A DNA stretch of 64,000 bases. Source: Streptomonospora litoralis. GTDB lineage: Bacteria; Actinomycetota; Actinomycetes; Streptosporangiales; Streptosporangiaceae. The notes under the pieces were generated by a model that saw only the letters and a list, made by a program, of their open reading frames with translations, made no database searches and was not told the DNA's origin. Numbering within the stretch: the stretch's first letter is position 1; each line of letters begins with the position of its first letter. Below, one piece after another: positions 1 through 64,000 of the stretch. Location: NCBI RefSeq assembly GCF_004323735.1, contig NZ_CP036455.1, positions 1,979,101 through 2,043,100 on the forward strand, written 5' to 3'. Position numbers and translations under genes: made by a program.

Positions 1-1
1 C

Positions 2-244
2 TCGGCGGTGACCGTCAAGGAGTCCATCGAGCGCGTCATCGCCGAGGCCGCGCCCGAGATCGGCGAGATCCGGGTCGACGGCATGGACGAAGGCCCGGCC
101 GAACCCGACCGGGGCGAGGCGGGCTTCGTTCCGCTGGACTCGGTGCGCCACCGCCCGCCCGAGCACGCCATGACCTGCACCGTCCCCGCCGATCTGGCGG
201 CCGATGGCCCCGCGGCCGAGGCGGCGGCCGGAGAGCGGGCGTGA
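2..244 (+). CDS. NifU-like Fe-S scaffold protein, C-terminal part (5' end outside window)
   Basis: The frame is open from the first base and ends in TGA at 242-244, so only the last 80 residues are visible. The opening segment (SAVTVKESIERVIAEAAPEI) resembles the helix that follows the CxxC of NifU C-terminal scaffold domains; the cysteine pair would lie left of the window. The tail is acidic and Pro-rich. It overlaps the next gene by four bases (GTGA), indicating translational coupling. NifU-like genes commonly sit in actinobacterial uptake-hydrogenase operons, where they are thought to supply Fe-S clusters; that role is inferred here from the hyp neighbours. Confidence 0.7.
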   Translation, partial: SAVTVKESIERVIAEAAPEIGEIRVDGMDEGPAEPDRGEAGFVPLDSVRHRPPEHAMTCTVPADLAADGPAAEAAAGERA

Positions 245-972
245 GCCGGGCCGCAGGGCCGGGCGCCGGGGCGGGGCTGCGCCGCTTCGTTCGCGAACCC
301 GAGCGCCCGGCGCCGGGCGAGCACTGCGAGATGTGCGCGCAGCCGGTGGAGGAGACCCACTCCCACGTCGCCGACCTCGCCAAGCGCAGCGTGATGTGCG
401 CCTGCCGCGGCTGCGCCCTGCTGTTCACCGAGCGGGGCGCGGCCGGCGGCCGCTACCTGACTGTGCCCACGCGCTACCTGCACGACCCCGACTTCACCGC
501 GGCCGCCGGGGTGTTCGAGGAACTGCAGATCCCGGTGGGCATGGCGTTCTTTCTGTACAACTCCGAGCAGGAGCGCACCGTCGCCCTCTACCCCAGCCCC
601 GCCGGCGCCACCGAGTCGCTGCTCCCGGTGGAGACCGCGGAGGCGGTGACGGGCTCCGGCGCCGCCATCGCGTTCACCGGCACCGAGGCCGCCGCCGACG
701 TCGAGGCGGTGCTGGTGCGCCGCCGCGACGCAGCCGAGCAGGACGCCGGCGCCTACGAGGGGTTCCTGGTGCCCGTCGACACCTGCTACCGCCTGGTCGG
801 CCTGGTCCGGTCCACCTGGAAGGGCTTCGACGGCGGGCAGGCGGCCCGGCGCGCTCTCGACGGCTTCTTCGCCGAATTGCGCGAGCGCAGCCGCCGCGTC
901 GGCCCCGCCGATCCCGGTGCCGCGGCCGCCGCCTGCCGCGACGGCGCCACGGGCGAGGGGGCGAGCCGGTGA
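241..972 (+). CDS. DUF5947-type hydrogenase-cluster protein
   Basis: 243 residues from a GTG that overlaps the previous stop. Near residues 30-60 there are two cysteine clusters, CEMC and CACRGC, that look like a zinc-ribbon or Fe-S site, separated by a HSH motif. The rest is a soluble alpha/beta protein without signal or membrane segment. I recognise the family from actinobacterial high-affinity [NiFe]-hydrogenase operons (DUF5947); its biochemical role is not established. Its position between a NifU-like gene and DUF6084, all with overlapping ends, suggests it acts in assembly or electron transfer of that hydrogenase (inference). Confidence 0.75.
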   Translation: MSRAAGPGAGAGLRRFVREPERPAPGEHCEMCAQPVEETHSHVADLAKRSVMCACRGCALLFTERGAAGGRYLTVPTRYLHDPDFTAAAGVFEELQIPVGMAFFLYNSEQERTVALYPSPAGATESLLPVETAEAVTGSGAAIAFTGTEAAADVEAVLVRRRDAAEQDAGAYEGFLVPVDTCYRLVGLVRSTWKGFDGGQAARRALDGFFAELRERSRRVGPADPGAAAAACRDGATGEGASR

Positions 973-1616
973 GCACACTCGAATTCACCTGCACGGGCGC
1001 CGACACGCGCCGCTTCGCCGCCGCACCCACCATCGACCTGCACACCCGCATCACCGACTCCTCGGGGAGCGGCGTCCACACCATCGTGCTGCAGTGCCTG
1101 GTGCGCATCCAGCCCCGCAGGCGCCGCTACTCCGACGCCGAAGCCGAGGGGCTGCGCGACGTGTTCGGCGAAACCGGCGAGTGGGCCCGCACCATGCAGG
1201 CCCTGACCCTCGCCAACACGTCGGTGATCGTGCCCGCCTTCACCGGCGCCACCGACGTCGACGTCCCGCTGCCGTGCAGCTACGACTTCGAGGTGGCCGC
1301 CGCCAAGTACCTGCACGCCCTGGGCGACGGCGACGTCCCGCTGCTCGTGCAGTTCAGCGGCACCGTCTTCCGCAAGGCACCGCAGGGCTTCACCGTCGAG
1401 CAGGTGCCCTGGGACCTGGAGGCCGAGCACCCGCTGCCGGTCGCCGTCTGGCGGCGCACCATGGACCACTACTTCCCCGCCGGCGGGTGGATCCGGGCGC
1501 ACCGCGACACCGTCGACGCCCTGCAGTCGTTCAAGTCCCGCAACGCGCTGCCGACATGGGACGACGCGCTCATGCGGCTGCTGGACAAGGCCGGGGAGGC
1601 CCGCGATGACCTTTGA
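969..1616 (+). CDS. DUF6084-type hydrogenase-cluster protein
   Basis: 215 residues starting at GTG 969, which overlaps the DUF5947 stop (GTGA). The start is fixed by this overlap and by the N-terminal sequence STLEFTCTGADTRRFAAAP; longer upstream readings in this frame are arginine-rich antisense noise. No signal peptide or membrane helix is visible, and it is mostly beta-rich in appearance. Homologues are companions of actinobacterial group 1h-type hydrogenase genes (DUF6084). The function is unknown; the tight coupling to DUF5947 and the following gene suggests a shared complex or assembly step. Confidence 0.75.
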   Translation: MSTLEFTCTGADTRRFAAAPTIDLHTRITDSSGSGVHTIVLQCLVRIQPRRRRYSDAEAEGLRDVFGETGEWARTMQALTLANTSVIVPAFTGATDVDVPLPCSYDFEVAAAKYLHALGDGDVPLLVQFSGTVFRKAPQGFTVEQVPWDLEAEHPLPVAVWRRTMDHYFPAGGWIRAHRDTVDALQSFKSRNALPTWDDALMRLLDKAGEARDDL

Positions 1617-3099
1617 CGCCGCCCGCCAGGTGGCCGACGCCGTGCTGCTGGAGGGCTACCTGCTGTACCCCTACCGCGCCTCCGCCGCCAAGAACCAGGT
1701 GCGCTGGCAGTTCGGGGTGCTGGCGCCCGAGGGGTCGGGCACCGCCGAACCCGCGGCCTCGACGACCGAGTGCCTGGTGGAGTCGGTCCGCGAAGGAGCG
1801 GCGCTCGACCTGCGGCTGCGGTTCCTGCGGGTGCGCACCCGATTGGGCCCCACCGGATCCGGCGCCGCAGACGCCGACGCCCCGGGGCACGGCGGCGCCG
1901 AGCCCGGATCCTCAGACGACGGCCCGGCCGACTGGGACGAGGGCGAGCTGCGCGAGATCGACGCCTCGGTCGCGCTCGGCGACACCCCCGGCCGGGTCGA
2001 GGTTCCCTTCGCCCTGGCCGCCGCGGAGCACACCGACGACGACGGCACGCGCTTTCGCGAGGAACGCCTCGACGGCGCGATCGTCGTCGAGACCGAACCG
2101 ATCGACGGCCCCTACGGCCTGGTCAGAGTCCGCGTGCGGGTGGAGAACCGCACCGACTGGCCCGACCCCGACACGCCGCGCCCGGCCATGCTGCGCTCGT
2201 CGCTGGTCTCGGCGCACACCCTGCTGCACGTCGGCGGCGGCGCCTCGTTCGTCTCGCTGCTGGAACCCCCCGAGTGGGCGAGCGCGGCCGTCGCGGACTG
2301 CGAGAACACCCACACCTGGCCGGTGCTGGTCGGCGAGCCGGGCCGCCGCGACCTGATGCTCTCCTCGCCCATCATCCTCTACGACCACCCGCGGATCGCC
2401 GCGGAGAGTCCGGCCGACATGTGCGACGGCACCGAGATCGACGAAATCCTCACGCTGCGCACCATGGCGCTGACCGACGAGGAGAAGCGCGAGGCGCGCG
2501 CCACCGACCCGCGCGCCGCGCGCATAATCGACCACGCCGACACGCTGCCGCCCGAGCTGCTGGACCGGCTGCACGGCGCCATGCGCTACGTGGAGGATGC
2601 CGTCGGCTCCTCGGCCGCGCGCGCCGCCGCCCCGGGGGCGAACGGCGCACCCGCCGGGCCCACCGAACCCACCGCACTCGACGCGAACGGCGGGCCGGCC
2701 GGTTCCCCCGGCCCGCCCCCTTCGACCGATGCCGCCCGAGCCGCACCCGCCGACGCACCTCCGTTCGACCCACCCGACGCCCCGTGGTGGGACCCCGGCA
2801 CCGACGCCGCGGTCTCGCCCGAGGCCGACGCCGTCGCCGTAGCGGGCGGAACCGCGGCCAAAGGCAGCCGGGTGCTGCTGCGTCCCGGCCGCCGCCGCGC
2901 CGACGCCCAGGACATGTTCCTGGCCGGGCGCCGCGCCGCGGTCGAAGGCGTCTACTTCGACGTCGACGGCGGCGAGTACCTGGCCGTGACCCTGGAGGAC
3001 GACCTCGGCGCGGACCTGCACCAGTGGCACGGCCGGTACCTCTACTTCGCACCCGAGGAGGTCGAGTTGCTCGACCCGCGCACCCAGGACGCGCCATGA
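1606..3099 (+). CDS. Hydrogenase-operon protein of unknown function
   Basis: 497 residues, overlapping DUF6084 by 11 bases and the protease gene by four (ATGA). Residues 1-330 look like an ordered, beta-rich domain (opening MTFDAARQVADAVLLEGYLL); residues about 340-410 are a low-complexity Ala/Pro/Gly linker; the last 80 residues form a second small domain (RVLLRPGRRRADAQDMFLAGRRAAVEGVYFD is split here only by my reading) with conserved-looking aromatic and acidic residues. No cofactor motif, signal or membrane segment is seen. I recognise it only as a regular member of this hydrogenase gene neighbourhood; I assign no function. Confidence 0.65.
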   Translation: MTFDAARQVADAVLLEGYLLYPYRASAAKNQVRWQFGVLAPEGSGTAEPAASTTECLVESVREGAALDLRLRFLRVRTRLGPTGSGAADADAPGHGGAEPGSSDDGPADWDEGELREIDASVALGDTPGRVEVPFALAAAEHTDDDGTRFREERLDGAIVVETEPIDGPYGLVRVRVRVENRTDWPDPDTPRPAMLRSSLVSAHTLLHVGGGASFVSLLEPPEWASAAVADCENTHTWPVLVGEPGRRDLMLSSPIILYDHPRIAAESPADMCDGTEIDEILTLRTMALTDEEKREARATDPRAARIIDHADTLPPELLDRLHGAMRYVEDAVGSSAARAAAPGANGAPAGPTEPTALDANGGPAGSPGPPPSTDAARAAPADAPPFDPPDAPWWDPGTDAAVSPEADAVAVAGGTAAKGSRVLLRPGRRRADAQDMFLAGRRAAVEGVYFDVDGGEYLAVTLEDDLGADLHQWHGRYLYFAPEEVELLDPRTQDAP

Positions 3100-3602
3100 G
3101 CGGCAGGACCCTCGTCGCCGGTGTCGGCAACATCTTCCTCGGCGACGACGCGTTCGGTGTCGAGGTCGCCCGCCGACTGGCCGAAGAGCCGCTGCCCGAG
3201 GGGGTGCGCGTCGAGGACTTCGGTATCCGCGGCGTCCACCTCGCCTACGAGCTGCTCAACGGCTACGACGCGCTCATCCTTCTCGACGCCGCCCCGCGCG
3301 GCGGCGAAGCGGGCACGGTCTACGTCATCGACGCCGACCTGGACGCCGCCGCGACGCCGGAAGGGCCCCGCGGCGGCGCCCCGGTCGCACCGGGCGCTCT
3401 GCTGGACGCCCACGACCTCTCGCCCGACGCGGTACTGGCGCTGCTGAAGTCGCTGGGCGGCGAGGTCGGGCGCATCCACGTCGTGGGCTGCGAACCCGAA
3501 CGCGTCACGGAGCACATGGGACTGAGCGCAGCCGTCGCGGGCGCGGTCGACGAGGCCGTGCGGGCGGTTCGCTCGCTGCTTACCCGGGAGGTACGGACAT
3601 GA
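3096..3602 (+). CDS. [NiFe]-hydrogenase maturation endopeptidase
   Basis: 168 residues, a HupD/HyaD/HycI-type protease that clips the C-terminal tail of the hydrogenase large subunit after nickel insertion. The family start motif GNIFLGDDAFGVEVARRL gives the first Ni-sensing acid (in DDAFG); LILLDAAP holds the second acid and DAHDLSP the histidine region; IHVVGCEPE is the typical core strand near the end. Length is normal for the family. Start ATG 3096 overlaps the preceding stop; the end overlaps the following micro-ORF by four bases. A dedicated protease implies that the large subunit gene lies nearby, probably left of the window. Confidence 0.9.
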   Translation: MSGRTLVAGVGNIFLGDDAFGVEVARRLAEEPLPEGVRVEDFGIRGVHLAYELLNGYDALILLDAAPRGGEAGTVYVIDADLDAAATPEGPRGGAPVAPGALLDAHDLSPDAVLALLKSLGGEVGRIHVVGCEPERVTEHMGLSAAVAGAVDEAVRAVRSLLTREVRT

Positions 3603-3706
3603 AGTGGTGGATGGTCGCCCTGGTCGTCGTGAGCCTGGGCATCGGTGCGCTGGTGCTCATGATGCTGCCCGACATCAAGCGCTACCTGAAGATTCGGAGG
3701 ATGTAG
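3599..3706 (+). CDS. 35-residue single-helix membrane protein (DUF6893-like)
   Basis: A very short gene locked between its neighbours: ATG 3599 overlaps the protease stop by four bases and TAG 3704-3706 stands three bases before hypC. The product MKWWMVALVVVSLGIGALVL... has one hydrophobic helix (residues 4-23) followed by a basic tail ending KRYLKIRRM. This matches the small-protein family DUF6893 that I associate with actinobacterial hydrogenase operons. Its role is unknown; a membrane anchor or adaptor for the hydrogenase complex is a reasonable inference from size and position. Confidence 0.7.
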   Translation: MKWWMVALVVVSLGIGALVLMMLPDIKRYLKIRRM

Positions 3707-3709
3707 CCC

Positions 3710-3982
3710 ATGTGCCTGGGCATCCCCGGCGAGGTCGTCGAGCTGAACACCGAGCAGCCCGACCTGGCCAAGGTGAACGTCAGCGGGGTCAAGCGGGCCA
3801 TCAACATCGGCCTGCTGGAAGGCGAGAGCGTCGAGCCCGGCGACTGGATCCTCATCCACGTGGGATTCGCACTGTCCAAGATCGACGAGGACGAGGCCGA
3901 GGCGGCGCTGAACTTCCTCAAAGGCATCGGCCAGGACTACGAGGACGAGCTCGACGCGCTGCGCCACTCCCAGATCGAGTGA
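3710..3982 (+). CDS. hypC: Hydrogenase assembly chaperone HypC
   Basis: 90 residues beginning MCLGIPGEVVEL, the defining HypC/HupF start with the essential Cys2. HypC partners HypD to carry the Fe(CN)2CO unit to the large subunit and then acts as its chaperone. The beta-barrel core and the helical acidic C-terminus (DEDEAEAALNFLKGIGQDYEDEL) are both present, and length is normal. It lies three bases after the 35-residue membrane protein and 38 bases before hypD, so it is clearly part of the same operon. Confidence 0.95.
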   Translation: MCLGIPGEVVELNTEQPDLAKVNVSGVKRAINIGLLEGESVEPGDWILIHVGFALSKIDEDEAEAALNFLKGIGQDYEDELDALRHSQIE

Positions 3983-4020
3983 CAGGCGCGACGACGACAA
4001 GGCAGAAGGAGGCGCCGACG

Positions 4021-5148
4021 ATGCGGTTCGTCGACGAGTACCGCGACGCCGACCAGGCGCAGGCGCTGGCGGCGAGGATCGCCGACCTGTGCGAGCCCGG
4101 TCGCCACTACAAGTTCATGGAGGTGTGCGGCGGGCACACGCACACGATCTACAAGCACGGCCTGGAGGACTACCTGCCCGACAACGTCGAGCTGGTGCAC
4201 GGTCCGGGCTGCCCGGTGTGCGTGATTCCGATGGGGCGGGTGGACGACGCCATCCACATCGCCCAGCAGCCCGACGTGCTGATGACCTCCTTCGGCGACA
4301 TGATGCGGGTGCCCGGCAGCACGCGCTCCTTCATCGACTCCAACGCCGACAACACCGACATCAAGATGGTGTACTCGCCGCTGGACGCGCTGAAGACCGC
4401 GAAGAACAACCCCGACAAGCACGTCGTCTTCATGGCGATCGGGTTCGAGACCACCGCCCCCTCGACCGCGATGACCCTGCTGCGTGCGGCCGCCGACGGC
4501 GTGCAGAACTTCTCCGTCTTCTGCAGCCACGTCACGGTGATCCCCGCTATCAAGGCGATCCTGGACTCCCCGGACCTGCGCCTGGACGGGTTCATCGGGC
4601 CCGGCCACGTCTCCACCGTCATCGGCTGCCGGCCCTACGGGTTCATCCCCGAGCAGTACGGCAAGCCGATGGTGGTGGCCGGGTTCGAGCCGCTGGACAT
4701 CCTCCGCTCGATCCACATGCTGCTGCGGCAGCTCGCCGACGGCCGCTGCGAGATCGAGAACCAGTACAGCCGCGTGGTGCCCTGGAACGGCAACAGCACG
4801 GCCCTGCGCGCCATCGGCGACACCATGGAGCTGCGGCCCTACTTCGAATGGCGCGGGCTGGGCTTCATCTCGCAGTCGGCGCTGCGGGTGCGCGAGGAGT
4901 ACGCCCGCTTCGACGCCGAGCGGATCTTCGACATGCCGGGGGTGCGGGTCGCCGACCCCAAGGCGTGCCAGTGCGGCGAGGTGCTCAAGGGCGTGCTCAA
5001 ACCCTGGGAGTGCAAGGTCTTCGGCACCGCGTGCACCCCCGAGACGCCGATCGGCACGTGCATGGTCTCCTCCGAGGGGGCGTGCGCGGCCTACTACAAC
5101 TACGGCCGCTTCGAGCGCGACCGCGTGAAGGAGGCGACCCGCGCATGA
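4021..5148 (+). CDS. hypD: Hydrogenase maturation protein HypD
   Basis: 375 residues from ATG 4021, chosen for its AAGGAGGCG Shine-Dalgarno sequence. HypD is the Fe-S scaffold on which the iron, CN and CO ligands of the [NiFe] site are assembled with HypC and HypE. Conserved signatures are visible in order: EVCGGHTHTIYKHG (about residue 36), HGPGCPVCVIP (about 60), GFETTAPSTA (about 140), FCSHVTVIPA (about 165) and the C-terminal cluster-binding run with CQCGEVLKG, KPWECKVFG and CMVSSEGAC. Full length with all expected cysteines. It overlaps hypE by four bases. Confidence 0.97.
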   Translation: MRFVDEYRDADQAQALAARIADLCEPGRHYKFMEVCGGHTHTIYKHGLEDYLPDNVELVHGPGCPVCVIPMGRVDDAIHIAQQPDVLMTSFGDMMRVPGSTRSFIDSNADNTDIKMVYSPLDALKTAKNNPDKHVVFMAIGFETTAPSTAMTLLRAAADGVQNFSVFCSHVTVIPAIKAILDSPDLRLDGFIGPGHVSTVIGCRPYGFIPEQYGKPMVVAGFEPLDILRSIHMLLRQLADGRCEIENQYSRVVPWNGNSTALRAIGDTMELRPYFEWRGLGFISQSALRVREEYARFDAERIFDMPGVRVADPKACQCGEVLKGVLKPWECKVFGTACTPETPIGTCMVSSEGACAAYYNYGRFERDRVKEATRA

Positions 5149-6362
5149 GCACCCCCCAGCGCTCGGCCGAGTGGGCCGAGCGGGCCGTGGCCGAGAACGC
5201 CGCCGCCGAGCAGGCCGAGCAAGTCGAGCAACCCGAGCAGGCCGCGGGCTCCGCGCACACCGGCGCCCAGCCGCACGCCGGCGCCCGCACCGGCGACCGC
5301 GAGCAGCGGGTGCTCGACCGCATCGACCGCGCCCGCCGGCGCAAGCCCAAGATCACCGACGAGCGCGTCACCCTGGCCCACGGCGCCGGCGGCAAGGCCA
5401 CCGCGACGCTGATCCAGGCCATGTTCCTCGACGCCTTCCGCAACCCCGCCCTGGAGCGGCTGGACGACGCCGCCACCGTCTCCGCGGGCGGCGGCCGCCT
5501 GGCGATGACCACGGACTCCTTCGTCGTCTCCCCGCTGTCCTTTCCCGGCGGCGACATCGGCGACCTCGCCGTCAACGGCACCGTCAACGACATCTCGGCC
5601 TCCGGAGCCCGCCCGCTGTACCTCAGCGCCGGGTTCATCCTGGAGGAGGGGCTGGAGATGAGCGAGCTGGCACGCATCACCGAGTCCATGGCCCGCGCCG
5701 CCGAGAACGCGGGTGTGCAGATCGTCACCGGCGACACCAAGGTGGTCCAGCGCGGCAAGGGCGACGGCTGCTACATCAACACCGCCGGGGTCGGCGTCGT
5801 CGAGCACGGCGCGGTGCTGGGCCCCGACCAGGCGCGGCCGGGCGACGCCGTCATCGTCTCCGGGCCCATCGGCGACCACGGCGTCACCGTGATGCTCGCC
5901 CGCGGCGAACTCGACATCGAGTCCGACGTCGTCTCCGACACCGCGCCGCTGAACGGCCTCGTGGAGGCGCTGATGGGCGCCTGCAGCGGGGTGCGGTGCC
6001 TGCGCGACGCCACCCGCGGGGGAGTGGCGACCGTCCTCAACGAGATCGCCGCCGCCTCCGACACGGCCGTCGTCGTCGACGAGAAGCTGGTGCCGGTGCG
6101 CACGGAGGTGCGGGGGGCCGCCGAGATCCTGGGTATCGACCCGATGTACATGGCCTGCGAGGGCCGCCTGGTCGCGGTCGTCGACGGCGCGGAGGCCGAC
6201 GCGGCGCTGGAGGCGATGCGGGCCCACCCCATGGGGCGCGACGCGCAGCTCGTCGGCACGGTCAAGGACGACCCGCCGTCGCTGGTGCTGCTGAAGACCG
6301 AGTTCGGTGGCACCCGGATCGTCGACGTGATGATCGGCGATCCGCTGCCGCGGATCTGCTGA
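5145..6362 (+). CDS. hypE: Hydrogenase maturation protein HypE with an N-terminal extension
   Basis: 405 residues. HypE dehydrates the thiocarboxamide made by HypF on its C-terminal cysteine to yield the cyanide ligand. The AIR-synthase-like core starts near residue 72 (ERVTLAHGAGGKATATLIQ), contains DDAATVSAGGGRLAMTTDSF and CLRDATRGGVATVLNEIAAA, and ends in PRIC, the modified cysteine. Typical HypE proteins are about 340-350 residues; here about 70 extra residues precede the core, rich in Ala, Glu and Gln with a basic RIDRARRRKPK junction. The ATG overlaps the hypD stop; a later internal start is not excluded, but the ATGA overlap argues for this one. Confidence 0.95.
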   Translation: MSTPQRSAEWAERAVAENAAAEQAEQVEQPEQAAGSAHTGAQPHAGARTGDREQRVLDRIDRARRRKPKITDERVTLAHGAGGKATATLIQAMFLDAFRNPALERLDDAATVSAGGGRLAMTTDSFVVSPLSFPGGDIGDLAVNGTVNDISASGARPLYLSAGFILEEGLEMSELARITESMARAAENAGVQIVTGDTKVVQRGKGDGCYINTAGVGVVEHGAVLGPDQARPGDAVIVSGPIGDHGVTVMLARGELDIESDVVSDTAPLNGLVEALMGACSGVRCLRDATRGGVATVLNEIAAASDTAVVVDEKLVPVRTEVRGAAEILGIDPMYMACEGRLVAVVDGAEADAALEAMRAHPMGRDAQLVGTVKDDPPSLVLLKTEFGGTRIVDVMIGDPLPRIC

Positions 6363-6464
6363 GGCCGCCCGGCCCCTGCAGCCCTTGATGCAGGATCCGA
6401 AGCACCGTCCGGGCAGTGAGCGACGCGCGGCCGGCCCGGCGGGAGGCCGGCGGAGGAGAAGCAC

Positions 6465-6794
6465 ATGCACGAGATGGCGATCACGCAGAGCGTGGTCGAA
6501 ACCGTCTGCGAGCGGCTGGAGGGCGCTCCGGCGCGCGCGCTCACCCTGGAGATCGGCAGGCTCTCCGGTGTCGTCCCCGACGCCGTGCGGTTCTGCTTCG
6601 ACATGGCCGCCGACGGCACCGCGCTGGCCGGTGCCCGGCTCGACATCACCGAGCCGGACGGCCGGGCCCGCTGCCGCGCTTGCACGAACGAATTCCGACT
6701 CGACGACCTGATCGCGCTGTGCGGCTGCGGCAGCGCCGACGTGGAGATCACGGGCGGCCAGGAGCTGCGCATCCGGTCAGTGGAGGTGCTGTAA
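6465..6794 (+). CDS. hypA: Nickel-insertion accessory protein HypA
   Basis: 109 residues beginning MHEMAITQSVVE, with the Ni-binding His2 and Glu3 of HypA. The zinc site is CRAC followed 14 residues later by CGC, the compact variant of the usual second CxxC. HypA delivers nickel together with HypB. It is separated from hypE by a 102-base gap, the widest in this operon; a GGAGGAGAA ribosome-binding site precedes the ATG. hypB follows after four bases. Confidence 0.93.
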   Translation: MHEMAITQSVVETVCERLEGAPARALTLEIGRLSGVVPDAVRFCFDMAADGTALAGARLDITEPDGRARCRACTNEFRLDDLIALCGCGSADVEITGGQELRIRSVEVL

Positions 6795-6798
6795 CGAT

Positions 6799-7695
6799 AT
6801 GTGTGCCACCTGCGGGTGCTCCGACCCCGCCGGCCCCCGCCTCACCGAGGTGCACCCGGGCGCGTCCGAGCACGGCCACGAGCACGCCCACGAGCACGAG
6901 CACGCCCATGGGCACGAGCACGCCCATGGGCACGGGCACGGGCACGGCGGCCTTCGGCATCGGCACGGCGACGAATCCGGCCATGGGCGTCCTGCCCGGT
7001 CCGCACCGTCGGCCGATTCCGGCGCCGACGAGCAGACCGTGGTCCTCGAAGAGCAGGTGCTCGCCAAGAACGACCGGCTCGCCGAACGCAACCGCGCCTG
7101 GCTCGACGAGCGCGGCATCCTCGCCGTCAACCTGATGAGTTCGCCCGGTTCGGGCAAGACGACCCTGCTGGAGCGCACCGTCCGCGAGCTCGGCCCCGAT
7201 GTGCCCGTCTCGGTGATCGAGGGCGATCAGGAGACCCTCATCGACGCCGAGCGCCTGCGGGCGACCGGGTGCGCCGCGGTGCAGATCAACACCGGAGCCG
7301 GCTGCCACCTGGACGCGGCGATGCTGGAGTCCGGCCTGCACCGGCTCGACCCCGCGCCCGCCTCGGCGGTCTTCGTGGAGAACGTGGGCAACCTCGTCTG
7401 CCCGGCGCTGTTCGACCTCGGCGAATCCTGCCGGGTGGTGATCTGCTCGGTCACCGAGGGCGCCGACAAACCGCTGAAGTACCCGCACATGTTCCGCGCC
7501 GCCGACCTCATCCTGGTCAACAAGGCCGACCTGCTCCCGCACCTGGACTTCGACGCGGACTTTTTCACCGACTGCGTCCGCCGGGTCAATCCGGGTGCCG
7601 ATCTGCTCTGGATCTCCGCCGCACGCGGCGAGGGCCTGGACACCTGGTACACCTGGCTCCACAAGCGCATGCCCGATCCCGCGGTGACGAGCTGA
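6799..7695 (+). CDS. hypB: Nickel-binding GTPase HypB
   Basis: 298 residues. The N-terminal CATCGC is the high-affinity nickel site; residues about 27-58 are a histidine-rich stretch of alternating His-Glu/Gly/Ala typical of nickel-storing HypB. The GTPase domain has MSSPGSGKTTLL (P-loop, about residue 112), the metal-site GAGCHLDA, and NKADLLPHL for guanine recognition; NVGNLVCPALFDLGE is a HypB hallmark. It is the last gene of the operon; 98 bases separate it from the convergent XRE-cupin gene. HypF is not in the window and should be sought to the left or elsewhere. Confidence 0.96.
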   Translation: MCATCGCSDPAGPRLTEVHPGASEHGHEHAHEHEHAHGHEHAHGHGHGHGGLRHRHGDESGHGRPARSAPSADSGADEQTVVLEEQVLAKNDRLAERNRAWLDERGILAVNLMSSPGSGKTTLLERTVRELGPDVPVSVIEGDQETLIDAERLRATGCAAVQINTGAGCHLDAAMLESGLHRLDPAPASAVFVENVGNLVCPALFDLGESCRVVICSVTEGADKPLKYPHMFRAADLILVNKADLLPHLDFDADFFTDCVRRVNPGADLLWISAARGEGLDTWYTWLHKRMPDPAVTS

Positions 7696-7793
7696 CCGCG
7701 CCGCCCGCCCGCCCGGCCGGCCGTCGGCGCCGTCCCACGCGAGCCGAAACCGTCTGCTCGTCGGGCGCCGCCGGCACGGCGGTGCGTCCACGT

Positions 7794-8381
7794 TCAGTCG
7801 CGCCGCGGCTGGACGTGGACGCGCTCGCCCTGCGTCCCGAACAGGATGAGTAGCTCGACCACCCGCCCGTCGGCGGTTCCCAGCCAGTGCGGCAGCGTGG
7901 TGTCGAACTCGGCGGCCTCACCCGGACCGAGAACGAGGTCCCGCTCGCCGAGCACGAGTCGCAGCCGCCCGTTGAGGACGTAGAGCCACTCGTAGCCGCT
8001 GTGGGTCTTCAGGCTCGGTACCGCCGGTGCCTTGCGGCCGGGAATGATCATCTTGTACGCCTGCACACCGCCCGGTCGGCGCGAGAGCGGGATGAACGTC
8101 ATGCCGTAGCGGCGGATCGGGTGCAGATGGATCCGCGGGTCGCCGGTGTGCGGGGCGCCGACGAGGTCGTCCAGGGGGACGTCGTAGGCGCGTGCCAGCG
8201 GCAGGAGCAGTTCCAGGTTCGCCCGCCGCCGGCCGCTCTCCAGGCGGGACAGGGTGCTCTCCGAGATGCCGGTCTTCGCCGCGACCTCGGCCAGGGTGCT
8301 GCCGCGCTGTCGGCGCAGGGCACGCAGCCGTGGCCCGACCACGTCCAGCACGCCCTCGATCTCCTCGCTCATAGCGTCCAT
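7794..8381 (-). CDS. XRE-family regulator with C-terminal cupin domain
   Basis: 195 residues if started at MDAMSEE (8381), 192 from MSEE (8372). Residues about 10-65 form a classic helix-turn-helix (LRALRRQRGSTLAEVAAKTGISESTLSRLESGRR is the segment, read in parts), and residues about 110-190 a small cupin (HSGYEWLYVLNGRLRLVLGE, then DTTLPHWLG). Such proteins sense a small ligand through the cupin and repress neighbours. It is divergent from the methyltransferase gene; a perfect inverted repeat lies exactly at its 5' end, overlapping the start region, which suggests autoregulation and control of the methyltransferase. Confidence 0.88.
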   Translation of the reverse strand: MDAMSEEIEGVLDVVGPRLRALRRQRGSTLAEVAAKTGISESTLSRLESGRRRANLELLLPLARAYDVPLDDLVGAPHTGDPRIHLHPIRRYGMTFIPLSRRPGGVQAYKMIIPGRKAPAVPSLKTHSGYEWLYVLNGRLRLVLGERDLVLGPGEAAEFDTTLPHWLGTADGRVVELLILFGTQGERVHVQPRRD

Positions 8382-8400
8382 TCTTGCCGCTCCGGCAAGA
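8382..8400. promoter_or_regulatory. Perfect inverted repeat, candidate operator of the XRE-cupin regulator
   Basis: TCTTGCCG-CTC-CGGCAAGA: two 8-bp arms with a 3-base spacer, located in the 92-base divergent region between the XRE-cupin gene and the methyltransferase gene. It abuts the regulator start codon, the usual place for an autoregulatory site. Binding by this regulator is an inference. Confidence 0.6.
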
Positions 8401-8473
8401 TTTCGTGCAATGCGTGTGTCTCCAGGCGAGGATGGTCGGCGTATCCGACCACCGGCACACGGGGGAGACCACA

Positions 8474-9124
8474 ATGGGCGCGGACATCGCCGACACCGCA
8501 TCGGGCGCCGAGGCCGCCCGCTTCTGGGACGAGCAGTACCGCGTCCCCAGGCCGGCCCAGACCGACCGGGCGAATCCACTGCTGGCCGAAATCGCAGCGG
8601 GCCTCACCCCGGGCACCGCCCTGGACCTGGGCTGCGGGGCCGGCGGTGACGCGCTCTGGCTGGCCGGCCGCGGGTGGCGGGTCACCGCCGTCGACATCTC
8701 CGCCAACGCGGTCCGGCGCCTCACCGAGCACGCCCGTGCGCGCGGCCTGCGGACTTCGGTGACGGCGGAGCGCGTCGACCTGGCCGAGGACTTCCCCGCG
8801 GGCGGCTTCGACCTGGTGTCCGCCCAGTACCTGCACACACCGTTCGCGCTGCCGCGGTACCGGGTGCTGCGCACGGCCGCGCACGCGCTGCGGCCCGGCG
8901 GGCGGCTCGTGGTCGTCGATCACGGATCCACGGCGCCCTGGTCCTGGAACCAGGACCCGGAGACCCACTACCCCACTCCGCACGAGGTGGCGGCCGAGCT
9001 GGACCTCGACTGGGCCCGGTGGCCGATCGAGCGCGCCGACATGCCCCGGCGCCGCGCGAGGGGGCCGGGCGGCCGGTCCGCGACCGTCGTCGACAACGTG
9101 CTGGTCGTCCGCCGAACCGCCTGA
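8474..9124 (+). CDS. Class I SAM-dependent methyltransferase
   Basis: 216 residues with a GGGGGAGA ribosome-binding site before ATG 8474. Motif I is clear (LDLGCGAGGDALWLA at about residue 51), followed by the acidic VDIS of motif II and FDLVSAQYLHTPF. The N-terminal phrase ARFWDEQYR resembles the tellurite/thiol-methyltransferase (TehB-like) branch of the family, so a small soluble substrate is likely; this is an inference. It is divergent from the XRE-cupin gene with a shared operator candidate and is followed 39 bases later by the DinB gene. Confidence 0.85.
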   Translation: MGADIADTASGAEAARFWDEQYRVPRPAQTDRANPLLAEIAAGLTPGTALDLGCGAGGDALWLAGRGWRVTAVDISANAVRRLTEHARARGLRTSVTAERVDLAEDFPAGGFDLVSAQYLHTPFALPRYRVLRTAAHALRPGGRLVVVDHGSTAPWSWNQDPETHYPTPHEVAAELDLDWARWPIERADMPRRRARGPGGRSATVVDNVLVVRRTA

Positions 9125-9163
9125 CTCGGCCCCACCACCGGCCTTGGCACCGAGAGGACACCC

Positions 9164-9670
9164 ATGCCACCGACGCACCGATCCGCCGAGCGCCGCCCCG
9201 ACGCCGGCCCGCCGAAGACCGGCCCGGCAGAGAAGGAGGTACTGGTCGGCTTCCTCGACTACCTGCGGGCCTCGGTGGCCGCCAAGGCCCAGGGAGTCCC
9301 GGAGCCGCAGATCCGCACGCCCGGAGTGGCGTCGGGCACGAACCTGCTCGGCCTCGTCAAACACCTCACCCATGTGGAACGCCACTGGCTGCTCGGCCAA
9401 CCGGTCACCGACTGGAAGGCCACCTTCCACCCCGAACCGGAGGAAAGCGCCGACGACATCCTGCGCGCCTACCGCGAGACCACGCGGCGCGCGAACGAGG
9501 TGGTCGCCGCCTGCCCCGATCCCGGCGCGGACGGACCGCGACCGGGTGCCAGGCCCGGCCCGGCGCCGTCGCTGCGCTGGACCCTGACCCACATGATCGA
9601 GGAGACCGGGCGCCACGCCGGGCACGCCGACATCCTGCGCGAACTGATCGACGGCTCCACCGGCCGCTGA
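9164..9670 (+). CDS. DinB-family (DUF664) protein
   Basis: 168 residues. The four-helix DinB/DUF664 fold is indicated by HLTHVERHWLLG in the first half and HMIEETGRHAGHADILRELIDG near the end, which carry the histidines expected to hold a metal ion. In actinobacteria the fold includes mycothiol-dependent enzymes; no substrate can be deduced here. The first 20 residues are polar and probably disordered. It is probably cotranscribed with the upstream methyltransferase. Confidence 0.85.
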   Translation: MPPTHRSAERRPDAGPPKTGPAEKEVLVGFLDYLRASVAAKAQGVPEPQIRTPGVASGTNLLGLVKHLTHVERHWLLGQPVTDWKATFHPEPEESADDILRAYRETTRRANEVVAACPDPGADGPRPGARPGPAPSLRWTLTHMIEETGRHAGHADILRELIDGSTGR

Positions 9671-9811
9671 CGGGCGCCGGCCGGTGGGGGCTCCGTGGCC
9701 GGGAGGGACCCCGCGTGTCCGTCGGCGAGCAGGGGGCTGAACGTGCGGGTGTGACGGGATTCGGCGGCGTGGCGCGGAATTCCCGCCGCTATCACCGCCG
9801 CAGGCACGAAA

Positions 9812-9846
9812 CGGCGGCCGGGGGCCGTGTGGCTCCCCGGCCGCCG
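9812..9846. terminator. Strong hairpin between the DinB and cellulase genes
   Basis: 12-bp perfect stem (CGGCGGCCGGGG at 9812-9823 with its complement at 9835-9846) and an 11-base loop, lying between two convergent genes. No T-tract follows on either strand, as usual for high-GC actinobacteria. It may serve both strands. Confidence 0.6.
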
Positions 9847-9922
9847 CCGGTTCGCGGCCGGTCACCGCGCTCGGACGGTGACCGGTGCGGCCGACCGCCG
9901 TCTCAGGCGGCCGGTGGGTCGG

Positions 9923-12826
9923 TTAGCTGCACACCTCGCCGTTGACGGTGAACTCCTCCGGTGCGGGGTTGCTGCCCTGCCAGTTGCCGTTGAACCCGGC
10001 GTTGACCGAGGAGCCCGGCGCGATGTCGGAGTTCCAGGAGTTGCCCGAGGCCGTGACGGCGCTCCCGTCCTGGGACCACTGTGCGCTCCAGCCGTGGGTG
10101 AGCTGCTGCCCCTCGGTGAACTCGAAGGCCAGCTCCCAGTCCCGGATCGGGGAGTCGCCGGTGTTGGTGATCGCCACCGACGCGGTGAACCCGCCGTTCC
10201 ACTGGCTGGTGCTGTATTCGACCTCGCACGTCGCACCGCCGCCGTTGCCGTCGGCCTCGGTGGTGAACGAGGTGCTCGGGCCGGCGTCGGACTCGTTGCC
10301 CGCGCCGTCGCGGGCGACGACGTGGTAGGTGTACTCGGTCTCGGGCTCCAGGCCGGTCAGCTCGAACGAAGTGCCGCTCGCGGAACCGACCTTCCAGAAG
10401 CCGTCGCTCTGCTCCCGGTAGACGTCGTAGCCGTCCACTCCGCTGCCGCCCTCGTCGGTCGACGCCTCCCAGGTCAGGGTGGCGCCCGAGGCGGTGACCT
10501 CCGAGACCTCCGGCTTGCCGGGGGCCGTGGGGGCCGTCTCGTCCTCCGGCGGCGGTTCGTCGCCGGCCGTCTGGTCGGCGACGAACGACGCGACGATCGA
10601 CAGCGGCGCGTTCCAGTTGATGGTCAGCTCGTTGGTGGCCCAGGACTCGATGTGGTCGATGTAGCAGAACTGGGGAGCGCAGCCCTCCAGCTTGTCCTGC
10701 GCGATCGGGTCCCAGGTGCTGCTCTGGGCGTTGGGGCCGCCCGCCAGCGTGCCCGCGGGCGGGTTGGGCAGATCCGGGTCGAGCTGGTTGGCGTACCACC
10801 GGCTGTGCTGGTTGCGGGCGTCGTTCTCGCCGTAGCCGGTGACGTAGGACTGGCCCAGGGCGTTTCGGCCCAGGATGTAGTCCATGCCCTCCAGCACGCC
10901 GTCGCGGTAGGCGGCGTCGCCGGTGAGGTCGAAGGCCGTGGCCATGACCACCATGTTGTTCAGCACCTGGCTGTTGGAGCCCCACACGAACACGTTGTCC
11001 TCGGGTGCGTAGGGCAGTCCGAAGGCGTGGTCGTTGAGCGTGTTCAGGTACTGGTCGGCGCCCGCGACGACGGTGTCGACGATGCGGTCGCGGTCGCCCA
11101 GCTCGTTGGGGATCGTCGCCAGGTTCATCCGGGCCAGCGGCGCCACGGAGCCCCAGCTCGCGCCGGCGGCGGTGAAGACGTCCTCGGTGTGCTGCTCCGA
11201 GCCGGTCACGGCGTCCTCGTAGGCTTGCTCACCGGTGGTGATGAACAGCTCGGCCGCGGCCCAGTAGAACTCGTCGGAGACGTTGTCGTCGCTGTAGGCG
11301 CCGCCTCCCGTGCCGTTGTCGGCGGGGGCGAGCATGTCCGGGTTGGCCTGCGCCGCGTCCCATGCCTTCTCGGCGGCCGCGAGGCACCGGTCGGCGAAGT
11401 CGGGGGCGTAGGACTCGAACACCCGGGCGCACTGCGCGCCGGTGGCGGCGAGGTTGAGCGTGGCCGCCGTGGAGGGCGGCTGCAGGTAGCGCGGCTGCGG
11501 GTCCTCGGCCGGCATCAGCGGCAGGCCCGTCCACTCCGCGTCGTGGATCTTGTGGTGCGCCATCCCGGCGAGCTCCTCGCCCTCGGGCACCTGCATGCTC
11601 ATCAGGAAGTCCATCTCCCAGCGCGCCTCGTCCAGCACGTCGGGGACGTCGTTGCCCTGCTCGGGGATGGACAGCGAGCCGTCGTCGAGCTTGCCCGGGC
11701 TGGCGGTGTCGGCGTAGGTGGTGCGCTCCCACACGCTCATCACCTGGGAGGCGGAGATGCCGCCGTTGACCACGTACTTGCCGTGGTCGCCGGCGTCGTA
11801 CCAGCCGCCGGAGACGTCCAGCTCGTAGCCGCACGGGTCGAAGTCCGGGTCGCACGGCACGCTCAGGTCGCCCTGGTTGGGCTCCACCCCGATGTGGCCG
11901 GCCGCGCGCCCGTAGCCCGGCATCAGCGAGTCGTCGATCTCGATGCCGCTGCGCTGCGGGTAGTACAGCGACAGCGCGTCGGTCCGCAGGTCGCGGTAGG
12001 CGCTACCGGAGATGTCGAAGGGGTGGCTGGTGTCCTCGCCGACAGTCAGCGTGTAGCCGCTGCCTTCGGTGGTGTAGTCGCTGAAGTCGATGGAGTGGAC
12101 GTTGAGCCCCGAGCTCTGGTCGGTCCCCTCCGGCGTGGTCTGCCCCTCGGCGACGGCCTCGCCGCCGGCGTTGTTCAGCGTCCACGGCTGGGCCTCGGTG
12201 GCGTCCGTGACCAGCGTGGCGTTCTTCGGGCCGTCGGGCAGGTAGCCGACCTGGTTGACCTTGACCGGGGGACCGGTGTCGGGGTTGTATTCCGGCGGCT
12301 CGACACCGCCCTGCAGCGACACGTCGTCCAGGCAGAACGTCCACGCCTCGGCGGAGCCGCCGAGCTGGAAGGCCAGCTGGGCGTCCTCCATCGAGGTGTC
12401 CGCGGTGAAGACGTAGCTGAAGGTCTGCTCCTCGGCCGAGAGCGTCGGGCGCTCCGACAGGAACGTGGTGTAGGGCTCGGCGGGCTCCTGGACCAGGGCG
12501 CGGATGCCGACCTCGGCGGTGGCGGTGGCGGTGAAGGTGAGCTCGTAGGACTCGCCCGAGGTGAGGGCGACGTCGTCCTGGCCCACGATGGCGTCCCAGG
12601 CGTTGGTCGTCTCGCCGGGGACCTCGGCGCACAGCCGACCGTCGGTGACCTCTGCCGGGGTGTTCTCGGTGTTCCACCAGCCGGTCTTGCCGTCGTCGAA
12701 CCCGCCGTTGGTCACCTGCTCGGCGGCCTGGGCGGCGGGCACGCCGGCCAGCATGGACACTGCGAGCGCGGAGGCGGCCGTGACCGCCCCCGCAGCGAAC
12801 CTGCTGCGGGATGGGGATGGGCTCAT
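9923..12826 (-). CDS. Secreted multidomain GH9 cellulase (CBM4-Ig-GH9-Fn3-CBM2)
   Basis: 967 residues from ATG 12826, which has a GAGGA ribosome-binding site; an earlier in-frame start would lie upstream of the operator and give an unlikely basic leader. Signal peptide to about residue 34 (AAQA-AEQ). Then a CBM4-like module (NGGFDDGKTGWWNT), a CelD-type Ig domain (VKVNQVGYLPDGPKNATLV), the GH9 domain with catalytic GGWYDAGDHGKYVVNGG at about 340, a RNQHSRWYANQ histidine-region near 675 and the acid in ATNELTINW at about 735, an Fn3 domain near 767-855 and a C-terminal CBM2 (CEVEYSTSQWNGGFTASV). The order matches Thermobifida-type Cel9 enzymes. A CebR/CelR-type palindrome upstream predicts induction by cellobiose. 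Confidence 0.95.
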   Translation of the reverse strand: MSPSPSRSRFAAGAVTAASALAVSMLAGVPAAQAAEQVTNGGFDDGKTGWWNTENTPAEVTDGRLCAEVPGETTNAWDAIVGQDDVALTSGESYELTFTATATAEVGIRALVQEPAEPYTTFLSERPTLSAEEQTFSYVFTADTSMEDAQLAFQLGGSAEAWTFCLDDVSLQGGVEPPEYNPDTGPPVKVNQVGYLPDGPKNATLVTDATEAQPWTLNNAGGEAVAEGQTTPEGTDQSSGLNVHSIDFSDYTTEGSGYTLTVGEDTSHPFDISGSAYRDLRTDALSLYYPQRSGIEIDDSLMPGYGRAAGHIGVEPNQGDLSVPCDPDFDPCGYELDVSGGWYDAGDHGKYVVNGGISASQVMSVWERTTYADTASPGKLDDGSLSIPEQGNDVPDVLDEARWEMDFLMSMQVPEGEELAGMAHHKIHDAEWTGLPLMPAEDPQPRYLQPPSTAATLNLAATGAQCARVFESYAPDFADRCLAAAEKAWDAAQANPDMLAPADNGTGGGAYSDDNVSDEFYWAAAELFITTGEQAYEDAVTGSEQHTEDVFTAAGASWGSVAPLARMNLATIPNELGDRDRIVDTVVAGADQYLNTLNDHAFGLPYAPEDNVFVWGSNSQVLNNMVVMATAFDLTGDAAYRDGVLEGMDYILGRNALGQSYVTGYGENDARNQHSRWYANQLDPDLPNPPAGTLAGGPNAQSSTWDPIAQDKLEGCAPQFCYIDHIESWATNELTINWNAPLSIVASFVADQTAGDEPPPEDETAPTAPGKPEVSEVTASGATLTWEASTDEGGSGVDGYDVYREQSDGFWKVGSASGTSFELTGLEPETEYTYHVVARDGAGNESDAGPSTSFTTEADGNGGGATCEVEYSTSQWNGGFTASVAITNTGDSPIRDWELAFEFTEGQQLTHGWSAQWSQDGSAVTASGNSWNSDIAPGSSVNAGFNGNWQGSNPAPEEFTVNGEVCS

Positions 12827-12913
12827 GAGAGTCCTCGCGGTAGGGGGATGCGAACGGGTGGGGGATGTTTTGGGGACTCGCCGGTTTCGAGTTGTCGTGC
12901 CTCTGTAGGGTCG

Positions 12914-12935
12914 CGTGTGGGAGCGCTCCCACACG
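12914..12935. promoter_or_regulatory. CebR/CelR-type operator
   Basis: The core TGGGAGCGCTCCCA (12918-12931) is exactly the published CelR/CebR consensus of actinobacterial cellulase genes, and perfect dyad symmetry extends four bases further on each side. It lies about 90 bases upstream of the cellulase start. The remainder of the 324-base gap (12827-13150) holds no gene I can support. The cognate LacI-family repressor is not in the window. Confidence 0.9.
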
Positions 12936-13150
12936 TAGCGGAATCGTGACAGTGCGACAGTGCGTGTGTCAATGGCCACACTCGCTACGGCGGGTGGGGT
13001 GTCGCAGTCGAAGCGGTTCGCCCGCGCGGCGGCGCTTGCGCGGTGAACTCGTGTTCCGGGCGGGGGAGGAGGATTCAGTAACGAACCGGTCTCAACCAGC
13101 GGGGCTGTCAGCGCGGTACAGCGGCGGCGAGCGAGGCGGCCGCGGGCGGC

Positions 13151-13576
13151 TCAGTCCAGCACGTAGCGGCCGGTGTGCTCGTCCCACGGCAGATCGGTGC
13201 CGTCGATGTGCACCCGCCACACGGCGCCGGAGAGGCGGCGGCGCAGTTCGGCGAGTGCTTCGGCGAAGTGGTGCACCTGAACGAAGCAGTGTTCCAGGCC
13301 GCAGGCGCCGTGGCTCAGCTTGCTGGACCCCGCGAGGACCTCTCCGGGCTCCAGGGGCGGCTTGTAGAAGTGCAGTCCTTCGCTGAGGTATGCGGGATCG
13401 TCCAACTCGGGCGGCACCTCGCCGTCGGCGTGCCAGTCGGGCAGCCGTTCGCGCAGGTCATCGGCAAGCGCGCGGTTGCAGCGCGTGGCGATCTCGTCGA
13501 CCGTCGCCTGTTCCTCGCCGGTCAGTGCGCGCTCGCGCTCCGCGCTGTAGTAGATGCTCACGCCCATGCCCGCCAT
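13151..13576 (-). CDS. Conserved hypothetical protein
   Basis: 141 residues from ATG 13576 (GGGAG eight bases upstream); a second start at 13567 would give the family-like beginning MGVSIYYSAERERALT. No signal peptide or membrane segment. It contains a conserved-looking SSKLSHGACGLEHCFVQVHH stretch with two cysteines and several histidines that could bind metal. I have seen similar short proteins in other actinobacteria but know no function. It is divergent from the PadR gene. Confidence 0.7.
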   Translation of the reverse strand: MAGMGVSIYYSAERERALTGEEQATVDEIATRCNRALADDLRERLPDWHADGEVPPELDDPAYLSEGLHFYKPPLEPGEVLAGSSKLSHGACGLEHCFVQVHHFAEALAELRRRLSGAVWRVHIDGTDLPWDEHTGRYVLD

Positions 13577-13620
13577 TGTGGTCGCTCCCTACGACAGTGG
13601 GCGCCGCGCTGCCATCCGCA

Positions 13621-13648
13621 TTGCATACTTCGTCTGCCGATATATAGT
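13621..13648 (+). promoter_or_regulatory. Promoter of the padR-like gene, possibly giving a leaderless mRNA
   Basis: TTGCAT (13621-13626) and TATAGT (13643-13648) are separated by 16 bases. A transcript starting 6-8 bases after the -10 would begin at or just before GTG 13656, the first base of the coding frame. The AT-rich box GATATATAGT stands out from the GC-rich surroundings. It may also be the PadR operator. Confidence 0.55.
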
Positions 13649-13655
13649 GGCCGGC

Positions 13656-14000
13656 GTGACGAAGAGAACTCCGCGGATGAGCGAACCCACGTACTTCATC
13701 CTCGCCGCGCTGCTGGGCGGGCCGCTGCACGGCTACGGGATCATCAAACGCGCCGAGGAGCAGTCCGGCGGGCGGGTGCGCCCGGCGGTGGGCACCCTCT
13801 ACGGCGCGCTGGACCGCCTGGCGTCCGAGGGGCTGATCGAGGTGGACCGCGAGGAGACGGTCGAGGGACGGCCGCGGCGCTACTTCCGCATCACCGGCGA
13901 CGGGCGCGAGGCGGTCACCGCCGAGGCGCGGCGCATGCGGCAGGCGGCGGCCGTCGTCATCGGCGCGCCGAGCGTGCCGGGCGGGACGGCGACCGCATGA
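13656..14000 (+). CDS. PadR-family transcriptional regulator
   Basis: 114 residues from GTG 13656, or 107 from ATG 13677. The PadR winged helix is evident: YFILAALLGGPLHGYGIIKR, then GTLYGALDRLASEGLIEVDRE and RRYFRITGDGREAV. Short PadR-s type without a long C-terminal helix pair. The placement of a good promoter 8 bases upstream favours the GTG and leaderless translation. The stop overlaps the start of the next, membrane-protein gene (ATGA), the usual PadR-plus-target layout. Confidence 0.9.
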   Translation: MTKRTPRMSEPTYFILAALLGGPLHGYGIIKRAEEQSGGRVRPAVGTLYGALDRLASEGLIEVDREETVEGRPRRYFRITGDGREAVTAEARRMRQAAAVVIGAPSVPGGTATA

Positions 14001-14962
14001 GCGCCGGACGAGACGGCGACCTGCGCGGCGCCGAAACCACCGACCGCACCCGCCTGGAGCGCCGCTACGAACTGCTGCTGCGCAGCTACCCGGCGCGCTA
14101 CCGCGCCGCCCACGGCGCCGAGATCGTCGGCACCCTGCTGGAGGCCTCCGAATCCCGTCGGCGCTTGCCCGCGCCCCGCGAGGCGTTCGGCCTGGTGCGC
14201 GGCGGGTTGGCCGCCCGCGCCCGTGCGGCGGGCGATCGGCCGGGACCGTGGTGGCTCGACGGCCTGCACCTGGGGGTCTTCCTGCTCGCCCTGGCCAACC
14301 TGGTGTCCGCCGTGCGGGGCTTCAACGGCATCGGCGACGCCTGGTGGCTGGCCTGCTCGGCGGGGACGGCGATCGCGCTGCTGCGGGGGCGCCCGCTGGT
14401 CGCGGCGCCCTTCGCCGCCCTGCTCTGCTACCAGGTGTACCGGCCCTATGTTCGCTTGCCCGAAGTCGTCAACGACCTGATTCCCTACTCCGGACCGACA
14501 TACGCCATCACGGTGCAGTGGCAGCCGTCGCTGCCGTTCTGGGTGCTGGCGTCCGGGGTGGCCGTCCTGCTGCTGGCGGCGGCCGCGAGCCCCGGCCGGT
14601 TGCGCCCCCGCTCGGGCTGGTGGCTGGCGCCGCTGGTGCCGGCGCTGGCCTACGGTGCAGCGTCGGACGCACTACTGGTGGACCCTGCTGCGGCCACTCA
14701 GGTGTGGGTGGGCATAACCGCGGCTGCCGTCGGCGCGCTCCTGCTGGCGGGAATCCGGGTCGCGGCGGCCACGCGCGATCCGCGCTGGGCGCTGGCCGCC
14801 GCCGTCTCCGTGCTGCCCGACCAGTTCGCCGCCTTCGAGCACCTTCCCGCTCCGGTGCTCTCCGGCTACCTGGCCGCCCTGTGCGGGCTCGTCGTGATGA
14901 TGGCCGCCGCCGGCGCACCGGGGCGCGTGCCCGGCGCCGGCGATGCGGGCCGAGCCTGGTAG
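13997..14962 (+). CDS. Integral membrane protein coupled to PadR
   Basis: 321 residues. The N-terminal 80 residues are soluble and begin like the DUF1700/HAAS-type partners of PadR regulators (LERRYELLLRSYPARYRAAHGAEIVGTLLEA). They are followed by about seven hydrophobic segments between residues 90 and 310. The ATGA overlap with padR indicates coupled expression and regulation. No transporter or enzyme motif was recognised. It converges on the TetR gene. Confidence 0.75.
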   Translation: MSAGRDGDLRGAETTDRTRLERRYELLLRSYPARYRAAHGAEIVGTLLEASESRRRLPAPREAFGLVRGGLAARARAAGDRPGPWWLDGLHLGVFLLALANLVSAVRGFNGIGDAWWLACSAGTAIALLRGRPLVAAPFAALLCYQVYRPYVRLPEVVNDLIPYSGPTYAITVQWQPSLPFWVLASGVAVLLLAAAASPGRLRPRSGWWLAPLVPALAYGAASDALLVDPAAATQVWVGITAAAVGALLLAGIRVAAATRDPRWALAAAVSVLPDQFAAFEHLPAPVLSGYLAALCGLVVMMAAAGAPGRVPGAGDAGRAW

Positions 14963-15045
14963 GCGGGTGACCCGTTCTGCAGGCCGCCGACCCGGTCCGC
15001 CGGGGCGGCGGCCTTCGATTCGTGTGCGGGCGGCGGGTGCGGCGG

Positions 15046-15687
15046 TCAGTCCGCCGGGCGCTCCGCGGGCCCGTGCGCGCGGATCAGGGCGGCCGTGGCG
15101 CCCTCGGCGAGGCGGTCGAGGTAGTCGTCGGACACCGGGCTGCGGGTTACGGCCACGCGCCAGTACAGGGGACCGAAAACCATGTCGAACGCCAGTTCGG
15201 CGTCGGTGTCGGCCGGCAGGTCGCCCCGCTCCACCGCGTTCTTGACCATCACCGCGCTGAGTCCCTGCTGGGTCTCCCGCAGCGCGTTCTCCAGAGTTTC
15301 GGCTATGTCGGGGTTTCGTGCAGCCTCGGCCAGAAGGTCGGGTACGATCTGCGAAGCCAGCGGGTGCCGCATCGCCTGGGCGCCCGCGTCGAGCAGTTCG
15401 CGTATGTCGCCGCTGAGTGTCCCGGTGTCGGGCACCGGCATCACCTTCACCGCGGCCGTCGAGACCACGTCGACGACCATTTGCAGCTTGGAACTCCAGC
15501 GGCGGTAGATTGCTGTTTTGCCGACGCCCGCCCGTCTGGCCACGGCCTCGATGGACAGGCGCCCGTACCCGTGCTTCGCCAGCTCGGTGAAGACGGCCGC
15601 CTGGATAGCCAGCGTGACATCCTGCTGCAGAACAGCGGCTCCCGCGGGGGCGCGGCGCGCCTGCCGGGGTTTCTCCGCATCGGACAC
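15046..15687 (-). CDS. TetR/AcrR-family regulator
   Basis: 213 residues. The DNA-binding domain occupies residues about 22-70 with the recognition helix in VARRAGVGKTAIYRRWSSK. The C-terminal ligand domain looks like the TetR_C_16/AcrR type (RHPLASQIVPDLLAEAARNPD, then AFDMVFGPLYWR). It is divergent from the ABC exporter operon, and the intervening 166 bases hold repeated and inverted motifs suited to TetR dimers, so it probably represses that operon and itself. Confidence 0.9.
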   Translation of the reverse strand: MSDAEKPRQARRAPAGAAVLQQDVTLAIQAAVFTELAKHGYGRLSIEAVARRAGVGKTAIYRRWSSKLQMVVDVVSTAAVKVMPVPDTGTLSGDIRELLDAGAQAMRHPLASQIVPDLLAEAARNPDIAETLENALRETQQGLSAVMVKNAVERGDLPADTDAELAFDMVFGPLYWRVAVTRSPVSDDYLDRLAEGATAALIRAHGPAERPAD

Positions 15688-15712
15688 ACGGCCATCCTAT
15701 CGTAGGGACGAA

Positions 15713-15773
15713 ACGGTTGCGTTCTGTCCTAATCGGTTCTACGCTAGCGGAACGACGATACGGTTGCGTTCCG
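15713..15773. promoter_or_regulatory. Repeated operator-like motifs between tetR and the ABC exporter
   Basis: ACGGTTGCGTTC occurs twice as a direct repeat (15713-15724 and 15760-15771). The second copy also takes part in an inverted repeat CGGAACG (15748-15754) / CGTTCCG (15767-15773). Spacing and location in the divergent promoter region fit TetR binding; the assignment is inferred. Confidence 0.5.
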
Positions 15774-15853
15774 ACGCAAGACCGCAGGTGAGCACCGGCC
15801 GGGAGTAACGGCGCGTCCCGTAGTTGCTGAAAGAACCCGAAGAGAGCAGAAGC

Positions 15854-16756
15854 GTGGCACTAGACGGAGTCACCAGAGATCGGCCGGAACCCGACGCCGC
15901 GGAGATGGCGTCCAGGTACGGCCTGTCGGTAAGCGGGGCCCGGCCCGGCCTGCCGGAGTACCTCCGCCGGCTGTGGGAGCACCGGTACTTCATCGGGGAG
16001 TTCGCCAAGGCACGCTCCTCGACGAAGTACACCCGCGCGCGGCTCGGCGCGTTCTGGTTCGTCCTGACCCCGCTGCTGAACGCAGCGGTCTACTACCTGA
16101 TTTTCGGTCTGCTGCTGGGCACCAGCCGAGGTGTCGAGGACTTCATCTCCTTCCTGGTGATCGGCGTCTTCATCTTCACCTTCACCCGCAACACGGTGAC
16201 CAGCGGCGTGAAGGCGGTCTACGGCGAGCGCGGCCTGATCCGGGCGCTGCACTTCCCGCGCGCCGTGCTGCCGATCACCCAGGTCACCATCCAGCTCCGG
16301 CAGATGGTGATCTCCATGGTGGTGCTGATGGTGATCGTCGCCGCGCGGGGCAACCTGCCCGACTGGGAATGGCTGCTGATGGTGCCCGTACTGGCGCTGC
16401 AGCTGATGTTCAACACCGGGCTCGCGCTATGGGCCGCCCGGCTCGGCAGCAAGGCGTCCGACGCCGCGCAGTGGCTGCCGTTCGTGCTGCGCGCCTGGAT
16501 GTACGGTTCGGGTGTGCTCTACAGCGTCGAGCGTTTCACCCAGGGCGCGCCCGAGTGGGTGGGCGTCCTGCTCAACGTGCAGCCGGCCGCCGTCTACATC
16601 GACTTCATGCGCTACGCGCTGATGAGCACCGACAACTTCGGCGCCGAGAATCTGCCGCCCTACGCCTGGCTGATCGCCCTGGGCTGGGCGCTGCTCGCGC
16701 TGATCGCGGGGTTCGTCTACTTCTACCGGGCCGAGGAGGAGTACGGCCGTGACTGA
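15854..16756 (+). CDS. ABC-2 type polysaccharide/teichoic-acid export permease
   Basis: 300 residues from GTG 15854, preceded by an AGAGAG ribosome-binding site; a TTG 30 bases upstream is a weaker alternative. The protein has the ABC-2 (Wzm/TagG-like) pattern: a cytoplasmic start with a basic LRRLWEHRYFIGEFAKARSS segment and six hydrophobic segments between residues 60 and 290, with TPLLNAAVYYLIFGLLLG and ALHFPRAVLPI as family landmarks. It overlaps the ATPase gene by eight bases. The pair would export a lipid-linked or nascent glycan; the substrate is not identifiable, since no glycosyltransferase lies nearby. Confidence 0.88.
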   Translation: MALDGVTRDRPEPDAAEMASRYGLSVSGARPGLPEYLRRLWEHRYFIGEFAKARSSTKYTRARLGAFWFVLTPLLNAAVYYLIFGLLLGTSRGVEDFISFLVIGVFIFTFTRNTVTSGVKAVYGERGLIRALHFPRAVLPITQVTIQLRQMVISMVVLMVIVAARGNLPDWEWLLMVPVLALQLMFNTGLALWAARLGSKASDAAQWLPFVLRAWMYGSGVLYSVERFTQGAPEWVGVLLNVQPAAVYIDFMRYALMSTDNFGAENLPPYAWLIALGWALLALIAGFVYFYRAEEEYGRD

Positions 16757-17636
16757 CGTGTCCGAGGAAACCCAGCAGCAGACCGCTGCGCACGAGGAGC
16801 AGCCGCCCACGGTCATCGTGGACGACCTGCACGTCGTCTACCGGCTGCGCGGCTCCGGCCAGGGCAAGGGCGGTGGCAAAGGCGGCCGCGCCGGCAAGGC
16901 CGAGCTGCGCGCGCAGGCGGCGGCGAGCCGGCAGGAGCGCCAGGACGGCGGCGGGCGCGCCTCGCGTGCGCTCAAGCGCCTCCGCGGCCAGCAGAGCAAG
17001 GGCGGCCGCCAGGTGCACGCCATCAAGGGCGTGAGCTTCACCGCCTACCGGGGCGAGGCGATCGGGGTCATCGGTTCCAACGGCTCCGGCAAGTCCACCA
17101 TCCTGCGGGCCATCGCCGGGTTGATGCCGCCCGAGAGCGGCCGCGTCTTCACCCAGGGGCAACCCTCCCTCCTGGGAGTCAACGCCGCGCTGATGAACGA
17201 CCTCAGCGGCGAGCGCAACGTCATCCTCGGCTGCCTGGCGATGGGCATGACGCCCGATGAGGCCTACGCCAAGCGCGAGGAGATCATCAAGTTCTCCGGG
17301 ATCAACGAGAAGGGCGACTTCAGCTCCCTGCCGATGCGCGCCTACTCCTCCGGGATGGCAGCCCGGCTGCGCTTCGCCATCGCCTCGGCCAAGAACCACG
17401 ACGTGCTGATGATCGACGAGGCGCTGGCCACCGGCGACCGCAAATTCCGCAAGCGCTCCGAGGCTCGGATCCGCGACCTGCGCGAGGAGGCGGGCACGGT
17501 CTTCCTCGTCAGCCACAGCAACAAGTCCATCAAGGACACCTGCGACCGGGTGCTGTGGCTGGAGAGCGGCAGCCTGGTCATGGACGGGCCCACCGACGAG
17601 GTGCTGGAGGCCTACGAGGAGTTCATGAGCCGCTGA
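16749..17636 (+). CDS. ABC exporter ATPase, Wzt/TagH-like
   Basis: 295 residues from GTG 16749 inside the permease gene end. Walker A is GSNGSGKSTILRAIAG (about residue 112). The signature is YSSGMAARLRFAIA, the form typical of polysaccharide exporters rather than LSGGQ, and Walker B is DVLMIDEAL. Unusually, a basic Gly/Lys/Arg-rich insertion of about 50 residues (residues 35-85) splits the first strand from the rest of the nucleotide-binding domain. No C-terminal carbohydrate-binding domain is present. Confidence 0.9.
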   Translation: MTDVSEETQQQTAAHEEQPPTVIVDDLHVVYRLRGSGQGKGGGKGGRAGKAELRAQAAASRQERQDGGGRASRALKRLRGQQSKGGRQVHAIKGVSFTAYRGEAIGVIGSNGSGKSTILRAIAGLMPPESGRVFTQGQPSLLGVNAALMNDLSGERNVILGCLAMGMTPDEAYAKREEIIKFSGINEKGDFSSLPMRAYSSGMAARLRFAIASAKNHDVLMIDEALATGDRKFRKRSEARIRDLREEAGTVFLVSHSNKSIKDTCDRVLWLESGSLVMDGPTDEVLEAYEEFMSR

Positions 17637-17640
17637 GGGT

Positions 17641-17670
17641 GCGCGGCTCGGGGCGTGCTCCGAGCCGCGC
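17641..17670 (+). terminator. Hairpin after the ABC exporter operon
   Basis: 11-bp perfect stem GCGCGGCTCGG / CCGAGCCGCGC with an 8-base loop, five bases after the ATPase stop codon. Confidence 0.7.
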
Positions 17671-17828
17671 GGTTCCGGCTCTTCGGTGCTCTTGGTCCGA
17701 ACGCGGGGGGCGCTCTCGTCCGCGGCGCGGCCGGGCATACCTGTTGTGCCCGGCCTCGCGCAGCATGTTGCGGCGAGTGGCTCGCGCGACGCGCGAGGCG
17801 CACGGTCGGGAGTACTCCTTGTGATTCG

Positions 17829-17844
17829 TTGTTTACATAAACAA
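17829..17844. promoter_or_regulatory. AT-rich palindrome, orphan operator candidate 1
   Basis: TTGTTTA-CA-TAAACAA is a perfect inverted repeat in otherwise GC-rich intergenic DNA. Its shape resembles ROK- or sugar-regulator sites, but the regulator is unknown. No gene begins within 390 bases on the plus strand, and the 566-base gap 17671-18236 has no coding frame I can support. Confidence 0.5.
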
Positions 17845-17871
17845 TCTCAGGGCGTAGTCTCTTTCACACAT

Positions 17872-17887
17872 TTGAAAGCGCTTTCAA
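17872..17887. promoter_or_regulatory. LacI-family-type palindrome, orphan operator candidate 2
   Basis: TTGAAAGCGCTTTCAA is a perfect 16-bp palindrome with the central CG step of LacI/CcpA-type operators. It is 27 bases downstream of the AT-rich palindrome. The nearest plus-strand gene starts 350 bases away and is not a sugar gene, so the site looks stranded or controls a long-leader transcript. Confidence 0.6.
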
Positions 17888-18236
17888 GGCGGGCTCGACA
17901 GAGTCTTCCGCCCGCGGCCGACCCGGCCGCATGCGCCCGGAGCCGACTCCGCCGATCCCCTCCGGCGGGTGGCCCCGGCCGTTGCGCACCGGGCCGCCGC
18001 GTACGGATCAAGCGCCGGACCGCCGCCGGGCGGTCGCGGTCCGGCGGGATGGGGAAGCGCTCGCCAGCGCTGGGTCGCCGCGGCGGGTCACGCATCGCCT
18101 CTCGTGCCTCCAGGCGGTGCACGCACCCGCTGCGGCGGCCGCTGGGCGAGGGGGCCGGGCCGCGGTAGCGCCGCCTGTGCGATTCCACGGGCGCGCGCTC
18201 GGAATCACCCGCGCTCGCCGGGGTAGAGGCGGCGGT

Positions 18237-19184
18237 ATGCGAGTAATCGGAGTATCCGAACCCGGCGGTCCCGAGGCACTGCGCGAGTTCGACATCGACG
18301 AGCGCCACGCGGGCCCCGGCGAGGTGCGCATCCGCGTGCGCGCGGCCGCGGTCAACCCCACCGACACCGCCGCCCGCAGCGGTGCCTACGCCTCCCGGCA
18401 AGCCGACGTGTCCCCGCCCCACGTGCCGGGCATGGACGCCGCCGGCGACATCGACGAGGTCGGTCCCGGCACCACGACCGACCTCGCAGTCGGTGACGCG
18501 GTGATGGCCGTCGTCGTGCCGAGCGGATCGCACGGCGCCTACAGCGAACAGCTCGTCGTGTCAGTGGAGTCGGTGGTGCCCGTCCCCGTCGGCGCCGACT
18601 ATGCCGAGGCGGCGACGCTGCCCATGAACGGGCTGACCGCCCGGATGGCGCTGGACGCCATGGCACTGGAACCCGGGCAGACCCTGGCCGTGACCGGAGC
18701 GGCCGGCGCCTTCGGCGGCTACATGATCCAGCTGGCCAAGGCCGAGGGCCTGCGGGTGATCGCCGACGCAGCGGCCGACGACGAGCAGCTGGTGCGCGAC
18801 CTCGGCGCCGACGTCGTGGTCCCGCGCGGCGACGACGTCGCCGACCGCATCCGAGAGGCCGAGCCCGGCGGCGTGGACGCGCTGGCCGACGGCGCGGTGC
18901 AGAACGAGCTGGTCAGCCCCGCCGTGCGGGACGGCGGCCAGATGGCCACCGTCCGCGGGTTCAAGGGCGACGACGCGGCGAAGGAGCGCGGCGTCGTCTT
19001 CCACCCGGTCCTCGTCATGCACTACAACCGCGAACAGGCCAAACTCGACGCCCTCCGCAAACAGGCCGAGGCGGGCGTGCTGACCCTGCGCGTGGCGCGC
19101 ACCTTCCCCGCCGACCATGCGGCCGAGGCGCACCGCCTCTTCGAGTCCGGGGGAGTGCGCGGGCGGCTGATCCTGGAGTTCTAG
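18237..19184 (+). CDS. Zinc-independent MDR oxidoreductase (quinone oxidoreductase-like)
   Basis: 315 residues from ATG 18237. The QOR-type medium-chain dehydrogenase fold is indicated by the GroES-like half (AAAVNPTDTAARSGAY, VPGMDAAGDIDEVGPG) and the nucleotide-binding half (LAVTGAAGAFGGYMIQLAK, with a GxxGxxG-like turn). The cysteine/histidine ligands of zinc alcohol dehydrogenases are absent. The substrate is unknown. Upstream in-frame sequence is arginine/alanine-rich noise, so the short form is preferred. It is monocistronic and followed by a repeat-filled intergenic region. Confidence 0.85.
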   Translation: MRVIGVSEPGGPEALREFDIDERHAGPGEVRIRVRAAAVNPTDTAARSGAYASRQADVSPPHVPGMDAAGDIDEVGPGTTTDLAVGDAVMAVVVPSGSHGAYSEQLVVSVESVVPVPVGADYAEAATLPMNGLTARMALDAMALEPGQTLAVTGAAGAFGGYMIQLAKAEGLRVIADAAADDEQLVRDLGADVVVPRGDDVADRIREAEPGGVDALADGAVQNELVSPAVRDGGQMATVRGFKGDDAAKERGVVFHPVLVMHYNREQAKLDALRKQAEAGVLTLRVARTFPADHAAEAHRLFESGGVRGRLILEF

Positions 19185-19252
19185 CGCCGCGGGGCGCGGG
19201 AGCCCGGTCTCGCCGGTGGCCCTGGGAAAACGGAGCGCCGGGGCGGGCCGGC

Positions 19253-19382
19253 GCGGCTCGGGTCTGCTGGGCGGTCTTGTCGGTCTGCCGGGAAGCGGGT
19301 CGCCTGACGGGGAACGACGGGCGCCGAGGACGGCGCCGGGTCGGGCCCGCGCTCAACGGGTCGAGTGCTCGCCGGTGGCGGT
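19253..19382 (-). repeat. Dispersed ~130-nt repeat, one inverted unit
   Basis: Read on the minus strand it starts with core 2 (CACCGGCGAGCACTCGACCCG) shortened by my reading frame of the family and ends with core 1 (CCGGCAGACCGACAAG, then GCCCAGCAGACCCGAGCC). The two cores are about 90 bases apart, as in the other units at 19.9-20.3, 28.2-28.5 and 49.6-50.1 kb. Confidence 0.65.
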
Positions 19383-19469
19383 TGCGGCGGGGCGGCGTTG
19401 GGCCGCCGCGGGCCGGTCGGCGCATCCAACGCGCGGTTTTCACCGGATTCCGGCCGCTGTCCGGTCGAG

Positions 19470-19629
19470 ACCCTGCAATAGGTGGCACCGGCCCCATCGA
19501 GTCTGTCTGTGGGGTTAGATTCGGCGCCGAATCTAACCCCACAGACAGACTCGGCGCGGCTGTTCTCGACGATCTTGTACTTATGGTCACGGAAAGCGTT
19601 TTCCCGTGGCCATAAGAGCAAGATCGTCG
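19470..19629 (-). repeat. Two-hairpin element, copy A
   Basis: A conserved flank (CCCTGCAATAGGTGGCACCG) is followed by a perfect 56-bp palindrome (19498-19553, two 28-base arms, no loop) and, 13 bases later, by an imperfect hairpin (19567-19629) whose stem carries ACTTATGG / CCATAAG around an AAAGCG loop. Copy B of the same structure lies at 50503-50657 in the opposite orientation. Strand is nominal. No transposase or promoter is evident. Intergenic region 19185-20480 contains only this element, the 130-nt repeats and an IS3 scrap. Confidence 0.8.
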
Positions 19630-19869
19630 CCGGGTGAACCGGACATACCGGCGCCGGTTCGCCGGCGTGGTGCCGCCGTGTTGCGGCCGGGCCCGTACCG
19701 GCAGGGGGCCGCGCGGCGGGGCGCGGTCGCGGCCACCGGGAGCTCCGCATCAGGCCCGCCCGGTCGTCGGGCGACGGCCCCCGGGGCTCGCCCACCCGCA
19801 GCCGGGGCCGGTGACCGCCGCCCCGACGACCGCAGGCGTCATCCCACGCCGCCCTCGCTGCCCCGTCGC

Positions 19870-20310
19870 GCCCGCGCCACCGGCGAGCACCCGACCCGTC
19901 GACCGCAGGCGCCACCCCGCGGTGCCCTCGCCGCCTCGCCGCCTCGCCGGCCGCCGCCACCGGCGAGCACCCGACCCGGCAACCGCGGGCCCCGCCATCC
20001 CACGCCGCCCTCGGCGCCGCTTTTCCCTAAGACCACCCGTCGCCCGGCAGACCAACAAGGCCCCACAGCAGACCCGAGCCGCCCGCCGCCGACTGAGCTT
20101 CCCACGTTTGTCCTTCCAAGTCTGGTCTGCTCGCTGGCAGACCGAGGAAGGAAGTTGGTATGGCAGCACCGAGGAAATACCCCATTGAGCTGCGCGAGCG
20201 CGCGGCGCGGTGACCGCGGGCCCGGCCATCCACCGCTGTCGCCGCTGCCTTCTGCTCAGGTCCCCCGGGACCCGGCAGACCAACAAGGCCCAACAAGGCC
20301 GCACAGCAGA
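19870..20310 (+). repeat. Cluster of ~130-nt repeats, interrupted by an IS3 remnant
   Basis: Core 2 (CACCGGCGAGCACCCGACCCG is the full motif at 19877 and again at 19957) occurs twice, and core 1 (GGCAGACCAACAAGGCC... ) occurs at 20046 and 20274. The second core 1 contains an extra tandem CAACAAGGCC. Between the two core 1 copies an IS3-family fragment is inserted. The cluster ends at a shared border GTTCTTAAACACGGCTTAGC (20316-20335). Confidence 0.65.
20160..20213 (+). pseudogene. IS3-family transposase OrfA, N-terminal remnant
   Basis: ATG 20160 has a strong GAGGAAGGAAG ribosome-binding site and encodes MAAPRKYPIELRERAAR before a premature TGA; this is the characteristic start of actinobacterial IS3-family OrfA proteins, normally about 100 residues. 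The 65 bases upstream contain a nested hairpin (TCCTTCC...GGAAGGA around GGTCTGC...GCAGACC), probably the left end of the element. The rest of orfA, orfB and the right end are missing, and the dispersed repeat resumes directly after the stop. Confidence 0.7.
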
Positions 20311-20480
20311 CGGGCGTTCTTAAACACGGCTTAGCTGAATAGCCGATTCGGCTGCCCCGGTTCGTGCGCCTGCGCGTCCGGGCGGGCCGAAACCGGATGA
20401 GCCGCGGGATTGTGTCCCGCCGCCACCGCCACCTGCGTCCTGCGGAGACCGCGTCCGACCGGGTATGGGATTCTGGGCGC

Positions 20481-21110
20481 ATGCCACGCCCATCGCCCAC
20501 CAGGGAGGCGCCGCGCCGCGGGCGGCCCGGGTACGACCAGGAGACCGTCCTGCGGCACGCCATCGACCTGTTCAACCGCCGCGGCTACGACGGCACGAGC
20601 GTGGGCGACCTGGCGCGTGAGCTGGGCCTGACCAAGTCGGCCATCTACCACCACTTCCCGAGCAAGTCCTACCTGCTGCAGGCGGCGCTGACCGAGGCCC
20701 TGGACGCGCTGGAGGAGGTCGTCGACACCGCCGCGACCGCGGGTGAGGACTCCGGGCCGAGCGCGTACGCGCGTCTGGAGTCGGTACTGCGCCAGGCCGT
20801 GGGGGTCCTCGTCGAGCACCTGCCCGCGGTGACGCTGCTGCTGCGGGTGCACGGCAACAGCGACGTCGAACTCGACGCTCTGCGCCGCCGCCGCGAGATC
20901 GACGCCAAACTCGCCGCCCTCGTCCGCGCCGCCGCCGACGAGGGCTCGCTGCGCGCCGACATACCACCGGAACTCACCAGCCGCCTGCTGTTCGGCATGG
21001 TCAACTCCCTGGTCGAGTGGTATCGCCCGGAAGGCCGCTACGACGCGGCGGGCGTCGCCGACGCGGTCATCCGGATCGCCTTCGAGGGTTTGGCGCTGCG
21101 CGGGGAATAG
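20481..21110 (+). CDS. TetR-family regulator (PaaR/KstR2-like)
   Basis: 209 residues from ATG 20481. The helix-turn-helix region is textbook: ETVLRHAIDLFNRRGYDGTSVGDLARELGLTKSAIYHHFPSKSYLL, given here only in part as GYDGTSVGDLARELGLTKSA. The start RGRPGYDQETVL and the HTH sequence resemble PaaR and KstR2, which control phenylacetate or cholesterol-ring degradation; no such genes adjoin it, so the target is unknown. The following 259 bases contain only short repeats and a possible promoter for the next micro-ORF. Confidence 0.88.
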   Translation: MPRPSPTREAPRRGRPGYDQETVLRHAIDLFNRRGYDGTSVGDLARELGLTKSAIYHHFPSKSYLLQAALTEALDALEEVVDTAATAGEDSGPSAYARLESVLRQAVGVLVEHLPAVTLLLRVHGNSDVELDALRRRREIDAKLAALVRAAADEGSLRADIPPELTSRLLFGMVNSLVEWYRPEGRYDAAGVADAVIRIAFEGLALRGE

Positions 21111-21207
21111 TCCGGAAGGGGCAGAAGGTCCCGAGAGTCCGCGGACATCCGGCCGGTGCGTGGTCACGGCGCACGGCCCGCGCTACGATGCTCGGAGCAA
21201 ATACCTT

Positions 21208-21299
21208 ATGCACGGGCATATGCGCATGATCTTGCACGTGCATCTGCGTGCATCTTGAGGGCTTCAGATGCCGGAGATGTGGCCGGGTCAAGCGCTTGA
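21208..21299. promoter_or_regulatory. Repetitive TGCA-rich tract and palindrome upstream of a small membrane protein gene
   Basis: Between 21208 and 21255 the motif TGCA/TGCG recurs about every 10-12 bases (TTATGCAC, CATATGCGCATG, TTGCACGTGCAT, TGCGTGCAT). Further on, TCAAGC-GCTTGA forms a 12-bp palindrome at 21288-21299. The tract is less GC-rich than its surroundings and lies 70-160 bases before ATG 21370. I read it as a regulatory region; the factor is unknown. Confidence 0.4.
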
Positions 21300-21369
21300 A
21301 CAGCAATAAGACGTGCCATGCGGCGGTCGCTTTCACGTGCCGCAGGGAGACCGCACCGGAAGGAAACGC

Positions 21370-21537
21370 ATGTCCGAATTCCAGCCCCCCATGCCCCCCA
21401 TGCCCAAAGCCGCGCCGAGGTCGCCGCTCTTCCTGTGGGGCGGCGGCTTCGCCGTCGCCGCCCTCGCCGTCCTCGCGGTCGTCCTGCTGCGCAACGGCCG
21501 GCCGACACCCCACCGGGGCCGACACCGCCGGGAGTAG
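21370..21537 (+). CDS. Small single-pass membrane protein
   Basis: 55 residues, with GAAGGAAACGC immediately before ATG 21370. The first 19 residues are Pro/Met-rich (MSEFQPPMPPMPKAAPRSP), then comes one hydrophobic helix (about residues 20-40) and a basic tail RNGRPTPHRGRHRRE. No family recognised. The strong ribosome-binding site and the hydrophobic helix support a real gene. Confidence 0.55.
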   Translation: MSEFQPPMPPMPKAAPRSPLFLWGGGFAVAALAVLAVVLLRNGRPTPHRGRHRRE

Positions 21538-21644
21538 CCGGTCTGCCGGGATGGAGCGAGTGCCGCCGTCCGCCGCCGCGCGGGGGTGGCCGGACGCGGC
21601 GGCGGGCGGGTCCTCGCCGGCGTGGTGCGACCGGTGCGCGACGC

Positions 21645-22152
21645 CTACATGCGGGCGTCACCGCCGTCTGCACGCCTGGGTGGGGCGAACGGATCGCCGC
21701 TCTCGTAGCTCCTGCCGGGCCGGCGGCGGGGGAGCGGGATGATGGGTTCCGACCAGAACAACCGGAAGTAGGTACCGCGACCCCAGCAGCGGGGCCCCCA
21801 CGCGTCGGCGAACGCGGCGACGAGCGCCAGGCCGCGCCCGGACTCGTCGTCGGGACCGGCCGAGCGCTGCATGGGGACCTGGCCCTCCAGCGGCCCGTCG
21901 TCCGCCACCTCCACGCGCATCGCTCCGGCGGCCAGGCACAGCCGGACGTGGTAGCTGCCGCCGTCGCCGCTGCGGGAGTGCGCTGAGCGCGTTGGTGGCC
22001 AGCTCGGAGAGCAGCAGCACGGCGGTCGCGCGGGTGTCGTCGGGGATGTGGGGGCGGTCGACCGGCTTGAGTAGCCCGTCCAGCCAGCCGCGGGCATCGG
22101 CTACGCTCTCGGGCTTGCCGGGGAAGGAGGCGCTGAACATGTCCATGGTCAC
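21645..22152 (-). pseudogene. Anti-sigma-factor-type ATP-binding protein (HATPase_c), frameshifted
   Basis: Two overlapping frames together give one SpoIIAB/RsbW-like kinase of about 168 residues. Frame 1 from GTG 22152 encodes the N-terminus through the N-box (LLLSELATNALSA). The frame then shifts by one base near 21975-21995 and frame 2 continues with HSRSGDGGSYHVRLCLA, VEVADDGP and the G-box SGRGLALVAAFADAWG. One extra base in the NALSA/HSRSG junction explains the break. It may be a true inactivation or a sequence error. It forms the usual actinobacterial trio with the XRE and DUF397 genes downstream (opposite strand), and is coupled by GTGA to a micro-ORF. Confidence 0.75.
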
Positions 22153-22277
22153 CGCACCTCCCAGGGGAGGCGGGGCAGCCCGGACAGCTCGGGGAGCTGG
22201 AAGCGGAGCAGCGCCGACATGCGGAACACATAGGGGCGGATTCGGGCGGATCGCCGCCGGTGGCTAATCTTGGGCAT
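22149..22277 (-). CDS. Micro-ORF coupled to the anti-sigma gene
   Basis: 42 residues, MPKISHRRRSARIRPYVFRM and onward to LPRLPWEVR. ATG 22277 has a GTGAGGACTT ribosome-binding site, and the TGA stop overlaps the GTG start of the anti-sigma gene. The product is basic and amphipathic with no hydrophobic helix. The overlap suggests a leader peptide for translational coupling. No homologue is known to me. Confidence 0.45.
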   Translation of the reverse strand: MPKISHRRRSARIRPYVFRMSALLRFQLPELSGLPRLPWEVR

Positions 22278-22505
22278 CAAGTCCTCACCTGGTCTGTTCA
22301 GGTCGGGGCGAGGCCCTGTCTGGTGCTCCTACACCGGGCAGGGCCGTTTGCTTACAACGCAACTCCTGAGCTGCTTGCTTTTTCACTTTGCCGATCCTGA
22401 ACGCCCGTAGGAAGGCTTATCAGTCTGAGGAGCACTACCGAAAACGTCTGTGGATTCTTGTGAAGTTTCGCCACAGCGCGCGCTATGACGTGGTGTGATG
22501 GGCCC

Positions 22506-23309
22506 ATGGATGTAGACAAGAGAACACTGCAGCGATTCGGTCGCGAAATTGCGCGCACGCGAAAGATGGCCGATGTTACCCAAGATGCCTTAGCGCGAGA
22601 GCTTGGGGTGAGTCCGTCCCATATATCCAACATCGAGCGCGGGTACCGCTCTCCGGTTGCGTCGTTCGTTCCGAAACTCGATGCAGCTTTGCAAGTCGAT
22701 GGGCGTCTGGTGCGCTTATGGGGCGAATTGACTGGAAGCGGGCGCCCTGCCTGGTTAGCCGAAGTTGCTACGTTGATACGTGAGGCATCGGCCGTCATGG
22801 ACTACCAGAACGCGGTCCTACCTGGACTACTGCAAACGGAGTCTTATGCTCGCGAACTGATCACAGCAGGAACGCCGTGGGCGTCTTCCGACGATGTGGC
22901 GGTTGCCGTGGACGAGCGCATGAGACGAGCGCAGGAGTTTGTCAACGCCGAAGAACCCCTTCTTTGGGTGGTGCTGGATCAGACGATCATCCAACGCAAG
23001 TTCGTGCCAGAAGCTGTTCGGCGTGAGCAGCTCGATCAGATCGTAAGACTCGTCGAGTCCGAGCGCATATCCGTCCAGGTCGTTGCAACGCACTACCTCG
23101 GGCATCCGGGGCTCACCGGTCCCTTCAAGGTCATCACACCTGGCTCTGGTGCTGATGTGGTATACGCCGAGAGCATCCACGAGGGGCAGGTCATAACCGC
23201 TGCGCAAGACGTAGCGCGGTACCGTCTGCTGTTTGGCAGGCTTCAAGCAGTGGCTCTGGGACCGGCCGAATCCCTTCTAATGATCCGGAGAGAGTTAGAC
23301 GATGACTGA
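22506..23309 (+). CDS. XRE regulator with DUF5753 C-terminal domain
   Basis: 267 residues. The helix-turn-helix is at residues 12-65 (TQDALARELGVSPSHISNIERGYR) quoted in part; the C-terminal DUF5753 domain begins around residue 95 (MDYQNAVLPGLLQTESYARELI) and ends with RYRLLFGRLQAVALGP. This is the WhiJ-like regulator type that pairs with DUF397 proteins in Streptomyces development. Its codons are much richer in A/T third positions than those of its neighbours, suggesting transfer. It overlaps the DUF397 gene by eight bases. Confidence 0.93.
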   Translation: MDVDKRTLQRFGREIARTRKMADVTQDALARELGVSPSHISNIERGYRSPVASFVPKLDAALQVDGRLVRLWGELTGSGRPAWLAEVATLIREASAVMDYQNAVLPGLLQTESYARELITAGTPWASSDDVAVAVDERMRRAQEFVNAEEPLLWVVLDQTIIQRKFVPEAVRREQLDQIVRLVESERISVQVVATHYLGHPGLTGPFKVITPGSGADVVYAESIHEGQVITAAQDVARYRLLFGRLQAVALGPAESLLMIRRELDDD

Positions 23310-23538
23310 GTGGCGTAAGTCGAGTTACAGCGGTGCAACCAACGAGTGCGTAGAGGTCGGCACCACCTGGCGCAAATCCAGCTACAGCAACGCCTCAGGC
23401 GGCGAATGCGTCGAGGTCGCTGACTCCCCCGACACGGTCCTCCTCCGCGACACCCAGCACCGCTCCCACGGCCACGTGGGATTCCCCACTTTCGAATGGG
23501 CCGCCTTCCTCCAGCAGGTCAAGGACGGTCACATCTAG
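23302..23538 (+). CDS. DUF397 protein with a duplicated N-terminal motif
   Basis: 78 residues. DUF397 proteins are about 60-70 residues and start WRKSSYS...ECVEV; here WRKSSYSGATNECVEV is followed by a second WRKSSYSNASGGECVEV, a tandem duplication of about 18 residues. The remainder (DSPDTVLLRD, then FEWAAFLQQVK) is typical. The gene overlaps the XRE gene, its expected partner. BldB is the best known member; the molecular role of the family is still unclear. Confidence 0.93.
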   Translation: MTEWRKSSYSGATNECVEVGTTWRKSSYSNASGGECVEVADSPDTVLLRDTQHRSHGHVGFPTFEWAAFLQQVKDGHI

Positions 23539-23633
23539 CACCCGGCTAGCACCCGGAACCCATCCCCGCCTCCGACCCCGCCCGGCCTCATCCCGCCGGC
23601 CTCCTCTTTCCCCGAGGAGGCCGGTATCCGGGG

Positions 23634-23888
23634 TCACACCGGCGTGTACTTCTCATGCGGAACGGCTCGCTCCCAGACCGTCTCGAACGCCGAGCGGACC
23701 AGGGAGACGATCTCCGGTTCGGTGCGCACCTCGCGGTCGACCACCTCTCCCACGCCGGAGAAGTACGTGAACGACACGGTGGCCTCGGCGCCGACCAGGC
23801 GGTCGCCGGTTCCCGGCCCTGTCGCGGCTTCAGCCGCTTCGCTGCGTGCCTCACCGGTTATCCGGCGGTACGCAGCCCCGTTCGCCGG
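23634..23888 (-). pseudogene. C-terminal remnant of an unidentified protein
   Basis: On the minus strand the frame from 23888 to the TGA at 23634-23636 has protein-like composition over its last 55 codons (VSFTYFSGVGEVVDREV, then TEPEIVSLVRSAFETVWERA and VPHEKYTPV), but no ATG and no ribosome-binding site; GTG codons are the only starts. The ending resembles C-termini of regulators often found beside DUF397 genes, but I cannot name the family. It may be a short gene started at GTG or the tail of a deleted one. Confidence 0.4.
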
Positions 23889-23918
23889 TTAGTCGCAGTG
23901 CCGAGGAGGTGTCGCGTT

Positions 23919-25199
23919 ATGACCAGCGATGCGCAGCGGTTCGACGAGGAGGAGTTGGACGTCCAGCGCTCCCTCTCGGCGCTGCGGTTGATGGCCGATG
24001 TCAGTACGGTGCTCGGCAGCAGCCTGGACAGTGAAGACGTACTGCGCCGGCTGGCCCGGCTGCTGGTGCCCGCGCTGGCCGACTGGTGTTCCGCGTGCCG
24101 GATCGACGGCGGGGTGCGCCGGGTGGCCGTGGTGCACCGGGATCCCGAAGTGGAGGCGCCGCCCGGCGCGGAGGGGCCGCTGCCCGAACCCGATCCGGTC
24201 TCGAAGAGCCCGGTGGAGCGGGTGATGATCGGGGAGGGTCCGCTCGTCGTCACCGACGAGCCCGAGCCCGACAGCGCGCTCTCCCGTGAGCACCGGGAGT
24301 TGACCGACGCGCTCGGCCGCCGCACGGAGATCCTCGTGCCGCTGCAGGCGCGGCGGCGGGTGCTGGGCGTGCTGAGCCTCATGCGCACCGCGCCGGAGCG
24401 CACCGTGAACGACGACGACTTGGTGCTCGTGGAGGATCTGGCCCACCGTGCCGCGCTGGCCCTGGACAACGCGCTGCTGTACGCCGCCCAGCGTGACGCC
24501 GCGCAGAACTTCCAGCGTGCGCTGCTGCCCGAGTTGCCCGAGCCCGACTCCCTGCACATGGCCGCCCGCTACGCCCCTGCCCACGAGGGCGCCGAGGTGG
24601 GCGGCGACTGGTACGACGCCTTCGTGCTGCCCGACGGGGTCACGGCGCTGGCCATCGGCGATGTCAGCGGCCACGACCTGGCGGCCGCGGTGCAGATGTC
24701 GCGGATGCAGAGCATGCTGCGCACGCTGGCCTGGGACCACCAGGAGCCGCCGAGCGCGATTCTGCGCCGCCTCGACGGGCTGCTGGAGTTCGTATCGGCG
24801 CAGACGGCCACCGCCGTGTTCGGGCGCATCGAAGGCGAGCGCGGCGGTCCCCACTACTTCCACTGGAGCAACGCCGGCCACTTCCCGCCGCTGCTGGTCA
24901 CCGAGGACGGCCAAACGCGCTTCCTGGAGTCGGGGCACGACGTGCTGCTGGGTGTCGGGCGCGGCTGGGAGCGCATCGACACCCGGGAGGAGCTGCCGCC
25001 CGGGGCGAAGCTGCTCCTGTACACCGACGGCCTGGTGGAGCGCCGCGGCGAGGAGATCGACCGCGGCATGGTGCGCCTGCGCCGGGAGGCCGCACACTAC
25101 GCCGGCGAATCCGTGGACGCCCTCTGCGACGGCCTGCTGGAGAACCTCCCCGAATCCGCCGAGGACGACGTCGTCCTGCTCGCCGTGCGCATCCCGTGA
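23919..25199 (+). CDS. GAF-SpoIIE (PP2C-type) phosphatase
   Basis: 426 residues from ATG 23919 with a GAGGAGGTG ribosome-binding site. Residues about 15-190 form a GAF sensory domain; residues about 215-425 are the SpoIIE/RsbU phosphatase with AEVGGDWYDAFVLPDG (metal-binding aspartate), AIGDVSGHDLAAA, SNAGHFPPLLV, LLLYTDGLVERR and the final EDDVVLLAVR. The family dephosphorylates anti-anti-sigma factors and so opposes kinases like the broken anti-sigma protein 2 kb away; a functional link is possible but not shown. No membrane segment is present. Confidence 0.93.
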   Translation: MTSDAQRFDEEELDVQRSLSALRLMADVSTVLGSSLDSEDVLRRLARLLVPALADWCSACRIDGGVRRVAVVHRDPEVEAPPGAEGPLPEPDPVSKSPVERVMIGEGPLVVTDEPEPDSALSREHRELTDALGRRTEILVPLQARRRVLGVLSLMRTAPERTVNDDDLVLVEDLAHRAALALDNALLYAAQRDAAQNFQRALLPELPEPDSLHMAARYAPAHEGAEVGGDWYDAFVLPDGVTALAIGDVSGHDLAAAVQMSRMQSMLRTLAWDHQEPPSAILRRLDGLLEFVSAQTATAVFGRIEGERGGPHYFHWSNAGHFPPLLVTEDGQTRFLESGHDVLLGVGRGWERIDTREELPPGAKLLLYTDGLVERRGEEIDRGMVRLRREAAHYAGESVDALCDGLLENLPESAEDDVVLLAVRIP

Positions 25200-25266
25200 C
25201 CGGACGCCGGGCCAAGCGCAGTCCGGAAGACGGCATCCCGCGGTACGCCTGCTAGCGTGACCGGCT

Positions 25267-25725
25267 ATGCGGATCGGGACGGCGGTGGCCGGGGGGATGA
25301 CGGCTCTCGCGGTCGCCGGGTGGATCGGGTCGGCGCACGTGCTCACCCCGGCGGACGAATTCCACCGGATCGAAGGACTGGCCTCCATCCAGCTCCTCTC
25401 CTTCGAGCGAGGGCGGCACGGCGGACAGCCCTACGCTTCCTGGGCGCTTTCGGTGATCAACACCTCCGACTCGACGCTGCACCTGTCGCCGCGGACCACC
25501 TGCCGGGTGGGCCTGTTCCTCCCGCGGACGACCGGCCACGTTCCGGCGGTCGACGAGGCCGACGGGGCGGAGCTGAGCCTCCCCGCGGGTCTGGCTACGT
25601 CGTTGCGCGGGACCTGCGTCATGCCCGAGGGCGAGGACCGGTTCTTCTACTCCGTCCAGCTGTCCGACGACGCCGACTCCCCGCTCGGCTCGACGTTCGT
25701 CTTCCACGGAGAGATGCAGGTCTGA
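25267..25725 (+). CDS. Secreted or membrane-anchored hypothetical protein
   Basis: 152 residues. The N-terminus MRIGTAVAGGMTALAVAGWIG is a signal peptide or uncleaved anchor; the rest is a small beta-rich extracytoplasmic domain with two cysteines (TTCRVGL and GTCVMPEG) placed to form a disulfide. The pattern of a single DUF4352-like beta sandwich is possible, but I do not recognise the family. A TAGCGT box 15 bases before the ATG could be the -10 of a near-leaderless transcript. Confidence 0.6.
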   Translation: MRIGTAVAGGMTALAVAGWIGSAHVLTPADEFHRIEGLASIQLLSFERGRHGGQPYASWALSVINTSDSTLHLSPRTTCRVGLFLPRTTGHVPAVDEADGAELSLPAGLATSLRGTCVMPEGEDRFFYSVQLSDDADSPLGSTFVFHGEMQV

Positions 25726-25834
25726 CGTCGGACGTATCACCCGGTCTACGCGGTAGCGAACCCTCTCCGCCGGTTAGCGGAGGTGCCGAGAATCATCGCC
25801 GCGGCCTGCGGGACACGCAGTCCAACAGGGGGAG

Positions 25835-26707
25835 ATGAACATGACCGGCACAGTGGCCGTTACCGGGGTGACCGGCGAGCTCGGTAGCCGGATCGCGGCG
25901 CGGCTCGCCGAAGCCGACGTTCCGCAGTTGCTCGTCGGCCGCGATCCCGGGCGAATACCTCTGCTGCCCGGTGCGGAGGCCCGGGGGCCGGCCGCCTATG
26001 ACGAGCGGGACGCCATGCGCGCGGCACTCGAAGGCGCGTCGACGCTGGTGCTGGTCTCCGGCCGCCCGCTGGGCAGGCGGCTGGAGGAGCACGCGACCGC
26101 GGTGGAGGCCGGGATCGAGGCCGGGGTGCGGCGCGTGCTCTACGTCTCGCTGCTGGGCGCCTCGGTGACCGCGACCTACCGCAACGCTCGCGACCACTGG
26201 TTGACGGAGCTGTTCCTCGCCGATCGGGGGATCCGGTACACCGTCTTCCGCCCCGCGTTCTACGCCCCCACCCCGGCCGCGCTCGCCGACGACCGGCTCC
26301 GCGTGCGCGGCCCCGGCGGGACCGGACGGACCGCCTTCGTCGCCCACGACGACATCGCCGACGTGATCGCGGCCGTCGCCGCGGCCGACGCCGACACGCG
26401 GCACGACGGGGCGGTGCTCGACGTCACCGGCCCCGAGTCGCTCACCCTGGAGGAGGCCGTATCGCAGATCGCCGCCGCCACCGGACGCCCGTACGGCTAT
26501 GAGCCCGAGACCCTGGAAGAGGCCTTCGCGCGGCGCCTGCGCGACGGCGTCCGCGGCGTGCAGATCGAAAGCTGGCTCTCCTGGTACCAGGCCATCGCGC
26601 GCGGCGACCTCGACACGGTGACCGACGTGGTCCCGCGGATCACCGGCAAACCCGCCACCCCGGTCCGCGACATCGGCTGGTGGCCGGAGCCGAACGTCGC
26701 CCGGTGA
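25835..26707 (+). CDS. NmrA-like NAD(P)-binding protein
   Basis: 290 residues. The start VAVTGVTGELGSRIAARLAE is the Rossmann NAD(P) motif of the NmrA/QOR2 (YtfG-like) atypical SDR group. There is no YxxxK catalytic pair in the usual place, in keeping with redox sensors or quinone reductases of this branch. ARNARDHWLTELFLADRGIRYTVFRPAFY-type features (here HWLTELFLADRGIRYTVFR) match the family. It converges on a TetR gene with only 18 bases between. Confidence 0.87.
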   Translation: MNMTGTVAVTGVTGELGSRIAARLAEADVPQLLVGRDPGRIPLLPGAEARGPAAYDERDAMRAALEGASTLVLVSGRPLGRRLEEHATAVEAGIEAGVRRVLYVSLLGASVTATYRNARDHWLTELFLADRGIRYTVFRPAFYAPTPAALADDRLRVRGPGGTGRTAFVAHDDIADVIAAVAAADADTRHDGAVLDVTGPESLTLEEAVSQIAAATGRPYGYEPETLEEAFARRLRDGVRGVQIESWLSWYQAIARGDLDTVTDVVPRITGKPATPVRDIGWWPEPNVAR

Positions 26708-26725
26708 CCTCCGCGACCGGCGGCG

Positions 26726-27412
26726 TCAGCCCTTGCGCGCCGCCATCGCCTCGATGCCGGAGAGCAGCAGGTCGAGGCCGAAGGAGAAGTAGGTCTCCGT
26801 GTCGACGCCTTCGCTGAGCGGTGCCGCGGCGCCGATCAGCCGCGGATAGCGCTCGGGCGACAGCGACTCCAGGAAGAGCCGCGCGCGCCGCCGCGCGTCG
26901 GCGGCCCCGTCGGGCTCCTCCCCGGTGACCACTCCGGGCTGCCCGCTCACGAGGTTGGCGAGGCTGCTGAGGGCGTGGCGGGCGAGCTGGGTCGCCTCCG
27001 CCGGATCGAATCCGGCCTGCCCGAGCACGTCCAGAGCGGTCTCCGTCAGCCGCAGGCCGCTCTCGGAGGCGACGGTGCGGTTCGCGAGGAGGGGCGCCGC
27101 GGCGGGGTGGGTCCGCATCGCGCCGAGGACGGCCCGCAGCAGCGCCCGCAACTGCTCGTACCAGGCCGCGGAGGCGTCCACCGAGAGGTCGATCTCCTCG
27201 ACGACCCGCGCGGCTACGGCCCCGAGCAGTTCGTCCTTACTGCTGAAGTGCCAGTACAAGGCCATGGGTGTCACGCCCAGCTCCTTGGCCAGCCGCCGGA
27301 TCGTCACCGCCTGGAGCCCCGCCGAGTCGGCGAGCGACAGGGCCTCCTGGGCCACGGCCGCCGGCGTGAGGTGCGTTTTCGGGGGCGCGCCCCGGCGTTC
27401 TTCCGCTGCCAT
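26726..27412 (-). CDS. TetR-family regulator with TetR_C_1-like C-terminus
   Basis: 228 residues. The helix-turn-helix (VTIRRLAKELGVTPMALYWHF, given to 20 residues as TIRRLAKELGVTPMALYWHF) is close to classical TetR. The C-terminal domain is the type found in tetracycline-repressor relatives (LSSLANLVSGQPGVVTGEE; final FSFGLDLLLSGIEAMAARKG). It is divergent from the deazaflavin nitroreductase gene, and a 30-bp near-perfect palindrome lies between them. Confidence 0.9.
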   Translation of the reverse strand: MAAEERRGAPPKTHLTPAAVAQEALSLADSAGLQAVTIRRLAKELGVTPMALYWHFSSKDELLGAVAARVVEEIDLSVDASAAWYEQLRALLRAVLGAMRTHPAAAPLLANRTVASESGLRLTETALDVLGQAGFDPAEATQLARHALSSLANLVSGQPGVVTGEEPDGAADARRRARLFLESLSPERYPRLIGAAAPLSEGVDTETYFSFGLDLLLSGIEAMAARKG

Positions 27413-27440
27413 GCAAGCACTATACGACGTACAGGGAAAT

Positions 27441-27470
27441 CATGTACGGTGTACATGTACGCCGTACATG
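27441..27470. promoter_or_regulatory. 30-bp palindromic operator between tetR and the DDN gene
   Basis: The half site CATGTACGGTGTACA is followed by its complement with one mismatch in 15; an extra GACGTACA half site lies at 27425-27432. The site is rich in GTAC steps and stands between the divergent starts at 27412 and 27492. It is the obvious operator for the adjacent TetR protein. Confidence 0.75.
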
Positions 27471-27491
27471 AGAATGCGGGTAGAACGCGCC

Positions 27492-27950
27492 ATGAGCCTG
27501 AAGAGCTGGTATTACCGCGGCGGGCGCCCCAACAGGGTGGCGCGCGCGCTGGACCGGTGGACCTCCGCGCTGTACGGGCTCGGGATCGCCCCCGACTACC
27601 TGGTCGCCGTCGAGACGACCGGCCGGCGCACCGGGCGGACCATCACCCTGCCGCTCGTCATGGCCCTCGTCGGAGAAGAGCGCTACCTGGTCGCCATGCT
27701 GGGAGAGGGCGCGAACTGGGTGGCCAACGTGCGGGCGGCGGATGGAAGGGTGACGCTGCGCCACGGGCGGCGCGAGCACGTGCTGCTGGAGGAGGTGCCC
27801 CCGGAGTCGCGCGGAGCGGTGCTCAAGGCCTACCTGCGCCGGGCGCCCAACGCGAGGGGGCACATCCCCGTCGGCGAGGACGCACCTGCCGCGGAGTTCG
27901 AACGCGTCGCCCACCGGTTCCCCGTGTTCCGGGTCGCGACGCCGGGATGA
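27492..27950 (+). CDS. Deazaflavin (F420)-dependent nitroreductase family protein
   Basis: 152 residues from ATG 27492; two earlier in-frame ATGs at 27468 and 27474 touch or follow directly on the operator and are less likely. The DDN/pfam04075 signature is visible: ETTGRRTGRTITLPLVMALVGEERYLVAMLGEGANWVANVRAA, i.e. GRRTGR followed by the ANWVANVRA motif. Members reduce or bind cofactor F420H2 or related substrates. It is regulated by the divergent TetR. A hairpin follows about 100 bases after the stop. Confidence 0.85.
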   Translation: MSLKSWYYRGGRPNRVARALDRWTSALYGLGIAPDYLVAVETTGRRTGRTITLPLVMALVGEERYLVAMLGEGANWVANVRAADGRVTLRHGRREHVLLEEVPPESRGAVLKAYLRRAPNARGHIPVGEDAPAAEFERVAHRFPVFRVATPG

Positions 27951-28049
27951 GCCGCGGCGCGCCCGCCGCCCCCGCGCCCCCGGCGGTCCGCCGGGAAACG
28001 TCACACCCCGATGCGAACGTGTCATCCGTGCCCGGCTTGGAGCGGTGGT

Positions 28050-28105
28050 CGGGGCGCACAGTCGGCCTGCCGGCGGGGGACGGAACCGTCGGCAGGCACG
28101 CCCCG
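28050..28105 (+). terminator. Two-part hairpin after the DDN gene
   Basis: Outer stem CGGGGCG (28050-28056) / CGCCCCG (28099-28105) encloses inner stem GCCTGCCG (28065-28072) / CGGCAGGC (28090-28097). It lies before the repeat cluster and could end transcription from the DDN gene. Confidence 0.4.
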
Positions 28106-28156
28106 CTCCAGGCGCGGGCGAGGCGGCCGCACTCCCGCCAGCCGCGTTACCAACCT

Positions 28157-28473
28157 CCCGGGGCATCACATCTAGCCGTGTTCGCCGTCCTCGGCGCTGC
28201 TTTTCCGTAAGATCACCCGTCGTCTTGGCAGGCCAACAAGGCCGCACAGCAGACCCGAGCCGCCGATCCGCCAGGAGCGCCACCGGCGGGCACCCGATCC
28301 GTTGGGCGCGGGCGCCACCCCTCGCCGACCACCGCGACCGGCGGGCACGCGGCCCGGTGGGCGCGGGCCCGGCCATCCGCCGTGCTCGCTGCCGTCTTCC
28401 CGTCGAGTTCGCCCGACACCCGGCAGACCAACAAGGCCGCCCAGCAGACCGGCGTTCTTAAACAGGACTTAGC
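28157..28473 (+). repeat. Cluster of ~130-nt repeats next to the helicase gene
   Basis: Core 1 occurs at 28227 (GGCAGGCCAACAAGGCC) and 28422 (GGCAGACCAACAAGGCC); core 2 occurs near 28272 (CACCGGCGGGCACCCGATCC) and 28330 (GACCGGCGGGCACGCGGCCC). Core 2 to core 1 spacing is again about 90 bases. The cluster ends at the border GTTCTTAAACAGGACTTAGC (28454-28473), nearly identical to that at 20316-20335, and this border contains the stop codon of the minus-strand helicase gene. The gap 27951-28468 holds no gene. Confidence 0.65.
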
Positions 28474-30214
28474 CGACGTCCTTGGCGTCGCGGCGGACCA
28501 CCGTCTTGCGGCCCTTGATGGTGGTGTTCTGCAGCGCGGAGATCACGTCGTCGGCGGCTTGCGAGGGCACCTCCACCAGGGAGAAGCGCTCGGCGATCTC
28601 GATCGCGCCGATGTCGCGGCCGCGCAGTTCCGACTCCCCGGTGATCGCGCCGACGAGGTCCTGCGGGCGCACCCGGGCGCCGCGGCCCGCGCCGATGAAC
28701 AGGCGCGACATCCCGCCGGCGGGCGCGCGGCCGCCGCGCTGCTCGCGGCGTTCGCCCCGCTCGCCGCGGTCCCCGCGATCTCCGCGCTGGTCTCGCCGAC
28801 CGCCGTCGCGCCGCCCGCGGCCCTTGTCCTTCTGCTCGGGCTTGATGCTGACCTCGGGGATCTCCACGTCGTCGTCGACCGGGTTCTGCGACTCGTGGGC
28901 CAGCTTGACCGCCGCCAGCGCCACCTCCATCACGTCGAACTCGTCGGCCAGCGACTCCACCACCACCCGCATGTGCTCGCGGTCGTCCTCGGCCTCCTCG
29001 TCCAGCAGGGTCTCGCGCAGCGCGGCGCTGGTCAGCTCCAGCCGCCGGGCGCGGGCGTCGGCGATCGTGGGGATCTTCTCCACGTTGATCGTGTAGTCGG
29101 TGGCGCGCCGGATGCTCTTCAGCATGCGGTGTTCGCGCGGCTCGACCAGGGTGATGGCGACCCCCTCGCGCCCGGCCCGGCCGACCCGGCCCACGCGGTG
29201 CACGTAGGAGTCCGGGGCCGAAGGCACGTTGTAGTTGAGCACGTGGGTCAGGTGCTCGACGTCGAGCCCGCGCGCGGCCACGTCGGTGGCGATCACCAGG
29301 TCCGTGGTGCCGCTGCGCAGCCGGCCCATGGTGCGGTCGCGCTGCTCCTGGCTCATCCCGCCGTGCAGCGCCTCGGCGCGGTGGCCGCGGCCGTTGAGCA
29401 CCTCGGTGAGCTGGTCGACCTCCTCGCGGGTGCGGCAGAACACGATCGCTGCCGTGGGCGACTCCACGTCCAGGATGCGCCCGATCGCGGCGGGCTTGTG
29501 CGCGCGCGGCACCACGTAGGCGCTTTGGCGCACCAGCGGCGCCTCGCCGACTGCGCGGGTCTCGCGGGCGATCTGGATGCGCACCGGATCGGTCAGGTTG
29601 CCTCCGGCCATCCGCTCGATGCGCGGCGGCATGGTCGCCGAGAACAGCACGGTCTGGCAGTCCTGCGGGATCTCCTCCAGGATCGCCTCGATGTCCTCGG
29701 CGAAGCCCATGTCGAACATTTCGTCGGCCTCGTCCAGCACCGTCATCCGCAGCCCGCTCAGGCTCAGCGTGCCGCGGCCCAGGTGGTCCAGCGCGCGGCC
29801 GGGCGTCGCCACGACCACGTCGACGCCGCGCTCCAGGCCGCGGATCTGGCGGCCGATGGGCTGGCCGCCGTAGACCGGCAGGACCCGCACGCCCAGGTCG
29901 CGGCCGTAGCGGTGCACGGCCTCGCAGACCTGCACGGCCAGCTCCCGGGTGGGCACCAGCACCAGCGACATCGGCTCCAGACCTTCGCGGTCCTGCTCCA
30001 TGCGCTCCAGGATCGGCAGCGCGAACGCCGCCGTCTTGCCGGTGCCGGTGGCGGCCTGGCCCAGCAGGTCGCGGCCCTCGACCAGCGGCGGAATGGCCTC
30101 GCGCTGAATGGGAGTGGGCTCCTCGTAGCCCAGCCGGGACAGCGCGTCGAGAAGCTCCCCCCGCAGCGGCAGGTCGGTGAAACCGGGGGCGGTTTCGGTG
30201 GCGTCGGTGGCCAT
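28469..30214 (-). CDS. deaD: DEAD-box ATP-dependent RNA helicase (DeaD/CsdA type)
   Basis: 581 residues from ATG 30214, with GAGGAG seven bases upstream; longer readings are not needed. Motifs in order: Q motif PTPIQREAIPPLV, motif I AATGTGKTAAFALP, Ia PTRELAVQV, II VLDEADEMFDMGF, III FSATMPP, IV VFCRTREEVDQL, V DVAARGLDVEHL and VI HRVGRVGRAGREG. Then a basic Arg/Gly/Asp-rich stretch (about residues 455-505) and a C-terminal DbpA-type RNA-binding domain ending KTVVRRDAKDVG. Cold-shock and ribosome-assembly roles are known for this group. Its stop codon lies within the border of a dispersed repeat. Confidence 0.96.
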   Translation of the reverse strand: MATDATETAPGFTDLPLRGELLDALSRLGYEEPTPIQREAIPPLVEGRDLLGQAATGTGKTAAFALPILERMEQDREGLEPMSLVLVPTRELAVQVCEAVHRYGRDLGVRVLPVYGGQPIGRQIRGLERGVDVVVATPGRALDHLGRGTLSLSGLRMTVLDEADEMFDMGFAEDIEAILEEIPQDCQTVLFSATMPPRIERMAGGNLTDPVRIQIARETRAVGEAPLVRQSAYVVPRAHKPAAIGRILDVESPTAAIVFCRTREEVDQLTEVLNGRGHRAEALHGGMSQEQRDRTMGRLRSGTTDLVIATDVAARGLDVEHLTHVLNYNVPSAPDSYVHRVGRVGRAGREGVAITLVEPREHRMLKSIRRATDYTINVEKIPTIADARARRLELTSAALRETLLDEEAEDDREHMRVVVESLADEFDVMEVALAAVKLAHESQNPVDDDVEIPEVSIKPEQKDKGRGRRDGGRRDQRGDRGDRGERGERREQRGGRAPAGGMSRLFIGAGRGARVRPQDLVGAITGESELRGRDIGAIEIAERFSLVEVPSQAADDVISALQNTTIKGRKTVVRRDAKDVG

Positions 30215-30418
30215 GCGGGACTCCTCATGCGAAATGTTTCGGTGTGCTTGCCGAGCGGTCTCGGCGCGGTCGGGGCGAAGCTTCGGCGTGGCCGCCGATG
30301 CGGGCGGCGCGGGGCGCCGCCTGGAATGCTCCCATTCCCCGAGGGGAGCGCCGACCACGGGCGAGCCCCGGCGGACACGCTGAGCGCCCGCGGGTACCGC
30401 TGCCCTCGCGCCGCGACG

Positions 30419-31354
30419 CTACGCCTCGGCGGTCGGCGACATGACTCCGTCGGACCGGGCGGCGCCGCGGCAGAAGCGCAGAAACTCCTCGGCGCGGCGG
30501 TTCAGGCGCACGGCGCGCGGCCACGCCAGCAGTACCGCTTCGGCGTCCACCGGCTCGGCGATCTCCTTGACGGCGACCCGGAACCCCTCGTACGTGCGGT
30601 CGTTGGCCGGTCGCTGTACCAAGATGCTATACCCCAGCCCGCGCCCCACCAGCGCTCGGGCGACCTCGTAGGTTCCCGGGCGGTAGCTCACCCTCGGCAC
30701 CATCCCGAACCGGTGGCACAGTCCCAGCGAGTGGTGCGAACTGGGCGGGGCGTCCAGCAGCACCATCGGCTCCTCGGCGACGTCGTGCAGCGACACGGCG
30801 GGGCGATCGGCCAGCGGGTGGTCGGCCGCAAGCAGGATGTGCGGGCGCACGGAGAACAGTTCGGCGCGCGCCATCTCCGGGAGCACGTCCATGTCGTAGA
30901 TCACTGCCAGATCCAGTTCGCCGCTGAGCAGCCGGCGTTGCAGCACATCCTGGGTGTCCTCGGTGAAGTCCACGGTCAGTCCGGGGTGCAGCGCGGAGAA
31001 GCCCTGCAGCAGCGGCGGCAGCACCGTGGGGGCCATGGTGACGAAGCAGCCCACGGACAGCACCCCGGTCAGCGGTCCCTCGCCCGCACTGGCCTCGCCC
31101 TCCAGGTCCTCGGCCTGGCGCAGCAGCTGACGGGCGCGGCGCAGCACCTGGTTGCCCGTCGGGGTCAGGGTGATGCCGTGCGATTTGCGGCGCACGCACA
31201 GCTGCACCTTCAGCGCGCGTTCCAGGTCGTTGAGCGCCAGCGACACCGCCGGCTGGGAGATGTGCAGACGCTCGGCCGCCGCGCTGATGGTGCCGGTCTC
31301 GGCGATGGCGACGAAGTAGGAGAGCTGGCGCAGGGAGAACCGCGGAGCCTTCAT
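30419..31354 (-). CDS. LysR-family regulator of the homogentisate operon (predicted)
   Basis: 311 residues from ATG 31354 (a TTG 24 bases upstream is less likely). The winged helix is at residues 8-65 (RQLSYFVAIAETGTISAAAE, HISQPAVSLALNDLERAL); the rest is a periplasmic-binding-like effector domain starting GPLTGVLSVGCFVTMAPTVL. It is divergent from the aromatic catabolic operon beginning at 31629, and a small inverted repeat lies in the shared region, so activation by a pathway intermediate is likely. This is inferred from layout. Confidence 0.9.
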   Translation of the reverse strand: MKAPRFSLRQLSYFVAIAETGTISAAAERLHISQPAVSLALNDLERALKVQLCVRRKSHGITLTPTGNQVLRRARQLLRQAEDLEGEASAGEGPLTGVLSVGCFVTMAPTVLPPLLQGFSALHPGLTVDFTEDTQDVLQRRLLSGELDLAVIYDMDVLPEMARAELFSVRPHILLAADHPLADRPAVSLHDVAEEPMVLLDAPPSSHHSLGLCHRFGMVPRVSYRPGTYEVARALVGRGLGYSILVQRPANDRTYEGFRVAVKEIAEPVDAEAVLLAWPRAVRLNRRAEEFLRFCRGAARSDGVMSPTAEA

Positions 31355-31403
31355 AAGTTCCGTCAATGTCGCTCCCAAGTTTCCTATGCTTTATCAATGG
31401 CGT

Positions 31404-31417
31404 GAGTGGGATCACTC
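31404..31417. promoter_or_regulatory. Inverted repeat in the LysR/catabolic divergent promoter
   Basis: GAGTG-GGAT-CACTC lies 50 bases from the lysR start and 210 bases from the first catabolic gene. The region nearby (CTATGCTTTATCAATGG) is the only AT-richer part of the 274-base gap. LysR proteins usually bind such imperfect dyads. Confidence 0.4.
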
Positions 31418-31628
31418 TAGGGGGGAGCGGTGATCCGCCACACACCGGCCGCCGCAGCGGCGCGGCACGGGCGCCGGGCGGGCGCCGCGGCACCAACCGA
31501 CGCACCCGATGCCGACCCGCCCGCCGGCGGGCCGCCGACACCGACCACCGATTCCACTCACCGGAGGGGCCCGACCAGGGCGTGTTCTCCACCCGCCGGC
31601 CCGCCACGAGAAAAAGGAGGCAGCCGCC

Positions 31629-32591
31629 ATGGCAGCCAAACCCTTCGCGTCCTCGGCCGACCTCGGCGAGAAGCGGCAGAGCCTGGAGGTCCTCGCCGAC
31701 GGCGTCTACGCGCTGACCGCCGAAGGCGACCCCAACATCGGCGCGATCGAGGGCGAGGACTTCCTGGTCTGCTTCGAGGCGCTGGCCACCCCCACCGCCG
31801 CCCGCGAGTGGCTGGCCCGGCTGCGCGAGCACACCGACAAGCCCATCCGCTACCTGGTGCTGTCCCACTACCACGCGGTGCGGGTGCTGGGCGCCGACGC
31901 CTTCGACGCCGAGGTGATCATCGCCCACGAGAAGACCCGCGACCTCATCGCCGAACGCGGCGAGGCCGACTGGGCCAGCGAGTTCGGCCGCATGCCCCGC
32001 CTGGCCAAGGACCCCGACTCGGTGCCCGGCCTGACCTGGCCTACCCAGACCTTCTCCGACCGCGCCACGATCGAACTCGGCGGCGACCGCGGGCAGCTGG
32101 TGCTGCAGTACCTGGGCCGCGGCCACACCGAGGGCGACATCGTGGCCTGGCTGCCCGAGCAGCGCATCCTCTTCGCCGGAGACCTCGTCGAGGCCGAGGC
32201 CGCCCTCTACACCGGCGACGCCTTCCACCGCGACTGGGCCGGCGCCACCCTCGACGGTGTCGCCGCTCTGGGCGCCGAGGCGCTCGTCGGCGGACGCGGC
32301 CCCGTCACGCACGGCCGCGCCGCCGTCGACGCCGCCATCGCCCAGACCCGCGACTTCCTGCAGACGATGATCGCCGAGGTCGGCGCCGTCCACGAGCGCG
32401 GCGGCACCCTCAAGGAGGCCTTCGGCGCCGCCCACGCCGCGCTCGTGGACGGCTACGGCCACTGGCCCATCTTCGAGCACTGCCTGCCCTTCGACGTCTC
32501 GCGGCTGTGGGACGAACTGTCGGGCGTCGAGCGGCCCGTCATCTGGACCGCCGAGCGCGACCGCGAGGTCTGGGACCGGCTGCAGGGCTGA
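31629..32591 (+). CDS. MBL-fold metallo-hydrolase with an altered metal motif
   Basis: 320 residues with an AAAAGGAGG ribosome-binding site. The fold is indicated by the spacing of YLVLSHYHAVRVLGADAF (about residue 78), YLGRGHTEGDIVAWLPEQRI and LFAGDLVEAEAALYTGDA. The first motif is HYHAVR where canonical enzymes have HxHxDH, so the aspartate and third histidine are replaced by Val and Arg; the later His (GRGHTEGD) and Asp (AGDLV) are kept. First gene of the homogentisate operon. The substrate is unknown; mononuclear metal use or a non-classical reaction is possible. Confidence 0.85.
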   Translation: MAAKPFASSADLGEKRQSLEVLADGVYALTAEGDPNIGAIEGEDFLVCFEALATPTAAREWLARLREHTDKPIRYLVLSHYHAVRVLGADAFDAEVIIAHEKTRDLIAERGEADWASEFGRMPRLAKDPDSVPGLTWPTQTFSDRATIELGGDRGQLVLQYLGRGHTEGDIVAWLPEQRILFAGDLVEAEAALYTGDAFHRDWAGATLDGVAALGAEALVGGRGPVTHGRAAVDAAIAQTRDFLQTMIAEVGAVHERGGTLKEAFGAAHAALVDGYGHWPIFEHCLPFDVSRLWDELSGVERPVIWTAERDREVWDRLQG

Positions 32592-32617
32592 GCGCACCGC
32601 GATCGAAGGGAGGCGAC

Positions 32618-34345
32618 ATGCCCGAAGCCGACATTCCGCCCCCCGCCGTGCCCGGCGACCCCGGCGGACGATCGGGCGGGACCGCGGAGCCGGTGCTGGT
32701 GCTGGGTGCGGGCCCGGTCGGCCAGACCGCGGCGCTGCTGCTGGCGCACCGGGGTCTGCCGGTGACCGTCGTCGACGCCCGGCCGGGGCGCGAGGCGATC
32801 GGGTCCAAAGCCATCTGCCAGCACCGCGACGTGCTCGACGTGTGGGCCGGCCTCGGCGCCGGCGCCGTCGCCGAGGAGGGGCTGACCTGGGACACCGCCC
32901 GCACCTTCTACCGCGACCGGGAGCTGTTCAGCGTCCGGTTGCGCGATCGCGGCGCCTCACCGCTGCCGCCGTTCGTCAACCTGTCGCAGTCGCGCACCGA
33001 GCAGATCCTCGACGAGCGCATGGCCGCCGCCGGGCTGGGCGTTCGGTGGAACCACGAGGTCACCGCCATCGACCAGGACGCCTCCGGTGTGCGGGTGCGC
33101 TGCGCCACCCCGGGCGGCCCGGTCGAGCTGCGCGGCTCCTACGCGCTGGCCTGCCTGGGCCCGCGCGGGCACGTGGCGCGCGAGGCCGTCGGAGCCGACT
33201 TCGCCGGTACCAGTTTCGCCGACCGGTTCCTCATCTGCGACATCCGCGCCGATCTGCCCGGCTGGGAGCGCGAGCGGCGCTTCTATTTCGACCCCGAGTG
33301 GAATCCGGGCCGCCAGATCCTCATCCACCCCTGCCCGGGGTCGGTCTACCGCATCGACTGGCAGGTGCCGCCCGACTTCGACCTGGAGCGCGAGGAGGCC
33401 GACGGCGGCCTGGACCGGCGCATCCGCCGGATCATCGGCGAGGTCCCCTACGAGATCGTGTGGCACTCGGTCTACCGCTTCCACACCCGCGTCGCCGACC
33501 GGATGGGCCGCGGGCGGGTGCTGCTGGCAGGCGACTGCGCCCATCTGGTGGCGCCCTTCGGCGCGCGCGGGCTCAACTCCGGCGTGCACGACGCCGAGAA
33601 CGCCGCCTGGAAACTGGCGTTCGCCGCCAAGGGCTGGGCCGGGCCGGAGCTGGTCGAGACCTACTCCACCGAGCGGCTGGCCGCCGCCCGGGACAACGCC
33701 GAGATCACCGGCGCCACCATGCGCTTCCTCGTCCCCCACACCGAAAGCGAACGGGCCCACCGCACGGGAGTGCTGCAGCGGGCCCTCACCGACCCCGCCG
33801 CGGCGGCCCGCGTCGACTCCGGCCGACTGTTCGAGGCGTTCCACTACACGGCGTCGACGCTGACCACCCCCTGCGCCGAGCGTCCCTTCCCCGGCCGCCC
33901 GCCGCGCGGCGAGGCGCCTGTGCCCTGCCCCGGTGTCCTGGTACCCGACGTCTGCGTCACGGTGGCGGGCCGCCCCGACGCCACCCGCCTGCGCCCGCTG
34001 GCGCGCGAAGGCGTCACCCTCATCGCCACCAGCCCCGAGGGCGCCGCGACGGCCCGCGCCGCCGCGGTCCGGGCCACCGCGGCCCCCGTTACCGCGCTCG
34101 TGCTGGAGCGCTGCGACTCCACCGGTGCGCTGGCCGCCGCACTGGAGGCCCGCCCCGGCGAGGTCTGGCTGCTGCGCCCCGATGCGCACATCGCCGCCGT
34201 CCTCTCCGAGGCGGACCCGGAGGCGATCACCGCGGCCGTCGACACCTGCCTGGGCGGCTCGGCATCGGCCGCCGGGCCCATCCCGCGAACAGGACCGCAA
34301 CCAGGAGAGGAGCCGGACGGTGGCGTACTACCGACAGGTGGGTGA
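32618..34345 (+). CDS. FAD-dependent aromatic monooxygenase (MhpA/PheA-like)
   Basis: 575 residues with an AGGGAGG ribosome-binding site. FAD-binding GxGxxG: VLVLGAGPVGQTAALLLAHRG (residues about 27-47); the DG-like segment is around RVLLAGDCAHLVAPFGARGLNSGVHDAENAAWKLA, of which GDCAHLVAPFGARGLNSG is the flavin-ribityl motif. The last 130 residues form a thioredoxin-like C-terminal domain as in phenol and 3-(3-hydroxyphenyl)propionate hydroxylases. In this operon a ring hydroxylation that yields homogentisate, for instance from 3-hydroxyphenylacetate, is a sensible inference. It overlaps hmgA by 26 bases. Confidence 0.88.
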   Translation: MPEADIPPPAVPGDPGGRSGGTAEPVLVLGAGPVGQTAALLLAHRGLPVTVVDARPGREAIGSKAICQHRDVLDVWAGLGAGAVAEEGLTWDTARTFYRDRELFSVRLRDRGASPLPPFVNLSQSRTEQILDERMAAAGLGVRWNHEVTAIDQDASGVRVRCATPGGPVELRGSYALACLGPRGHVAREAVGADFAGTSFADRFLICDIRADLPGWERERRFYFDPEWNPGRQILIHPCPGSVYRIDWQVPPDFDLEREEADGGLDRRIRRIIGEVPYEIVWHSVYRFHTRVADRMGRGRVLLAGDCAHLVAPFGARGLNSGVHDAENAAWKLAFAAKGWAGPELVETYSTERLAAARDNAEITGATMRFLVPHTESERAHRTGVLQRALTDPAAAARVDSGRLFEAFHYTASTLTTPCAERPFPGRPPRGEAPVPCPGVLVPDVCVTVAGRPDATRLRPLAREGVTLIATSPEGAATARAAAVRATAAPVTALVLERCDSTGALAAALEARPGEVWLLRPDAHIAAVLSEADPEAITAAVDTCLGGSASAAGPIPRTGPQPGEEPDGGVLPTGG

Positions 34346-35522
34346 GGTGCCGCCGACGCGGCACACCCAGCACCGCACGCCCGAGGGCGGCCTGTACTAC
34401 GAGGAGCTGATGGGCGAGGAGGGATTCTCCTCCGACTCCTCGCTGCTGTACCACCGCAACATCCCTTCGGCGATCGTCGACGCCCGCCCCTGGCAGGTGC
34501 CCGACCAGGCCCGCACGCCCAACGCGCCGCTCGTACCGCGCCACCTGAAGCTGCACGGGCTGTTCGGCGAGGAGTGGAAGTCCGCCGACCCCGTGACCGG
34601 GCGCCGCCTGGTGCTGGGCAACGACGACGTGCGCATCGGCTACGTCGCCGCCGGGCAGCCCTCCGAGCTGTACCGCAACGCCATCGGCGACGAGTGCGTG
34701 TACGTGGAGTCGGGCCGGGCGACGGTCGAGACGGTGTTCGGCGCCCTGGAGGTGGGCGAGGGCGACTACGTCATCCTGCCGCGCGCCACCACCCACCGCT
34801 GGATACCCGAGGGCGGCGAGCCCCTGCGCGCCTACGCCATCGAGGCCAACAGCCACATCGCCCCGCCGAAGCGCTACCTCTCGCGCTACGGGCAGTTCCT
34901 GGAGCACGCGCCCTACTGCGAGCGCGACCTGCGCGGGCCCGGCGATCCGCTGCTGGCCGAGGGCACAGACGTCGACGTGCTGATCAAGCACCGCGGCAGC
35001 GGACCCGGCGGCGTCGCCGGCACCCGCTACACCTACCCCGCCCACCCCTTCGACGTGGTCGGCTGGGACGGCTGCCTCTACCCCTACGTGTTCAACGTGG
35101 CCGACTACCAGCCCATCACCGGCCGCGTGCACCAGCCGCCGCCCGTCCACCAGGTCTTCGAAGCGCACAACTTCGTGGTGTGCAACTTCGTGCCCCGCAA
35201 GGTCGACTACCACCCGCTGTCGATCCCGGTGCCCTACTACCACTCCAACGTCGACTCCGACGAGGTGATGTTCTACTGCGGCGGCGACTACGAGGCGCGC
35301 AAGGGCTCGGGCATCGGGCAGGGCTCGGTGTCGCTGCACCCGGGCGGCCACTCCCACGGGCCCCAGCCCGGCGCCTACGAGGCCAGCGTGGGCGCGGAGT
35401 CCTTCGACGAGCTGGCGGTCATGGTCGACACGTTCCGCCCGTTGGAGCTGGGCGAGGGCGGCCAGGCCGCCGAGGACCCCGGCTACGCCTGGACGTGGGC
35501 CGGCGGACGGAGGCCGCAGTGA
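34320..35522 (+). CDS. hmgA: Homogentisate 1,2-dioxygenase
   Basis: 400 residues from GTG 34320 (AGGAGAGGAG upstream), starting inside the monooxygenase gene. Cleaves homogentisate to 4-maleylacetoacetate. The iron ligands are recognisable: the first histidine and the glutamate in PYYHSNVDSDEVMFYCGGDY and the last histidine in LHPGGHSHGPQPG; VHQVFEAHNFVVCNFVPRK is the typical preceding strand. Bacterial enzymes are about 380-440 residues, so length is normal. The stop overlaps the next gene by four bases. Confidence 0.96.
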   Translation: MAYYRQVGEVPPTRHTQHRTPEGGLYYEELMGEEGFSSDSSLLYHRNIPSAIVDARPWQVPDQARTPNAPLVPRHLKLHGLFGEEWKSADPVTGRRLVLGNDDVRIGYVAAGQPSELYRNAIGDECVYVESGRATVETVFGALEVGEGDYVILPRATTHRWIPEGGEPLRAYAIEANSHIAPPKRYLSRYGQFLEHAPYCERDLRGPGDPLLAEGTDVDVLIKHRGSGPGGVAGTRYTYPAHPFDVVGWDGCLYPYVFNVADYQPITGRVHQPPPVHQVFEAHNFVVCNFVPRKVDYHPLSIPVPYYHSNVDSDEVMFYCGGDYEARKGSGIGQGSVSLHPGGHSHGPQPGAYEASVGAESFDELAVMVDTFRPLELGEGGQAAEDPGYAWTWAGGRRPQ

Positions 35523-36463
35523 GCACGGGCCCGCTCGCCGGAGGCCAACCGGCGCCCCAGGCCGGGGCGGGCGCGGCGCCGGCCGGCGCCCCGGTGCTCT
35601 ACGCCGCGCTGCTGGACGACGCGGCCCTGTTCCCGCCGGGCGATGCGCCGATGGCCGAGGCGGTAGCGGCGCACCGCCGCTACCGGCTGGGCGCCCAGGC
35701 GCCGCTGACCGGGCCGTTCGTGGTCCCCGCCGATCGCCTGGCCGAGCTGGCCGAGCTGGCCGAGGAGGCCGGCGCGGACGCCGCGGCACCGCTGCGGGTG
35801 TGCGTGACGGTGCCCGAGGGGCCCGGCGGCGTGGGGCGCGCGCTGCAGCAGGCGGCGAGCATGCCCGCCCTCGAACCCGTCGCGGCCGAGGTCGCCGCGG
35901 GTGCCCCCGACGACGACCGCCAAGCCGCAGCGGACACGGCGCGCGCCGCCGCGGCGCTGGACGCGCACCTGCCCGCGGGAGCCGCCGGGTGCGTCGAACT
36001 GCCCCGCGGCGCGGACCCGCGGCGGGTGCTGGACGCCCTCGCCGGCTCGGGCCACCGGGCCAAACTGCGCACCGGCGGCGTGCGCGCCCCCGACTTCCCC
36101 GGCGAGTCCGAGCTGGCGGACGCGCTGTGCGCCGCGGTCGAGCGCGGCCGGGCCCTGAAATGCACCGCAGGGCTGCACAACGCCGTGCGGCACACCGCCG
36201 CCGGCACCGGCTTCGAGCACCACGGGTTCGTCAACGTGCTGCTGGCGGTGCACGCCGCCGTGCAGGGCGCGGGCGCGGCCGAGGTCGCGGGCGTGCTGGC
36301 GCTGCGCGACGGCGCGCGGGCGGCGGCGCATGCCGCCGCGCTCGGCGCCGCCGACGCCCGCGCCGTGCGCGCGCTGTTCACGTCGATCGGCACGTGCAGT
36401 GTCCTGGAGCCCCTGGGCGACCTGGTCGGGCTGGGGCTGCTGTCGCCCGCCGTACTGGAGTGA
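35519..36463 (+). CDS. Unknown protein of the homogentisate operon
   Basis: 314 residues from GTG 35519 (GTGA overlap with hmgA). Highly Ala-rich, soluble, with no signal peptide. The best ordered region is residues 170-260: AKLRTGGVRAPDFPGE, ADALCAAVERGRALKCTAGL, HNAVRHTAAGTGFEHHGFVN; the KCTAGLHNAVRH and FEHHGFVN histidines look like a metal or catalytic site. I do not recognise a named family. The operon has hmgA and fumarylacetoacetase but no obvious maleylacetoacetate isomerase, so this protein is a candidate for that step; this is speculation from context. Confidence 0.65.
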   Translation: MSTGPLAGGQPAPQAGAGAAPAGAPVLYAALLDDAALFPPGDAPMAEAVAAHRRYRLGAQAPLTGPFVVPADRLAELAELAEEAGADAAAPLRVCVTVPEGPGGVGRALQQAASMPALEPVAAEVAAGAPDDDRQAAADTARAAAALDAHLPAGAAGCVELPRGADPRRVLDALAGSGHRAKLRTGGVRAPDFPGESELADALCAAVERGRALKCTAGLHNAVRHTAAGTGFEHHGFVNVLLAVHAAVQGAGAAEVAGVLALRDGARAAAHAAALGAADARAVRALFTSIGTCSVLEPLGDLVGLGLLSPAVLE

Positions 36464-36583
36464 GGCGGCGCGCGCGGGGGCGGCCGGTCAGCGCACGGCG
36501 CTTCGCCCCTCGCGGTTGGCGGCCGCCATCCGAAACATACGTCCGGTGCTGACCGGAAACCCACCGACGAGAGGATTCCCGCC

Positions 36584-37813
36584 GTGCCCGCGCCCACGAC
36601 CTGGCTCGACGTCGCCGCCGACGACCCCTTCGGCCCCGCCACCCTGCCCTACGGCGTGTTCAGTAGCTCCGACGGCCGCCCGCCGCGGGTCGGCGTCGCG
36701 ATCGGTGCGTGGGTGCTGGACCTGGGCGCCGCGGCGCGCGAGCTGGACGCGCCCTTCGCCGACGCCGTCGACGCGCCCGCGCTCAACCCGCTGCTGGCGG
36801 CCGGCCCCGCGACCTGGCGCGAGGTGCGCGAGACGCTGACCGCATGGCTGGCCGACCCCGCCTACGAGGGAGCGCTGCGGCCGCACCTGGCCGATCGCGC
36901 CCGGGTGCGGCTGCACCTGCCCTTCGCGGTGGGCGACTACGTCGACTTCTACTCCTCCGAGCACCACGCGACCAACCTCGGCCGGATCCTGCGCCCGAAC
37001 CAGGAGCCGCTGACGCCGAACTGGAAGCACCTGCCGATCGGCTACCACGGCCGCTCCGGCACGGTGGTGGTCTCGGGAACCGAGATCGTGCGGCCGATGG
37101 GCCAGCGCAAACCGCCCTCCGCCGCCGAACCGGACTTCGGTCCGTCGGCGCGGCTGGACATCGAGGCCGAGGTGGGCTTCGTGGTGGGCTCCCCGGCGCC
37201 CTTGGGCACCCCGGTGCCGGTGGCCGACTTCGCCGAGCACGTCTTCGGGGTGTTCCTGGTCAACGACTGGTCCGCCCGCGACCTGCAGGCCTGGGAGACC
37301 GTGCCGCTGGGGCCGTTCCTGGGAAAGTCGTTCGCCACGTCGGTGTCGCCGTGGGTCGTGCCGCTGTCGGCGCTGGAGGCGGCCCGGGTCGAACCGCCGG
37401 CGCGCGGCCCCGAACCGCTGCCCTACCTGCGCGACGCCGACGGGCAGCCGTGGGGACTGGACCTGCGCCTGGAGGTGCGGCTCAACGGCCACACCGTGGC
37501 GCGCCCGCCGTTCGCGGCGATGTACTGGACCCCGGCGCAGCAGTTGGCGCACCTGACCGTCAACGGCGCCTCGCTGCGCACCGGCGACATCTACGCCTCG
37601 GGCACGGTCAGCGGGCCGGGCGCCGGTGAGCAGGGTTCGCTGATCGAGCTGTCCTGGAACGGCGCCGAGCCGCTGGAGCTGCCCGACGGCAGCACGCGCA
37701 CCTTCCTGCGGGACGGCGACACCGTGTCCATCACGGCGAGCGCACCCGGAGCGGGCGGGGCGACGATCGGGTTCGGCGAGGTCGCCGGGCGGGTGCTGCC
37801 TGCCGAAGGCTGA
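36584..37813 (+). CDS. fahA: Fumarylacetoacetase
   Basis: 409 residues from GTG 36584 (GAGAGGA upstream). Hydrolyses fumarylacetoacetate to fumarate and acetoacetate. Signature residues: VGDYVDFYSSEHHATNLGRIL (metal Asp and catalytic His), PIGYHGRSGTVVVSG, DIEAEVGFVVG (metal acids), VFLVNDWSARDLQAWE and GPFLGKSFATSVSPWVV (Lys). The N-terminal SH3-like domain is present (about residues 15-110), as in the long eukaryote-like form. It is separated from the preceding gene by 120 bases, so it may have its own promoter. Confidence 0.95.
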   Translation: MPAPTTWLDVAADDPFGPATLPYGVFSSSDGRPPRVGVAIGAWVLDLGAAARELDAPFADAVDAPALNPLLAAGPATWREVRETLTAWLADPAYEGALRPHLADRARVRLHLPFAVGDYVDFYSSEHHATNLGRILRPNQEPLTPNWKHLPIGYHGRSGTVVVSGTEIVRPMGQRKPPSAAEPDFGPSARLDIEAEVGFVVGSPAPLGTPVPVADFAEHVFGVFLVNDWSARDLQAWETVPLGPFLGKSFATSVSPWVVPLSALEAARVEPPARGPEPLPYLRDADGQPWGLDLRLEVRLNGHTVARPPFAAMYWTPAQQLAHLTVNGASLRTGDIYASGTVSGPGAGEQGSLIELSWNGAEPLELPDGSTRTFLRDGDTVSITASAPGAGGATIGFGEVAGRVLPAEG

Positions 37814-37847
37814 GCGGGGGCCGCACCGACCGCACACAGACGGCCGC

Positions 37848-37919
37848 GGGCCGGGGCGCCGCGTCGGCGCCCCGGCCCACGGGACGGCTCTGCGAACCGG
37901 GCCGGTCCGCAGAGCCGTC
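37848..37919. terminator. Two tandem hairpins between convergent fahA and GH16 genes
   Basis: Hairpin 1: 14-bp perfect stem 37848-37861 / 37865-37878 with a 3-base loop. Hairpin 2: 12-bp stem GACGGCTCTGCG (37883-37894) / 37908-37919 with a 13-base loop. Both lie between convergent stop codons and can act in both directions. Confidence 0.75.
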
Positions 37920-37934
37920 GGCGTCGGACCGGCG

Positions 37935-38855
37935 TCAGCCGAGGTCGTAGACGCGCACGTAGTCGATCTTCATCTGCTGGGGGAACTGCGTGCCGGCGTC
38001 GGGGGCGCCCGGCCAGGAGCCGCCGACCGCGACGTTCAGGATCATGAAGAAGGGGTGCCGGTAGACCCACTCGTTGCCGCGCGTGTCGGCGGGCGTGAAG
38101 GTCTGGTAGGCGTTGCCGTCGACGAACCAGGTGACGCTGTTCGGGCCCCACTCGACCGCGAAGGTGTGGAAGGTGTCGGCGAACGCCCAGCCCTGCGGGT
38201 GGTAGTAGGAGCCGGTGATGGGGTTGCCGCCGGAGTAGCCGGGGCCGTGCAGCGAGCCGTGCACGTCGGCGGGCTTGCTGCCGATGTTCTCCATGATGTC
38301 GATCTCGCCGCTGTTGGGCCAGCCCACCTGGCCGAGGTCGTTGCCCAGCATCCAGAAGGCCGGCCAGATGCCCTGGCCGATGGGGATCTGGATGCGCGCC
38401 TCGAACCGGCCGTACTGGTGCTCGAACTTGCCCGCCGTGTTCATCCGGCCCGACGTGTACTGGCAGTACCCGTAGTGGCACTGGTAGTTGCCCGGGTTGC
38501 CCTTGCGGGCGGTGATGACCATGTTGCCGTTGCCGTCGTGGGCGAGGTTGTCGCGGCGGTTGGTGTAGTACTGCAGTTCGCCGTTGCCGCCGCCGTCGCC
38601 GTTGACCTCGACGTTCCACTTCGAGGCGTCGGGCGCGGTGCCCGCGGGCCGGTTGAACTCGTCGCGCCAGACCAGCGCGGCGGCCTTGGTGGAGTTCTCT
38701 CCGGCGGCCGCGGTCCGGGCCGTGGCGGTTCCGGCGCCGTCCATCGTGTTGACGGCGACCAGGCCGGCCGCGGCGGTCGCCGCGGCGCAGGCGACGGCGG
38801 CCGCGGTCAGGATGCGGCCGCGGCGCCGGTTCGTGCGGGGTTTCTCGGTACTCAT
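37935..38855 (-). CDS. Secreted GH16 beta-glucanase (laminarinase type)
   Basis: 306 residues. The N-terminus has a twin-arginine-like/basic signal (NRRRGR followed by a hydrophobic Ala-rich helix to about residue 47). The GH16 catalytic motif EIDIMENIG is at about residue 183, with two catalytic glutamates and the aspartate between. LVWRDEFNRPAGTAPDASKW is the usual beginning of the domain and QQMKIDYVRVYDLG its end. No carbohydrate-binding module follows. A beta-1,3-glucan substrate is most likely. It ends at the hairpins shared with fahA. Confidence 0.93.
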   Translation of the reverse strand: MSTEKPRTNRRRGRILTAAAVACAAATAAAGLVAVNTMDGAGTATARTAAAGENSTKAAALVWRDEFNRPAGTAPDASKWNVEVNGDGGGNGELQYYTNRRDNLAHDGNGNMVITARKGNPGNYQCHYGYCQYTSGRMNTAGKFEHQYGRFEARIQIPIGQGIWPAFWMLGNDLGQVGWPNSGEIDIMENIGSKPADVHGSLHGPGYSGGNPITGSYYHPQGWAFADTFHTFAVEWGPNSVTWFVDGNAYQTFTPADTRGNEWVYRHPFFMILNVAVGGSWPGAPDAGTQFPQQMKIDYVRVYDLG

Positions 38856-39078
38856 CTCTCAGACCGATCCAGGACGCCTGACCGGCCCGCGCGCGGCCGT
38901 TCGCGGCCGCAGCGGGGTGACACGGGCCGGTGCGCCCTTGTCGACAGGGGGCGGAAGCGGCCCGCGCCGCGATAGGGGAGTCGGTCCGCCAGTCGGGAAG
39001 GCGAACCGGCGCGGCGCGGGCCTGACGCGCACGTCACGGATATGTGCGCTATTGTCACCCTTTGTAGTTGGCAACGAA

Positions 39079-39089
39079 CTTTACTAAAG
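39079..39089. promoter_or_regulatory. Small AT-rich palindrome upstream of the GH16 gene
   Basis: CTTTA-C-TAAAG, with a further TAAAG 9 bases on, lies 224 bases upstream of the GH16 start within the only AT-rich part (39040-39100) of the 760-base gap 38856-39615. It could be a regulator site for the glucanase. The rest of the gap shows no supportable gene; CATACCC/GGGTATG (39490-39496 / 39515-39521) is a second small dyad near the CBS gene. Confidence 0.35.
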
Positions 39090-39615
39090 GCGGGTAAAGC
39101 GTCGCAAGGGGTGATCGCCCGAAGTTTCCGGGACGGCCGTCGCCGTGCCACTCGCGCGTCGATTCCGTAACCAGATGCCCCAGGTCAACGCCGAAAAGGT
39201 ATCAGTGAGGGTGTCTCAGCTCTCGTTTCGCGGTCGCTGTCCAGGGCGCAGGAGCACAAGCCGTTTCGATAACGGAGCACCGGATGGAACGCTCAGGCCG
39301 CGGGTTGCGCCGCGCGTCGGCGCGCAGCGGGCGCTCGTCCGGCGCTCCCGGCGCGGTTTCGCTGCGGGTGCCGGAGTCACTTTTCCGCAGGCCGGCGTGG
39401 CATCCGCCTGAGCCCCGCGGCCCCCGCTTCGCGCCAGCAGTGCCCGCAGCGCCCGCCGCGGCGCGCCGCAACCCGCCGGCCTCGGTGTGCATACCCGGCG
39501 GCGCCTGCGGCAGTGGGTATGCGGGAGCGCACGGTCGGCGGCCCGCTCGCCGAACCCGTCGGCGACGCGCCGCTGCGGCCGTGCGGTGCGACGACGCGAA
39601 GGGAGATCCTGCGCG

Positions 39616-40029
39616 ATGACCAAGGTGCGAGAGATCATGACCCCCGGCCCGCGGACCGTGGGAAGCGACGAGCCGCTGCAGAAGGCCGCGGAGGTCATGG
39701 CCCAAGAGCGGGTCGGCGGCCTGCCGATCTGCGGGCCCGACGGCAAGATCAAGGGCATGATCACCGACCGCGACATCGTGGTTCGCGGACTCGCCTCCGG
39801 CAAGGCGCTCGCCGAGCCCGCGGGGCAGCTGAACCAGGGCGAGGCGGTGACCGTGGGAGCCGACGACGACATCGACGAGCTCCTGGCCACCATGACCCGG
39901 CACGGCGTCAAGCGGCTCCCGGTGGTCGACGGAGCCGACCTGGTCGGCGTCGTGACGATGGGCGACGTCGCCCAGGCGATGCCCAATCCGACCTCCGGCG
40001 AACTCGTCGAGGCCCTCGGCGTGGAGTAG
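39616..40029 (+). CDS. Two-CBS-domain protein
   Basis: 137 residues from ATG 39616 with GGGAGA upstream. Two CBS motifs span the whole protein: VREIMTPGPRTVGSDEPLQK ... GLPICGPDGKIKGMITDRDI and VTVGADDDIDELLATMTRHG ... LPVVDGADLVGVVTMGDVA. Such stand-alone pairs bind adenine nucleotides and are frequent stress or dormancy proteins in actinobacteria. The GGGTAT at 39515-39520 is compatible with a SigB-type -10 box, though a clear -35 is missing. Confidence 0.93.
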   Translation: MTKVREIMTPGPRTVGSDEPLQKAAEVMAQERVGGLPICGPDGKIKGMITDRDIVVRGLASGKALAEPAGQLNQGEAVTVGADDDIDELLATMTRHGVKRLPVVDGADLVGVVTMGDVAQAMPNPTSGELVEALGVE

Positions 40030-40049
40030 GCGACGCATCGCATCCCGGC

Positions 40050-40081
40050 GGCGGGTCGACCGGCGCCCCGGCCGACCCGCC
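40050..40081 (+). terminator. Hairpin after the CBS gene
   Basis: 14-bp stem with one mismatch (GGCGGGTCGACCGG at 40050-40063 and its partner at 40068-40081), 4-base loop, 20 bases past the stop codon, between convergent genes. Confidence 0.65.
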
Positions 40082-40210
40082 CCGCGTGCGCACGCGACCG
40101 CCCGCCGCGCACGGGTGTGCGGGCGCGGGCGGGCGCCTGGCCGACCCGCGCGGCGTGTGCACGGGCCTTCGGACCGGGCGCCCCCCGCGCCCGCCTGCTC
40201 GCTCGGGGCG

Positions 40211-41482
40211 TCAGTGCCCCGGCCGCCAGGTGCCCTGGGCGACCTCGGGCACGAACCCGCTCAGCTTCGCCGTCTGCGCGGCGTCGGTGAGGTCGATGCG
40301 GCGGCCCTCCTGCGCGGAGAGGTACGCCGCCATCAGCAGGCGTGTCACCTGCAACCCGTCGTCGAGCCCTTCGTCGGGTGACCGCCCCTCCAAGAACCGG
40401 GTCACCATGTGCCGGTCCTCCTCGGTGTAGCCGTAGGCGCCGGCCTCGTCCGGCAGGATCGGCATCAGCCCGCCCTCGGCGTTCTGCTTCTCCACCAGGT
40501 CCTCGCCCTGCTTGCCGGCGATCTCCCGGCTCAGGAACACCTTCGCCTCGGTGTCGAGGCTGTTGACCTGCATGGCGTACTCCGGCCCCAGCAGCTCGAA
40601 GCTCAGCCGCAATCCCGCGCCCACGTAGCTCCACGAGGTGGTGCCCTCGGCCACGACCTCGTCCCCGTCGCCGTTGCGGAAGACGATGGTGGCCCGCGCG
40701 TAGTCCTCCGACGGGCGCCCGCGGTAGTCGACCTCGGGGCCGTAGCGGCGCATCAGCTCGTCCGCGTAAGCCGGGCGCGACCACTTCAGGCACGCGATGG
40801 TGGCGTCGACGCTGACCGGCGTCAGCCACTCCGACGACGGCACCCCGGGCGGGGTCAGCAGGAAGCGCCCGGCCTCCACGCTGTGGCACATCATGTCGTT
40901 GAGGACGCCGCCGCCCTGCTTCTCGCCCTGCCAGAACCACGCCTTGTGCGGTCCGCTGTGCTCCTCCGCACAGCGCGCCAGGTAGGGCGAGCCCGCGGCC
41001 CCGGCCCCGCGCGACCACACCAGGTCGTGGGCGCGGGTAACCCCCGGCGCGAACACCTGGTTCTCCAGGTAGCCGTGCAGCAGCCCGGCGTCCTGCACCA
41101 GCCGCATGACCTCCTCGGCCTCGGCCACGGTGCGGCCCAGCGGCTTCTCCACGGCGATGCCGCGCAGCGAAGCCCGGCCCGAGGAGACCTCTTCGGCGAC
41201 CGCGCGCACGGTCTCCAGCCGGACGTGGTTGGGGGTGGTGATCCAGACCGCGTCCACGGCGGGGTCGCGCACCATCTCGCGGATGTCGGCGTAGGGGGTG
41301 GGGTCGCCGACCCGCAGTTCGCGCGCGAGATCGCAGACGCCGCGCACCGACGACTCGGTGCGTCCGCAGACCGCGGTCACATCGGCGTCGCGCACGCCGC
41401 GGAAGGCGCGGGTGTGGAAGTCGGCGATGAATCCGCTGCCGACGATTCCGACTCCGAGCCGATCGCTCGCCTGTGCTGTCAC
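40211..41482 (-). CDS. Gfo/Idh/MocA-family oxidoreductase
   Basis: 423 residues from GTG 41482 (GGAGAG five bases upstream). NAD(P)-binding start LGVGIVGSGFIADFHTRAF; the family motif EKPLGRTVAEAEEVMRLV lies near residue 115, and GGGVLNDMMCHSVEAGRFLL supplies the catalytic-histidine region. Members oxidise inositols, sugars or their amino derivatives. It is the last gene of the ABC importer operon, suggesting that the imported compound is oxidised at once by this enzyme. A perfect hairpin separates it from the permease gene and may lower its expression. Confidence 0.92.
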   Translation of the reverse strand: MTAQASDRLGVGIVGSGFIADFHTRAFRGVRDADVTAVCGRTESSVRGVCDLARELRVGDPTPYADIREMVRDPAVDAVWITTPNHVRLETVRAVAEEVSSGRASLRGIAVEKPLGRTVAEAEEVMRLVQDAGLLHGYLENQVFAPGVTRAHDLVWSRGAGAAGSPYLARCAEEHSGPHKAWFWQGEKQGGGVLNDMMCHSVEAGRFLLTPPGVPSSEWLTPVSVDATIACLKWSRPAYADELMRRYGPEVDYRGRPSEDYARATIVFRNGDGDEVVAEGTTSWSYVGAGLRLSFELLGPEYAMQVNSLDTEAKVFLSREIAGKQGEDLVEKQNAEGGLMPILPDEAGAYGYTEEDRHMVTRFLEGRSPDEGLDDGLQVTRLLMAAYLSAQEGRRIDLTDAAQTAKLSGFVPEVAQGTWRPGH

Positions 41483-41522
41483 GTTGCTCTCCAAATCCGT
41501 GGAAGGGTGCCGCGGGTCGCGG

Positions 41523-41550
41523 CCGCCGACCGCCCGCGGGCGGTCGGCGG
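41523..41550 (-). terminator. Hairpin directly after the second permease gene
   Basis: 13-bp perfect stem CCGCCGACCGCCC (41523-41535) / 41538-41550 with only two loop bases, abutting the permease stop codon. Inside the operon it could stabilise the upstream message or attenuate transcription into the dehydrogenase gene. Confidence 0.6.
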
Positions 41551-42603
41551 TCACTGCCGCAGCCGCTTCTGCCTGCCGTAGGCGGTCAGGACGATGATCA
41601 GCACCACGCCGTAGATGATCTGGCGGGGCGCATCCCCCCACTCGCCGCCGCCGATCTGCATGATGCGCAGCAGCGAGTCGAGGACGGTCAGCAGAATCGC
41701 GCCGATGACGGTGCCCAGGTAGCCGCCGACCCCGCCGATCAGCGCGGTGCCGCCGATGACGGCCGCGGCCACGCTGTTGAGCATGTAGTCGGTGCCCAGG
41801 CTGGTGTAGACGTTCTCGGCGTAGCCGAGCAGTAGCAGCCCGCCCACGCCCGCGAACAGCGACGACAGCACATAGGCGGCGAACTTGACCGCCGCGGTGT
41901 TGACGCCGGACAGGTAGGCGGTGGTGGGGTTGGCGCCCACCGCGTAGAGCCGCCAGCCGAACGGGCTGCGCCGCAGCAGCCAGATCACCAGCGCCGACAG
42001 CCCGAGCCACAGCCACAGCACGCCCGGGATGCCCGCGACGGTGTCGCCGGAGACCAGGGTGCGCAGCAGGGGCGCCGCGGAGCCCTCGGGCCGTCCGCCG
42101 GTGTAGAGCCGGATGAAGCCGGCGACCACCGCGATCATGCCCAGCGTCATGACCAGCGGCGGCACCCGGAAGACCAGCACGCCCACCGCGTTGACGACGC
42201 CCACGACGCAGCACGCGCCCAGCGCCAGCAGCACCGCGACCACGAAGCCGTCGTTCGAACCGTCCATGAACCGGGAGGCGACGATCGCGGCCAGGGTCGC
42301 GGTGGCGCCCACCGACAGATCGATGCCCTCGCCGCCGGCGATGATGACCAGCGTCTGGCCGATCGCGATCACGCCGAGGAAGGAGGCCACCGTCATCAGC
42401 GTGACGAACTGGTCCCAGCTGGCGAAGGCCGGCGAGACCAGTGCCGCGACCGCCCACAGCAGCACGGCGACCGACGCCGAGATCGCCACCGGGTCGCGCA
42501 CCAGGCGGCGCAGGCGCGGCGTCGGCGCGGGGGTGTTCGGCTGCGCGTCGGTGCGGGGGGTTCCGGGGGCGCCCGGGTCGCCCTCGTTCGTGGAGACCGT
42601 CAT
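41551..42603 (-). CDS. Sugar/polyol ABC importer permease 2 (RbsC-like)
   Basis: 350 residues, eight to ten hydrophobic segments after a 45-residue Pro/Thr-rich cytoplasmic start. BPD_transp_2 landmarks: GQTLVIIAGGEGIDLSVGAT (about residue 80-100), FRVPPLVMTLGM, and IGGTALIGGVGGYLGTVIGA near the end. The start codon overlaps the stop of permease 1 (ATGA). Two different permeases next to one fused ATPase indicate a heterodimeric channel of the ribose/autoinducer-2 import type. Confidence 0.92.
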   Translation of the reverse strand: MTVSTNEGDPGAPGTPRTDAQPNTPAPTPRLRRLVRDPVAISASVAVLLWAVAALVSPAFASWDQFVTLMTVASFLGVIAIGQTLVIIAGGEGIDLSVGATATLAAIVASRFMDGSNDGFVVAVLLALGACCVVGVVNAVGVLVFRVPPLVMTLGMIAVVAGFIRLYTGGRPEGSAAPLLRTLVSGDTVAGIPGVLWLWLGLSALVIWLLRRSPFGWRLYAVGANPTTAYLSGVNTAAVKFAAYVLSSLFAGVGGLLLLGYAENVYTSLGTDYMLNSVAAAVIGGTALIGGVGGYLGTVIGAILLTVLDSLLRIMQIGGGEWGDAPRQIIYGVVLIIVLTAYGRQKRLRQ

Positions 42604-43652
42604 CGCTTCCCTCCCGCGAACGCCGGCCGCCGCGCGCCGTTGCGGGCCGTCAGCAGCCCGGCCAGCGCGATGGCGACGATGATGATGCAGCCGTAGACGA
42701 ACTCCCGCGCGTCGGTGGGCACCCCGGCGAAGAACACCAGGCTCTGGATCAGCGACAGCACGATCGCGCCGACCAGGGCGCCGCCGACCCCGCCGGATCC
42801 GCCGCGCAGCCGTGTCCCGCCGATGACCAGCGCCGCGATCGAGCCCAGGGTCAGCTCCGTGCCCAGCGTCGGGTCGCCCGCGCCGGAGTCGGCCAGCAGC
42901 GCGATCCCGGCGAGCGCGGCCACCGCGCCGCCCGCCACGTAGGAGAAGACCCGTACCGCAGAGACGGGGACGGCCGAGGTGTAGGCGGCGTCGGCGTTGC
43001 CGCCCACCGCGTAGAGGTACTGGCCGAAGCGGTGCCGGCGCAGCAGCCGCCAGCCCAGCCACAGCAGGAGCAGCAGGACGGCGGGAACGGGGACGTAGAG
43101 CGCCAGCACCATCCCGAAGGTCTCGGTGAGCAGCGGCGACGCGGTCCCGCCGGGCTGCGGCAGCACCAGCAGCGCCAGGCCGCCGAAGACCGAGCTGGTG
43201 GCGAACGTCGCCACGATCGGCTGCAGCCGCAGCCCCGCCACCACCAGGCCGTTGACCAGCCCGCAGGCGGCGCCGGTGGCGACTCCCGCCGCCAGCGCCA
43301 GCGGCAGCCGGCTGTTGTCGCCGTCCATCAGTACCACCGAGACCGCCGACGCCAGCGTCACGATCGTGCCGATGGACAGGTCGATACCGCCCCCGAGCAC
43401 GATGATGGTCTGCGCGGCGGCGATCGTGGCGACGGGCAGGAACGTGGCGAAACTGGCGCTGAGCGAGTAGGGCGAGAAGAAGTTCGGCTGCAGTACCACC
43501 GACGCCCCCACCGTGAGCACCAGCAGCGCGGTCACGGCCAGGGTGGGCATGCGCGCGGACAGCACCGATTGCGCTGCCCTGGCCGCCGGTCCCGGCGGCG
43601 CGGCGGCTCCCGGTCCCGGGTCGGGGGATCGGGTCGTTGTGGGCGTAGTCAT
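42600..43652 (-). CDS. Sugar/polyol ABC importer permease 1 (RbsC-like)
   Basis: 350 residues with about ten hydrophobic segments after a short Pro-rich N-terminus. Family signatures AQTIIVLGGGIDLSIGTIVT and VIGGTRLRGGSGGVGGALVG are both present. It precedes permease 2 with a four-base overlap and follows the ATPase gene by 115 bases of GC-rich DNA. The two permeases are clearly related and probably arose by duplication. Confidence 0.92.
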   Translation of the reverse strand: MTTPTTTRSPDPGPGAAAPPGPAARAAQSVLSARMPTLAVTALLVLTVGASVVLQPNFFSPYSLSASFATFLPVATIAAAQTIIVLGGGIDLSIGTIVTLASAVSVVLMDGDNSRLPLALAAGVATGAACGLVNGLVVAGLRLQPIVATFATSSVFGGLALLVLPQPGGTASPLLTETFGMVLALYVPVPAVLLLLLWLGWRLLRRHRFGQYLYAVGGNADAAYTSAVPVSAVRVFSYVAGGAVAALAGIALLADSGAGDPTLGTELTLGSIAALVIGGTRLRGGSGGVGGALVGAIVLSLIQSLVFFAGVPTDAREFVYGCIIIVAIALAGLLTARNGARRPAFAGGKR

Positions 43653-43767
43653 CGCCTTCCTCGGTTTCGGATCGGCCGCCCGCGGCGGGGGGCCGCGGCG
43701 GTCGGCGGTGTGCCGGCCGCCGCCGGCGGGGTGGTGGCCCTCGGCTGTCCTCTCTGCTCGGACGCCG

Positions 43768-45567
43768 TCACGCCGCCCCGCCCTTCTCGTCGGAGCCCAA
43801 GGTCCGGCGCGCCTCGCCGGACGCCTCGGTGGAGGCGCCGGCAGCGGCGCCGCCGACGCCGGTCGCAGCGGTCGGCTCCGCCGCGGCCTCGGCAGCCTCG
43901 GCCGCGCGCGCCTCGGGCCCGGTGCCGGCCTCCGGCAGCGCGGAGCCCTCGGTGCCGCCGTCGCCGCCGTCGCCGTTGACGTGCATGGAGCTGGCGATGA
44001 GCGTGTCCTCGTTCAGCCGCTCGCCCGCGACCTCGTCGACGATGCGCCCCTCGAACAGCACCAGCACCCGGTCGCAGACCTCGACCAGTTCGCGGTCGTC
44101 GCTGGAGCCCAGCACCACCGCCGCGCCCGAGGCCGCCAGCTCCGAGACCACCGCGAACATCTCCGCCTTCGCGCCGACGTCGATCCCCTTGGCGGGGTCG
44201 TCCATCAGCACCACGCGGGGTTCGGTGGGGAACCACTTGCCCACGACGATCTTCTGCTGGTTGCCGCCCGACAGCGTCGAGACGGGATCGTCCAGCGAGC
44301 CGTAGCGGGTGCCGATGCGCTCGGCCACGGCCCGCGCCGCCGCGGTCTCGCGGCGCTTGGACAGTGCGACGCCCAGCGCCGCCCGGCGTCCCACCGACGG
44401 CAGCGAGAAGTTCTCCAGGATGGGGCGGCCCAGCGCGAGCCCCTGCACGCCCCGGTTGCCCGGCACGTAGGCGAACCCGGCCCGGACCGCCTGCTTCGGC
44501 GAGCGGGGGTGGACCGGGCGGCCGTCGAGCCGCACGCTGCCGCCGCCGCGCCTGCGCGCACCGAAGAGCGTCGCCAGCAACTCCGACTGGCCCTGGCCCT
44601 GCAGCCCACCCAGCCCCAGCACCTCGCCGGGGCGCAGATGGAACGACACGTCGTCCAGGAGGCCGCCGGCCAGGCCGCTGACCTCCAGCAGCGGGGCCGC
44701 TTCGGAGGTCTGGGGCGCCTCCGGCTCGGCGGCCCGGCCTTCGGCGCGGGCACCCGCGGTTCCGTCCCCGGCCCCGTCCCCGCCCCCGGCGCCGGACGCC
44801 GCACCGCCCGGGTGCGCGGCGGCCGGCGCCGAGCCGTCGGACATCAGCTCCACCAGCTCCCGCTCGGCCGTCTCGCCGACTGTGACGGTGGTGACGTCGC
44901 GCCCGTTGCGCATGATCGTCGCCCGGTCGCACACGGCCCGGATCTCGGCCAGCCGGTGGGTGATGAACAGGATGAGCACGTCCCGCTCGCGCAGCTCGGC
45001 CACCACGTCGAACAGCACCCGCACCTGGGCGCGGCGCAGCGAGGCGGTGGCCTCGTCGAGTACCAGCACCCGCGGGTCGCGAACCAGCGCCTTGCAGATC
45101 TCCACGACCTGGCGCTCGCCGGGGTCGAGATCGCCCACCCGCTCCTCGGCGGGCACCCGCCCGCCGAAGGCCGGGGCGAACCGCTCCAGCCACGGCAGCG
45201 CGCGGGCGCGGGCGGCGCGGCGGTCGCGCAGCCCGAACCGGGTCGGCTCCACGCCCAGCACCAGGTTGTCCAGGACGGTGAAGTCCTCGATCAGCGACAG
45301 CTCCTGGTAGACGGCGCTGACCCCGGCGGCGAGCGTGTCGCGCGGACCGCGGGGACGCAGCCGGCGGTCGGCGAGCAGGACCTCGCCGGCGTCGGGCCGC
45401 ACCACCCCGGTCAGCACCTTCAGCAGCGTCGACTTGCCCGAACCGTTGGGGCCCAGGACGGCGTGCACGCTGCCCGCCTGGGCGCCGAAGTCGGCACCGG
45501 CGAGGGCGGTGACGCCGCCGTAGCGCTTGTGCACGCCGCTCATCCGCAGAAACGGCGGTGTGTCCAC
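43768..45567 (-). CDS. Sugar importer ATPase with two nucleotide-binding domains (RbsA/MglA-like)
   Basis: 599 residues. Domain 1: Walker A GPNGSGKSTLLKVLTG (about residue 38), Walker B VLVLDEATASL, but the signature reads DLDPGERQVVEIC instead of LSGGxxQ. Domain 2 (from about 285) has the usual degenerate Walker A (GLQGQGQSELLATLFG), signature STLSGGNQQKIVVGKW and Walker B RVVLMDDPAKGIDVG. An Ala/Gly-rich linker of about 45 residues joins the domains, and a 75-residue Ala/Glu/Gly-rich tail of unknown use follows domain 2. The family imports ribose, galactose, xylose or inositol with the adjacent permeases and binding protein. Confidence 0.95.
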   Translation of the reverse strand: MDTPPFLRMSGVHKRYGGVTALAGADFGAQAGSVHAVLGPNGSGKSTLLKVLTGVVRPDAGEVLLADRRLRPRGPRDTLAAGVSAVYQELSLIEDFTVLDNLVLGVEPTRFGLRDRRAARARALPWLERFAPAFGGRVPAEERVGDLDPGERQVVEICKALVRDPRVLVLDEATASLRRAQVRVLFDVVAELRERDVLILFITHRLAEIRAVCDRATIMRNGRDVTTVTVGETAERELVELMSDGSAPAAAHPGGAASGAGGGDGAGDGTAGARAEGRAAEPEAPQTSEAAPLLEVSGLAGGLLDDVSFHLRPGEVLGLGGLQGQGQSELLATLFGARRRGGGSVRLDGRPVHPRSPKQAVRAGFAYVPGNRGVQGLALGRPILENFSLPSVGRRAALGVALSKRRETAAARAVAERIGTRYGSLDDPVSTLSGGNQQKIVVGKWFPTEPRVVLMDDPAKGIDVGAKAEMFAVVSELAASGAAVVLGSSDDRELVEVCDRVLVLFEGRIVDEVAGERLNEDTLIASSMHVNGDGGDGGTEGSALPEAGTGPEARAAEAAEAAAEPTAATGVGGAAAGASTEASGEARRTLGSDEKGGAA

Positions 45568-45591
45568 AGCTCTCTCCCTGCTGCTACTCGC

Positions 45592-45617
45592 CCGGGGCCG
45601 GGCGCGCCCGGCCCCGG
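45592..45617 (-). terminator. 26-bp perfect palindrome between the binding-protein and ATPase genes
   Basis: CCGGGGCCGGGCG (45592-45604) is followed directly by its complement (45605-45617). A strong hairpin at this place is typical of importer operons, where it stabilises the binding-protein message and limits read-through, giving more binding protein than transporter. Confidence 0.7.
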
Positions 45618-45624
45618 CGGCGGG

Positions 45625-46731
45625 CTACTCGGACTTGAAGTAGCTGTCGGCCTTCTCCGGGCTGATGTTGTGGTCGAGGGCGTAGGCGTCGGGCTTGTCC
45701 TGCACCTCGGCGAACTTCTCCTCGAAGTTCTCGTCGGTGACGGTCTCGGGGATCGGCAGGTGGATCGTGTTGCCGTCCTCGACCGCCCCGTCGGCGAACT
45801 CCTTGCCCTGCAGCATCCGCACCACCACGTGCAGCGCGGAGACCGAGACGGAGGGCGGGTTGGGCACGCCGATGCTGGAGAAGCCCTCGTCCTGCTCCCG
45901 GAGCGTGTTCCACTCCTTCATGTAGCCCACGCGCGCCTCGCCGGTGATGGCGACCTCGGTGGCCAGGTCCTCGGCCTGCAGGGCCTGCATCGCGCCCAGC
46001 GCCATGCCGTCCTGCACGAAGACGCCGTCCACGTCGGGGTTGCTGGCCAGCAGGTCGCGGGTGACGGTCTGGCCCTTGCTCTGGCTCCACTCGGCGAAGT
46101 CGCTGGCCACGACCTCCACGCCGGCCTCGTCGAACACCGCCTGCGCACCGGACCAGCGGGCCTCGTTGGCCGGGTGGCCGTCGATGCCGTTGACGGCGAT
46201 GATCCGGCCGCCGTCGCCGACCTCGCCGGCCAGCCACTCCGCGGAGATCGAGGCCCACTCGGACTGGTTGATGACCACGTCGGTGACGTGCTCGGACTCC
46301 ACCGCCTGGTCGATCGCGACGATCTCGATGCCCTGGTCGGCGGCCTCGGCGAAGACCTGGTTCAGGGCGGTGGGGGAGTTGGGGTTGACGATGATCGCGT
46401 CCACGTCGGAGCGGATCAGGTTGCGGATCTGCTGGATCTGGCCGTTGACGTCGACGTCGGCGCTCTCGATCACCAGCTCGTCGACGACGCCCTCGGACTT
46501 GTAGTCGGCGAACGACTCCTCCAGGACCGAGATCATCTGCTCGCGCCACTCGCTGCCGATGAAGCCGTTGCTGACACCGATGGTGAAGGGGCCCTCGGAC
46601 TCGCCGCCCCCTCCGCCGCCGTCGTCGGTGGCTTGGGGAGTGCTGCACGCGGTCGCGGCGAGCATGATGCCCGCTGCTGCGAACGCGCCGAGGGAGTGGG
46701 GGCCGAAGCGCCGACGCGGATTCCAACCCAT
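45625..46731 (-). CDS. Sugar-binding lipoprotein of the ABC importer
   Basis: 368 residues with a GGAGG ribosome-binding site. Lipoprotein signal with lipobox LAATAC at about residues 24-29. Mature part is a type I periplasmic-binding protein (Peripla_BP_4): FTIGVSNGFIGSEWREQM, NLIRSDVDAIIVNPNSPTAL, IAVNGIDGHPANEARWSGA, GVFVQDGMALGAMQAL. Similar to ribose/rhizopine/inositol binding proteins; the ligand is not predictable from sequence alone. A 165-base gap with AT-rich TATACC boxes separates it from the ROK gene, so it probably has its own promoter. Confidence 0.93.
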   Translation of the reverse strand: MGWNPRRRFGPHSLGAFAAAGIMLAATACSTPQATDDGGGGGGESEGPFTIGVSNGFIGSEWREQMISVLEESFADYKSEGVVDELVIESADVDVNGQIQQIRNLIRSDVDAIIVNPNSPTALNQVFAEAADQGIEIVAIDQAVESEHVTDVVINQSEWASISAEWLAGEVGDGGRIIAVNGIDGHPANEARWSGAQAVFDEAGVEVVASDFAEWSQSKGQTVTRDLLASNPDVDGVFVQDGMALGAMQALQAEDLATEVAITGEARVGYMKEWNTLREQDEGFSSIGVPNPPSVSVSALHVVVRMLQGKEFADGAVEDGNTIHLPIPETVTDENFEEKFAEVQDKPDAYALDHNISPEKADSYFKSE

Positions 46732-46896
46732 GGTGGGCCTCCATGTACCTGAAAAGCGAAAGGGGGATCGGGCGGGTCGTGGGGGGTTGATATGGGGACT
46801 GGTATAGACGAATCGGTATAAATCGGTGCTGGGGTCGGGCGGTTCGGGTGTAGAGACGGGGACGGGCGTTTCGGTCGGGTAGGCGGCGGAAGGGTG

Positions 46897-48168
46897 CTAC
46901 CGCGCCGCCGCGGTCGCGCCGGCCGCCTGGGCCGCGGCCAGGGCCCGGTCGATGTGCTCGGGTGCGAGCACGTGGTCGATGGCCAGACGTCCGGCGCCCA
47001 GCGCGCCGCCCGTCTCGCCGGTTCCGGTGGGTACGACGGTCAGCCGGTGTGTGGCCAGCGGCAGCGAACGCCGGTAGATCACCTCGCGCACGCCCGCCAG
47101 CAGCGGTTCGTGGGCCGCGGCCATGACGCCGCCCACGACGATGGCCTCGGGGTTGAAGAAATTGACGAGCCCGGCCAGCACATCGCCGATGCCGCGCCCG
47201 GCCTCGCGCACCAGGCGCACGGCCAGCGGGTCGCCGCTGTTGACGAGGTCGACCACGGCGCGGCCGTCGGCGGCGTCCGCACCGGCCTCGCTCAGCCGCG
47301 CCGCCAGCGCGGCACCGCCGGCCACCGCCTCCAGGCAGCCGGTGTTGCCGCAGCGGCATTGGGCACCGTCGGCCCCGGGCACCCGGATGTGCCCGATGTC
47401 GCCGGCGCTGCCCTGGGCACCGCGGTGCAGTCGGCCGCCGGCGATGATGCCGCAGCCGATGCCGGTGCCGACCTTGACGAAGAGCAGGTTGTCGGCGCCC
47501 ACGCGCCCGTGGCGGGTCTCGCCGAGCGCGAGCGCGTTCACGTCGTTGTCGACCAGGACCTCGACGGGGTAGCGCGAGGTGAAGTACTCGGGGACGGGGT
47601 ATTCGTGCCAACCGGGCATGATCGGCGGGTTCACCGGCCGCCCGGTGGCGAACTCGACGGGACCGGGGACCCCGATCCCGATGGCCTTCACCGCCGACAG
47701 CGGGCGGCCGGCCTCGGCGAGCAGTTCGTGCATGCGGTCGTCGATGTGGCGCAGCACGGGCTCGGGGCCCTCGGTTATGTGGAGTGGGGCCTCGCTGGCG
47801 GCCAGCAGCGTGCCGCCGATGTCCATCAGCGCGACCCGGCAGTGGGTGGCGCCGAGGTCGGCGCCGACGACGCAGTTGTGCTCGGTGTTCAGCCGCAGCA
47901 CCCGCGGCGGCCGTCCGCCGGTGGACGCGCCGCTCTCCCGCTCCTCGACGATGCCGTAGGCGATGAGCGTGTCCACGCGCTGGGCGACGGTCGACCGCGC
48001 CATGCCGGTGAGCCGGGCCAGTTCGGCCCGGGTGTCGGCATCGCCGCGGCTGATGAGGCCGAGGACGTCGCCCGGAGAGTTCAACGAAGGTGCTCCTGCC
48101 GGTGGGTGGCGCGCGGCGGGGCGCGACACGGATGGAAGGTGCGGGTCGGCAGCGGCTGTGGCCTGCAC
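46897..48168 (-). CDS. ROK-family repressor of the sugar importer (predicted)
   Basis: 423 residues from GTG 48168. The N-terminal winged helix (about residues 30-90) contains RAELARLTGMARSTVAQRVD. The ROK domain follows: VVGADLGATHCRVALMDIGG (ATP-like site), IGIGVPGPVEF, VKVGTGIGCGIIAGGRLHRG, GHIRVPGADGAQCRCGNTGC (zinc-binding HCxC motif), and NFFNPEAIVVGG. The start is not certain because no Shine-Dalgarno sequence is seen; a good promoter lies 25-50 bases upstream. It is the first gene in the same direction as the importer, whose promoter it likely controls. Confidence 0.92.
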   Translation of the reverse strand: MQATAAADPHLPSVSRPAARHPPAGAPSLNSPGDVLGLISRGDADTRAELARLTGMARSTVAQRVDTLIAYGIVEERESGASTGGRPPRVLRLNTEHNCVVGADLGATHCRVALMDIGGTLLAASEAPLHITEGPEPVLRHIDDRMHELLAEAGRPLSAVKAIGIGVPGPVEFATGRPVNPPIMPGWHEYPVPEYFTSRYPVEVLVDNDVNALALGETRHGRVGADNLLFVKVGTGIGCGIIAGGRLHRGAQGSAGDIGHIRVPGADGAQCRCGNTGCLEAVAGGAALAARLSEAGADAADGRAVVDLVNSGDPLAVRLVREAGRGIGDVLAGLVNFFNPEAIVVGGVMAAAHEPLLAGVREVIYRRSLPLATHRLTVVPTGTGETGGALGAGRLAIDHVLAPEHIDRALAAAQAAGATAAAR

Positions 48169-48192
48169 GCGGCCGCTGTGACCCAGGTCATG

Positions 48193-48235
48193 AAGATATG
48201 CGTTCTTCTGACGAGCGTCAATGCTTATTTTGACG
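48193..48235 (-). promoter_or_regulatory. Promoter and TGACG operator array of the ROK gene
   Basis: On the minus strand TTGACG (48221-48216) and TATCTT (48198-48193) are separated by exactly 17 bases. Three TGACG half sites overlap the -35 region: TGACG-AG-CGTCA (48209-48220) and CGTCAA...TTGACG (48216-48235). This arrangement fits autorepression by the ROK protein. The DNA is notably AT-rich (AATAAGCA). Confidence 0.7.
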
Positions 48236-48717
48236 AAAATCGTTTGAAGTCGCCCGAAATCGAGCGAGTGGCAGGCATAAGTCGTGCCGTAAGCGGCTGG
48301 AGATCGGAAGAGCGGGGCACACCGCAGGCGGCGGGGCGGCGACCCGGTGCTCCCTGCCGGGGCGCGGGGAGCCGCGCTTCGCCGCGGTGCGGGCGCGGCC
48401 GTTTACCGGGTGGCTCTGGTCGGAAGGTGTCCCAGAGGGCCTCGCGGCGGCGTGCGACGCGCCTCCCGAGCCACTCGGCGCGCTGCGCAGGCGATCCGCG
48501 GTCCTCTCGGGTCGGAGCGGGGGTGCGAAACGACGTGTCACGACGCGTTCGACCGCGAAGCGTCCGCTGATACCGCGCATGTCGCCGCCGCTGGGGTAGC
48601 GGTGCACCGCGCCGCTCGCGGGGACAGCTCGTCGCGTCGAGCCGGGGCCGCTCCGCTGGCGGCGGCCGCGGCGCCGGGGCACCGCGCACGGGACACGTCG
48701 ACCACGAGGAGGCGGCC

Positions 48718-49443
48718 ATGAGCGAGACTCCCGGCGACCCCTATGTGCCCGGCGCCGCTGCGCCGACAGAGCGGACGAGGCTGCGGATGCTGCCGGGGCT
48801 GGGCGCGGTGGCCGCGGTCGCGGTGGCTCTGTGGGGCGGCGGGGCGTTCACCTCGCACGCGACCGCCCGCAGTTGGGAGGACGCCCGGGAGTTCGCCGGC
48901 GTCGACCGACTGGTCATCGACAACCGCGCCCCCGGTGACGTGCGCGTCTCGCTGAGCGAGGGCGGGGGAGGACTCACCCTGGACCGCGCCGTTCGGGAGA
49001 GCATGCTCAACCCCGCCGACATCGACGTGGCCGACGAGGGCGACGGCGGGACCGTCTGGGCGGACTCCCGCTGCGCTCGCAGCTGGCCGGGTCTGGGCAC
49101 GTGCTCGGTCGACTACCGGGCCGCCGGTCCGAGCACCACGGCCGTCGACCTGTCCACGCGCTCCGGCGGCATCGTCGTCACCGGCCTGTCGACCGAGGCC
49201 GCGGCCGAGAGCTCGGGCGGCGACATCACGATCGAGGCGACCCCCCGCGTCGCGAGCATCTCGGCGCGGGCGGGAGCAGGCGACGTCACCGTGACCGTCC
49301 CCGAGGGCAGCGGCCCCTTCCGCGTCACCGGCCGCTCGGAGTCGGGAGAGCGCACGATCGCGGTGCGCACCACCACGAAGGCGTCGGCGCCCACCTTCGA
49401 TGTGTCCACATCATCCGGTGACGTTGCCGTCCACTACCGCTGA
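48718..49443 (+). CDS. Membrane-anchored DUF4097-like protein
   Basis: 241 residues with a GAGGAGG ribosome-binding site. One membrane helix (about residues 25-45, LPGLGAVAAVAVALWGGGAF) after a short cytoplasmic start; the extracytoplasmic part is a right-handed beta-type repeat with DUF4097 features (LVIDNRAPGDVRVSLSEG, VDLSTRSGGIVVTGLS, ITIEATPRVASISARAGAGD, FDVSTSSGDVAVHYR). Two cysteines (SRCARS, LGTCSVDY) may form a disulfide. Function unknown. The 480-base gap before it (48236-48717) holds no gene I can support. Confidence 0.75.
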   Translation: MSETPGDPYVPGAAAPTERTRLRMLPGLGAVAAVAVALWGGGAFTSHATARSWEDAREFAGVDRLVIDNRAPGDVRVSLSEGGGGLTLDRAVRESMLNPADIDVADEGDGGTVWADSRCARSWPGLGTCSVDYRAAGPSTTAVDLSTRSGGIVVTGLSTEAAAESSGGDITIEATPRVASISARAGAGDVTVTVPEGSGPFRVTGRSESGERTIAVRTTTKASAPTFDVSTSSGDVAVHYR

Positions 49444-49621
49444 GGCGAGGGGCGGCGAGACACCCCGCTGAAGCTCGTCATAACGCCGGAATCACCCACC
49501 GTGATACGACACGACAGACACGACAGGTGATCGCCGACCCCAACCGCGACGCTCAATTCCGATGAACGGCCGTCGGTACCCCGACGGTCCTCTGCTCGGC
49601 GGTTGCGCACCTGGCGGAGGG

Positions 49622-50085
49622 GCGGCTCGGGTCTACTGGGCGGTCTTGCCGGTCTGCCGGGGTGCGGGTGCTCGTGTCGGGAAAGCGGCGGCGACGGTGG
49701 CGGATGGCCGGGCCCGCGTTCGCCGGGTCGGGTGCCCGCCGGTGATGCACGCGACGGGGGCGGCGCGGGGTGGCGCCTGTGCCCACCGGGTCGGGTGCTC
49801 GCCGGTGTCGGCGGCCGGCGAGGCGGCTCCGGTCTGCTGTGCGGCCTTGATGGTCTGCCGGGTAGCGGGTGGTCTATCGGAAAGGCGGCGGCAACGATGG
49901 CAGCGGGGCCGGACCCGCGATCACCGGTCCGGATGTCCGCCGGTCGAGCACCCGACGGGGCGGCCCGGGGCCGCTGTGCGGCCTTGATGGTCTGCCGGGT
50001 AGCGGGTGGTCTCGCTGGGAAGCGGCGAGGGCGGCGGTGGGAGGGGCCTGCGGTTACCGGGTCGGGGCCCGCCGGTGCCGGCGCG
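49622..50085 (-). repeat. Three tandem copies of the ~130-nt repeat
   Basis: Units start at 49622, 49826 and 49970 (read on the plus strand) with core 1 in reverse (GGTCTGCTGTGCGGCCTTGA and GGTCTGCCGGGTAGCGGGTG), followed about 90 bases later by core 2 in reverse (CCGGGTCGGGTGCCCGCCGG). An additional core 2 is at about 49788. This is the densest cluster in the window. The whole gap 49444-51108 lacks a credible gene; it contains these repeats, hairpin element B and a further degenerate repeat. Confidence 0.65.
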
Positions 50086-50502
50086 CGGCGGGGCAGTTGG
50101 CGGGGGCCATGCGGCCGGATCATGACCACGAGTTGCACGTACGTGCGGTGGCATCGGCTTCGGTGTCGCCCCGAGGTGCCATCCCCGCACCGTCGTTCCG
50201 CGATACGAAAAAGCATGGGGTGTTTTGTCCACCAATGCCCGAGTTCCCGATGGGTCCGCCTCCGCGTCGCGGCGGAGGTGGCGCACGAGGCGCGCCGAAT
50301 GGCGCGAAAAGCGCCCCCGGCGTCGACTTTTCGTGCGCCTCGTGGCCGCTGCGTCCGCCGAGGCCGCCCGCAAAACGGGCATAGACCCCCAAAATTCCAC
50401 TCCATCGGGGGTGGGTCTCCCGGCGGCCGCGCCCGGGCGCCACGAGCGACGTGTCGTCGCCCCCGGGCCCCGATCCGGCGCATGCCGGTTCATCCGGCGA
50501 TG

Positions 50503-50657
50503 ATCGCGAACTTATGGCCGCGGAATACGCTTTCCTGCGACCATAAGTTCGCGATAGACGGGTCAAGCCGCGCCGAGTCTGTCTGCAGGGTTGGATTCGG
50601 CGTCGAATCCAACCCTGCAGACAGACTCGATGGGACCGGTGCCACCTATTGCAGGGT
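50503..50657 (+). repeat. Two-hairpin element, copy B
   Basis: Hairpin 2 occupies 50503-50555 (ATCGCGAACTTATGG left arm; loop around TACGC), hairpin 1 occupies 50574-50629 (26-base perfect arms and a central GCGT), and the conserved flank (CCTATTGCAGGG and ACCGGTGCCACC, reversed) ends at 50657. Relative to copy A the element is inverted and its hairpin 1 differs at three arm positions, each matched by the complementary change in the other arm. Confidence 0.8.
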
Positions 50658-50769
50658 TTCGACTCGTCCGGGGGACGCCCGTTCCCGACCATGGTCGCCA
50701 CCCAGCGTGGTGAATGGCCGCCGGTGGGGAGCACCAGCTGGCCGTACCTGGGGATTTCCCGCTGGCCAC

Positions 50770-50935
50770 TGACAGCCCAGCCGACCCGAGCCGCCGATCC
50801 GCCGCGCGGACCACCGGCGAGCACCCGATCCGACAACCGCAGGCCCAGCCCACCGCCGTCCGCGCCGCCCCCGTCGGCTGCGCCACTGGCGGGCACCCGG
50901 CCCGATGGGCGCGCGCCCGGTCCTGCTGTGACCGA
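50770..50935 (+). repeat. Degenerate ~130-nt repeat, plus orientation
   Basis: Remains of core 1 (CAGCCGACCCGAGCCGCC at about 50777) are followed by two core 2 copies (CACCGGCGAGCACCCGATCC at about 50812; CACTGGCGGGCACCCGGCCC at about 50884). Downstream, 50935-51000 is AT-rich (TTGGAC and GGGTAATAAT) and probably holds the promoter of the Excalibur-protein gene. Confidence 0.5.
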
Positions 50936-51108
50936 ACTATATGTATTGGACTGAACTCTTTGGGTAATAATCCCTGTTGGCGGCCATCTATCCGATTTGC
51001 GGGCAGTTAAAGGCACCACTGCAACGAGCCGCTTGTGGCGGGAGCTCGCGGAGGGGGCGGGCGAGCGGCCGGGCCGCCGTTCAGCGTCAGAGGAGGGAGT
51101 CTGATCGC

Positions 51109-51651
51109 ATGGAGTTCTGGCGCACTACCGCGGCGACGACCGCCGGACTGTCCCTGGGCATCGCGCTCGTCGCGACGGCACCCGGGGTGGCGTCGGCGGA
51201 GGATCCGGTACCGCCTCCGCCGCCCGACGTGGACTGCCCCGAGGTCGAAGAGGACAACTTCGAGGTCAGTGAGGGCGACCCGCACCGCTTCGACGCCGAC
51301 AACGACGGCATCGGCTGCGAGGACGGCGAGGGCGACGGCGGCAACGGCGGCAACGGCGGTGAGTCGGACACCGGCGAGGGCGACGAGTCCTCCGCCACCG
51401 AGTCCGGCAGCGAATCCGCTACCGAGTCCGACGCCCAGTCCGGCGACGACGGCGCCATGGAGGACGGCACGACGGATGACGAAACGACGGACGACGGCGG
51501 CATGCCCACGGGCGGTGTCGACACCGGAGGCGGCGGAGCGGCTGAGGGCAGCGGCGCCTGGGCGCCCGCCGCGGCGGTCACCGCGCTGATCGCCGCAGCC
51601 GGAGCCGGGTTCGACTGGTGGCGCCGGCGCAGTGCGCCGGGGGCACGGTGA
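51109..51651 (+). CDS. Exported Excalibur-domain protein, likely sortase partner
   Basis: 180 residues with a GAGGAGGGAG ribosome-binding site. Signal peptide to about residue 29 (GVASA-ED). Then an Excalibur-type calcium-binding motif, FDADNDGIGCED, preceded by VDCPEVEEDNF; a 70-residue acidic Ser/Thr/Gly/Glu linker; GGMPTGGVDTGG; a C-terminal membrane helix (WAPAAAVTALIAAAGAGFDW) and a basic tail RRRSAPGAR. This is the layout of a sortase substrate, but the canonical LPxTG is replaced, at best by MPTGG. Its stop overlaps the sortase start (GTGA). Confidence 0.82.
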   Translation: MEFWRTTAATTAGLSLGIALVATAPGVASAEDPVPPPPPDVDCPEVEEDNFEVSEGDPHRFDADNDGIGCEDGEGDGGNGGNGGESDTGEGDESSATESGSESATESDAQSGDDGAMEDGTTDDETTDDGGMPTGGVDTGGGGAAEGSGAWAPAAAVTALIAAAGAGFDWWRRRSAPGAR

Positions 51652-52271
51652 GCGAGGAGGTTCGTGTCCGCCAGGGCGGTCGCCGCACGGCGCCCGCCCT
51701 GGCGGGCCTGGGCGTGGCCGCGCTGCTGATGGGCGCGGCCACCTTCGACGCCGGCTCCGCTCCGCTCGGCCCCGTCCCCGAACCTCCCGCCGTGCCCGGC
51801 CCGCAGGCGCCCGCGATGGAACGGGCACGCCCGGTATCGTTGGGCATCCCCGCGCTGGAGCTGCACACCCGTCGGCTCACCGACCTCGGTCTCACCGGCG
51901 GCGGCCGACTTGAGGCTCCCGGCCCCTGGCAGGCCGTCGGCTGGTACACCGCGGGTCCCGCACCCGGCGAGGAGGGGGCGGCGGTGCTCGCCGGCCATGT
52001 CGACTCCCGCAGCGGTCCGGCGGTCTTCTTCGGCCTGGAGCTGCTGGAGCCCGGGCACCGCATCCGCATCGGCCGCGCCGACGGGACGACGGCCCGCTTC
52101 GCGGTCGAGCGGGTGGAGCAGTACGCCAAGGACGACTTTCCCGCGCGCCGCGTGTACGGACCGACCGGCGGCAGCGCCGAACTGCGGCTGATCACCTGCG
52201 GCGGCGCCTTCGATTCGCGGACCGGTCATTACCGCGCCAACACCGTCGTCTACGCCCGGCTCATCGGCTGA
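51648..52271 (+). CDS. Class F sortase
   Basis: 207 residues from GTG 51648. One N-terminal membrane helix (about residues 16-35), then the sortase barrel. Catalytic residues: His in LAGHVDSRSGPAVFFGL (about residue 116), Cys in LRLITCGGAFD (about 182) and Arg in GHYRANTVVYARL (about 195). Class F sortases are the actinobacterial type often of unclear substrate. The coupled upstream gene is its obvious partner. A hairpin terminates the operon. Confidence 0.92.
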   Translation: MSEEVRVRQGGRRTAPALAGLGVAALLMGAATFDAGSAPLGPVPEPPAVPGPQAPAMERARPVSLGIPALELHTRRLTDLGLTGGGRLEAPGPWQAVGWYTAGPAPGEEGAAVLAGHVDSRSGPAVFFGLELLEPGHRIRIGRADGTTARFAVERVEQYAKDDFPARRVYGPTGGSAELRLITCGGAFDSRTGHYRANTVVYARLIG

Positions 52272-52290
52272 GGGCCGCCCCGGGCGGCCC
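52272..52290 (+). terminator. Hairpin after the sortase gene
   Basis: GGGCCGCC-CCG-GGCGGCCC, 8-bp perfect stem with a 3-base loop directly at the sortase stop codon. Confidence 0.6.
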
Positions 52291-52348
52291 CCGGGCGGCG
52301 TTCGGGCCGTGCACACCGCACCGGCCCGTGCTCCCGCCGACCGATGCC

Positions 52349-52545
52349 TTATCCCCTCGCCTCGTCCAGGACCTTGCGGGCGTCGCCCTCGAAGGTCCAG
52401 CGGCTCAGCAGCATGCACACGCCGCCGAGCAGTTTGGGCACGGTCAGGATGAGGAAGGCGGTGCGCAGCGACCCGGTGGCGTCGGAGGCGACGCCCACCT
52501 CAGTGGGCCCACCGCGGTGCCCAGGGTGAGCAGGAAGTTCAGCCG
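52349..52545 (-). pseudogene. C-terminal fragment of an MFS transporter
   Basis: On the minus strand the last 55 codons read like an MFS end: SDATGSLRTAFLILTVPKLL, GGVCMLLSRWTFEGD, ARKVLDEARG. Upstream, the continuation LNFLLTLGTAVGP is in another frame, so a one-base frameshift near 52510 breaks the gene, and everything before about 52545 is missing. It abuts an IS200/IS605-like remnant, which probably caused the truncation. Confidence 0.65.
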
Positions 52546-52554
52546 ATTTTAGCG

Positions 52555-52823
52555 AGGAGCCCCGGCTCTTCAGCGCGGGGAGGAATCGCTTCTCATCACG
52601 GCTCTGAGTGCCGGTCGTGCGGGGTCGTTGCCCACGCCGACCGCAACGCTTCCCGCACCATCGCCCGCCGCGGCGAGGCTGCGTGGAATGCGGGGCGTGA
52701 GTCACGCGTCCCTGCCGCCCCGTAAGTAACAGGGGTGTCTGGACGGAGGAGCCCACCCGGCAGCCGGTCGGGCGGCTACCTCCAAGCCCGGCCCTTCAGG
52801 GCCCGGGTCAAGCTGACGCCGGC
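52555..52823 (+). pseudogene. IS200/IS605-type TnpB C-terminal remnant with right-end hairpins
   Basis: The plus frame 52606-52725 encodes ECRSCGVVAHADRNASRTIA and continues to a TAA, the second zinc-knuckle CxxC and DRNAS motif of TnpB (RuvC-type nuclease). The first CxxC and the rest of the 350-400 residue protein are gone. After the stop, 52785-52820 contains AAGCCCGGCCCTTCAGGGCC, the hairpin typical of IS605 right ends, where the omega-RNA terminates. A second similar hairpin AGCCCCGGCTCTTCAGCGCG occurs at 52558-52577, suggesting two nested or overlapping elements. Confidence 0.65.
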
Positions 52824-52968
52824 CGGTGTTCACGACTCCCCGTCGTCGGCCGGTCCGGGGTGCGCGGATCTGGCGGCCTCCCGAAGCCGCTGCGGGCACA
52901 CATCGCCGTCCGCCCAGCGGGGTAGAAGGCGATTGATATGTGACCTGGATCATAATTCTGGGGGAGTG

Positions 52969-54189
52969 ATGGCTGAAAACAGAGGCGTCGCCTACGCGGG
53001 TCCGGGCCGGGTGGAGGTCGTCGACATCGACTATCCCGAGTTCGTGCTCAAGGACGGACCCGGCGTGCATCCGGCGAACGTGGGCCGCCAGGTGCACCAC
53101 GGGGTCATCCTGAAGGTGGTCGCGTCCAACATCTGCGGTAGCGACCAGCACATGGTGCGCGGCCGCACGACCGCCCCGGAAGGGCTCGTGCTCGGCCACG
53201 AGATCACCGGCGAGGTCGTGGAGAAGGGGCGCGACGTCGAGTTCCTCGACATCGGCGACCTGGTCTCGGTGCCCTTCAACATCGCCTGCGGCCGGTGCGC
53301 CAACTGCAAGGCCCGGCGCACCGGCATCTGCCTCAACGTCAACCCCGACCGTCCGGGGTCGGCCTACGGCTACGTCGACATGGGCGGCTGGGTGGGCGGC
53401 CAGGCGCGCTACGTGCTCGTTCCCTACGCCGACTTCAACGCGCTGCGGTTCCCGGACAAGCAGCAGGCCATGGAGAAGATGCTGGATCTCACCATGCTTT
53501 CCGACATCTTCCCCACCGGGTTCCACGGCTGCGTCACCGCCGGGGTGGGGGTGGGCTCCACCGTCTACATCGCCGGTGCGGGACCGGTCGGGCTGGCCGC
53601 CGCGGCATCGGCGCAGCTGCTCGGCGCCGCCGTGGTCATCGTCGCCGACATGATCGGCGAGCGCCTGCAGCAGGCGCGGGCGTTCGGCTGTGAGACCGTC
53701 GACGTCTCCGCCGAGGACCCGCGGGCGGGGATCGAGCGCATTCTCGGTGAGTCCGAGGTGGACGCCGGGGTTGACGCGGTCGGCTTCGAGGCGCGCGGCC
53801 ACGGCGAGGCGGCCGCCGAGGAGGCGCCGGCGGCCGTGCTCAACACGATGATGGACGTCACCGCCGCCGGCGGTTCGGTCGGCATCCCCGGCCTATACGT
53901 GACCGGCGATCCGGGCGCGGCCGACGAGGCGGCGCGCGAGGGCTCGCTGTCCGTCCGCATCGGGCTGGGCTGGGCCAAATCGCACGCCTTCTTCACCGGG
54001 CAGTGCCCGGTCATGCTGTATCACCGGCAGCTGATGAAGGCCATTCTGCACGACCGGGTGCAGATCGCCGACGCCGTCAACGCCACGCCCATCGGTCTGG
54101 AGGAGGCCGCCCGCGGCTACCGGGAGTTCGACCGCGGAGCGGCGCGGAAATACGTCCTCGACCCCCACGGGCTGCTCGGGACCGCCTGA
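52969..54189 (+). CDS. fdhA: Glutathione-independent formaldehyde dehydrogenase
   Basis: 406 residues from ATG 52969 (GGGGGA just upstream; GTG 52966 is an alternative). Zinc MDR of the FdhA type: catalytic zinc site VASNICGSDQHMVRGRT and GHEITGEV, structural zinc lobe CGRCANCKARRTGIC, NAD motif VYIAGAGPVGLAAAASAQLLG. The long insert between the two halves and the ending REFDRGAARKYVLDPHG are characteristic. Oxidises formaldehyde (or hydroxymethyl adducts) to formate. It stands alone next to mobile-element debris; regulation is unknown. Confidence 0.93.
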   Translation: MAENRGVAYAGPGRVEVVDIDYPEFVLKDGPGVHPANVGRQVHHGVILKVVASNICGSDQHMVRGRTTAPEGLVLGHEITGEVVEKGRDVEFLDIGDLVSVPFNIACGRCANCKARRTGICLNVNPDRPGSAYGYVDMGGWVGGQARYVLVPYADFNALRFPDKQQAMEKMLDLTMLSDIFPTGFHGCVTAGVGVGSTVYIAGAGPVGLAAAASAQLLGAAVVIVADMIGERLQQARAFGCETVDVSAEDPRAGIERILGESEVDAGVDAVGFEARGHGEAAAEEAPAAVLNTMMDVTAAGGSVGIPGLYVTGDPGAADEAAREGSLSVRIGLGWAKSHAFFTGQCPVMLYHRQLMKAILHDRVQIADAVNATPIGLEEAARGYREFDRGAARKYVLDPHGLLGTA

Positions 54190-54421
54190 GCCCCGTCACC
54201 CGCGCCGCGCTCGGCCCACCACCCGCCGGGCGCGGCGCCGCGGCGGGACCGGGCCGCCCCGGGCCGCAGCCGCGAAAGGATCGGCCTGTCCGGCACTGGT
54301 GCGTCGGCGGCGTGCCGGGGATACTGGGGGCCTTGCTCGAAGACGGCGCCGCGCGGGGACGGCCGACCGCGTGCCGCCGTTGCGGCCGACCGTTGACAGC
54401 ACTGACAGGAGTCCGTTCGCC

Positions 54422-54880
54422 ATGACGACCCAGGCGGCGCCGCCGCGGTCGAGGTGCCAGCGCAAGCAGGACGCCCTCACGCGGCTCGAAACCGACGTCG
54501 ACGCGTGGGTGGCCACGGCCGGTGCCGACGGGGGCATGCCCCACCTCGTTCCGCTGTCCTTCGTGTGGGACGGTGCGGTCCTGCTGCTGGCGACCCCGGG
54601 CGACAGCCCTACCGGCCGCAACATGCGCACCTCGGGTCGGGTCCGCATCGGGATCGGGCCCACCCGCGACGTCGTGCTCATCGAGGGCACGGCGGAGGCG
54701 TTCGCGTCTGCCGACATGGACGAGGACACCCTGGACGCCTTCGCCGGCAAGACCGGGTTCGACCCGCGGCACTCGGGCGACTTCTATTTCCGTGTCCGCC
54801 CGCAACGGGTACAGGCCTGGCGCGAGGTCGAGGAACTCGCCGAGCGCGAGCTGATGCGCGGCGGCGACTGGCTGGTGTGA
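54422..54880 (+). CDS. PPOX/flavin-reductase-like split-barrel protein
   Basis: 152 residues with CAGGAG upstream. The pyridoxamine-oxidase-like barrel is indicated by VDAWVATAGADGGMPHLVPL, FVWDGAVLLLATPGDSPTGR and NMRTSGRVRIGIGPTRDVVL. Such small proteins bind FMN, F420 or haem; NMRTSGRVRI is typical of the F420-binding branch. No partner gene is evident. It converges on the MaoC gene with 20 bases between stop codons. Confidence 0.82.
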   Translation: MTTQAAPPRSRCQRKQDALTRLETDVDAWVATAGADGGMPHLVPLSFVWDGAVLLLATPGDSPTGRNMRTSGRVRIGIGPTRDVVLIEGTAEAFASADMDEDTLDAFAGKTGFDPRHSGDFYFRVRPQRVQAWREVEELAERELMRGGDWLV

Positions 54881-54900
54881 CCGCTTTCGTCCGCAGCCGG

Positions 54901-55389
54901 TCAGCGGGGGCGGGTGCGCAGGAGGTTGAGCACGACGGCGGTGAACACCGTGCGGCCGTGCTGGTTGGCCAGCTCCACCCGGGTGCGCAGCAGGCCCCGC
55001 TCGGGTTTGGCAGCCGAGGGGCGGACCTCCAGCACCTCGGCCCGCAGGGCCAGCGTGTCGCCCGGCCGCACGGGCTCGGTCCAGCGAAGTTCGTCCACCC
55101 CCGGCCCGCCGAGGCTGGCCTTCGCCGAGAGGTATCGGTCCACGTACAGCCGCATCATCAGCGCGGCCGTGTGCCACCCGCTGGCGATGAGGCCCCCGAA
55201 GGGGCCTTCGGCCGCCGCGTGCGGGTCGACGTGGAAGGACTGCGGATCGAACCGGCCCGCGAATTCGGCGATCTCGTCCTCGGTCACCGCGATCGTCCCG
55301 CAGTCGACGGTTTCGCCGACCGTGTAGTCCTCCAGGAACCGCTCGTGGAACGGAACGGCCTCGGTCCGCCCGCCGGACTGCGCACCCAT
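54901..55389 (-). CDS. MaoC-like (R)-specific enoyl-CoA hydratase family protein
   Basis: 162 residues from ATG 55389 (GGAGGCGAGG upstream). Hot-dog fold with the hydratase motif AEFAGRFDPQSFHVDPHAAA; GPFGGLIASGWHTAALMMRL is typical of MaoC/NodN proteins. The catalytic Asp and His of the motif (D and H in FDPQSFHVD) are kept. Possible roles are in fatty-acid, polyketide or aromatic breakdown. It is divergent from the TetR gene at 55699 across a 310-base region, which holds GTCGGTCGGCTAATTAAATC-type AT-rich DNA near 55505 and no other gene. Confidence 0.88.
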   Translation of the reverse strand: MGAQSGGRTEAVPFHERFLEDYTVGETVDCGTIAVTEDEIAEFAGRFDPQSFHVDPHAAAEGPFGGLIASGWHTAALMMRLYVDRYLSAKASLGGPGVDELRWTEPVRPGDTLALRAEVLEVRPSAAKPERGLLRTRVELANQHGRTVFTAVVLNLLRTRPR

Positions 55390-55698
55390 CGCCTCGCCTC
55401 CGCGATCGCCGCCGCTGAAACGGCAGGGCCACTGTAGTCCCCGGGCGCAGCGGCTGCACGGCAGGGGAGTCGGGCAACGCGAGTCCTCCGTCTTAACGGT
55501 CGGTCGGCTAATTAAATCAGTCGCTTGACTGAAACTATCCCCTCGACTTGACTGGTCGTGTCGCAGCCGACCGAAAGGACCCGCCATGGACCCGAATGCA
55601 TCAGGGGCGACTCCGGGCCGGCGGAGCGGCGCCGAGACGGCCCGCGGCCGCCGCGGTCGACGGCTCGCCTACCTCTGCATCGCGGCAAGGTGGTGACC

Positions 55699-56601
55699 AT
55701 GGCCGAGCGACGGGCGCGGGACGAACAGGTCAGCGCCACCCGTGAGCAGATCATCAGCGCGGCCGAGCGGCTCTTCGCGGAGCGCGGCGTGGTCACCGTC
55801 TCCAACCGCCAGATCTCCCAAGCCGCCGGCCAGGGCAACAACACGGCGGTGAGCTACCACTTCGGCGGCAAGGCCGAGCTGGTCCGCGCCATCGTGCGGC
55901 GCCACGCCGAGCCGATCGAGCAGGCGCGCGTGCGCCGGCTCGCCGATCTGTCCGGCTCCGCCGAGGTGCGCGACTGGGTGGGCTGCCTGGTCCGCCCGAT
56001 AACCGAGCACCTGGCCGAGTTGGGCGTTCCCTCCTGGTACGCCCGGTTCGGCGCCCAGGTGCACACCGACCCCGGGCTGCGCGACATCATGGCCGCCGAG
56101 TTCCTGACCACGGCCTCGCTGCGCGAAGTGCTCGAAGGGTTGAACCGGTGCGTGCCCGGCATGCCGCTCGCGGTCCACGTCGAACGCAGCGAGATGGCCG
56201 GTCAGCTGATCATCCACCACTGTGCCGAGCGCGAGCGCCGCCTCGCCCGCGGCGCCACCACCGCCAGGTCCAGTTGGCACGAGACCGCCACCGGGCTCGT
56301 CGACGCCATCACCGGCATGTGGTCGGCCCCGGTCACCTCGCCGGACGGCGGCGCCCCCGCAGGACACGGCGTCCTGGCGAGCCGCCGCCCACCCGGAGAA
56401 CCGCGGAGCGGACCGGAGATGAGCATGCCCACCCGGCCGCCCCGGGCACCGGGAACGGCGGCGCGGGATCACACGGCCGACCAGCCGTTGTCGACCGGCA
56501 GGACGGCGCCGCTGATGTTGCTGGCCGCGTCGGAGGCGAGGAAGACGATCGCGGAGGCAAGTTCGGCGGGGTCGGCGACGCGGCCGATGTTGCCGGCGTA
56601 G
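55699..56601 (+). CDS. TetR-family regulator with an unusually long C-terminus
   Basis: 300 residues from ATG 55699. The HTH is at residues about 12-60 (EQIISAAERLFAERGVVTVS, NTAVSYHFGGKAELVRAIV). The ligand domain seems to end near residue 215 (TGLVDAITGMWSA), yet the frame runs on for about 85 Pro/Ala/Arg-rich residues and overlaps the convergent SDR gene by 133 bases. The tail has no domain character, so loss of the original stop codon is likely. It is divergent from the MaoC gene. Confidence 0.82.
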   Translation: MAERRARDEQVSATREQIISAAERLFAERGVVTVSNRQISQAAGQGNNTAVSYHFGGKAELVRAIVRRHAEPIEQARVRRLADLSGSAEVRDWVGCLVRPITEHLAELGVPSWYARFGAQVHTDPGLRDIMAAEFLTTASLREVLEGLNRCVPGMPLAVHVERSEMAGQLIIHHCAERERRLARGATTARSSWHETATGLVDAITGMWSAPVTSPDGGAPAGHGVLASRRPPGEPRSGPEMSMPTRPPRAPGTAARDHTADQPLSTGRTAPLMLLAASEARKTIAEASSAGSATRPMLPA

Positions 56602-57233
56602 TTGCCGAGCACGGTCGGACCGGCCGGTGACTGGGCCGCCTCCACCGAGATGGAGGTCGCGGTCCCGCCGGGAGCGACCGCGTTCACGCGGATGCCGTGG
56701 TCGCGGTACATGATCGCGGTCGACTTCACCAGTCCCACGACGCCGTGCTTGGCGGCGGTGTAGGCGGTTCCCGCGGCGCTGCCGCGCAGGGAGGCCTCCG
56801 AGGCGGTGAACACGATCGAACCGGACCCCCGGCCGAGCATGTGCGGCAGCACCGCGCGGGTGAGCAGGAACGGCGCGGTCAGGTTGATGCGGATCAGCCG
56901 CTCCCACACCGCGTCGCCCACGTCGGCCGTCGCCGACAGGTCGTCCATGATCCCGGCGTTGTTGACCAGGACGTCGATGCCGCCGAGGCGCTCGGCGGCG
57001 GTGTCGGCGACCCGGTCGACGACCTCCTGGCGGCTGAGGTCGCCGGTGACGGTCTCGGCGGTGCCTCCGGCGGAGCGGACCTCCTCGGCGGCGCTCTCGG
57101 CGGTCTCCGCGTTGAGATCGGCGATGAGGACCCGCGCGCCCTCGGCCGCGAGCCGCAGGGCGGTCGCGCGGCCGATGCCCGCACCGCCTCCGGTGACGAT
57201 CGCGTTCTTGCCCTGCAGTCCCGAGTCGATCAC
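56469..57233 (-). CDS. Short-chain dehydrogenase/reductase
   Basis: 254 residues from GTG 57233 (GGAAGGA upstream; the ATG at 57287 would add 18 unlikely residues). Classical SDR: NAIVTGGGAGIGRATALRLA (cofactor glycines), NNAG in VLVNNAGIMDD, catalytic Ser in IVFTASEASLRG and YTAAK in GTAYTAAKHGVVGLVKS. The acidic residue after strand 2 (IADLNAET) predicts NAD(H). Its 3' end is overlapped antisense by the TetR frame, and it is divergent from another TetR gene at 57404, its probable regulator. Confidence 0.92.
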   Translation of the reverse strand: MIDSGLQGKNAIVTGGGAGIGRATALRLAAEGARVLIADLNAETAESAAEEVRSAGGTAETVTGDLSRQEVVDRVADTAAERLGGIDVLVNNAGIMDDLSATADVGDAVWERLIRINLTAPFLLTRAVLPHMLGRGSGSIVFTASEASLRGSAAGTAYTAAKHGVVGLVKSTAIMYRDHGIRVNAVAPGGTATSISVEAAQSPAGPTVLGNYAGNIGRVADPAELASAIVFLASDAASNISGAVLPVDNGWSAV

Positions 57234-57403
57234 GGTGGTTCCTTCCCTGGCAGTGCGGTGTCTCGCGGCCATGCGAATATCTGTCACTGAGCGACATTTA
57301 GTCGTTCGGGGACAGGATAGCGGCTAGTATGGTCGCCGCGCCCCGACCCGTGCGGCGCTGTCGGCCAGACGAGTCGCGGGGACGCGCCGCGGAAGGAGGC
57401 GAT

Positions 57404-58111
57404 ATGGCACAGGAGACCTCGCACACCTCCGCCTCGGGCCGCGGACGGCCGCCGATGACCGAGCGCCGCAAGGCGGTCGTGCGCATGGAGATCGCACGCG
57501 CCGCGGTCGCCCTTTTCGTCGAGCGGGGGGTCGCCGGTACCACCGGCGAGGACATCGCGCACTCGCTCGGGATCTCCACGCGCACCCTTTGGCGGTACTT
57601 CCCCGGCAAGGAAAGCTGTGTACGGCCGCTGCTCAGCACCGGCTTGGACCTCATGGCCGAGCGTCTGCGCTCCTGCCCGCGCGACGTCGCGCTACTGGAC
57701 CACCTGGAGCTGACGGGCGCCTTCGACGCGGACACGGACCTCGTCGCCGGACCCGTCGCCGACCTCATCTGGATGACCGGCCGCGAGCCGGGCCTGCAGG
57801 CCGTCTGGCTGGAGGTGCACCATGCGGCCGAGGCGGTCTTCGCCGGGATCATCGCCGAGCGCACCGGCGCCGAACCCGAGGACCTGGACGTCGCCGTGCA
57901 GGCCGCCGCACTCAACGCGGCCCTGCGCCTGGCCGCCGAAGAGCAGGCCGGCTACCGCCGTACCGCAGAGGAGGCCCCGCCCGGCGGCATGGGGGAGCTC
58001 GTCCGCCGGGCCATCACCGCAGCCGCACGCGGCCTGCCCGCGTTCGCCCCCGCCACCGCCGCGGGCACCGGGCGCGGCGCCGACGCATCCCGGGGCGTGC
58101 ACCACGGTTGA
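57404..58111 (+). CDS. TetR-family regulator
   Basis: 235 residues with GGAAGGAGG before ATG 57404. HTH at residues about 24-70: AAVALFVERGVAGTTGEDIA, HSLGISTRTLWRYFPGKES. The C-terminal domain contains LIWMTGREPGLQAVWLEVH and VAVQAAALNAALRLAAEEQ, the MftR/TetR_C_17-like arrangement. TAGTAT (57323-57328) is a plausible -10. The TGTC...GACA dyad at 57282-57296 near the SDR start is a possible operator. It probably regulates the divergent SDR. Confidence 0.88.
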   Translation: MAQETSHTSASGRGRPPMTERRKAVVRMEIARAAVALFVERGVAGTTGEDIAHSLGISTRTLWRYFPGKESCVRPLLSTGLDLMAERLRSCPRDVALLDHLELTGAFDADTDLVAGPVADLIWMTGREPGLQAVWLEVHHAAEAVFAGIIAERTGAEPEDLDVAVQAAALNAALRLAAEEQAGYRRTAEEAPPGGMGELVRRAITAAARGLPAFAPATAAGTGRGADASRGVHHG

Positions 58112-58268
58112 GCGGCGCCGTTTCCCTCTTCCCCCCGCCCGGTGAGGCAGCCGGGGCGCGGCGGCCCCGGGCCGGGCGCACATCACCCGGCGCGAACGCG
58201 GTCCCACACCGCGGCGTCGGGTGCGCCGTCCGTCCCCCAGACGGCAACCCCGTGCCGCAGAAACGACT

Positions 58269-58305
58269 GTGCTGGTCCCACCCGGGGAAGAGATGGGACC
58301 AGCAC
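58269..58305. terminator. Bidirectional hairpin between convergent TetR gene and the vWA-OmpA operon
   Basis: GTGCTGGTCCCA (58269-58280) and its perfect complement (58294-58305), with a 13-base loop. It lies in the 267-base convergent gap 58112-58378, which has no other feature. Confidence 0.7.
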
Positions 58306-58378
58306 GCGGCGTCCGCTCGGACAGCGGGCGCCGCCTCCGTCCCGCCGAGCCGGCCGTCCTCCGGCACCGCGGGCGCGG

Positions 58379-59599
58379 TCAGAGGGCCGGAGGAGGCTCC
58401 GGTCGGCCCTCGAAGGCCGCCGCGCCGGATTCGTCGGTCTCGTCGGCTTCCTCGTCGTCGGGATCCAGGCCGCGGGCGAGGTCGAGGTCGCCGTGCACCT
58501 GGCGGAACCGCTGCCACAGCGGCCAGGGGTGGTAGGCGTCCAGGGCCAGCAGCAACGACGCCACCAGACCCGTTTCGGTCTCACCGCCGTCTGCCGCCCG
58601 CACGACCGCACCCGACACGCCCTGAGCGGGGGTCGCGGGGTCGGATACCCGCCGCAGTGCGTCGGCCAACTCGGCCGGCACGCCGCCGCTGCCGCGCTCG
58701 ACGAGGATCCGGCAGTGCTCGGCACTGATCGTCCACACATAGCCGTGCCGCTCCAGGGCCCGGCGGGTCTCCTCGCGGCGCTTGCGGTAGCGGCGCTGCG
58801 GCGACATGCGCGCCTCGTCCTCACCCGCGCCCCGCTGTTCGGCGGATGCGGCCCCCTGGTGCCGCCCGTCCGAGGACGGCGCGGTCCGCCGTCCCGCAGC
58901 GCCCGCCGACTCCGCGCGGCGCAGCTGCGCAGGCAGCAGGCCGAGCACGATGAGCAGCGCCACCGCGCCCGCACCGAGGACGAGCAGCGGCCCGCCCGCT
59001 GTGCCGGGCGGCACCGACAGCGCGAACCACGCCGCCACCACTCCCGCCGCCGTCGCCGAGGCCGCCGCGTGGACGACGGCCGCCACGCCCAGCCGCGCCG
59101 GCCCCTCCGGCCTGCGCACCTGCTGCTCGGTGACGGGATCGGGCATGTACCGGGAGCGGCGCGGTCCTTGCGGGTCCACGCGCGGTGCGGCGCGCGCCGC
59201 GATCGCGCGCGACAGCAGTCCACCCGTGCTCACCACCGCACCCGCCAGCAGCAGGCCGGGCACGAACGCGAGTGCGGCTTCGACACCGGAGCTCCATCCC
59301 GCCGTCTCCTGCAGCACCCGCGCCAGCGACCACGAAACCAACCCGGCGACCGCCAGGGCCATGCCCGCCCACAGCGGATCGATCCCGGGCCCAGACTCCT
59401 CGGGCGGCGCCTTGGGCGGCTCGGGCAACTCCGGCGTACCCGGGTGGCGGGGCGGCAGCGGGATGTCCGAATAGCGGTCGAGTTCGCGCAGTGCAGCGGT
59501 GTGCGTGATGCCCAGCTGGCGTTCGCGCTGCTGCAGCCACCACCGGCTGTAGGGCGGCGGGTCGGCCTGCGGGTGGTGTGTTGCGTGGAGTCCCGACAT
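58379..59599 (-). CDS. Membrane protein of the vWA-OmpA operon (distal gene)
   Basis: 406 residues from ATG 59599, overlapping the previous stop by one base (TGATG). Soluble start (RWWLQQRERQLGITHTAALR) with a Pro-rich stretch, then four hydrophobic segments between about residues 75 and 230 in two pairs. After a polar linker a small domain follows, SPQRRYRKRREETRRALERH, GYVWTISAEHCRILVERGSG, then a very acidic end. No family recognised. It is the last gene of a five-gene operon, and a hairpin terminator follows. Confidence 0.7.
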   Translation of the reverse strand: MSGLHATHHPQADPPPYSRWWLQQRERQLGITHTAALRELDRYSDIPLPPRHPGTPELPEPPKAPPEESGPGIDPLWAGMALAVAGLVSWSLARVLQETAGWSSGVEAALAFVPGLLLAGAVVSTGGLLSRAIAARAAPRVDPQGPRRSRYMPDPVTEQQVRRPEGPARLGVAAVVHAAASATAAGVVAAWFALSVPPGTAGGPLLVLGAGAVALLIVLGLLPAQLRRAESAGAAGRRTAPSSDGRHQGAASAEQRGAGEDEARMSPQRRYRKRREETRRALERHGYVWTISAEHCRILVERGSGGVPAELADALRRVSDPATPAQGVSGAVVRAADGGETETGLVASLLLALDAYHPWPLWQRFRQVHGDLDLARGLDPDDEEADETDESGAAAFEGRPEPPPAL

Positions 59600-61233
59600 C
59601 ACTCCTCTTCCTCCCTTTCCGCGATGCTCCGCCGCGCCTCGGCGCGATCGGCAGCGCGGTCGTCTCCATTACCGTCGGTACCGCCGTCGGCGTCGTCGGC
59701 GGTGCCCGCCCCGGGCAGGGCCTGGTCGGCGAGCCGGGCCAGGATCGCCTCCTTGCGCTCGCGCAACGGCTGCGGATCGAGGTCGCGCACCGACCGCACG
59801 ACCTCGGCCAGCGGCCCGAGACCGGGCGTGGGCTGGCGGATGTTCTCGAAGAACTGGTACAGCTGCTCGACGTCCTCGGCAGTGAGCTCGGCCGGTTCGC
59901 GGTCCTCCGGCGGCAGGGGGTGCCGGGTGCCTTCGCCGTTGACGATCGCACCGTCGGGGGAGTGGAAGCGGATCACCTGCGGGGGCTCCCAACCCGCCCG
60001 GCCGTGGCGCAGCCGGGCCGGCAGGATCAGCTTCGACCAGGCCCGGCCCAGCTCGGCGCGGGCGATCGTCAAGCCCTGGTCGCGGCCGGAGCGCAGCGTG
60101 CGCCAGAGGCGATCGGCCTTGCCGATGGCCCTGGTCGCCCGCCACCGCAGGAAGGACTCCCGCAGCCGCACCAGCCGGTACCCGAGCATGGCCGAGCCGC
60201 GCTTCTCCCGGTAGGGGTTGTAGACGGAGATCTCCAGCGCCATCAGGGTCAGCGCCAGCAGGAGCAGGAGGAGCATGAAGTCCACGGCCAGCGGGGAGCG
60301 TCCGTCCTCCACCTGCCCGTGCGCCCTCAGCAGCGCCCAGTAGCCGAAGATCCCCACGGCGACGACGGGGAAGGCCAGGGTCATCGCCCACCGGCCGATC
60401 CGCCAGCCGGTCCGCCCGCGGGGGCGGCTCTCGCGCGGGCGTGAACCGCGCCGCCGGCGGTCGGCGGGCTCGGGGCGCTCTCCGCGCCCATCGCCGCCGG
60501 CCTCCGCCGAGTCGTCGCCGGCCGTTCCGGAGGGAGCATCCTCCCCGGCGGCGTCCCGCTCGGCCTGGCGCATGCGGGCCTCTGCCCACAGGCGGCGTTC
60601 GGCCTCGGCCTCCTCGTCCCGCTGCCGCCAGGCGATGCGCAGCCGCCGTATCGGCGAGGCCAGCAGCCGCCCGGCGAGGAACAGGCCGGCGCCGAGCACG
60701 CCGCCCACCAGTACGCCCATCCAACGCTCGGGATCGCCTTCCTCGACCTGCAGCAGGCCGGAGAAGACCTGCTGGAAATACCAGGCGTCGAAGACGACGA
60801 CGATCACCAGGACCGCGAACGTCAGGATCCGCAGCGCCCAGTGCGCGGGTTCGCGCTCTGCGGCGCTGTAGTGGGCGAAGTCCCCGTCGACCCTGCGCAG
60901 CCGATCGGTCGCGCGGCTCAGCGCGTGTCCGCGGCGGAGGTTCTCCAGGCCGTCGACCGCGTTGCCCGCGCGGGTGTGTGCCCGGACGACTTTGGCGGTG
61001 AGCTTGTCGAAGTAGTGCCGGTAGCCGTTGAGCAGCCGCGTGACGTTGTCCCCGGCGGTCACCAGCGCCGCCATCTCGCCGTTGTCGAGCCGCTCGGCGT
61101 CGTGTTCGGCCACCATGGAGCCGTAGACCGTCTGCTCGTGCAGCTGGCACGTGCACCCGTGGTGGCAGGGGAACGGGACGAGTTCCCAGTGCCGGGGGCT
61201 CGGATCGCGCGCCTCGGGATGCGTGTCGGACAT
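59599..61233 (-). CDS. Large membrane protein of the vWA-OmpA operon
   Basis: 544 residues from ATG 61233 with GGAGGGGG upstream. Near the N-terminus (about residues 18-30) sits FPCHHGCTCQLHEQTV, a compact cysteine/histidine cluster that may bind zinc or a metal cofactor. Two pairs of hydrophobic segments follow: about 125-195 (LRILTFAVLVIVVVFDAWYF, MGVLVGGVLGAGLFLAGRLL) and about 290-345 (TLAFPVVAVGIFGYWALL, DFMLLLLLLALTLMALEISV), separated by a charged helical region. The C-terminal 200 residues are soluble and basic/acidic. No known family. It shares a design with the next gene: two helix pairs and soluble ends. Confidence 0.7.
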   Translation of the reverse strand: MSDTHPEARDPSPRHWELVPFPCHHGCTCQLHEQTVYGSMVAEHDAERLDNGEMAALVTAGDNVTRLLNGYRHYFDKLTAKVVRAHTRAGNAVDGLENLRRGHALSRATDRLRRVDGDFAHYSAAEREPAHWALRILTFAVLVIVVVFDAWYFQQVFSGLLQVEEGDPERWMGVLVGGVLGAGLFLAGRLLASPIRRLRIAWRQRDEEAEAERRLWAEARMRQAERDAAGEDAPSGTAGDDSAEAGGDGRGERPEPADRRRRGSRPRESRPRGRTGWRIGRWAMTLAFPVVAVGIFGYWALLRAHGQVEDGRSPLAVDFMLLLLLLALTLMALEISVYNPYREKRGSAMLGYRLVRLRESFLRWRATRAIGKADRLWRTLRSGRDQGLTIARAELGRAWSKLILPARLRHGRAGWEPPQVIRFHSPDGAIVNGEGTRHPLPPEDREPAELTAEDVEQLYQFFENIRQPTPGLGPLAEVVRSVRDLDPQPLRERKEAILARLADQALPGAGTADDADGGTDGNGDDRAADRAEARRSIAEREEEE

Positions 61234-61256
61234 GGGTTCCCCCTCCTCGGTCCCTG

Positions 61257-62534
61257 TCAGTCCTGGTTGAAGCGGATCTCGACGCGGCGGTTCAGCCGGC
61301 CGCACTCGTCGTCGAAGGAGTCCTCGCCGCCGTCGTCGCACACCGGGGCGGAGCTGCCCTTGCCCTCTGCGCGCACTTCGGCGAACCCGGCCGACTCCAG
61401 ATAGGATCGGACCGCCTGGGCCCGGCGCCGGGACAGGTCCTTGTTGTAGGAGTCGCTGCCGCGGGAATCGGTGTGCCCCGTCACCGTCACTCCCAGCGCC
61501 GGATCCAGAGTCGGGCCGTAGTTGGCCAGGACCTCGTCGATGCCCTCCTCCGCGGAGGGCAGAAGCTCGGCCGAGTCGGTCTTGAAGAGCGCTTCGGTGT
61601 CGATGACCAGCAGATCGTCGGGGCCGAAGACGGCGATCGGCGGATCCGCCGGCCAACCGTCCCCGGGCGGCTCGGGCGGCTCGACCAACGACGAATCGCT
61701 CTCGACGACCACGGGGGTGTCCCCGGCGCCGGGCAGTCGTGCGCCGATCGTGTTCCAGAAATCCCTGATCTGGCCCACAGCCTGCGCCCCGGTGACGTCG
61801 CCGCTGTGCTCCACGCCCACACCCGAGACGCCGACCAGCCGCAGCGTGATATCGGAGAAGTCGGCCGTGGGCCATTCCTTCTTCTCGCCGCACTCCTTTT
61901 CGAGTGCCTCGTAGTCGGGCTCGTGTAGAACTCGGCTGAGATTGAGGCAACCCATATTGCTGTGCCCGTCGGTGACGACGGTGAGACGTCGGTCACCGGC
62001 TCCGTCGAAGGCGCGTGCGCCGGTGTCGATGGCCGCCAACACGTCGGTCCCCGCGTCGTCGGGGCCCGCCGGGGCCTGTTCGAGGGCGGCGGCCACTTGT
62101 TCCTCGATGCAGGCTTGGATCCGGTCTGCCTGCTCGTCTGCTCCTTGATCGAGGGCATGAGGCCGAATCGTGTTCGCGAACGCGTAGTTGATATGCGACT
62201 TCTGGCCGGAGAAGACCCCCAGGGTGAGCCGGCGCTGCGGTCCCCCCATGAATCCGTGCAGCATCTCGCCGGCGATGTCCTCGGTGAAGTCGGAGATCCT
62301 GCCGGACTCCGACTGCATCATGGAGGCGGAGGCGTCGAGCATGACGACGGTCTCGCCTTCCGCTTCATCCGCGTCGGCGGAGGAGGCATCGGTGATCCAG
62401 CTGCAGGGCTCCTCCGCCGCCGTCTCGATCTCTCCGAAAAGGAGGTCGCAGCCGCTCACGCCCATGCACACGCAGACCAGCAGCGCAGCGCTGCGCAAGG
62501 CGGTAGAGCCCGGAATGTGGAAGTGAATGCGCAT
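61257..62534 (-). CDS. Lipoprotein with vWA and OmpA-like domains
   Basis: 425 residues. Lipobox GVSGC at about residue 29. A von Willebrand A domain (about 60-270) has the MIDAS start VVMLDASASMM and a later TDGHS, so metal-dependent adhesion is plausible. The C-terminal OmpA/MotB domain (about 300-425) reads VTVTGHTDSRGSDSYNKDLS, RRRAQAVRSYLESAGF and ends LNRRVEIRFNQD, the peptidoglycan-binding pattern. Joining vWA and OmpA in a lipoprotein is rare among Gram-positives; it would link the membrane to the wall. Ends 24 bases before the next operon gene. Confidence 0.88.
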   Translation of the reverse strand: MRIHFHIPGSTALRSAALLVCVCMGVSGCDLLFGEIETAAEEPCSWITDASSADADEAEGETVVMLDASASMMQSESGRISDFTEDIAGEMLHGFMGGPQRRLTLGVFSGQKSHINYAFANTIRPHALDQGADEQADRIQACIEEQVAAALEQAPAGPDDAGTDVLAAIDTGARAFDGAGDRRLTVVTDGHSNMGCLNLSRVLHEPDYEALEKECGEKKEWPTADFSDITLRLVGVSGVGVEHSGDVTGAQAVGQIRDFWNTIGARLPGAGDTPVVVESDSSLVEPPEPPGDGWPADPPIAVFGPDDLLVIDTEALFKTDSAELLPSAEEGIDEVLANYGPTLDPALGVTVTGHTDSRGSDSYNKDLSRRRAQAVRSYLESAGFAEVRAEGKGSSAPVCDDGGEDSFDDECGRLNRRVEIRFNQD

Positions 62535-62544
62535 CTTCGCCTCT

Positions 62545-63540
62545 CTACGCGCTCTGCTTCTCGGAGGAATGCTCGGAAGGCCCCTCGGACTTGGGCGGGA
62601 CGGGCAGGCCCATGTTGATCAGGAGCTGGCGGAAGATGTGCTCGGAGCTCATCATGAAGCTGACGTGGTCCAGCTCGCCCTGCTGGTGCGGCTCCAGGAT
62701 CGAGTCGAGGTCGCTGAAGAGCTGGACGGTCTGGGACCGGCGCTCCTCCAGCATGTTCTGCAACTGGCGGGTCGCGTCCTTGGGCATCTCGGCGAGCTTG
62801 AGGGCGTACGGCGCCATCCACGTCGTCCGCGCCGGATCCACCTCGCCGGCGCCGCGCAGCGCGTCCAGGAACAGCTCCTCCCACTGCTCGCGGAGCATGC
62901 GCAGCTGTGCGATCCGGGCGGAGTGGTAGCGCCCCTCGGCGTCGAGCCGGATGAGGTCGCTGCTCGCGGCGGCCAGCATCGCCCGGACCTCGTCGCAGAC
63001 GTCGACCCGCACCCGGGTGGTGCACTGGACTTCGCCCTCGTCGAAGCAGCCGGCCAGCCGCCGCGCCAGCGCGGCCTCCAGAGCCGCGGCCTCGTGCGGC
63101 TCGTACTGCCGCGCGACGGGGCGGATCTCGTCGGTGACGCGGTCGGCGATGCGTGTGCGCAGCTGGGCGATGCGCGAGCGCAGCCGGTACTCGGTCTCCG
63201 CCTCCATGCTGCTGTCGATGATGCTGGCCTGGGCGTACCAGTCGCAGCGGATGTCGAACACGAACGGGTAGCCGTCGCCCTTGGCCGGCAGCGACAATCC
63301 CGACACCTCGTCCGGGTCGGCGTGCACCTGCACCTGCAGGGGCGTCTGCGGACCATCGGGGTCGGGCCACGGCGGGACGTCGGAGAAGGTGTCGCGCACG
63401 CGGTCGGCGATCCTGCGCGGCGGCGGCGAGCCCGCCCCCGACGGCGGGGGTGCGGACAGCGTTATGGGGAGCCCGAGCATGCCGCGGACGCGATCGGCGA
63501 ACCGCCGCAGCACGCCGTTTGCGGGCGGGGGTGAGGTCAC
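62545..63540 (-). CDS. Soluble helical protein of the vWA-OmpA operon
   Basis: 331 residues from GTG 63540 (AAAGGTGA upstream). After about 60 variable residues comes a beta-rich part (LQVQVHADPDEVSGLSLPAK, YPFVFDIRCDWYAQASI), then long amphipathic helices (EYRLRSRIAQLRTRIADRVT, IAQLRMLREQWEELFLDALR, LQNMLEERRSQTVQLFSDLD) suggestive of coiled coil. No signal, membrane helix or catalytic motif. The beta-then-helix order recalls SPFH-type scaffolds, but the match is only impressionistic. The gene ends 10 bases before the lipoprotein gene. Confidence 0.65.
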   Translation of the reverse strand: MTSPPPANGVLRRFADRVRGMLGLPITLSAPPPSGAGSPPPRRIADRVRDTFSDVPPWPDPDGPQTPLQVQVHADPDEVSGLSLPAKGDGYPFVFDIRCDWYAQASIIDSSMEAETEYRLRSRIAQLRTRIADRVTDEIRPVARQYEPHEAAALEAALARRLAGCFDEGEVQCTTRVRVDVCDEVRAMLAAASSDLIRLDAEGRYHSARIAQLRMLREQWEELFLDALRGAGEVDPARTTWMAPYALKLAEMPKDATRQLQNMLEERRSQTVQLFSDLDSILEPHQQGELDHVSFMMSSEHIFRQLLINMGLPVPPKSEGPSEHSSEKQSA

Positions 63541-63547
63541 TGGTTCG

Positions 63548-64000
63548 TCACCTTTCGACAGAGGTGGGGCGGGGGGTCTGGCCGCGACCGCGATGGGCTC
63601 GCAACTGGTGGTACAGCGCGAGCCGCCGGCGCAGGTCGGGGTCGGTTCCGAGGTACTTGAGCAGCTCCTCGAACGCGGAGTGCTCCGGGGACTCCGGCGC
63701 GGCCGAGTCGTCCCAAAGGGACAGGAACTCCCAGGCGTAGCCGTACAACCGGGCGTCGAGCAGCGCGCGGCGCCACAGTCCGGCGACGTCGGCCGCGGCG
63801 ACAGCGCCCAGGCGGCCGTCCGCAAGCCGGACGAGCAGGTCGTAGCGTTCGGGCGCACCCGGCTCCGCCGGTCCGGCGGCCGACGAGCGCTCCGCTCCGC
63901 CGCTCTCCGCGGGGATGAGGGCGATGCGCAGGAAGGCGTCGGCCACTCCCATCCGGGCCCGGAACTCCAAGCGGGTCCAGGTGATCAGCTCCTTGAGCAC
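63548..64000 (-). CDS. Operon protein, 5' end outside window
   Basis: The frame is open to the right edge, so 150 or fewer of its residues are known; a GTG at 63998-64000 could be a start but need not be. Visible sequence: LKELITWTRLEFRARMGVAD, AFLRIALIPAESGG, then YDLLVRLADGRLGAVAAADV, AGLWRRALLDARLYGYAWEF, and LRRRLALYHQLRAHRGRG. It looks soluble and helical. No family recognised. It ends seven bases before the next gene, so it belongs to the same operon. Confidence 0.6.
   Translation of the reverse strand: MLKELITWTRLEFRARMGVADAFLRIALIPAESGGAERSSAAGPAEPGAPERYDLLVRLADGRLGAVAAADVAGLWRRALLDARLYGYAWEFLSLWDDSAAPESPEHSAFEELLKYLGTDPDLRRRLALYHQLRAHRGRGQTPRPTSVER

Follow-up and report, generated by a model that had tools for sequence, protein, structure and literature searches.

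Two hairpins stand side by side, in the same order, at two sites of a 64-kb stretch of the Streptomonospora litoralis genome (the entire analysed stretch, hereafter, the window), and the paired arms of one of them differ between the sites only by compensated base changes. The question raised by this locus is whether the hairpins are a structured RNA, a protein-binding site or part of a mobile element, and whether the compensated changes imply selection for the structure.

Two hairpins at two sites

The palindrome in copy A, denoted H1, is perfect, spans 56 bp (19498-19553) and is followed by the loop-bearing hairpin H2 (19567-19629). Both recur in copy B (H2 at 50503-50555, H1 at 50574-50629) in the orientation opposite to that of copy A and with an identical flank, TGCAATAGGTGGCACCGG, as originally predicted. 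The three paired differences between the H1 arms of the two copies (T-A/C-G, G-C/A-T and A-T/G-C) are all compensated. Copy B has one unpaired position in the centre of H1, and only copy A is a perfect palindrome. The features at the two sites are:

19470..19497, plus strand: conserved prefix preceding H1, copy A (from the consensus; its core TGCAATAGGTGGCACCGG is identical in copy B)
19498..19553, plus strand: H1, perfect 56-bp palindrome, copy A (sequence, folding, covariation)
19567..19629, plus strand: H2, loop-bearing hairpin, copy A (sequence, folding, covariation)
50503..50555, minus strand: H2, copy B (sequence)
50574..50629, minus strand: H1 with one unpaired centre position, copy B (sequence)

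The hairpins are not a product of chance because both strands of the copy A stretch fold far below shuffled sequences: DNA folding of 144 bases yielded z-scores of -13.8 and -12.7 for the two strands, and none of 200 shuffles was equally stable. RNA folding of copies A and B gave z-scores between -12.8 and -14.8 in four folds. The expectation that the hairpins match no described family was borne out for Rfam, where no family reached the curated gathering threshold in the 64-kb window; two weak matches to microRNA precursors score far below the threshold (28.9 of 99 bits and 22.6 of 71 bits), and we regard these as fortuitous.

Abundance of H1 and H2 in the S. litoralis genome

The original prediction described a two-copy element bounded by the two hairpins, and in both respects it was wrong: a 171-base query has 85 matches in the window genome (both strands counted), and homology between the copies extends far beyond H1 and H2. 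The search with covariance models built from the copies, proposed in the same prediction, did reveal many further copies of both hairpins in this genome, namely, 115 matches for H1 and at least 150 for H2 (both strands counted). Counted by position, H2 occupies at least 92 distinct places (34 read first and 58 fetched from the H2-model matches listed), and H1 at least 45 (33 rows of the alignment A1 and 12 further copies). An intact H1 is missing at 65 of the 92 H2 places. In particular, the 5' arm and the centre of H1 are gone at all 58 further H2 places, 30 of which retain 1-18 bases of the H1 3' arm, and the right breakpoints of the loss lie at the 3' foot of H1. Searches of plasmid and phage records with the core of copy A yielded nothing at E 1e-5.

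The hairpins are internal to a composite element

H1 and H2 are embedded in a larger non-coding repeat with no recognised coding region. In the consensus layout, head-to-tail wing units of ~140 bp lead into a core of ~0.7 kb, which is followed by the same wing units in inverted orientation; the core (16 of the 40 copies were left out of its consensus as partial) opens with the conserved prefix, followed by H1 and H2. The outer boundary consists of terminal inverted repeats, AGCCGTGTTTAAGAA, next to one of two sub-terminal sequences that distinguish type-1 and type-2 ends. The copies with both ends recognised (n=15) range from 219 to 1843 bp, and the shortest, 219-bp copy carries neither H1 nor H2, so that the hairpins are to be regarded as cargo. 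Neither of the window copies is complete, and the window also contains a core-less remnant:

19237..20334, plus strand: composite element, copy A; left end eroded, right end intact; extent common to at least three other loci
19256..19391, plus strand: left wing unit, copy A (nhmmer, wing-unit profile, E 4e-28)
19875..20079, minus strand: right wing, copy A, two inverted units (19875-19935 and 19952-20079; nhmmer, wing-unit profile)
20094..20193, no strand: 100-bp interruption within the right wing, copy A, not covered by the other copies
20195..20311, minus strand: third, outermost inverted wing unit, copy A (nhmmer, wing-unit profile)
20317..20331, minus strand: right terminal inverted repeat AGCCGTGTTTAAGAA, type-2 end, copy A, then TA G at 20332-20334
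28182..28469, minus strand: core-less remnant with inverted wing units, its type-2 end lying at 28455-28469 (profile matches)
49593..50924, minus strand: composite element, copy B; both ends eroded, no ends found by the profile
49625..50093, plus strand: wing units, copy B (49625-49746, 49826-49945 and 49966-50093; nhmmer, wing-unit profile)
50811..50869, minus strand: inverted wing unit, copy B (nhmmer, wing-unit profile)

Within copy B, the stretch 50663-50775 is covered by fewer copies. The core of this copy includes, at 50260-50345, a hairpin-like stretch (CACGAGGCGC...GCGCCTCGTG) that is present in other core copies as well and is possibly a third conserved hairpin. The interruption of the right wing in copy A (20094-20193) resembles, by eye, the 5' end of an insertion sequence, with an apparent gene start, MAAPRKYPIELRER.

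Element ends, CTAG targets and stop codons

The terminal repeat AGCCGTGTTTAAGAA has 47 matches with at most one mismatch in the window genome, compared to none for the backwards pattern used as a control. TA precedes 37 of the 49 distinct ends, and CTA precedes 31; for comparison, TA occurs at 648 of about 64,000 positions in the window. Among the 15 two-ended copies, nine have TA on both sides (six have CTA on both sides) and three on one side only; TA at both sides is lacking in six.

The ends are closely associated with stop codons, as judged from gene calls made with our own codon-usage script rather than an annotation. Of the ends, 46 have a called gene on their outer side; 36 of these face the stop codon of that gene, and at 19 of the 36 the stop codon is completed by the first base of the element or by whichever base occupies that position (13 TAA, 3 TGA and 3 TAG). 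The type-2 end of the core-less remnant (28455-28469) is an example, its TA|A being the stop codon of the gene at 28469-30214 on the minus strand. Genes reading into an element by more than four bases were found at none of the 49 ends. If elements inserted randomly into genes, two other frames would be expected for each in-frame case; the lack of genes reading into elements in other frames is explained by the proposed CTAG target, which is scarce inside genes. The 135 CTAG sites in 80 loci of related named genomes (628 kb) comprise 50 stop codons, 70 intergenic sites and 15 sites inside genes, and none of the nine CTAG sites in the 64-kb window lies inside a gene.

Absence of the element at the same sites in relatives

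At site A, the gap between the anchor genes is ~1.27 kb in S. litoralis versus 128, 127 and 76 bp in S. alba YIM 90003 (G001), G005 and Streptomonospora sp. PA3 (G004), respectively (the window genome is G000). In G002 and G003, this gap is about 650-680 bp, with another gene in between, and all five relatives lack the element at site A. At site B, the anchors lie 2.84 kb apart in S. litoralis, as against 243 bp (G001) and 222 bp (G005), and the element is absent in both of these relatives, which keep both anchor genes. Neither blastn of elements A and B nor the H2 model produced a match in the nine relative stretches. The absence of the element is shown here at the level of anchor-gene spacing and sequence matches. 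Site A is not simply empty of H1 because, in G005, a weak H1-like palindrome (L243:839-906; H1 model, E 0.00045) is located just 3' of the stop codon of the gene which, in S. litoralis, borders copy A; an old solo H1 may have resided at this site before the arrival of the element. Separately, the gene at 48718-49443, beside copy B, is also absent between the same anchors in G001 and G005.

The suggestion of a non-autonomous mobile element, one of those entertained in the original prediction, is well supported by the many copies, terminal inverted repeats, TA flanks and absence at the same sites in relatives. We consider it likely that H1 and H2 are internal parts of a non-autonomous, MITE-like element of 0.2-1.8 kb that targets CTAG/TA and carries the hairpins as cargo. 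MITEs are usually smaller than about 600 bp, and we use the term MITE-like rather than MITE because 13 of the 15 two-ended copies are longer than 600 bp. A transposase encoded elsewhere would cut at the inverted repeats, and insertion would occur at the TA within CTAG. Insertions would fall at gene ends because, in this 72% G+C genome, CTAG is scarce within genes and frequently coincides with a stop codon; with its first base, A, the element would then extend TA to TAA and spare the neighbouring gene.

Search for a mobilising transposase

No transposase with matching ends was found in the window genome among the members of PF13358, PF01609 and PF01797. The three IS630-type copies (PF13358) in the genome resemble the element in that they have a CTAG/TA target and in that the stop codon is completed by the target: the transposase frame reaches the edge of the insertion sequence, and its stop codon consists of the target TA and the next base. 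Their inverted repeat, GTGTTCTGCGCCTGAAATCC, however, differs from the AGCCGTGTTTAAGAA of the element, and they were rejected as the direct partner. The three DDE_Tnp_1 copies (PF01609) were rejected as well because their ends differ from those of the element. The IS630-type copies (L339-L341; G000:C1:1968776, 3903579 and 5228281) are near-identical and reside in CTAG targets; one of them, G000:C1:1968776-1969213, directly abuts one end of a repeat element.

The Y1 transposase (PF01797) has no matches in seven of the ten genomes searched, including five that carry H1 or H2, namely, G001 and G004, with many copies of H1 or H2, and G011, G093 and G121. This finding bears on repetitive extragenic palindromes. 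The REP/BIME family consists of extragenic palindromes that occur in many copies near the 3' ends of genes, and H1 and H2, being short, numerous and extragenic palindromes near 3' ends, fit that description. Nevertheless, several H1/H2 carriers, these five among them, lack the Y1 transposase (RAYT) that would spread such palindromes, the element in the window has TA-flanked inverted repeats rather than the REP structure, and there is no GTAG/GGAG foot in alignment A1. Given that Y1 is not co-distributed with H1 and H2, RAYT-driven REP was rejected as the main reading, and we consider this origin very improbable.

Solo hairpins near gene ends in other Nocardiopsidaceae

In surveys of 160 genomes of the family at E 1e-6 or better, H1 was detected in six and H2 in 20, the latter representing 12 of 68 genera; with 32 (H1) and 31 (H2) candidates scored per genome, the copy numbers from these surveys are lower bounds. 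Both hairpins also occur as solitary copies in other Nocardiopsidaceae, and the solo H2 carriers among the matches listed are Streptomonospora, Nocardiopsis species and a record named Glycomyces fuscus. The latter (TRM 49117, NYMS01 records; L119 and others) contains many H2 hairpins typical of Nocardiopsidaceae, and the species name on these records may be wrong.

The 81 solo H2 sites in named genomes are distributed over 38 convergent, 37 tandem and 6 divergent gene pairs, with none inside genes, whereas the control gaps of at least 75 bp in the same loci include 38 convergent, 150 tandem and 93 divergent ones. At least one gene end precedes H2 at 75 of the 81 sites, and the closest stop codon upstream is a median of 51 bp away (n=75). 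The H1 or composite places with genes called on both sides (n=64; 15 of 79 places were dropped because a gene call was missing on at least one side) include 21 convergent, 39 tandem and 4 divergent pairs. In the window genome, gene orientation relative to H1 or the composite shows no preference (18 ++ and 21 --), and H1 lies hundreds of bases away from gene ends. At two gene pairs (L038/L119 and L090/L172), one species carries H1 and another H2, as though either hairpin could take the place of the other.

Our best guess is that H1 and H2 play a terminator-like role. Several observations speak against such a role. There is no T tract, that is, no enrichment of T 3' of H2 (T fraction of 0.107, compared to 0.124 further away); H1 is distant from gene ends in the window genome; and there is no wobble bias to the transcript strand. 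At the 37 tandem solo H2 sites, GU wobbles numbered 61 on the transcribed strand and 51 on the other (p 0.56), so that wobble direction was discarded as a proof of RNA-level selection. The folding energy difference at the tandem sites is -1.5 kcal/mol (p 0.08), with a value of -1.4 at convergent sites, where the choice of strand is arbitrary. Tentatively, H1 and H2 could be two families of portable hairpins, found on their own just 3' of stop codons in other Nocardiopsidaceae; there, they might work as RNA hairpins that are terminator-like in both directions or protect 3' ends, and the element would carry one of each as cargo.

Covariation and the origin of compensated changes

Both hairpins contain covarying pairs, the outcome that was originally put forward as support, whether copies from one species or from several are compared. 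In the H1 alignment of the window genome (A1), 95.8% of the cells are paired, and 11 of the 26 pairs are changed on both sides, with 62 cells showing two-sided changes compared to 21 in shuffles. Across G000, G004 and G005 (A3; a selection of 52 from the H1 copies read), 93.6% of the cells are paired, and 18 of the 26 pairs are changed on both sides; the two-sided changes amount to 243 cells compared to 101 in shuffles and at most 38 in slid controls. For H2, 90.8% of the cells are paired, 11 of the 19 pairs are changed on both sides, and 66 cells show two-sided changes compared to 21.8 in shuffles. In all these comparisons, the controls do not remove relatedness, that is, phylogeny is not fully controlled. 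The excess of GU/AC in A3 (65 versus 26) was not used as evidence because row orientation had been set by whichever model strand scored better.

The original prediction took selection for the structure to be the simplest reading of the compensated changes. This is not established, in view of the negative wobble test and of the two-armed H1 differences between copies with flanks ~2% apart. The pairing in H1 and H2 might be maintained by selection for the hairpin, by template-switch repair or by both. Hairpin-templated template switching is described in PMC8794818 as a non-selective source of compensated changes. A purely mutational origin, with template switching or cruciform processing copying one arm into the other, recombination between copies swapping palindromes and no cellular function, is a serious alternative to which we assign somewhat less than an even chance. 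H1 copies with flanks only 2% apart differ at 3 paired-arm positions, and those with flanks 5-6% apart at 6-9, which speaks for such a process. Furthermore, the same H1 haplotype is present on different flanks, some copies combine arms of two haplotypes, and H1 of copy B and that of L013 have the same arms and mirror-image centres, all of which points to repair and recombination; the centres of L008 and L013 (GACGCC and GGCGTC), which share their H1 arms, are mirror images, as after an inversion of the centre. The loss of the 5' arm and centre of H1 at 58 of 58 further H2 places is what would be expected of an unstable palindrome, and the lack of wobble bias to the transcript strand at solo H2 sites fits this origin, too. 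However, repair should erase the loop, the bulges and the conserved G-T pair of H2, and yet these are preserved; H2 is found near stop codons in several genera; and the H1 arms are less divergent than the flanks (mean distance of 0.10 versus 0.24 and 0.19).

A structured non-coding RNA encoded by the element, the function of which would be reflected in the covariation, could account for the strong covariation in H1 and H2 and for the folding of both strands far below shuffles. We nevertheless consider it improbable, given that no Rfam family was detected at the gathering threshold, that most H2 places have lost the intact H1, that both orientations relative to genes occur and that the solo sites show no sense-strand wobble bias. 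Slightly less probable still is recognition of H1 by a DNA-binding protein that acts as a dimer, for instance in chromosome organisation: H1 does combine perfect symmetry with a centre, TCG-C--CGA, that is invariant in the 52 copies of A3, but the arm bases vary freely while pairing is kept, and a protein that reads bases would not tolerate such changes.

The MITE-like element might, in addition, be harmless by virtue of its end, through the combination of a rare CTAG/stop-codon target, a stop restored by the first base, two-way terminators and self-templated repair of the stems. This extension we regard as speculative and, on balance, doubtful. If it were correct, the element would supply genes of this lineage with new 3' ends, and the perfect stems would result from self-templated repair rather than from slow compensatory mutation.

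Relation to known repeats

The closest parallels are found in Streptococcus pneumoniae. According to PMC3049150, BOX repeats are built of modules and contain varying numbers of inner units in tandem; the inverted repeats of RUP resemble those of IS630-Spn1; and SPRITE is a terminator-like hairpin repeat enriched near gene 3' ends. The element resembles RUP and BOX in spread and modular build and SPRITE in the position of the hairpins. The difference is that, here, all three traits are combined in one high-G+C element family, with sizes up to 1.8 kb, covarying hairpins, no T tract and no partner insertion sequence found. The MITEs Correia/NEMIS, ERIC and RUP, according to PMC2229807, have terminal inverted repeats, TA at the ends, a target duplication and no protein; their transcripts are predicted to form long stem-loops, and they are shorter than 200 bp and mostly A+T-rich. 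The S. litoralis element shares with them the terminal inverted repeats, the TA at the ends and the lack of a protein, but differs in its size of 0.2-1.8 kb, the wing units and the stop-completing end. The element is not filed as a member of BOX, RUP, SPRITE or the listed MITE families; what is unusual about it is that its end restores stop codons and that H1 is diverse while remaining self-complementary. Searches of the literature, with subscription journals largely outside their scope, found no reports on Nocardiopsis palindromic repeats, actinobacterial REP/RAYT or Streptomonospora transposable elements, and those on Streptomonospora genome repeats and on MITEs in Streptomyces or Nocardiopsis returned nothing on such elements among the titles listed.

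The element illustrates how a mobile element could coexist with a dense genome: the choice of target alone would bring it to stop codons, and, thanks to its end, the stop is retained. With dozens of sister palindromes in one genome, compensated changes, arm mixing, inversion of the centre and deletion of the palindrome can be traced, and the H1 set lets selection and template switching be separated as sources of RNA-like covariation. For annotation pipelines, the implication is that strong covariation alone is not proof of a functional RNA.

Streptomonospora sp. PA3 has long composites of its own (L063, L070, L073 and L078), in which H1 and H2 are ~90-150 bp apart. An inner sequence of these composites, AGCCGTGTCTAAGAA, resembles the end of the S. 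litoralis element, without the preceding CTA.
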